A DNA stretch of 25,304 bases from a virus, in IMG/VR virus record IMGVR_UViG_3300007542_000169, positions 1-25,304 of that record. One strand, written 5' to 3'. Shown here in pieces: positions 1 through 25,304 of this stretch; within the stretch, counting starts at the first letter, position 1, and each line of letters begins with the position of its first letter. A program made the position numbers and the translations under genes. The notes under the pieces are model-generated. The model made no database searches, was not told the DNA's origin, and saw only the letters and a list, made by a program, of their open reading frames with translations.

Positions 1-2490
1 ATTCAAACAATTGCTGGAGATCCTATAGCAGCGAAAGAGTATCTAGGTCTTGTCAAGGAAGCAAGCAAAGCACAGAAAAAACTTGCTGACGCTGGAGAAC
101 AATCTGGAAAGAAATTGGGGAAGGCATACAAGAAAGCAAAGGATGCCGTTCAAGAATACATTGATAAGATCGTAGAAGGTCAGCAAAAAGAAGCGGGTAC
201 GCAGGCCGTTATTGACATTGAAACAGATACAGCAACAAACAAGGCAGCAGCCAGCGCTCTTTCAGATTTAGCAAAACTGAACGATGTTAATCAAGACGTT
301 AAGGATTGGGCACAAGAAAACCCACAGGAGTTTGCAAAAATTCTTGAAGGGCAGGGCCAAAACATTAAGAAGGCTATTAAGTCTGTACAAGATAACTTAA
401 ATTCAGTCAAGGCCATTCAAACTCCAGAGCAAAATCAACAAACATCCTTGGACACAGCGTATAACGAAATTCAAGATCAAAACGAAAAGACCAAGGCACA
501 GTTTGAAATGATTTTTGTTGAACTTGAACAAAAATACGAAAACCTAATTGATGCTGCAAAGCAAAGAATAGATGCTTTACAAGATGGTATCAAGGTTGTT
601 CAAAATGAAATTGATGCCCTTCAAAAACTAAATGATGCAGATAACAGAAGAGTCAGAGCACTTGACCGACAAAAAGAAATGATGAGTCGTCAGATTGAAT
701 CCATTGAAAGAGTAAATGAATTAGATCAAAGAAGAGTGGAGGCAATCAATAGGCAATCAGAGATGATCAGCAGGCAGGTTGAAACACTTGACAGACAAAA
801 TGAATTAGATCAGAGAAGAGCAGATGCCTTAAGTCGTCAAGTAGAAATGATGTCTCGTCAGCAAGAGTCCATTAACGATCAAATTTCTGCACAAGAAAGA
901 TTAAATGAACTAGACCAAAGAAATTCAGATGAACTGTCTCGTGCAGACGAATTGCGCCAACGTCAATCAGAGGCAATTTCTCGTGAACTTGATCTAATGA
1001 GCAGAAAAGAAGAAGATATTAGATCAGCATACGATGAAAGAATTAAGCAACTTGATGATATTGAAAAGGCTCAAAAGAGAATTAGCGACCAAGCACAAGG
1101 ACAACTTGATCTTGCTAAGGCTTTAAGTACAGGAGATATTTACGCTGCTACGGCTGCTGCTCAGCAAATGAGAGAAAACCAAATGCTTGCTGCAAAGGAT
1201 GATGTAAGAACTGCCATGCAACAGGGCATGGAAAGTCAAGTTGCTGGACTAAGAACTTCTGGTGGGCTCACAAAATCAGAGGCAGAGGGACAAGTACAAG
1301 GCATTGGAGACCAGTCCTATCAGACACAACTTCTTATTCGTGACATTCAAGATCAAATTTATCTAAGAAGCCAAGGACTTATTCCTTTGAAAGACCAGAT
1401 TTATGCAATTGATCAAAACATTAAGTTGGTCAATGACGAAATACTTATTATTCAGGATGGAATATATACCCGTGAGCAAGAAAGAATTCCGTTCTTGGAT
1501 GAAATCTACAACCTTGGTCTTAGCACCAGAGACATTGAAGATGCTATATATAACAGAAACCTAGAACTTGTTCCTATTAAAGACGCTATTTATAATAAAG
1601 AACTTGAGATAAGGGGAGTTCAGGATGCCATCTTTAATCGTGAAACAGAAATTCAGAATATTCAGGTTAGCAGACTCAGCCCACTTCAGGACGCTCTTGA
1701 TAAAGAAAATAACAAGGTTACTGCATACGAAAAGCAACTTGCTCAAGAAAAAGCAATTGTTAAGGTAGGCGGTATTACATTTAAGCAACTACAGCAGCAG
1801 ATTCAAAGCCAAGCAGCAATTTATGCATATTCATCACAACTTATTAAGCAAAATAATAAAAATGCCAACTCTGTTAAAAGGATTTCTGATAACTGGGCCA
1901 GCGTTATATCCAGAATTGCTGAAGCAAATAGGCTAGCAAACAGCAGAAGCAGCGCGGTCAATGCAACAGCAGGAGCAAAGAGCGCTAATTTTATTCCAGA
2001 CCCAGACTCAATGCTTCCTGTGGCTCAACAGGCCAAGGCTTATCAGCAGGACATTGATAGATGGCTTAATGAACAGTTGGCACAGATTGACTCACAAAGA
2101 GATTCTGAAATTTCTTCTGCTCTTGGCTCTGGAAAAAGCGGAATGGCATCTGGAGGAATGGTTCTTGGGGACGGAGCAAGAGACAGCATTATGAGAATTC
2201 TATCTCCTGGAGAATATGTGGTCAATAGGGCAATGGTAAACAAATACGGAGCGCCAATGCTTGACGCTCTAAACACTGGCTCTTTGCCTAAATACAAGGC
2301 TTACTCAAATAATTCTTTCTCTGCATCTAGTGGTGGTAGTGCAAATGACTCCTCTCCAGTGTATAATACTTATAGCGTAAACGTAAATGTTCCAAACGCA
2401 AATATCAACGCAGACGAGGTAGCAAACAAGGTGCTTTATAAGATTAAGTCAATTGATTCAAGCGCTGTTAGGGGATACCGTGGCTTCTAG
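1..2490 (+). CDS. Tape measure protein, C-terminal part (5' end outside window)
   Basis: The frame is open from base 1, so the gene begins upstream; about 829 residues are visible. The protein sets tail length and sits in the tail tube lumen. What shows this: long charged, glutamine-rich coiled coil; 28-residue repeats (nt 631-1020) built around NELDQRR and MMSRQ; then a 14-residue repeat with a D-x-I-Y core (nt 1351-1665). Near the C-terminus lies the motif typical of tape-measure proteins of Gram-positive phages: GGMVLGDGARDSI, then LSPGEYVVN and an N-K-Y-G segment (nt 2152-2277). No transmembrane block or lysozyme domain is evident in the visible part. It ends with TAG and overlaps the next gene by 11 bases, the usual order of tape measure before distal tail and hub genes. 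Arginine codons are mostly AGA, as in the other structural genes. Confidence 0.9.
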   Translation: MQTIAGDPIAAKEYLGLVKEASKAQKKLADAGEQSGKKLGKAYKKAKDAVQEYIDKIVEGQQKEAGTQAVIDIETDTATNKAAASALSDLAKLNDVNQDVKDWAQENPQEFAKILEGQGQNIKKAIKSVQDNLNSVKAIQTPEQNQQTSLDTAYNEIQDQNEKTKAQFEMIFVELEQKYENLIDAAKQRIDALQDGIKVVQNEIDALQKLNDADNRRVRALDRQKEMMSRQIESIERVNELDQRRVEAINRQSEMISRQVETLDRQNELDQRRADALSRQVEMMSRQQESINDQISAQERLNELDQRNSDELSRADELRQRQSEAISRELDLMSRKEEDIRSAYDERIKQLDDIEKAQKRISDQAQGQLDLAKALSTGDIYAATAAAQQMRENQMLAAKDDVRTAMQQGMESQVAGLRTSGGLTKSEAEGQVQGIGDQSYQTQLLIRDIQDQIYLRSQGLIPLKDQIYAIDQNIKLVNDEILIIQDGIYTREQERIPFLDEIYNLGLSTRDIEDAIYNRNLELVPIKDAIYNKELEIRGVQDAIFNRETEIQNIQVSRLSPLQDALDKENNKVTAYEKQLAQEKAIVKVGGITFKQLQQQIQSQAAIYAYSSQLIKQNNKNANSVKRISDNWASVISRIAEANRLANSRSSAVNATAGAKSANFIPDPDSMLPVAQQAKAYQQDIDRWLNEQLAQIDSQRDSEISSALGSGKSGMASGGMVLGDGARDSIMRILSPGEYVVNRAMVNKYGAPMLDALNTGSLPKYKAYSNNSFSASSGGSANDSSPVYNTYSVNVNVPNANINADEVANKVLYKIKSIDSSAVRGYRGF
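631..1020 (+). repeat. 84-nt (28-residue) coiled-coil repeats in the tape measure gene
   Basis: Units start at 631, 715, 799 and 904. The first two intervals are exactly 84 nt (28 residues, four heptads); the third is 105 nt (35 residues, five heptads). The unit core reads N-[ED]-L-D-Q-R-R followed by R-Q-x-E-M-[MI]-S-R-Q. Nucleotide identity between units is only partial, so these are old protein-level duplications rather than a recent DNA expansion. All intervals are multiples of seven residues, so the coiled-coil register is kept. Confidence 0.8.
1351..1665 (+). repeat. 42-nt (14-residue) D-x-I-Y repeats in the tape measure gene
   Basis: The four-residue core D-[QEGA]-I-[YLF] starts at 1351, 1393, 1435, 1456, 1498, 1540, 1582 and 1624. 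Every interval is 42 nt (14 residues) except one of 21 nt (7 residues, 1435 to 1456). The strict heptad multiple implies a regular helical assembly with one aromatic residue per two heptads. Codons vary between units, so the repeat is conserved at the protein level. Confidence 0.8.
2470..2475 (+). promoter_or_regulatory. Ribosome binding site fixing the GTG start at 2480
   Basis: AGGGGA lies four bases upstream of GTG 2480, inside the end of the tape measure gene. Upstream in-frame TTG codons lack such a site, and ATG 2501 further in has none as good, so GTG 2480 is the preferred start. Confidence 0.55.
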
Positions 2491-3121
2491 CACATATATG
2501 TCAGCAAGAAAGAACTATTCTAGACCACAAGCCATGCTGTGGTCAGATAATCCAGGTGTATATCAAAACAACATGTGGATTCCAGAGGGTGTAGAAAAAG
2601 ACGATTTCATAATCTTATCCGATCACAGTCGCTCAGAGATTAGCATATCTAAACAAAGAATAGAAAACCGTCAACGAATGATTAACGGAACAATGAGATC
2701 ATACTTCAATGCAGACAAGAACATGGTATCTACCTCTTGGGAAAGACTTCCATCAAGATCTTGGAACAAGCAGATATTCTTTGACCCAACAACAGGACAA
2801 CCAAACTATATTGATACAGATCAAGAGTCAAGCCCTACGCTACCAGTAGCATATAGAGACCTTAATACTGTAGATGGTGGCGCAGGAGGTGTAGACCTTC
2901 TTGCTTGGCACGAAAGCCACTCTGGTCCATTCTGGGTATACCTTGCCTACGACAAGTATAATAATTTTATGGGATATCCATCAAGCGACTCCCACTCACA
3001 CCTTGGAATTTATAATGAAGTTAAGTTGATGTATTTCTCATCTTTTGAATATACCATTGAAAAGCGCGGCGGCACTAACTTTGACATGTGGAATATTAAT
3101 GTGCAACTGGAAGAGGCATAA
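2480..3121 (+). CDS. Putative distal tail protein / minor tail protein
   Basis: 213 residues from GTG 2480. I do not recognise the family with certainty. Its position directly after the tape measure and before the giant hub gene is where siphoviruses encode the distal tail (Dit-like) protein that joins tube and tip. The product is soluble and rich in aromatic and polar residues, with no signal peptide or membrane segment. The C-terminal stretch (FEYTIEKRGGTNFDMWNI, then an acidic end) has the look of a closing beta strand of a tail-ring protein. It overlaps the tape measure gene by 11 bases and shares one base with the next start (TAATG at 3119-3123), so translation is probably coupled. The structural role is well supported by context; Dit identity is inference. 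Confidence 0.6.
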   Translation: MASSTYMSARKNYSRPQAMLWSDNPGVYQNNMWIPEGVEKDDFIILSDHSRSEISISKQRIENRQRMINGTMRSYFNADKNMVSTSWERLPSRSWNKQIFFDPTTGQPNYIDTDQESSPTLPVAYRDLNTVDGGAGGVDLLAWHESHSGPFWVYLAYDKYNNFMGYPSSDSHSHLGIYNEVKLMYFSSFEYTIEKRGGTNFDMWNINVQLEEA

Positions 3122-6100
3122 TGTTTCAATCAGATGAACTAAACTCTTTTCTAAAATCATCTCATACAGTCGAAAACGAACATGCCATTTTTTCAGAATG
3201 GAATCTAAACGAACCAGAAAACATTAAATTAATTGGAAACTACAGATACAGGCCATCAGATCCAGAATCAACCTATAACACAATCTCACCAATCTTTGAT
3301 CCAATCGATGAAAGAAATGATTACACAGGAGCAACTTCAGCAGACATTGTTTTAGATGGTGGCTTTGATGATGAAGATAACCCAGTGTTCTTTACTCCTA
3401 AGAACAAGAAGATGGAACTTATTTATTCTTTAGAAGATTGCCTTAAGCCATTTAGACCACGATCAGGTATCAACAAGATTCTGTACTTAAGCAGTACAAC
3501 AGCACCAAGCGGATACAATCAGTATATTGACTCATTGAGCAAATTCGTTGCTCGCCGTCCACGCTACTACATGTCATCAAAGTATGATCAATTTAAGTAT
3601 TGGACATCATACAGAACAGAAGTTGTGTCAGGTGAAACACCAACAAACTCTGAGTTTGGGGTTTCCGATAGTGATGTATACGGAAACTATTACATTAGTG
3701 ATGCCGCTCCATTTGTTTTGTACAAGAATGCAGTTCCAGCCAACAGGGTGGTTATAAAAATGCAAACAAATGTTGGCGAGGAAGATCTTGGACCATTTAG
3801 AATTGGTTCTAATACTAATGTTCCAGATCCTATGTATGGAGACAATAACAGGACTGTTCCAAAGCAATGGAAGATTCAAGGCTTAAGAGATGGTGGTTGG
3901 TACGATTTAATTAAGTTTAACCCTGATTCACGCAGAGACGATAGCACTCCAATAATTGGAGCAGATGGCTATGTTGAAATTGAGTATGGCTTAGACATTC
4001 CAGCAGAATTTAAAGAAAACTTTGTATTTTCTGGAATACTAGGCTCACCAGATACCTTGCCAGATTTTGCTCCAATAGGATATGCATATTTAATTCAGGA
4101 ACAAGAAAGAGATCGTGGAAGCATATACATTTACGATGGGGGAAGTTCAATACCAGAAAAACTTGGGTGGGCATCTTTCCCTGCTAATTATTCTTGGTCC
4201 TTAGTTCAAACAGAAGATGTAAACAGATCTTCTAAAATTGTAAAAAAGTTGGTTGACCCAGACTTTTACGTTACCAATTCTGGAAACGTTTATAGGGAAA
4301 TAGATCTACTTGAGGGAATCAGAATAGTTGCTGAAAAGATGAATGTTCCAAACAAGACCTTTGATCTTATTGAAATTTCTCCAAGACTGGTTGCAGACAT
4401 ATCAGACCTTGCTACAAGTTTTTCAATTACAAAAACTATGTCAGATCTAGGAAACTCAACAGTTCCAGTAGGAGGTCTTTTCCCATCTTCTGGAGACATG
4501 ACCCTCTTTGACTCAGACTTTGCTTTTAATGAAAACAATGCATTCAGCGTAGAAACAGGGTTGGGCAGCATTGTTGCTAATCGAAGAACATCTAGAATTA
4601 AATTTAAGTTTTACGAAATAATTAAAAATGTAAACTCATACGATTATTATGTTCCAATAAAGACTATGTATTCAGAGGGAATTCCTACGGTAAGCGACAA
4701 CTCCGTAAATATTAGTATTTCTCTGAGAGACTTTTATTTCTATCTAGAATCCGAGAAGGCTCCAGAGATGTTGCTTACGGATGTGTCTCTTAGTTATGCA
4801 ATCACAGTGCTTCTTGACAATATTGGATTCAGCAACTACGTTTTTAGAAGGGGAGATGAAGAAAAAGATTTCGTTATTCCATATTTTTTTGTTGGTGCAG
4901 AGCAGAACGTAGCACAGGTGCTACAGGATTTAGCCATATCAACACAAAGCGCAATGTTCTTTGACGAATACAATAACTTTGTCGTAATGTCAAAAGAATA
5001 TATTTTGCCAGAAAATAATACAAGAGGCTTAGACTTTACCTTTTATGGTCACGAAGAAGAGTGGGTTATTTCTCCTAGTTTTGCAAAAATTTCAGAAGAC
5101 TATGTAACAATACAAACGGATGTAGATCATTATTTACAGGCTGGAGACACGGTAATTGTTTCTGGATTCGACATTGATATTAATGGAGAGTTTCAGATAG
5201 AGACTGCTACTGACGTAACTGTTTCATATTCTGTTTCTGGAAAAACAAATGCTACCTCAACTATTGCTGGTAGATTAAGAAGCAAAAATCTACCAAATAT
5301 CGTTGACATTGCTTCACAAGAAAAAAAGGTTTTTAATAATGGTCAGATTAACTACACCACAAGATACATTCAGAGATCTATTGGCAAGTACTCTCAGGCA
5401 ATGTTCAATGCTGAAGCACAAAACTATATCTATAAGCCAGTAGTTTTGTGGGAGGTAGCGCCAGATCAGTCAATTACCAGTGTAAACGAAACTGTTTCTA
5501 ACTCTGGAGGTTACACACTTTCCGCAGCACCAATAAAAACATCCTTGACATCAGAAGTTCCTTATGTAGACGGAAGCACTCTAACAAACAACATCATTGA
5601 TTTTGGAGAAAATATTTATTGGTTGGGAACCAAGTACTCTGGATACTTTGCATCAAATGGAGAAATAATTAAATATGATGCCATAGAGTATGCGGTTCAA
5701 GGTGTTGGTAGCGTATGGGTGTCAAATGCCTTTGAATACCAAGACTATTTTGCACAACTTGCTTTTAACGGAAAGATGTATCCAACTGGTCGGGTAAGAA
5801 TTTATACGGAGCCAGAATATTACACTAATGATCAAGGTGTTCTTAAGTTAAAGAGTGGTCCAGTCAAGAAGCATGGTAGAGGGCAGTTTGGTACTAAGGT
5901 CGTATATCATTCAGCAGGATTAATTGAAGATGCATATTGGGTAGATCCAAACAATGTTCGTGGAATGATTCAAGATGCAAAAAACTATCTTTTCCCAATG
6001 ATTGATTCTATTGAGTACCCATCCAATCTTGCCAGAGGAATTGCTGGTAAGTCAAAAAATACAAGCCTAGTGCAAATTGATTCAGACAACTATGCTAAAA

Positions 6101-8829
6101 ACTCAACTAGAAATGGAATTATCAAAAACTTTTTGTCAAACAAAAACTTTACAGAAAAAGATGCAAGTTATTTTAAAACTGCTAAAAGTGGTTCTGTTCA
6201 AACATCTGCATTAGTTTTTTCTGGACCAGAGATTCCAGCACAAATAAATCAGTCTGATTTTGTTTCATATGTTTACAAAGATTTATCAGATTCTATTCCA
6301 GAACAAGTAGAAGAGTCAACAGAGGTTGGAGTAATAGGGGTAAACGAAAACGTACCATACTCTCACTTTGGAACAAGAATAAGAGTTCTTGGAAAAATAG
6401 AAACTGCCACAAACAAAACGCAAACTCCAATCGGAGCATATGAAATATTTAACAGCAATGCAGCCACATCCTCTAATCCAAGTGAAGTTATTTCTTTTAG
6501 TGGAGGATCAGGAGGCATTGGTTTTGGATTAAACAAAGAAACAAACAATGGATATTTCTATGAAATAGTTGCATTAACCTCAGATCAAGTAAAAAACTTT
6601 AAAGCAAATTCAGAAGTTGCTAAATTTACTATTCAAAAAGATCCTGTGGTTTCTGTAGAAAATGATGTGATGACTATTTATACTACAACACAACATGACC
6701 TTAATGTTAGTGATAAAATTATTTCTTCAGGATTAACTGATAAGGATAGACCAACAAACGCATCAACAAGTTTGAACGGTAGCCAGACTGTTCTTTCAGT
6801 GTCAAATGATAGAAAGTCATTAACTGCTCAAATTAATCAACCAGACATTCTTTCTGCATCCATAGTTTCTGCTCAAGGAAATAACGTCTCTATTAGATAT
6901 AGAACTGTCACAAAGAACTTTTCTGCTGGTCAATTAATTAACATTTCTGGATGCACAAACTCAGCATTCAACATTGAAGGTGCTGTGATTGCCTCTATTA
7001 ATTCAGACTCTATCGTTTCTAACATTAGTGGAGCCGTTAAGGTTGTAGAGCCAGAGCAAGTTAACGCAAGATACACCACAACAGCCCCACATCAGTTTGT
7101 AGTTGGTCAAAAGGTTGATATCGCTGGACTTAATCCAGAAGAATACAATATCAAGGGGGCAACCGTTCTTGAAGTGGGGACAAATACATTTGTAGTTCAG
7201 CACCCAAACCTTGAGGCAATTGCAACAGAAGTTGGCACAATAGGCAGGGCATTCGGAATTGCAGAATCTTTTGTTGTAACAGCAGAAGAAACAGGAAACT
7301 CAACAGGTGGTACTGCAAACTATATTCCTCTAACCACCACATCTGAATCTGGAGGAACTATAACAAAGCCACAAAACAAAGACTTTAATATATACAACGT
7401 TTTCTTTTATAAGGTTCTTGCTGGTTCAAATGTCGCTCAAATTGCCAAAAAGCAAAAAGATGCAAAGACTGGGTTTGTCGCAAACCAAGCAACGCTAACT
7501 TCAATTAAGCCACACCCATTTTCTGTTGGGGATGCAATAACTGTAAGCATCAACGATCCACAATTTGATGGATCTTATGTGATAAATGACACAACAGAAT
7601 ATACATTTTCATATACAACCACCAACTTTGACGTTATACCCCTAACAGATTTAGAAGACTTTGGCACTGTTGTGGCAACTGAAAAAACAGCAATTCCACA
7701 AATACTGTGGAAAGGATTTGCAGAAATAAATACAGATGATGGCTTGTTTGCTACAGAGGTTAGGTTTAGTAATTCAGAGTCTACTACCACATATGACATA
7801 TCTGCCGAATACGCACAGATTGATGGTGGAACAAGATTCTTCCTCTTCTTTAATGGAAAACAAATTGCAACAGTAGACGACTCAGATCCACTACCAATTT
7901 ACAATAATTTAGCGCTATTCGTTCGCGGATCTTCAAGATGCATGTTTGAAAATGTATTTGCAATTGGTAAAAATTATAACGACAAACTTTTTTATCCAGA
8001 AATAGCGCCAATTGTAAGAAACGGCTTTGACAACTATTCTTTTGCTACAACAGGAGATATTGTTAGAAAGTATGGAACATCAGACATAGTTAAGAATGCA
8101 TATTATTCTGGAATTAGCGCACAAGAGCCTCCAAAATATAACATGTACTTTGAAGAGTTTGGAACTATTATGAGAGAAGTCGATTACTTTAATGTAAAGT
8201 ATGATAGATCTTACCCAGCACTTCTTGCCAAAATTGCTCCCACAATCAATGATATAAAAATGTATAACATCTCTGGCTTCTATGCAGGGGCATACAGAGC
8301 AGAGTTCTTAATATTTAACAACATGGATAAGACTATCAATGTTGATGATACTAGCGGCAACGCCTTGAGAATTTATGGAGTTTCTTTTACTCAAGATACA
8401 ACTAGGTCGCTGAGAATTGATGAATACTTAGATAAGGTCGGAAACTTTTCGGACCCAGACATTAAAAATGGAGTGGTTCTTAGAAACCCCTTTACATACA
8501 AAGAAATATACGATAAGATTAAGCACAGCAGACTTAGATATGGAAACGTTGAGTTTTCAGTGGATAGTCCGTTTATTCAGTCAACATCGGCAGCAGAAAA
8601 TATCCTTGATTGGATTATTAAAAAGACATATGTCCCAAAGAGGGCTGTGGGAATTAGAGTCTTTGGGTCTCCAAACCTACAACTTGGGGACGTTTGTTCA
8701 ATCAATCACAGGAACAGCGAAGGAATCTATGTTCTTGGTAGCCCACAGGATAGATATGTAGTTTATAATATAGAGTATTCTAAAAGCGGTCCAGACACAT
8801 CCATGACCGCATATTTGGTGGAGGTGTAG
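3121..8829 (+). CDS. Giant multidomain tail hub / tip protein (1902 aa)
   Basis: Probably the central tail-tip (hub) protein that contacts the cell and carries host-binding modules. Visible parts: residues about 197-291, a discoidin/carbohydrate-binding-like segment (VPANRVVIKMQ, later a W-x-x-L pattern); about 510-640, a hub-core-like region ending in AMFFDEYNNFVVMS; about 661-720, one small beta module (GDTVIVSGFD, FQIETATDVTVSY). Residues about 1083-1624 look LamG-like (GTRIRVLGKIE; GIGFGLNKETNNGYFYEI; FFLFFNGKQIATVDD) interrupted by four similar modules starting near 1182, 1255, 1313 and 1457. Residues about 1672-1775 (FGTIMREVDYFNVKY) and a C-terminal GDV...YVVYNIEY domain resemble tail-tip ends. 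The frame is intact. No peptidase or lysozyme motif was recognised. Tail function is supported by size, position and composition; individual domain names are inference. Confidence 0.8.
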   Translation: MFQSDELNSFLKSSHTVENEHAIFSEWNLNEPENIKLIGNYRYRPSDPESTYNTISPIFDPIDERNDYTGATSADIVLDGGFDDEDNPVFFTPKNKKMELIYSLEDCLKPFRPRSGINKILYLSSTTAPSGYNQYIDSLSKFVARRPRYYMSSKYDQFKYWTSYRTEVVSGETPTNSEFGVSDSDVYGNYYISDAAPFVLYKNAVPANRVVIKMQTNVGEEDLGPFRIGSNTNVPDPMYGDNNRTVPKQWKIQGLRDGGWYDLIKFNPDSRRDDSTPIIGADGYVEIEYGLDIPAEFKENFVFSGILGSPDTLPDFAPIGYAYLIQEQERDRGSIYIYDGGSSIPEKLGWASFPANYSWSLVQTEDVNRSSKIVKKLVDPDFYVTNSGNVYREIDLLEGIRIVAEKMNVPNKTFDLIEISPRLVADISDLATSFSITKTMSDLGNSTVPVGGLFPSSGDMTLFDSDFAFNENNAFSVETGLGSIVANRRTSRIKFKFYEIIKNVNSYDYYVPIKTMYSEGIPTVSDNSVNISISLRDFYFYLESEKAPEMLLTDVSLSYAITVLLDNIGFSNYVFRRGDEEKDFVIPYFFVGAEQNVAQVLQDLAISTQSAMFFDEYNNFVVMSKEYILPENNTRGLDFTFYGHEEEWVISPSFAKISEDYVTIQTDVDHYLQAGDTVIVSGFDIDINGEFQIETATDVTVSYSVSGKTNATSTIAGRLRSKNLPNIVDIASQEKKVFNNGQINYTTRYIQRSIGKYSQAMFNAEAQNYIYKPVVLWEVAPDQSITSVNETVSNSGGYTLSAAPIKTSLTSEVPYVDGSTLTNNIIDFGENIYWLGTKYSGYFASNGEIIKYDAIEYAVQGVGSVWVSNAFEYQDYFAQLAFNGKMYPTGRVRIYTEPEYYTNDQGVLKLKSGPVKKHGRGQFGTKVVYHSAGLIEDAYWVDPNNVRGMIQDAKNYLFPMIDSIEYPSNLARGIAGKSKNTSLVQIDSDNYAKNSTRNGIIKNFLSNKNFTEKDASYFKTAKSGSVQTSALVFSGPEIPAQINQSDFVSYVYKDLSDSIPEQVEESTEVGVIGVNENVPYSHFGTRIRVLGKIETATNKTQTPIGAYEIFNSNAATSSNPSEVISFSGGSGGIGFGLNKETNNGYFYEIVALTSDQVKNFKANSEVAKFTIQKDPVVSVENDVMTIYTTTQHDLNVSDKIISSGLTDKDRPTNASTSLNGSQTVLSVSNDRKSLTAQINQPDILSASIVSAQGNNVSIRYRTVTKNFSAGQLINISGCTNSAFNIEGAVIASINSDSIVSNISGAVKVVEPEQVNARYTTTAPHQFVVGQKVDIAGLNPEEYNIKGATVLEVGTNTFVVQHPNLEAIATEVGTIGRAFGIAESFVVTAEETGNSTGGTANYIPLTTTSESGGTITKPQNKDFNIYNVFFYKVLAGSNVAQIAKKQKDAKTGFVANQATLTSIKPHPFSVGDAITVSINDPQFDGSYVINDTTEYTFSYTTTNFDVIPLTDLEDFGTVVATEKTAIPQILWKGFAEINTDDGLFATEVRFSNSESTTTYDISAEYAQIDGGTRFFLFFNGKQIATVDDSDPLPIYNNLALFVRGSSRCMFENVFAIGKNYNDKLFYPEIAPIVRNGFDNYSFATTGDIVRKYGTSDIVKNAYYSGISAQEPPKYNMYFEEFGTIMREVDYFNVKYDRSYPALLAKIAPTINDIKMYNISGFYAGAYRAEFLIFNNMDKTINVDDTSGNALRIYGVSFTQDTTRSLRIDEYLDKVGNFSDPDIKNGVVLRNPFTYKEIYDKIKHSRLRYGNVEFSVDSPFIQSTSAAENILDWIIKKTYVPKRAVGIRVFGSPNLQLGDVCSINHRNSEGIYVLGSPQDRYVVYNIEYSKSGPDTSMTAYLVEV

Positions 8830-8830
8830 T

Positions 8831-9361
8831 ATGGCTGGATCAGAAGACGGCAACGTTGTCATAAATTATCCAACAATGCACCCAACCACCGTTGGCACTT
8901 CATCATCATCAATAAACCCAACACCAATGCTTTCTGTGCCAGCACAAACATCCAATAGTCTTACTTATGTAAAGCAAGCACCCAAAGACACCATAGTTTT
9001 TGATAATTCTGATATTAGCGCAGAAGTCTTACTTGAACTATACTTTGAAGATGTCGGTGGTCTAGAGTTGGCAAGTCTTTCTAGGGCAGACGCCATTGAT
9101 GGTCAGGCCGCCACATACTCCCCCATAAAAAACCTTTCATCGGTTAGAAGAAGGTATAACCCAAACAACATAATTTCCAGTGCATCATCAATAGAGACAT
9201 ATTTCTCTAGATTTGGCATTGACTTACTTAAAAGGGGGGTCAACTATCCATATGTTGACAATACTGGGTCTGTCGTTATTGAGGTTGACGAGGTATTGTC
9301 AGACGAGGAAATAGAAGTACAAATACTCTCCAATGGTACAATTGATAAGGTTGAACAATGA
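8831..9361 (+). CDS. Minor structural protein of unknown role (176 aa)
   Basis: Starts one base after the hub stop, with GAGGTG just upstream as ribosome binding site. I do not recognise the family. The N-terminal 50 residues are low-complexity and rich in S, T, N and P, typical of a flexible linker in phage virion proteins. The remainder is mixed, with VLLELYFEDVGGLEL near residue 66 and an acidic C-terminus. Its stop TGA overlaps the ATG of the next gene (ATGA at 9358-9361). Placement between hub and fibre genes suggests a tail-tip or fibre-connecting component; this is inference from context only. Confidence 0.6.
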   Translation: MAGSEDGNVVINYPTMHPTTVGTSSSSINPTPMLSVPAQTSNSLTYVKQAPKDTIVFDNSDISAEVLLELYFEDVGGLELASLSRADAIDGQAATYSPIKNLSSVRRRYNPNNIISSASSIETYFSRFGIDLLKRGVNYPYVDNTGSVVIEVDEVLSDEEIEVQILSNGTIDKVEQ

Positions 9362-10971
9362 TTACTAACGCTGGCAAAGAAGTTATCTCCAAGTATATGC
9401 TTGGTCAAGTTTCGGGTTACGCCACTCATCTTTCTGTTGGATGTGGAGCGACCCCAATAAAAAACACTGACACCCCACCATCTCTAGACTCTCTTATAAG
9501 AAAAGAGTACATGGATTTTGAGATGGTTAGAGTTCCCATTATATCTAAGGGTTTTGTAGATAACTCAAAAGAATTTAGTATTCAGTATCAAACAAGAATC
9601 AATAATACAGTAAGTTTAATTACAAACTTTACAAATGATATTTTGGTGGGAGAGACTATTGTTATAAGTGGCTCTTCTGTAGAGTTTAACGGAACCCACA
9701 TAGTTTTATCAGTAGACCAAATAAACAATGAGGTTGTTTATGCGTCAAGTGGAGTAGATGATTCTGTTTTGGGAGGTACAGTTAGAGCAGCAAGAACTAG
9801 TCTATCTCTAACCGCAGAAATTCCAGCAGATAATAGATATGAAATAACAGAGGTGGCAATTTGGTCTGCTGCAAACAATGCCCTAGCATCAACATTTGAC
9901 AGCCATAACATTTTTAACTTTACAAATACTTGGCAAGAACATTCGGTGGCGATTGGAACCCCACCAACAATATCAAATTTTGGATCTGCAACAGACATTA
10001 ATCAAACTGTTGTTCCGCAAGGAGTTTTCTTTACAGAAACAAATAATGAAATTTTTGAAAATGTTATTAGAAAAAACAGAAAAGAAGGTCCAAGATTTCT
10101 AAATAAAACTCTGATGATGAGGGGGGACACATCACTGATATCAGGCTTGGCTGGCGAGTGGACTCCGACAGGAGCGGTATCTGGAGAAACTCCAACACAC
10201 GTTCATCTAAACAACATAAACTTTGACATTAGTCGCAATAGCCCATCAGATAGACTTAACTTTGCGTTTAGTCTCTTTGACAGAGATGCAACGGGAAACA
10301 ATATTCCAGATGAAGTTAAGGTTCTTATCGAATTTTTTGTCAACGAAAATACAACTTCTACTGGATATGCAAAAATGGAGATGTACTTTGATGGCAATGA
10401 GTTTGAGGGAAATAGGTATAAAATTGTTGATATTCCAATTTCTCAAGGAATGAAAGAGTCAAACAAAATTTTATCAAATATTGTTTCTGCTTCTGGAAAT
10501 GGAACCACCCTTACCTTTGTCACAAGCGCTGCACATCAATATCAGATTGGTCAAGAGGTAACAACATACGGAGACGATTTTCCAACAAATTATCAAGTCA
10601 CAAAATCTAAAATAGTTCAAACTACATCAACTAGTTTTTCTGTAGAAAGTTCAACTACTGGATCTATTACAGGACTTTCCGATGCCTACGCTTATTCTTT
10701 TGCTAATTATAGATTTATTACATCTCCAGATTTTTCATCAACAGATATTCGCGTTTGTAGAATCTTTACAAGCATAATTTCAGAGGGACAGCCAAGCAAC
10801 ACCCACTACCTCGCTTTTGACGGAATGAGGATTGAAAACGTTTCTACTCAAAATCCCATCTACAAGATGACAGGATATTCTGTCGTAAAAAGTTCCACAG
10901 GGTATCCAATTGTAAAGTCTCAAAACACAAATAGTTTTGTGGAATTCAGGTTTAATATAGGAGTTTCGTAA
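9358..10971 (+). CDS. Minor tail / receptor-binding-type protein with beta modules (537 aa)
   Basis: Likely a tail-fibre or baseplate-appendage protein. The N-terminus (MITNAGKEVISKYMLGQV, then a G-rich stretch and an R-K-E-Y segment) resembles virion-attachment ends of fibre proteins. Residues about 85-145 and 382-445 are copies of the small beta module also present in the hub: a GE-T/V-IVISG turn, a FNG or FPTNYQV strand and an aromatic closing strand. Between them is a beta-rich segment (residues about 255-360, LAGEWTPTGAVSG onward, LFDRDATGNN) that may be a jelly-roll/LamG-like binding domain. No enzymatic motif is seen. The gene is joined by a 4-base overlap to the upstream gene and by TAATG to the downstream one. 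Receptor binding is inference. Confidence 0.65.
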   Translation: MITNAGKEVISKYMLGQVSGYATHLSVGCGATPIKNTDTPPSLDSLIRKEYMDFEMVRVPIISKGFVDNSKEFSIQYQTRINNTVSLITNFTNDILVGETIVISGSSVEFNGTHIVLSVDQINNEVVYASSGVDDSVLGGTVRAARTSLSLTAEIPADNRYEITEVAIWSAANNALASTFDSHNIFNFTNTWQEHSVAIGTPPTISNFGSATDINQTVVPQGVFFTETNNEIFENVIRKNRKEGPRFLNKTLMMRGDTSLISGLAGEWTPTGAVSGETPTHVHLNNINFDISRNSPSDRLNFAFSLFDRDATGNNIPDEVKVLIEFFVNENTTSTGYAKMEMYFDGNEFEGNRYKIVDIPISQGMKESNKILSNIVSASGNGTTLTFVTSAAHQYQIGQEVTTYGDDFPTNYQVTKSKIVQTTSTSFSVESSTTGSITGLSDAYAYSFANYRFITSPDFSSTDIRVCRIFTSIISEGQPSNTHYLAFDGMRIENVSTQNPIYKMTGYSVVKSSTGYPIVKSQNTNSFVEFRFNIGVS

Positions 10972-12053
10972 TGCCTAAATTAACAATTGGAAAGGAAAAC
11001 TTTCAAGAAGTTGATGCTTATACTGGAAATGTCTATCTAAGATATAGGATAGTTTCTGAGGATAGAAACAGATCATCTTATTGGTCTCCAGTATTCACAG
11101 TTGTCCCACCAGTATATTATATTCAAGGTGATTTAGACATTCCAGGAAACGTTATTGCAATTAAAAACTCTGGATATATAACTTTGGCTTGGGACAGCGT
11201 GCATATCCATGGCAATGAAGAATATGAACTTGAATCTTGGGGAACGTTGCCCTCCTACGACATATGGATTCAGTATGGAGGAAACAACATGGTCAATGCT
11301 GGACCATGGTTCTATAAAGAAAGAGTGTTTACAACATCCGTAAACCTTGTCACTCCTCCAACATACACCTATATTGATAGTAATGGAGATGCTCAACAAG
11401 GGTCAACAAGGCAGGCAAAAATAGAAATTCATAGATCAGCCAAGCCATTAATAAGATATACGCCAGACAGAATTTCTTTTGCACAACAAAGCAAAAACGT
11501 AAACTTAACAAACAACACAATAAGGCTTGATGAAAACCATAAATTAGAAACTGGAGATTCAATTTTATACAGAGTTTATAACGCTTCTTCTGCTATCTCA
11601 CCACTATCTGGGGGAACGGGGTATTTTGTTAGAAAGATAAGTGACACAGAAATATCCCTTTATCCAACACAGTTAGACGCAATAAACAACACAAACGTAA
11701 TAGATTTTGCATCATATGGTCAAGGAGACGGATTAATAATTAGAAATTCTTTTTTGCAATCAGCATCCATAAACCCACCAACAGACATCATAACCCTACC
11801 ATTTGAGCACAACTATGATGTTGGTCAGGCAATCGTTTATAATGCTGGATCGCTATCAACACCATTGGTAGCAGAAACACTTTATTTTGCTAGGCCAGTA
11901 GATTCTACATCACTTACCCTACATCTAAGCAGGGCTGGAGCAATACAAAACACTGGAAAAATTGATATCACAACTGTAGGATCTGGATATGCTACCCTTT
12001 CTCGCTATACGACACTCTTATATAAGACCGCTGTAGCCAACTTGTCCGTTTGA
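10971..12053 (+). CDS. Tail fibre-like protein with Fn3-like N-terminus (360 aa)
   Basis: Structural protein that probably decorates the tail tip. The N-terminal ~40 residues (VYLRYRIVSEDRNRSSYWSP) look like the strand pair of a fibronectin-III-like fold. Residues about 40-165 are beta-rich and tryptophan-containing. Residues about 181-258 and 272-350 are two diverged copies of a module with the pattern H-x-L-x-x-GD-x-I-x-Y ... Y-F-V/A ... T-x-L-x-L, related in layout to the modules of the two upstream tail proteins. No signal peptide or membrane segment. It starts on the TAATG junction of the preceding stop and ends in tandem TGA codons at 12051 and 12054, directly before a promoter-like element. 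The exact role is not known. Confidence 0.6.
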   Translation: MPKLTIGKENFQEVDAYTGNVYLRYRIVSEDRNRSSYWSPVFTVVPPVYYIQGDLDIPGNVIAIKNSGYITLAWDSVHIHGNEEYELESWGTLPSYDIWIQYGGNNMVNAGPWFYKERVFTTSVNLVTPPTYTYIDSNGDAQQGSTRQAKIEIHRSAKPLIRYTPDRISFAQQSKNVNLTNNTIRLDENHKLETGDSILYRVYNASSAISPLSGGTGYFVRKISDTEISLYPTQLDAINNTNVIDFASYGQGDGLIIRNSFLQSASINPPTDIITLPFEHNYDVGQAIVYNAGSLSTPLVAETLYFARPVDSTSLTLHLSRAGAIQNTGKIDITTVGSGYATLSRYTTLLYKTAVANLSV

Positions 12054-12062
12054 TGATATAAT
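12054..12062 (+). promoter_or_regulatory. Extended -10 promoter, leaderless type, before the 153-aa gene
   Basis: TGATATAAT is a perfect extended -10 (TGnTATAAT). The TATAAT ends at 12062 and ATG 12069 begins six bases later, so transcription would start at or next to the start codon. No ribosome binding site is present. No good -35 is visible, as expected for an extended -10 promoter. Confidence 0.6.
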
Positions 12063-12068
12063 TTACCT

Positions 12069-12530
12069 ATGGCAACAGCAATCCCATTACCAGACAGAGG
12101 TCAGCCATTAGACGTTACCTATATTTATCAGATGGCAAATGCCATCAATTCACTTGCTACTCAGATATCTCAGGCTAGCGACAACTACACAACCATATAC
12201 ACAAGAGATGCTGGAAAGCAGCAAATAAAGACAAACTCTGCAAAGATTATTGCTGGATACTATGATGTCATTAACAATCAAAGAGTTGAAACTAATCAGG
12301 TTATTCCCTTTAACCTAACATACTCAGACTTTAAGTATCCACCAATTGTAACAGCAACAGTAGTTAAGAATGGAACAAGCGAAATTGCATACGATGCTAA
12401 CGTAGTGCTTGACTCAGTAACGGGATCAAGGGTGGATGGAAAGGTAAAGTTTTACGCAAGTGGAGATAACGTAAGCGTTACCATAAACTTGATTGCAATA
12501 GGAATACCTCAGTCTTCTGATATAATTTAG
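12069..12530 (+). CDS. Small tail fibre / structural protein (153 aa)
   Basis: The N-terminus (ATAIPLPDRGQPLDVTYIY, then MANAINSLATQIS) reads as a short attachment peptide followed by a helix, possibly trimerising. The C-terminal half (YPPIVTATVVKNG ... VKFYASGDNVSVTINLIAIG) is an all-beta domain similar in style to fibre-tip domains. No enzyme motif. It is the last structural-type gene before the non-structural block. It has no Shine-Dalgarno sequence but sits six bases after a TATAAT box, so it may be translated from a leaderless transcript, separately from the tail operon. The fibre-tip role is inference. Confidence 0.6.
   Translation: MATAIPLPDRGQPLDVTYIYQMANAINSLATQISQASDNYTTIYTRDAGKQQIKTNSAKIIAGYYDVINNQRVETNQVIPFNLTYSDFKYPPIVTATVVKNGTSEIAYDANVVLDSVTGSRVDGKVKFYASGDNVSVTINLIAIGIPQSSDII
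12518..12526 (+). promoter_or_regulatory. Extended -10 promoter, leaderless type, before the zinc-ribbon gene
   Basis: TGATATAAT again, identical to the element at 12054, and again exactly six bases separate the TATAAT from the start codon (GTG 12533). It lies within the last codons of the upstream gene (stop 12528-12530). No ribosome binding site is seen. Confidence 0.6.
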
Positions 12531-12532
12531 CC

Positions 12533-12718
12533 GTGATCTCATGTAATCGTTGCGGCAGCAGAATGTTTGTTGACCGTGTATATACAGCAGAAAACCACAT
12601 TGAGACATTTTGTATTGCTTGTGGAAATAGAAAGTTCTACCATAACTCACAAGAGAAAGAAGCGCTATGGCTACTAAGGGCGGAGAAGAAGAGGGAACAA
12701 GCCTTAATCTTCCAGTAA
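12533..12718 (+). CDS. Small zinc-ribbon protein (61 aa)
   Basis: Four cysteines in two CxxC pairs (C4, C7 and C27, C30) give a typical zinc ribbon, followed by a basic helix (LLRAEKKREQ). Such small ribbons in phages bind nucleic acid or host transcription components, but the target here is unknown. GTG is chosen as start because it keeps the first CxxC and lies six bases downstream of a TATAAT box, making this a likely leaderless gene. The C-terminal 52 bases overlap the next gene in another frame. Confidence 0.6.
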   Translation: MISCNRCGSRMFVDRVYTAENHIETFCIACGNRKFYHNSQEKEALWLLRAEKKREQALIFQ

Positions 12719-13209
12719 TCCAAAGACCAAGAAGAAAGACTTGGTTTCTTGATGAAGACTTAGTTAGAATAACTCATGTTAGTCGTGCATCAGGAATAAT
12801 TACCCTATATAATTGCACAAAAGATTGCAATATGACTACAACTATGGTAGAATTTAAGCGTAAGCGGAAGCGTGCGTTTACAGTAATGGAAACCGCTGCT
12901 CTGCTTAACTACCATAGAAAGAGCATACCAAGATTAGTAAAGAATGGTTTTCTCCCTCCACCCGTAGGCGAACTCCCTGGTGGAGAAACCGCGTTTCATC
13001 ACCTAAGTTACTACAGCGAGGACCATATATGGGAAGCCAGAAATCTTATGGCTCAGACACATATGGGCAGGGCAAGAAAAGATGGTTTGGTAACAAACAA
13101 CAAAACTCCAACTGAACAAGAACTCCGATACGCAATGGGTGACGGACTAATATATTATGTAAAAAATGAACAGGGCAATTTCGTGCCAGTATTTTCAGAA
13201 ACCGTTTAG
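12667..13209 (+). CDS. MerR-like helix-turn-helix DNA-binding protein (180 aa)
   Basis: Residues about 62-70 form a basic patch (KRKRKRAFTV). This leads into a winged helix-turn-helix like that of MerR/excisionase proteins: METAALLNYHRKSIPRLVKNG, then the wing, then YYSEDHIWEARNLM. The N-terminal ~55 residues (WFLDEDLVRITHVSRASGIITLYN) form a separate beta-rich part, and the C-terminal segment closes with GLIYYVKNEQGNFVPV. It probably binds DNA as a regulator of the adjacent early operon, whose promoter begins four bases after its stop. It could alternatively be a structural DNA-bridging or excisionase-type protein. The start ATG 12667 has a weak purine-rich site (AGAGAAAGA) upstream. Confidence 0.6.
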   Translation: MATKGGEEEGTSLNLPVIQRPRRKTWFLDEDLVRITHVSRASGIITLYNCTKDCNMTTTMVEFKRKRKRAFTVMETAALLNYHRKSIPRLVKNGFLPPPVGELPGGETAFHHLSYYSEDHIWEARNLMAQTHMGRARKDGLVTNNKTPTEQELRYAMGDGLIYYVKNEQGNFVPVFSETV

Positions 13210-13212
13210 GTG

Positions 13213-13242
13213 TTGACAGAGCCATAGTGTAGGTGCTATGCT
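13213..13242 (+). promoter_or_regulatory. Sigma-70/SigA-type promoter of the replication operon
   Basis: TTGACA (13213-13218), an 18-base spacer, then TATGCT (13237-13242). Transcription would start near 13249, and GAAAGGA at 13258-13264 provides a ribosome binding site for ATG 13270. A full -35 contrasts with the extended -10 elements upstream. Confidence 0.65.
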
Positions 13243-13269
13243 TTTGCCACAACGAAAGAAAGGACTCCA

Positions 13270-13467
13270 ATGGAGCCAAGCAAAATTCAATGGTCACTGG
13301 GCTATACGCTCAACACAGGCAATTTCCAAAACATTCGTTTGGATTGTCAGATACAAGATTACGTTCGTGAAGGTGAGAATGCAAAGCAGGCATCTGATCG
13401 TATCTATGCCCTAGTTGAACAGCAACTTGTTGAAAAATTAAACGATGCAAGAGAGGAATTAGGATGA
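13270..13467 (+). CDS. Small conserved-looking phage protein (65 aa), unknown
   Basis: First gene behind the TTGACA promoter. A beta N-terminus (IQWSLGYTLNTGNFQNIRL) is followed by an amphipathic helix (ASDRIYALVEQQLVEKLNDAREE). Proteins of this layout are common in the early regions of actinobacterial phages, but no function is known to me. It has a good ribosome binding site, and its ATGA stop overlaps the next start by four bases. It may be a replication accessory protein by context alone. Confidence 0.6.
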   Translation: MEPSKIQWSLGYTLNTGNFQNIRLDCQIQDYVREGENAKQASDRIYALVEQQLVEKLNDAREELG

Positions 13468-13673
13468 ATAAAGCATATATTGCAACAGCAGAGAACGCAC
13501 AGTTAGTCGTTGCCTTTGACAAGAATCCATCAAAGGCCATGAAGGATGTGGCAAAGAAGATTAATCAGATGCAGCATAACGATGAATGGCTAATGCTAAC
13601 CAGCCTAAATGTTGGTTATGATGAAGAGGGGCTTTATCATATAACCGCTACAGTATCTTCTGTGAATGTATAA
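13464..13673 (+). CDS. Small hypothetical protein (69 aa)
   Basis: Not recognised. A mixed alpha/beta small protein with a lysine-rich central helix (SKAMKDVAKKINQMQ) and two terminal strands (LMLTSLNVGYDEEG; YHITATVSSVNV). It is coupled to both neighbours: ATGA with the upstream gene, TAATG with the downstream gene. No cysteine pairs, signal peptide or membrane segment. Confidence 0.55.
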   Translation: MNKAYIATAENAQLVVAFDKNPSKAMKDVAKKINQMQHNDEWLMLTSLNVGYDEEGLYHITATVSSVNV

Positions 13674-13984
13674 TGTCAGATCGCAAGTATCGATTTGCTT
13701 TAATTAGCAAATTTGAAAAGAGATGTAAAGATGCTGGATTTCCTATGCCCACTCTGAATAAACACAGGGAGCAATGGGCGGCAGACGACCTGCTTGAGTC
13801 CTATGATGATCCAGAATTGGTTAGCGCAATGGATTATTATTTTACAATTAATCCTCGTCCAACGTGGAAGGGGTATTGCCAGAATGTGGATAGGCTGCTA
13901 TTGTCTATGAAAGCAAAGAAGGCAGACGAAGAGTTTCGCGCAGAAATGCGCCAGAAAGCAAAGGAGTGGCTAAATGAATCTTGA
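13673..13984 (+). CDS. Small protein upstream of helicase (103 aa), possible loader
   Basis: Helical basic protein with a central W-AADDLLESYDDPELVSAM then YYFTINPRPTWKGYC segment. I do not recognise a named family. Phages often encode a helicase loader or replication-initiation factor directly upstream of a DnaB-type helicase, and this gene overlaps the helicase gene by 11 bases, so a loader role is possible but unproven. No AAA+ Walker motif is present, so it is not a DnaC-type ATPase. There is no clear ribosome binding site; translation is probably coupled to the upstream stop (TAATG). Confidence 0.55.
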   Translation: MSDRKYRFALISKFEKRCKDAGFPMPTLNKHREQWAADDLLESYDDPELVSAMDYYFTINPRPTWKGYCQNVDRLLLSMKAKKADEEFRAEMRQKAKEWLNES

Positions 13985-15185
13985 GGCAAAGACCCTATCT
14001 GCGGTCCTAAATGATAAGCAGGTACATGTTCTTCTACAGGCAAACGTAGACACCCTTTTGCGTACACACAAAGATGTCTGGGACTTTATTAGAAACTACT
14101 ACGAGCAAAACCAGTCATCCCCTCCAGTAGATGTTGTTGTGACAAAGTTCCGCGACTTTGACTATGCACCACAAACAGGCGCTACGAAACACCACCTTGA
14201 TGAATTACGGGCAGACTATCTAAACGATAATATTAAGGTGATGTTGCGTAATGCAGCAAATGAGGTTCAAGATGGAAAGGCCATGGAAGCGCTTGACTCA
14301 TTGGTTACAGACACCGCTAACCTAAAGCGGATCACATCAACCGTAAGAGATCTTGATGTTTCAGATGTTGATGATGCCGTTGCGTATTTTGAGAACATTA
14401 AAAAGTTGCAGGAGAGCGGCACTCATGGAATTTATACTGGGTTAGCAGGATTTGACAACTATCTTCCAGCAGGAATTACTCCAGGACAGTTTGGGGTATT
14501 GCTTGCTTATCCTGCCATTGGTAAGTCTTGGATGGCCTTATACCTCGCTGTTCAGGCTTGGCGGAATGGCAAGAGTCCCCTTATCGTTTCCCTAGAGATG
14601 ACAGAGGCAGAAGTTAGAAACCGCGTCTACACAATCATTGGTCAAGGCATGTGGAGTCATCGAAAGTTATCTCGCGGCGAGGTAGAGATTGATATGTTTA
14701 AGAAGTGGATGCATAAGACCTTTGACGGCAAGCCAAGCATTAACATTATTTCAAACGAGGGAATCGGAGAAGTCACTCCATCAGTTTTGAGAGGCAAGAT
14801 TGATCAGTACAAGCCAGATATTGTATTTGTAGATTATCTAAACCTTATGTCTGCAAATCAGCGTACAGACAACGAGGTTGTCAAGATGAAGAATCTTAGT
14901 CGTGAATTGAAGTTGTTGGCTATCTCTGAAGAGATTCCTGTGGTTGCTATTTCTTCTGCCACACCAGATGATGTTACTGATATGAATAGTGTTCCCACTC
15001 TTGGTCAGACTTCATGGTCACGACAGATTGCCTATGATGCTGACTGGCTTCTTGCTTTAGGCCGCGCAGCCAATAGCGATGTTCTTGAAGCAGTATTTAG
15101 AAAGAATCGCAATGGTTTCTTGGGCGAGTTCGTTGTTCAGGTAGACTTTGATAGTGGTAGGTTCGTTTATAAAGATTTTGAATAA
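13974..15185 (+). CDS. dnaB: DnaB-like replicative DNA helicase
   Basis: Hexameric 5'-3' helicase that unwinds the fork and recruits primase. The N-terminal ~120 residues are a helical domain, and residues about 150-403 form the RecA-like motor. Visible motifs: Walker A AYPAIGKS (178-185), SLEM (206-209), Walker B DIVFVDYLNL (282-291), WSRQIAYDADWLL (348-360), and FRKNRNG (375-381) followed by a VDFDSGRF strand. At 403 residues it is slightly shorter than bacterial DnaB (about 450-470), as is common in phages. The first Walker A glycine is replaced by alanine while the catalytic GKS is kept. A strong site, AAGGAG (13961-13966), sits seven bases before ATG. It is followed by a separate leaderless-type promoter and then by primase, consistent with one replisome module. 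Confidence 0.9.
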   Translation: MNLEAKTLSAVLNDKQVHVLLQANVDTLLRTHKDVWDFIRNYYEQNQSSPPVDVVVTKFRDFDYAPQTGATKHHLDELRADYLNDNIKVMLRNAANEVQDGKAMEALDSLVTDTANLKRITSTVRDLDVSDVDDAVAYFENIKKLQESGTHGIYTGLAGFDNYLPAGITPGQFGVLLAYPAIGKSWMALYLAVQAWRNGKSPLIVSLEMTEAEVRNRVYTIIGQGMWSHRKLSRGEVEIDMFKKWMHKTFDGKPSINIISNEGIGEVTPSVLRGKIDQYKPDIVFVDYLNLMSANQRTDNEVVKMKNLSRELKLLAISEEIPVVAISSATPDDVTDMNSVPTLGQTSWSRQIAYDADWLLALGRAANSDVLEAVFRKNRNGFLGEFVVQVDFDSGRFVYKDFE

Positions 15186-15195
15186 GATAATCATG

Positions 15196-15201
15196 TATAA
15201 T
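15196..15201 (+). promoter_or_regulatory. -10 promoter element, leaderless type, before the 105-aa gene
   Basis: A perfect TATAAT ends seven bases before ATG 15209, in the short gap after the helicase gene. The TG pair lies one base closer than in a standard extended -10. No convincing -35 and no ribosome binding site are present, again fitting a leaderless start. Confidence 0.5.
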
Positions 15202-15208
15202 TTACTAC

Positions 15209-15526
15209 ATGAACTACATGCACAAAAGAATAAAGCGTTTTGAACTAAGTGGTCAAATCTTAGACGATATCTTTATTCCGCGCATGAAAAATGAATACAT
15301 AAGACTGCTTTGCGACTCAATGAGAGAAGATGGGTATGTAATAAGACTTGACGTTGAGCCAGATTGGTCGCTATCATATACAGGAAATTATTACGAATTC
15401 ACACTAAGTGTATACGGATCATATATCGGAAAGAAGAATGCCTCATGTATCGAAGGACTAGACAAGAACAGACCAATTTATATTCAGCAGAACAAATCAA
15501 AAGAGTCATCTCAGGCTCAGGCATAG
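15209..15526 (+). CDS. Hypothetical protein between helicase and primase (105 aa)
   Basis: Not recognised. Basic N-terminus (MHKRIKRFELSGQIL), then a helix (FIPRMKNEYIRLLCDSMREDG) and beta strands (YVIRLDVEPDWSLSYTG; FTLSVYGSYIGKK). The last 27 codons overlap the primase start by 82 bases in another frame and encode a polar tail. That overlap is long for this genome, where 1-11 bases is usual. The start follows a TATAAT box by seven bases with no Shine-Dalgarno sequence. A role in primosome assembly is suggested only by position. Confidence 0.55.
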   Translation: MNYMHKRIKRFELSGQILDDIFIPRMKNEYIRLLCDSMREDGYVIRLDVEPDWSLSYTGNYYEFTLSVYGSYIGKKNASCIEGLDKNRPIYIQQNKSKESSQAQA

Positions 15527-16392
15527 ACATTGAGAATGAAGTAGATTCAGACTACATCATTTTCTGTCCATACCATGCAAACTATCGTACTCCAGCAGCG
15601 GAAATTGACAAGGTGACGGGAAACTTTTTCTGCTTTTCTTGTCACGAAACTAGAAACCTTACTGAATTTGTCATGCATGTTACAAAGAGGTCATTCTTTG
15701 AGGCACAAAGATTTATTGATCGATTTAGACTAGAGTCAAATATCATTGACAGCATTGATAAAATGCTAGAAGAGAAACCTATTTTTGTACCATTCGATGA
15801 GTTTACCGTAAAGAGGCTGAACAATGCTGCCATAGAATCCCCTAGGGCAACTTCATATTATGAAGGAAGAAGGATTACCAAGGAATCTGTTAAGAGATTT
15901 CAACTTGGATTTAGTGAAAAGCAAGATATGGTAACTATTCCAATGCACACTCCATCAGGAGATATGTGTGTAGGATTTGTTGGGCGTAGCGTAGAGGGTA
16001 AAGAGTTTAAGAATACCCCTAAATTACCTAAATCAAAAATACTTTTTAATCTTCATCGTGTTAAGGCTTATGACACGGTGTATGTAGTGGAGTCATCGTT
16101 TGATGCGATTCGCCTAGATCAGGCAGGCATACCAGCGGTAGCAACACTAGGAGCAAATGTTCCAAAATCTCAGGCAGAACTATTGACAAAGCACTTTAAT
16201 AATGTTATAGTTATTCCTGATAACGACAATGCAGGACAGGAAATGGCCCAGCGCATTGTAGAAAAGGTAGGTTCAAGAGCCACTATTGTCAATTTGCCTT
16301 CAAGGTTCAAAGACATTGGAGACATGACTGATGAGGATATCAAACAACTTACACAAATAGTACAAGACCCACTATTATCAATTATCAAATAA
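15445..16392 (+). CDS. dnaG: DNA primase with CHC2 zinc and TOPRIM domains (315 aa)
   Basis: Makes RNA primers for the fork. Residues about 37-70 form the zinc-binding domain (C41, H44, C63, C66: CPYH ... CFSC). Residues about 209-275 form the TOPRIM core: E216 in VVESSFD, and D259 and D261 in IPDNDNAG, which bind the catalytic metal. It is much shorter than bacterial DnaG (about 580) and lacks the helicase-binding C-terminal domain, as in other compact phage primases. The open frame extends upstream to a TTG at 15364, but ATG 15445 is preferred: GGAAAGAAG lies 8 bases upstream, and the CHC2 domain starts soon after. The upstream gene overlaps this start by 82 bases. Confidence 0.85.
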   Translation: MYRRTRQEQTNLYSAEQIKRVISGSGIDIENEVDSDYIIFCPYHANYRTPAAEIDKVTGNFFCFSCHETRNLTEFVMHVTKRSFFEAQRFIDRFRLESNIIDSIDKMLEEKPIFVPFDEFTVKRLNNAAIESPRATSYYEGRRITKESVKRFQLGFSEKQDMVTIPMHTPSGDMCVGFVGRSVEGKEFKNTPKLPKSKILFNLHRVKAYDTVYVVESSFDAIRLDQAGIPAVATLGANVPKSQAELLTKHFNNVIVIPDNDNAGQEMAQRIVEKVGSRATIVNLPSRFKDIGDMTDEDIKQLTQIVQDPLLSIIK

Positions 16393-16416
16393 ATCATATT
16401 AAGGAGTGTATTAATT

Positions 16417-17076
16417 ATGGGTATTATGAAAGGCTTGAAGGAAATGGAAAAGGCAATGGAGCGACCTTCTGTAACAGCAGAGGGTGGAGCAAAGGTCCGT
16501 TGGCTAAAGTTGGATGATGGTCAAAGCGCAAAGGTTCGTTTTGTTAATGAACTTGACGAGGACTCTCCAAACTATGAGGCATCACGAGATCTTGCAATCG
16601 TTGTCTCTGAGCACACAAATCCTAAGGATTACAAGCGCAAGGCAGTTTGCACTATGGATAGTGAGGGCCGCTGCTTTGGTTGCGAAATGGCTCGTAAGGA
16701 GCCTAAGAGTGGTTGGCGTGCGCGTTTCCGCTACTACACCAACCTGCTAGTAGATGACGGTCTAGAGACCCCATACGTTGCTGTATGGTCTCAGGGCGTT
16801 GGAAAGCAGTCTGTTTTCAATACCATCCGTGAGTTTGCACTTGATACTGGAAGTATCAGCAATCGCAACTGGAGGCTTAAGCGCCAAGGTAGTGGCACAG
16901 ACACAACATACATTCTTCTACCTGGAGATCCAGATACGGAGAGTTTTGATTGGAGTGGCACTGAGCCATTCAATCTTGAAAAGGTTGTCCGTGAGGTAAC
17001 CTATGCTGAGCAAGAGTCCTTCTATCTAGGATTTGATAGCCCTGCATCAGCAAGCACTGCCAACCTTGAGTGGTAG
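16417..17076 (+). CDS. Putative ssDNA-binding protein with gp32-like zinc motif
   Basis: Probably coats single-stranded DNA at the fork and in recombination. Residues H66, C78, C86 and C89 follow nearly the spacing of the zinc ligands known in T4 gp32 (H64, C77, C87, C90). The surrounding beta-rich segments (VRWLKLDDGQSAKVRF; RFRYYTNLLVDDG; PYVAVWSQGVGK) suit an OB-fold-type protein. It starts with MKGLKEMEKAMERP, a short basic/amphipathic arm. Unlike many SSBs, the C-terminus (STANLEW) is not a strongly acidic tail. A strong AAGGAG (16401-16406) sits 10 bases before ATG, suggesting high expression. Placement between primase and polymerase supports the assignment. Its stop is directly followed by a promoter and a large hairpin. 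Confidence 0.7.
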   Translation: MGIMKGLKEMEKAMERPSVTAEGGAKVRWLKLDDGQSAKVRFVNELDEDSPNYEASRDLAIVVSEHTNPKDYKRKAVCTMDSEGRCFGCEMARKEPKSGWRARFRYYTNLLVDDGLETPYVAVWSQGVGKQSVFNTIREFALDTGSISNRNWRLKRQGSGTDTTYILLPGDPDTESFDWSGTEPFNLEKVVREVTYAEQESFYLGFDSPASASTANLEW

Positions 17077-17106
17077 TTGACATAAGGCGTGGCGGAGTGC
17101 TAGAAT
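17077..17106 (+). promoter_or_regulatory. Sigma-70/SigA-type promoter of the DNA polymerase gene
   Basis: TTGACA (17077-17082), immediately after the preceding stop, an 18-base spacer, then TAGAAT (17101-17106). The downstream half of the promoter, including the -10, is embedded in a perfect inverted repeat (17092-17125), so hairpin formation, repressor binding or read-through could affect its use. Confidence 0.65.
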
Positions 17107-17128
17107 CTAACAACTAGCACTCCGCTAC
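17089..17128 (+). terminator. Strong hairpin overlapping the polymerase promoter (possible I-shaped terminator or operator)
   Basis: Perfect 12-base arms, GCGGAGTGCTAG (17092-17103) and CTAGCACTCCGC (17114-17125), with a 10-base loop. The stem can extend by three more pairs, including one G-T pair. It follows the ssDNA-binding protein stop, as a terminator would, but has only a weak T-rich tail (TACTTTATT). It also contains the -10 element of the next promoter, so it may instead be an operator. Confidence 0.55.
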
Positions 17129-17134
17129 TTTATT

Positions 17135-17140
17135 AAGGAG
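17135..17140 (+). promoter_or_regulatory. Ribosome binding site supporting the TTG start of the polymerase
   Basis: AAGGAG lies four bases before TTG 17145. The next in-frame ATG (17163) is 22 bases away and would remove residues just ahead of the PHP histidine pair, so TTG is preferred. The short spacing and rare start may limit expression. Confidence 0.5.
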
Positions 17141-17144
17141 AATT

Positions 17145-20100
17145 TTGATTAACTACCTGCCAATGCACATGCACGACCATTACAGCATTTTTGATGGTAC
17201 TGCAACGCCTGAGGACTATGCTATTCGTGCCAAGGAACTTGGAATGACAGCAGCAGCCCAAACAAATCATGGAACTAGTTCTGGTCACCGTGACTGGATT
17301 CGTACAATGAGATCTCATGGAATTAAGCCAATTGTGGGTCAAGAGATGTATTTCACTGGAGACAGATTTGACACACGCGATAAGGCAGAGCGCACAACAC
17401 CACTAGATTTAATTTATAATCACCTTATCGTTATTGCCAAGAACGACCAAGGGCTTGAGAATCTTTCTCGCCTATCAGAGATCGCTTGGAACGAGGGCTA
17501 CTACAGGAAGCCACGCATTGACTGGGAAGTCCTTGAGAAGTATAAGGAAGGGCTCATAGTTACTTCTGGATGCATGTCTGGTCTGATCAACAAGGCAATT
17601 GAGGCAGATGAATATGGAATTGCTAAGCAGCACCTAAAGTGGTTTGATGATCAGTTTGGGGATGACTTCTATGTTGAGGTTATGCCACACAATACTGACG
17701 GAATGAATAGGGCTTTGATCGAACTTGCTGATGTTGGTGGATATAAGACAATTGTCACTCCAGACTGTCACCATGCAACGGTAGATCAAAAGGTAATTCA
17801 GGAAATGGTTCTACTTCTCAATACACATGCTAAGTTGAATGGAGAGTCATCTTATCAGGGAAGTACCAAGATTGAAGACATGATGGAGCGCTTGGATTAT
17901 CTTTATGGTAAGGATCGTTCCCTATCATTTAATAAGTTTGACATTCACCTTCTCAGTGGAGAAGAAATGTGGAATGCCATGGGAGATGACGCTCGTGAAG
18001 ATATGTTTAAGAACACCTATGATCTTGGAGATAAGGTAGAGGAATACACTCTTAGCCGTAATCTAAATCTCCTACCAGTAGAGCACAAAGACCCTGATGC
18101 ACAGATTAGAAAGTATGCAGAATCTTTTCTGATAGAGAAGAACCTAAACACCAATCAAGAATATGTTGATAGGCTTAACGAAGAACTAGATATTATTAAG
18201 CAAAAGAAGTTTGCTTCATACTTCCTTGTTGTTCAGAACATGCTTAATTGGGCGAAGAAGAATGACATCATGGTCGGTCCAGGCCGTGGCTCTAGCGCTG
18301 GTTCACTGCTTTGCTATACCCTTGGCATCACAGACATTGATCCAATAAAGCATGGACTATTGTTCTTCCGATTCATCGACATTGATCGTGACGATTGGCC
18401 TGACATTGACTCAGATATTCAGGACTCACGCCGCGAAGAAGTAAAACAATATCTAGAGAATCAGTACAAGCATGTGGCATCAATCGCAACGTTTCTACAG
18501 TTCAAGGATAAGGGGGTTGTTAGAGACGTTAGTCGTGTTCTAAATGTTCCTCTTTCAGATGTCAATCGTGTACTTAAAGTTGTAGATACATGGGATGAGT
18601 TTGTAACCTCTAAGAATACTCAGTGGTTCCGCGACAAGTATCCAGACGTAGTTGTTTATGGAGATCAACTGAGAGGAAGAATTCGTGGTACAGGAGTTCA
18701 CGCTGCTGGTGTAGTCACATCCAAGTATCCCATTTCAAAAATTGCTCCAATGGAGACTCGAAACGTTACTGGAAGTGATGGAAGGCTTCCAGTTGTTGCG
18801 GTAGACATGGAAGAAGCAGCAGATATTGGTCTAATTAAAATTGATGCTTTGGGGCTCAAGACTCTTACCGTAATCAACGATACTCTCTCTATCATTAAAG
18901 ATAGATCAGGTGAGCGACCAGATCTACATAGCATTGACATGGAAGACAAGAGTATTTATGAAATGCTCTCTGACGGTCACACAAAGGGTGTTTTCCAATG
19001 TGAAGCAACTCCATACACAAACCTTTTGGTTAAGATGGGGGTATCTAAATTTGATGAATTGGTAGCCTCTAACGCACTGGTACGTCCAGGAGCCATGAAT
19101 ACTATCGGTAAGGACTATATTGCTCGCAAGCATGGTAAGCAGGGAATTGCCTATGCTAGCCCGATTATGAAGGACTTTACAGAGGACACATACGGTACAA
19201 TTCTTTATCAGGAGCAAGTCATGCTTGCTTGTACGGAACTTGGCGGCATGACAATGGGAGAGGCCAATAAGGTTCGTAACATTATTGGAAAGAAGAAGGA
19301 TGCAAGAGAATTTGATGAATTCAAGGAGTTATTCGTTAGGAATGCTACTGGGCCACTTGGTGGGACGGCTGCTGAGAAGATGTGGCAAGACTTTGAGGCT
19401 CACGCAGGATACTCGTTCAACAAGTCTCATGCTGTTGCTTATTCAACAGTTTCGTACTGGACGGCATGGCTAAAGTATTATTATCCACTAGAGTTTATGT
19501 TTGCTCTTCTTAAGAATGAGAAGGACAAGGATGCTCGCACAGAATATCTAATTGAGGCAAAGCGCATGGGCATTCCTATGCGGCTTCCACACATCAATGA
19601 TTCAGGTATTGACTTTAAGATTGAGGGAAAGGGAATTCGTTTTGGGCTTTCTGGCATTAAGTATATTTCTGATACAATCGCTACAAGATATATTGGCTCA
19701 CGGCCCTTTGCTTCTTATAAAGAAGTTCAAGAGTTTACATTCACAAAGGGAAATGGAGTAAACTCAAGAGCGCTTGAAGCACTAAGAAAGGTTGGCGCTC
19801 TCACATTCCCAGACAATCCTCGCAATGAAGAAGAAATTCGTGAAAATATGTACGAATATCTAAACTTGCCAGAGTTTAATCTACAAGTTCCTCAACACTA
19901 CCATGCTTACATCACTCCAGTCGATGAGTTTGACGAAAAGGGAGCATTCGTAATGATGGGCGTTGTTCGCGGTATTAAAAGAGGTAAGGGATGGAGTCGT
20001 GTAGAACTACTAGACAGTACAGGAAGTGTAGGTATATTTGATGAAGAGGAAACATCCATCGAAGCAGGTCGCAGTTATATTATTCTTGTTGGATCTAACA

Positions 20101-20417
20101 GGATTGTGGAAGCAGTTCCTGTTGAAGAGATACGAGAAAGCAACAGCCCGTTGGTACGGTTCTTAAATTATAAGCAGTTGCCATATGGACAGGATGAGTA
20201 TTTTGTGTTATCCTTCAAGCCTCGCATAACTAAGGCAGGAAAGCGCATGGCTAGTCTTGTGGTGGCTGACAGCGGTAGAGAGTTGATGAGCATGATTGTT
20301 TTCCCATCAACATTTGCAATGGCGTATACCAGAATTGAAGAGGGTAACGCATACAAAATCAATTATAGTCTTTCAAAAGATGAAGACTTAGTATTTCAGG
20401 AGGTAATAAATGCTTAA
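17145..20417 (+). CDS. dnaE: DNA polymerase III alpha subunit (C-family replicative polymerase)
   Basis: Replicative DNA polymerase of the bacterial DnaE type; 1090 residues against about 1160 in E. coli. The N-terminal PHP domain shows MHMHDHYSIFDG (H8, H10), TNHGTSSG (N41, H42) and a later PDCHH. The palm has GRGSSAGSLL and PDIDSD (D420, D422), with the third catalytic aspartate D567 in LIKIDALGLKTL. Thumb, fingers and helix-hairpin-helix parts follow, with an OB-fold near residues 934-965 (FVMMGVVRG ... VELLDSTG). The PHP motif normally reads TDH; here it is TNH, so PHP proofreading may be altered. I see no 3'-5' exonuclease insertion of the PolC type. Its own promoter and AAGGAG lie upstream; the MazG-like gene overlaps its end by eight bases. 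Arginine codons are mostly CGT/CGC, unlike the tail genes. Confidence 0.95.
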   Translation: MINYLPMHMHDHYSIFDGTATPEDYAIRAKELGMTAAAQTNHGTSSGHRDWIRTMRSHGIKPIVGQEMYFTGDRFDTRDKAERTTPLDLIYNHLIVIAKNDQGLENLSRLSEIAWNEGYYRKPRIDWEVLEKYKEGLIVTSGCMSGLINKAIEADEYGIAKQHLKWFDDQFGDDFYVEVMPHNTDGMNRALIELADVGGYKTIVTPDCHHATVDQKVIQEMVLLLNTHAKLNGESSYQGSTKIEDMMERLDYLYGKDRSLSFNKFDIHLLSGEEMWNAMGDDAREDMFKNTYDLGDKVEEYTLSRNLNLLPVEHKDPDAQIRKYAESFLIEKNLNTNQEYVDRLNEELDIIKQKKFASYFLVVQNMLNWAKKNDIMVGPGRGSSAGSLLCYTLGITDIDPIKHGLLFFRFIDIDRDDWPDIDSDIQDSRREEVKQYLENQYKHVASIATFLQFKDKGVVRDVSRVLNVPLSDVNRVLKVVDTWDEFVTSKNTQWFRDKYPDVVVYGDQLRGRIRGTGVHAAGVVTSKYPISKIAPMETRNVTGSDGRLPVVAVDMEEAADIGLIKIDALGLKTLTVINDTLSIIKDRSGERPDLHSIDMEDKSIYEMLSDGHTKGVFQCEATPYTNLLVKMGVSKFDELVASNALVRPGAMNTIGKDYIARKHGKQGIAYASPIMKDFTEDTYGTILYQEQVMLACTELGGMTMGEANKVRNIIGKKKDAREFDEFKELFVRNATGPLGGTAAEKMWQDFEAHAGYSFNKSHAVAYSTVSYWTAWLKYYYPLEFMFALLKNEKDKDARTEYLIEAKRMGIPMRLPHINDSGIDFKIEGKGIRFGLSGIKYISDTIATRYIGSRPFASYKEVQEFTFTKGNGVNSRALEALRKVGALTFPDNPRNEEEIRENMYEYLNLPEFNLQVPQHYHAYITPVDEFDEKGAFVMMGVVRGIKRGKGWSRVELLDSTGSVGIFDEEETSIEAGRSYIILVGSNRIVEAVPVEEIRESNSPLVRFLNYKQLPYGQDEYFVLSFKPRITKAGKRMASLVVADSGRELMSMIVFPSTFAMAYTRIEEGNAYKINYSLSKDEDLVFQEVINA

Positions 20418-20754
20418 CGATCTGGACGATGTATCGTTCACACTAAATGCCAGTGCTCGTGCAAAGGGTTTTTGGGAACCACTTAAGAGAATGGATGAGC
20501 AGGATCACATCATCTTTTATCTAAAACAACTTCAGATGATCAATACAGAGGTTAGCGAGGTAACTGAAGCAATGCGTAAGGAGAAGGGGGACGACCAAGT
20601 AGTAGAAGAACTTGCAGACATTCTTATCAGACTCCTTGACCTATACGGTGGCTTGTCTACACAAGGATACACAGACGAATCTCTCCAAAAGCATTTCCAA
20701 AATAAGGTTGATAAGAATAAGAATCGACCAAAGATGCACGAGGTTCTAGCATGA
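20410..20754 (+). CDS. MazG-like nucleoside triphosphate pyrophosphohydrolase (114 aa)
   Basis: Single-domain all-alpha NTP pyrophosphatase that hydrolyses (d)NTPs to monophosphates. The metal motif is present: E47xxE50 (EVSE) and E67xxD70 (ELAD), followed by a helix and the closing N-K-x-RP pattern with H109. It lies between polymerase and RecA in the replication operon, so it may tune the nucleotide pool, remove damaged nucleotides or influence the host stringent response, as suggested for other phage MazG proteins. A strong AGGAGG (20399-20404) overlaps the polymerase end, and an ATGA junction links it to RecA. Confidence 0.8.
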   Translation: MLNDLDDVSFTLNASARAKGFWEPLKRMDEQDHIIFYLKQLQMINTEVSEVTEAMRKEKGDDQVVEELADILIRLLDLYGGLSTQGYTDESLQKHFQNKVDKNKNRPKMHEVLA

Positions 20755-21761
20755 CAGACATTGACGAAATTCTTGCTCAACTTAATCCAAAATTAAGAAA
20801 AAAGATTTCTCTGGGGTCTGAAATTGAGCAGACTCAGTTTGCCAAGACTCCTAGTTTTGGATTAAATCGTGCTCTCAATGGTGGATTTCCTTACGGTCGT
20901 CAAGTATTGGTGTGGGGAAACAAGTCTGCTGGTAAATCATCATTCTGCCTACAACTTATTGCTCAGGCACAACAGGAAGGCAAGGTGTGTGCATGGATAG
21001 ATGCAGAAATGACTTACTCCCCAGAATGGGCTACAGAATTAGGCGTAGACAGTACCAAGTTAATTCACTCCACAGCACGAACTATGAACGACATGGTAGA
21101 TGTTGGTACAGACCTAATGAAGGCTGGCGTAGACATTATCGTTGTGGATAGCATTTCTGCACTACTCCCTGCAATATATTTTGAAAAGGACTCAACTGAT
21201 CTAAAGCAGTTGGAGAATACTAAGCAGATTGGTGCAGAGGCACGAGATATGACCAATGCAGTAAAGATGCTTAACTATGCCAATAATCAAGTAAAGCCTA
21301 CGCTGCTAGTTTTAATCTCTCAGGCTCGCAATAACATTGGGGCAATGTATGTATCGCAGCAGCCTACAGGAGGCATGGCAACCAAGTTCTATTCATCCAC
21401 CATTATTAAACTATTCTCATCAGAGTCAGATAACCAAGCCATTAAGGGAAAGATTTATGTTGGTGATAAGATTATTGAGGAAAAGATTGGTCGCAAGGTT
21501 AGATGGGATGTTCAGTTTTCTAAGACAAGTCCAGCATTCCAAAATGGCGAATATGATTTTTACTTTAGAGGTCAAGATGTTGGCATAGATACAGTCGCAG
21601 ATCTAGTTGATACAGCAGAAATGCTTGGGTTTGTTGAAAGGGCTGGTGCATGGTATACAGTTGAAGGAGAACGATATCAGGGAAGAGATAGGTTAGTTAT
21701 GGGAGTCAAGGAAAATCTTGACATTCAAGAGACGCTTATAGAAAAGGTTGCTAATGCCTAA
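20751..21761 (+). CDS. recA: RecA-like recombinase (336 aa)
   Basis: ATP-dependent strand-exchange protein acting in recombination-dependent replication and repair. Walker A GNKSAGKS (56-63), DAEMTYSPEWATELGVD (84-100, with E86 at the RecA catalytic glutamate), Walker B DIIVVDSISALLP (128-140), ISQARNNIGAMY (189-200), and GGMATKFYSSTIIKL (207-221), which parallels the RecA L2-adjacent helix. The C-terminal domain keeps VGIDTVADLVDTAEMLGFVERAGAWY, matching the RecA core end. Its length is close to bacterial RecA (about 350), and it is more RecA-like than UvsX-like. Starts in an ATGA overlap with the MazG-like gene and overlaps the small zinc-protein gene by eight bases. Confidence 0.9.
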   Translation: MTDIDEILAQLNPKLRKKISLGSEIEQTQFAKTPSFGLNRALNGGFPYGRQVLVWGNKSAGKSSFCLQLIAQAQQEGKVCAWIDAEMTYSPEWATELGVDSTKLIHSTARTMNDMVDVGTDLMKAGVDIIVVDSISALLPAIYFEKDSTDLKQLENTKQIGAEARDMTNAVKMLNYANNQVKPTLLVLISQARNNIGAMYVSQQPTGGMATKFYSSTIIKLFSSESDNQAIKGKIYVGDKIIEEKIGRKVRWDVQFSKTSPAFQNGEYDFYFRGQDVGIDTVADLVDTAEMLGFVERAGAWYTVEGERYQGRDRLVMGVKENLDIQETLIEKVANA

Positions 21762-21909
21762 ATTTTCAGTCTATGAAGGTAAGTTTATTTGTCAAAAATG
21801 TAAATCAGATGTTTCTAAGGCTAGATTCTGGAAAGACACCTATGATTTTACATGGATGTGTGAGTGCAGGTATGTATCAAAGATAAATCTATATTCAAAG
21901 GGGTACTAG
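21754..21909 (+). CDS. Small zinc-ribbon protein (51 aa)
   Basis: Short gene overlapping the RecA end by eight bases. Cysteines C13, C16 (CQKC) and C36, C38 (CEC) form a zinc-ribbon-like four-cysteine set, separated by a basic aromatic stretch (KARFWKDTYDFTWM). The second pair is CxC rather than CxxC. Function unknown; it sits in a recombination operon, so DNA binding is plausible. Its stop TAG shares a base with the GTG start of the next gene (TAGTG at 21907-21911), which supports it as a real coding unit. Confidence 0.55.
   Translation: MPKFSVYEGKFICQKCKSDVSKARFWKDTYDFTWMCECRYVSKINLYSKGY
21897..21903 (+). promoter_or_regulatory. Ribosome binding site fixing GTG start at 21909
   Basis: AAAGGGG lies five bases before GTG 21909. 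The open frame continues upstream to 21864, but the earlier codons overlap the zinc-ribbon gene and have no such site. Confidence 0.5.
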
Positions 21910-22199
21910 TGAGTGAAAGCGGAGAAGCAAAAAGAATTGGAGCAAGACTACATAAAAACTCTGGCAGGAATTACACTAAGGGGGATGCTAGTTGGTACGA
22001 CTATGTTCTTGACTTTAAAGAGTTTTCAAAGTCTTTTAGCATCACTCAAAAGGTATGGTCAAAAGTAGTTACAGATTGCTTAAAGGTTGACAGAAAGAAG
22101 TCTCCTGCGATATGCTTAGTTCTTGATGGTAAAACTAGACTTGCTATAATTGAGTGGTCAGAGTTTGAAAGGTTAGTAGAAGGTGACAACAATGAATGA
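21909..22199 (+). CDS. Hjc-like Holliday junction resolvase / PD-(D/E)XK nuclease (96 aa)
   Basis: Short nuclease of the restriction-endonuclease fold. The motif order SESGEAKRIGARLHKNSGRNYTKGD, then D35-x-K37 (LDFKEF), then SKSFSIT parallels Hjc/phage resolvase-like proteins, where a GD aspartate (D26) and an E/D-x-K pair bind metal. Here the usual glutamate is an aspartate. A later helix (TQKVWSKVVTDCLK) and beta strand (PAICLVLDG) fit the fold. It would cut branched DNA made by RecA. GTG 21909 is chosen because of the AAAGGGG site. It is one of two resolvase candidates in this operon. The fold is fairly well supported; substrate specificity is inference. Confidence 0.65.
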   Translation: MSESGEAKRIGARLHKNSGRNYTKGDASWYDYVLDFKEFSKSFSITQKVWSKVVTDCLKVDRKKSPAICLVLDGKTRLAIIEWSEFERLVEGDNNE

Positions 22200-22503
22200 G
22201 GCATCTAAGTCAACTCTAGAACAGGTCAGTGGTCTATACGACATTGCTGAATATATGAATGATGAAGAACTCACAACCGCCCTTGAGTTTATTGCTAAAA
22301 TAATTATGAAGCCAGACATCCCACTCCACGTTGTTACAACGGAGTTAGTAAGGATGCAGGCAATTGCAGCAAAGATGGCATTCAAGGCGACTTGGCTTAC
22401 CAATGTTGATAAAAGCAGCAGAGAAAAGAAAAATATATATTACACAGCCGCATCAGAGATTGATAAAGTATGCGCTACACTTAAGTATCTAACAAAGGGA
22501 TGA
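22192..22503 (+). CDS. Small helical phage protein (103 aa), unknown
   Basis: Helical throughout (SGLYDIAEYMNDEELTTALEF; LVRMQAIAAKMAFKATWL; EKKNIYYTAASEIDKVCATL). The closing N-x-YY-x-A-x-x-E-I-D-K ... LKYL pattern is one I associate with small proteins in phage replication regions, without known function. ATG 22192 is preferred over GTG 22183 because AAGGTG (22180-22185) lies six bases upstream. It overlaps the resolvase end by eight bases and the following nuclease gene closely. Confidence 0.55.
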   Translation: MNEASKSTLEQVSGLYDIAEYMNDEELTTALEFIAKIIMKPDIPLHVVTTELVRMQAIAAKMAFKATWLTNVDKSSREKKNIYYTAASEIDKVCATLKYLTKG

Positions 22504-22505
22504 AA

Positions 22506-23273
22506 ATGGCAAAGAATTTTTTAAAGCAGGTTTTAGATAAGCAACCAGAAGGACCAATAGACACAAAGGCTTTAATCGCTAAGATTGAAGAAGGCTATAC
22601 CATAGATAGAACAACAGACTTTAAAACCAAGAAGTCTTTCAGTCCATCCACGCTTGTGTATGGCAATGGCGCTTGTCCTAGATATTGGTTCCTAGCATTC
22701 TCAGGAGCAGACTTTGAAGACAATGTAGACGCCTATGCCGCCGCAAATATGGGCAGCGGTGTAGATGGTCATGCTCGCATTCAGAAGGCCATCACAGCGG
22801 CTGGAATCATGGTTGAAGAGGAGAAGAGGGTCATTGCTTCAGATCCACCGATCTTTGGGTTTGCAGATGCTGTAATCCAATGGGGTGAGGAGCAGCCCGT
22901 AGTTGAAATTAAGACTATGCGTGAAGAGTCGTTTGCATATCGTAAGCACGCCAAGCCACCAAACTATCACCTGATGCAGTTGATTATCTACATGAAGGTT
23001 CTTGGTAGAAAGTTGGGGGTACTTCTTTATGAAAACAAAAACTCTCATGAACTACATGCCATTACGGTAGAGCCAGAGCCAGAGTACATTGCTTGGGCAG
23101 ACTATGCATTTGATTGGATGAGGACTGTTCGTAAGGCGTGGGAAGATAAGACAATCCCAAAGAAGACCTATAGAGCAAACTCAAAGGTGTGCAAGACTTG
23201 CCCAATTCAAAAGGCCTGTGCCTCAGCAGAAAAGGGAGATATTAAGATCAGCCCCTTGGAGTACCTTGAATGA
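22506..23273 (+). CDS. Cas4/RecB-like PD-(D/E)XK exonuclease with four cysteines
   Basis: Exonuclease-type protein of the RecB/Cas4 nuclease family; 255 residues. Motifs: H89 (GVDGHARI), D121 (FADAV), E134-x-K136 (VVEIKTM), and Q158-x3-Y162 (HLMQLIIYM), the full RecB-type set. C57 (GACPRYW) and C229, C232, C238 (CKTCPIQKAC) match the split four-cysteine set that holds an iron-sulphur cluster in Cas4 and AddB. It probably resects DNA ends for RecA. There is no CRISPR array or other Cas gene nearby, so a CRISPR role is not suggested. The start ATG 22506 has AAAGGGA at a workable distance; ATG 22500 overlaps that site and would add two residues. An ATGA overlap links it to the following gene. 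Confidence 0.8.
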   Translation: MAKNFLKQVLDKQPEGPIDTKALIAKIEEGYTIDRTTDFKTKKSFSPSTLVYGNGACPRYWFLAFSGADFEDNVDAYAAANMGSGVDGHARIQKAITAAGIMVEEEKRVIASDPPIFGFADAVIQWGEEQPVVEIKTMREESFAYRKHAKPPNYHLMQLIIYMKVLGRKLGVLLYENKNSHELHAITVEPEPEYIAWADYAFDWMRTVRKAWEDKTIPKKTYRANSKVCKTCPIQKACASAEKGDIKISPLEYLE

Positions 23274-23563
23274 AAAATTGCGATTGGTGCTCAAAAGATT
23301 TTGTACCTAATGTTAGTTATCAGATTTACTGCTCTTCTAAGTGCAGAGAACTTTCAACTAAGCAAAAGGTTAATGAGAGATATCAACAAAAACGTAGGGC
23401 AAAGTTATCGCAAAAAAAAAGAAAGTGTTTAAATGGCTGTGGAACAACCCTGTCTGTATATAATGACACTGGTCGATGCTCATTCTGCAATATAGATTCA
23501 AGGCAAGTAGACAAAGCGCTTAAAGAGTTGAAAGGTTTTATAGATTATGAAAAATATGAATAG
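23270..23563 (+). CDS. Double zinc-finger protein (97 aa)
   Basis: Two cysteine quartets: C4, C7, C21, C25 (CDWC ... YCSSKC) and C53, C57, C70, C73 (CLNGC ... CSFC), joined by a lysine/arginine-rich linker (NERYQQKRRAKLSQKKRK). The first finger resembles the YCS-x-x-C ribbons seen near HNH and other phage DNA enzymes, but no HNH motif is present. The basic linker suggests nucleic-acid binding. Starts in an ATGA overlap and extends 17 bases into the RuvC-like gene. Function unknown. Confidence 0.6.
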   Translation: MKNCDWCSKDFVPNVSYQIYCSSKCRELSTKQKVNERYQQKRRAKLSQKKRKCLNGCGTTLSVYNDTGRCSFCNIDSRQVDKALKELKGFIDYEKYE

Positions 23564-24110
23564 ACCAGAATCATTTTGTGCAATAGATGCAAGCACCAAC
23601 AGTCTTGCATTTGCGTATTATAAAAATGAAGAGTTGAAAAAGTTTGGAAAGGTAAAATATTTCGGCTCTGACATTTACGAAAAGATTTCAGATACCGCTC
23701 ACAAAACACGAGTATTTTTCCAGCAATTTGAAAATATTAGTCATGTGGTAATTGAGCAACCAATTTATTTAAACTCCCCAAAAACAGCATCAAACTTGTC
23801 TATGAGCCACGGTGCTTTAGTAGCAGCGGCTTCTCTTACTGGCATCAGTAATTTTGCCAGCGTAAGCCCTATGGCATGGCAAAACTGGGCAGGCAATAAA
23901 AGACTTACTAATGAAGAAAAGGCTTCTATTCGTAACCTATCTTCAGGAAAATCTGAATCTTGGTATAAATCACAAGAAAGGTTGTTTAGAAAGCAAAGAA
24001 CTATTAAGTTTGTTAATGATAAGTTTTCGATCAATGTCAGTGATGATGACGTAGCAGATGCAATTGCTATTGGCGCTTGGGCTATTGACAATTGGGGAAA
24101 GGTGTTCTAA
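23547..24110 (+). CDS. RuvC-like Holliday junction resolvase (187 aa)
   Basis: RNase H-fold nuclease that resolves four-way junctions. D14 in AIDASTNSLAF, E70 in VVIEQP, and D168/D171 in DDDVADAIAIGAWA match the RuvC acidic tetrad order. SMSHGALVAAA and VSPMAWQNWAG correspond to the usual helical part. An insertion between residues about 118 and 158 (NEEKASIRNLSSGKSESWYK) is basic and probably part of the DNA-binding surface. Length is close to bacterial RuvC (about 170). It complements RecA in the operon. ATG 23547 is the first start; ATG 23556 is an alternative with no better ribosome site. Confidence 0.8.
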   Translation: MKNMNRPESFCAIDASTNSLAFAYYKNEELKKFGKVKYFGSDIYEKISDTAHKTRVFFQQFENISHVVIEQPIYLNSPKTASNLSMSHGALVAAASLTGISNFASVSPMAWQNWAGNKRLTNEEKASIRNLSSGKSESWYKSQERLFRKQRTIKFVNDKFSINVSDDDVADAIAIGAWAIDNWGKVF

Positions 24111-24113
24111 AAT

Positions 24114-24263
24114 ATGGCTAAGAATGCAGGGCTTCACCACAATGAGGCGTATTTAAGGAAAAGGTTATATTTAGATAAAAGAACACCAGAACAAATTGCT
24201 TCTGAGTGTGGAGTAAGCCTACAGATTATTTACCGTCAAATGAAAAAGTTTGGATTAAAATGA
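24114..24263 (+). CDS. Mini helix-turn-helix protein (49 aa)
   Basis: Short gene three bases after the RuvC-like stop. Residues about 11-45 (YLRKRLYLDKRTPEQIASECG, then VSLQIIYRQMKKFG) form a classic helix-turn-helix, with the turn at ECGVS. It is small enough to be just the DNA-binding unit, similar to small phage HTH proteins or the N-terminal part of a terminase-type protein. Its TGA overlaps the DUF3310 start (ATGA at 24260-24263). AAGGTG (24099-24104) lies nine bases upstream of ATG. Target unknown. Confidence 0.6.
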   Translation: MAKNAGLHHNEAYLRKRLYLDKRTPEQIASECGVSLQIIYRQMKKFGLK

Positions 24264-24475
24264 CAGACATGGTTAATCACCCAACGCATTATATCTCTCA
24301 TCCAAGTGGTGTAGAAACTATTCAAATAACAGAGCACATGAACTTTTGTTTAGGAAATGCCATCAAGTACATCATGAGATCAGAGTTAAAGGGCAAGCAG
24401 GTAGAGGATTTAAAGAAAGCGATTTGGTACATTAATCGTGAAATAGATAGGCTAGAGCGTCCTAATATCGGTTAA
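24260..24475 (+). CDS. DUF3310 family protein (71 aa)
   Basis: Matches the DUF3310 pattern: VNHPTHYISHPSGVETIQITEHMNFCLGNAIKYI followed by KQVEDLKKAIWYINREIDRL, all in one short domain. DUF3310 proteins are common in phages and are sometimes annotated as nucleotide-metabolism proteins, but the reaction is not established. The open frame extends upstream to 24206; ATG 24260 is preferred because it is coupled to the HTH gene stop and begins just before the domain. It ends the replication/recombination block. Confidence 0.75.
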   Translation: MTDMVNHPTHYISHPSGVETIQITEHMNFCLGNAIKYIMRSELKGKQVEDLKKAIWYINREIDRLERPNIG

Positions 24476-24583
24476 AACCATGTGACCATTATCACCCAGT
24501 AGCCATAAACTTGAAAAACACCTTTATTTTTTCTTCAAATTATGTTAGTCTATTATGATGTTGCTGCCGCAAGGAGGAAACAG
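24476..24583 (+). other. 108-base intergenic region upstream of the lysin gene
   Basis: Longest non-coding gap in the window. It holds TTGAAA at 24511 and AT-rich stretches with possible -10 boxes (TATGTT 24541, TATTAT 24551), but spacings are poor, so I do not assign a firm promoter. A weak GTGA/TCAC inverted repeat (24482-24495) is present. The region ends in a strong ribosome binding site for the lysin. Confidence 0.4.
24571..24577 (+). promoter_or_regulatory. Strong ribosome binding site of the lysin gene
   Basis: AAGGAGG lies six bases before ATG 24584. This decides the start: the upstream in-frame ATG 24542 would add 14 residues, partly encoding the Shine-Dalgarno itself, and would displace the signal peptide. 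Confidence 0.75.
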
Positions 24584-25120
24584 ATGAAAACGAAACTGCT
24601 AGGAGGAATTTTAGGAATGGTGATTGCTATGAGTACAACACTGCCAGCAATTGCTGAACCTATCCCCAATCAGGTGTATGCTAAATCTGCACCGACTGCG
24701 ACAAAACAAGTCGTAGTATCCAGTCGTGAGTATCAAATTGCAAGATCAGTAGATGCTAGAGACATGATGGGATATGAACCCTCTCTTTACAGGGGGGAAT
24801 GGTATGATTCAAAATGGGAAAATACAAGAAAATGTATTATGCACAGAGAATCACGTTTCAGTTACAAATCAGCAAATAAAACATCATCAGCGAGAGGGGC
24901 ATACCAATTTTTGGATAATTCCTGGAGAGTGTCCTTAACGTATATGATGTTAGAAGAATCAAAGAAAATCAATGATGGTTTATCCAAGGAAATTAAAAAG
25001 TTAAGAGATAAGCCAATTCACGAATGGAATAGATATTACCAAGATAGGTCTTTCTTTACAGCATGGAGACATGGTGCTGGAAAGAAGCATTGGTATCAAT
25101 TTAATTCTAAGTGCATGTAG
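24584..25120 (+). CDS. Secreted transglycosylase-like cell-wall lysis protein (178 aa)
   Basis: Likely a peptidoglycan-cleaving enzyme used in lysis. The N-terminus MKTKLLGGILGMVIAMSTTL, then PAIA before E25, is a Sec signal peptide with an AxA-type cleavage site. Residues about 80-116 (RKCIMHRESRFSYKSANK, then SARGAYQF and W114) match the SLT/Rpf-like lysozyme core, with E89 as likely catalytic glutamate. The C-terminal FTAWRHGAGKKHW segment closes the domain, and C84 and C177 could form a disulphide outside the membrane. A signal peptide means it may reach the wall without a holin; I see no holin nearby. It could alternatively be a secreted wall-remodelling factor. It lies far from the tail genes and is followed by a hairpin and a new promoter. 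Confidence 0.7.
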   Translation: MKTKLLGGILGMVIAMSTTLPAIAEPIPNQVYAKSAPTATKQVVVSSREYQIARSVDARDMMGYEPSLYRGEWYDSKWENTRKCIMHRESRFSYKSANKTSSARGAYQFLDNSWRVSLTYMMLEESKKINDGLSKEIKKLRDKPIHEWNRYYQDRSFFTAWRHGAGKKHWYQFNSKCM

Positions 25121-25124
25121 TTTT

Positions 25125-25175
25125 GTGGTGGGGCAGGCAACCTATTAAAAGGTGGCAACAATCCTGCCCTACCAC
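25125..25175 (+). terminator. GC-rich hairpin after the lysin gene (putative I-shaped terminator)
   Basis: Arms GTGGTGGGGCAGG (25125-25137) and CCTGCCCTACCAC (25163-25175) pair over 13 bases with one G-T pair. The 25-base loop contains a small inner ACCT/AGGT pair (25140-25143 and 25150-25153). There is no T-tract after the stem, so it is not a canonical intrinsic terminator; Actinobacteria often use stem-only ones. It ends directly before an extended -10 promoter. Confidence 0.6.
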
Positions 25176-25184
25176 TGCTATAAT
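25176..25184 (+). promoter_or_regulatory. Extended -10 promoter before the last gene
   Basis: TGCTATAAT is a perfect extended -10. ATG 25195 begins ten bases after the TATAAT, with AGGGGA (25185-25190) between them that could act as a ribosome site or fall upstream of the transcript start. The candidate -35 (CAACAA, 25156) is weak. Confidence 0.6.
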
Positions 25185-25194
25185 AGGGGACACT

Positions 25195-25304
25195 ATGAGC
25201 GAACTAATTGAACACATGGAAGAAGTAAACCGTGTTGCTTCAGAATACATTAAAGGGTTTAATGAATCAGAAATATCAAAAGAACTTGACATACCAAGAG
25301 CGAG
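25195..25304 (+). CDS. HTH protein, N-terminal part (3' end outside window)
   Basis: The first 36 codons are visible: MSELIEHMEEVNRVASEY, then IKGFNESEISKELDIPRA. The last part is the start of a helix-turn-helix with the G-x-x-x-x-E-I-x-x-x-L-x-I-P pattern seen in terminase small subunits and sigma-70 region 4-like proteins. The gene follows its own extended -10 promoter and AGGGGA. The product cannot be settled from the fragment; a terminase-linked or regulatory DNA-binding role is inference. Confidence 0.55.
   Translation, partial: MSELIEHMEEVNRVASEYIKGFNESEISKELDIPRA

Follow-up and report, generated by a model that had tools for sequence, protein, structure and literature searches.

The window, by which we mean the whole stretch of DNA analyzed here, is a 25,304-base IMG/VR virus fragment with a G+C content of 39%. 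Its left part carries tail genes (tape measure, minor tail, baseplate-like), and its right part is given over to replication and recombination genes encoding DnaB, primase, SSB, DnaE, a UvsX-like protein, a Cas4-like exonuclease and RuvC. Genes without a name are referred to here by their start position. No nucleotide-level match was found between the window and named phages. The gene order HTH-DnaB-15209-primase-SSB-DnaE is that of Stanwilliamsviridae and of Rhodococcus phage Trina, although with identities to Stanwilliamsviridae of about 38% for DnaB and about 53% for DnaE the window is too distant to be filed as a member. A WhiB domain scored above the cut-off in 9 of the 14 related contigs searched, and a whiB-like gene is an indicator of actinobacterial hosts (PMC10202952). 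Taken with the gene order and homology to Stanwilliamsviridae and Trina, this makes it very probable that the phage is an actinophage and its host an actinobacterium; a plausible guess is that the host belongs to the freshwater Nanopelagicales. When genome contigs were searched for the host, the DnaB query gave no match and the WhiB query matched only two contigs, L118 and L119, which are filed in public MAGs as Chitinophagaceae/Chitinophaga; these WhiB-bearing contigs are probably mis-binned actinophage DNA.

Table 1 Putative promoter elements and the genes they precede, in window coordinates
Feature	Position	Strand	Description
Putative extended -10 element TGATATAAT	12054..12062	+	Followed by TTACCT and ATG 12069; box ends 6 nt before start
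Gene 12069, leaderless candidate 1	12069..12530	+	153-aa protein; downstream of tail/baseplate-like genes
Putative extended -10 element TGATATAAT	12518..12526	+	Followed by TTAGCC and GTG 12533; box ends 6 nt before start; overlaps 3' end of gene 12069
Gene 12533, leaderless or near-leaderless candidate 2	12533..12718	+	61-aa zinc-ribbon-like protein; phrog_12850, E 2.5e-15
Putative ordinary promoter TTGACA-18-TATGCT, for contrast	13213..13242	+	27 nt before ATG 13270; SD-like AAAGGA
Putative -10 element TATAAT	15196..15201	+	Context ATGTATAAT; followed by TTACTAC and ATG 15209; box ends 7 nt before start; between dnaB and 15209
Gene 15209, leaderless candidate 3	15209..15526	+	105-aa protein, phrog_17515; between DnaB helicase and primase
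Fourth candidate (near-leaderless), TGCTATAAT	25176..25184	+	10 nt before ATG 25195; ORF runs off the window; overlooked in the earlier note

Three starts in the window lie just downstream of a TATAAT box (Table 1). An earlier note on this DNA had placed these boxes 6, 6 and 7 nt before 12069, 12533 and 15209, and had described the first two as identical extended -10 elements; direct reading confirms the spacings, and both of the first two boxes indeed read TGATATAAT. Among the three, only the boxes of 12069 and 12533 have the TGn that marks the extended -10 type. The same note had observed that these starts lack a Shine-Dalgarno (SD) sequence while most other genes have one, and this too holds: inspected directly, none of the three (0/3) is preceded by an SD core, against 15 of 21 other inspected starts in the window. 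TATAAT shows no enrichment in the window as a whole (23 found, 22.7 expected), and neither does TGnTATAAT with one mismatch (34 found, 39.6 expected). At 5–8 nt upstream of 24 window starts, however, TATAAT was seen three times where 0.06–0.09 would be expected, with a Poisson P of 3e-5 to 1.2e-4 for a spacing range that was picked after the data had been seen. What is unusual about TATAAT in the window is its position, not its abundance.

Some 100 related contigs were compared overall. A DnaB search yielded a first set of 80 loci, in which homologs of the window genes and their starts were located, and de-duplication removed upstream regions more than 85% alike; a second set of relatives was fetched separately, one or two of its loci belonging to first-set contigs. 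Conservation of the boxes among relatives, which the earlier note had named as a check on its reading, is strong for 12069 and 15209 and, for 12533, holds within a close clade. In the case of 15209, TATAAT stands 5–7 nt before the start in all 24 de-duplicated homologs, none of which has an SD (0/24), and the box recurs in 12/12 of the separately fetched set, once as TATACT. The start itself is not an artifact of picking a codon near the box, since in 28 of 31 distinct homologs it is the only in-frame start codon within the first 11 codons. The TG ahead of this box is less marked, and this phage has it one base out of register, so that no TGn element results. Among the relatives examined, Streptomyces phage homologs of 15209 have no TATAAT and start on the dnaB stop or only a few bases from it, so the promoter was either gained or lost between the freshwater and Streptomyces lineages. 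At window positions 15209–15220, freshwater homologs begin 3–4 codons upstream of the Streptomyces phage ones (MHKTIKRF), a difference that looks like a shift of the start codon toward the promoter.

Neighboring genes served as controls. No TATAAT was present within 45 nt upstream in homologs of five of them (0/31, 0/36, 0/34, 0/42 and 0/22), and three of the five had SD cores in 23/31, 28/34 and 42/42 homologs; a sixth, gene 13270, has homologs without TATAAT at 4–9 nt.

The 12069 protein has no family match, and tblastn recovered 66 homologs of it in related contigs. Among 42 de-duplicated homologs the box occupies two discrete positions: TATAAT lies 5–9 nt before the start in 28, with 9 nt a common spacing, and at 15–18 nt in 8, while none has it at 10–14 nt. 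All eight homologs with the longer spacing have an SD (Fisher P 4e-5 for SD presence against box spacing). An SD-like core also falls between box and start in 5 of the 28 close-spaced homologs; there it would be upstream of the predicted transcript start and could be used on read-through mRNA. Side by side, the two forms of the upstream region read TATAATttacctATGGCAACAGCA in the window and TATAATttactaggagaaaaaATGGCAACAGGA in the related contig L005, whose SD form is shared by L004, L006 and L008, whereas L007, L009, L010, L011, L012 and L014 have the window-like form. If transcription starts about 7 nt past the box, the leader of the long form would be about 10 nt in length and consist of little besides the SD. 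On a quick DnaB tree covering 53 relatives, at least 8 changes of spacing state are needed; recombination between DnaB and 12069 is possible, and spacing-9 sites were scored as leaderless.

Alignment of 37 de-duplicated 12069 sites on the box, with TG not a selection criterion, placed the T and G two bases before it at 95 and 92%, and revealed no conserved -35, the columns reaching at most about 0.3 bit. These two properties point to extended -10 promoters without a conserved -35. A -35 at normal spacing was considered for 12069 and rejected: TAGCCA at 12034 matches at only 4/6 positions, and relatives have no conserved signal there.

For 12533, the GTG start is supported by the alignment of phrog_12850 profile position 2 with residue 3 of the protein. 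TATAAT was found at 6–9 nt in 8 of 40 de-duplicated homologs of the first set and in 12/12 close-clade relatives of the second, two of them as TATACT, usually with a spacing of 8–9 nt. Within this clade the box lies at the end of the upstream gene or beyond it, and is kept while the coding register over it shifts; the TGA stop of the upstream gene often forms the TGA of TGATATAAT. In more distant relatives most 12533 homologs have no box and a start codon that overlaps or adjoins the stop of the gene before, so the promoter is lineage-specific and confined to the close clade. The earlier note's proposal that the phage uses leaderless mRNAs is supported, promoters giving leaderless or near-leaderless mRNAs being the best-supported version; given the spacing of mostly 8–9 nt at 12533, "leaderless or with a 1–3 nt leader" is the safer wording for that gene.

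Close-spaced boxes extend to further genes. In four long related contigs TATAAT lies 5–7 nt before the start of 8/138, 9/122, 19/148 and 3/97 called genes, compared with means of 0.1–1.3 for permuted hexamers in the same contigs; these counts are supportive rather than decisive, because a single permuted hexamer reaches 8–9 in two of the four. Whole-record pattern counts on the richer strand exceeded the reversed-pattern control in most records. The box of gene 25195, the fourth candidate in Table 1, is found at about 9 nt in L088 (G002) and at about 21 nt, with AAAGGAG, in L101 (G007), so this gene appears to alternate between spacings as 12069 does. Upstream, between 25118 and 25195, a hairpin-like GTGGGGCAGG...CCTGCCCTAC is directly followed by TGCTATAAT, and some of the sequence preceding the box shows strong conservation in L088/L117.

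Candidate promoters of the TTGACA/TANNNT kind with an SD leader coexist with close-spaced boxes in the same phages. For instance, -35/-10 promoters similar to that before 13270 precede its homologs in L005, L007, L008, L014, L030 and L075. A strong hairpin between SSB and DnaE, at 17077–17145 (-28.1 kcal/mol, z -6), shares sequence with a TTGACA-18-TAGAAT promoter, the -10 of which falls in the hairpin's 5' arm and loop. This arrangement recurs in L009, where the stem has changed but still pairs. Such a hairpin could halt read-through yet spare dnaE transcripts, since RNA started at the TAGAAT promoter would be without the 5' arm. Elsewhere, at 24542–24584, the ORF start listed as 24542 is probably misplaced; an ATG at about 24584 is preceded by AAGGAGGAAACAG.

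We consider it very likely that the host's main sigma factor reads these boxes as -10 elements, giving rise to leaderless or near-leaderless mRNAs of 12069, 12533 and 15209. Most would be of the extended -10 type that works without a -35, and their closeness to the genes would have transcription begin on the start codon or 1–3 nt before it. Without an SD leader, the resulting mRNAs would be translated from a 5'-terminal AUG or GUG, a mode common among Actinobacteria, and the ribosomes involved would probably be 70S. Polycistronic copies may arise in addition where transcription reads through from genes upstream. What is observed is the position and conservation of the boxes, their extended -10 character, the lack of an SD or conserved -35, and the discrete leaderless and SD-leadered spacings; from these we infer the transcription start sites, the sigma factor, the mode of ribosome entry and the host.

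Of the competing explanations, the one with an appreciable if lesser chance of being right retains the boxes as promoters and has leaders of 1–5 nt, or a later in-frame start such as ATG 15218, so that strict "leaderless" would be wrong for some genes. Spacings of 8–9 nt are common among 12533 and 12069 homologs, and with 8–9 nt at 12533 and often 9 at 12069 a leader of 1–3 nt seems as likely as none at those two sites; Streptomyces homologs of 15209 moreover begin at the residue equivalent to ATG 15218. At 15209, however, the dearth of other nearby in-frame starts (28 of 31 distinct homologs have none) and the clustering of spacing at 5–7 nt speak against a shift of start, and ATG 15218 has no SD before it. 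That the boxes are instead read by a phage-modified polymerase, as a middle or late class of phage promoter, we regard as improbable. In its favor, the TGnTATAAT motif lacking a -35 is uniform and found repeatedly throughout the genome, and most relatives encode WhiB-like proteins, a group able to act together with sigma factors; yet housekeeping sigma factors have TGnTATAAT as their standard extended -10, and a search of 14 related contigs for a phage sigma factor found no sigma-70 region 4 domain over the cut-off, which favors the host's.

It is scarcely credible that the boxes arose by chance from AT richness or from the demands of the coding sequence, with the genes relying on translational coupling to the cistron before them. 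TATAAT is, to be sure, unenriched in the window as a whole, and most distant 12533 homologs have overlapping or adjoining stop and start codons without a box. Nevertheless, conservation in 24/24 (15209) and 28/42 (12069) diverged homologs, against zero in the five control genes, rules out a chance origin, and at 12533 the box is retained through changes in the coding register that overlies it. Host-read promoters giving leaderless or near-leaderless mRNAs remain our preferred reading. An extension of it, which we hold to be rather unlikely, is that a genome-wide leaderless class on extended -10 promoters forms a coordinated group, preferred when SD-dependent initiation becomes limiting in infection, with genes entering or leaving through an indel of about 9 nt, bearing AGGAG, between a fixed promoter and the start.

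The point of specialist interest is that the 12069 family exists in both forms on what looks like one promoter, leaderless at 5–9 nt and with an SD leader at 15–18 nt. Its repeated, discrete switching is a useful natural experiment, and such natural pairs allow one to test what leaderless initiation costs and what it is used for. There is a practical side as well, in that gene finders reliant on SD sequences can misplace the starts of such genes.

The leaderless layout itself is already known and common in Actinobacteria. Among phages, lambda cI has a transcript that starts at its AUG, but it is a single regulated repressor gene, whereas here several unrelated genes per genome share the layout. 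Lambda is named as the first leaderless case (PMC3160421), and leaderless transcripts are described as frequent among phages in a paper on phage AR9 (PMC5312081); our literature searches found no systematic account of leaderless translation in actinophages. The replication module of Stanwilliamsviridae (Streptomyces phages) and Trina shares its gene order with the window, but there the 15209 homolog lies near the dnaB stop without TATAAT. In Deinococcus, reporter work showed that a -10 box adjoining an ORF is the promoter of leaderless genes (PMC12340547). The fixed spacing of a -10 motif to the ORF is common to Deinococcus-Thermus and the window, although the former is a different phylum, the genes are cellular and the motif is a looser TANNNT. 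In Actinobacteria leaderless genes exceed 20% of the total and have TANNNT about 12 bp upstream of the start, and orthologs switch between SD-led and leaderless forms (Zheng et al. 2011, PMC3160421). Our three genes resemble these TA-led genes in having the first T of the box about 12 bp upstream (12, 12 and 13 bp at 12069, 12533 and 15209) and no SD, in sharing a genome with SD-led genes and in having orthologs that switch forms; they differ in being phage genes with a full TATAAT, often with the extended TG, and with transcript starts that are predicted.
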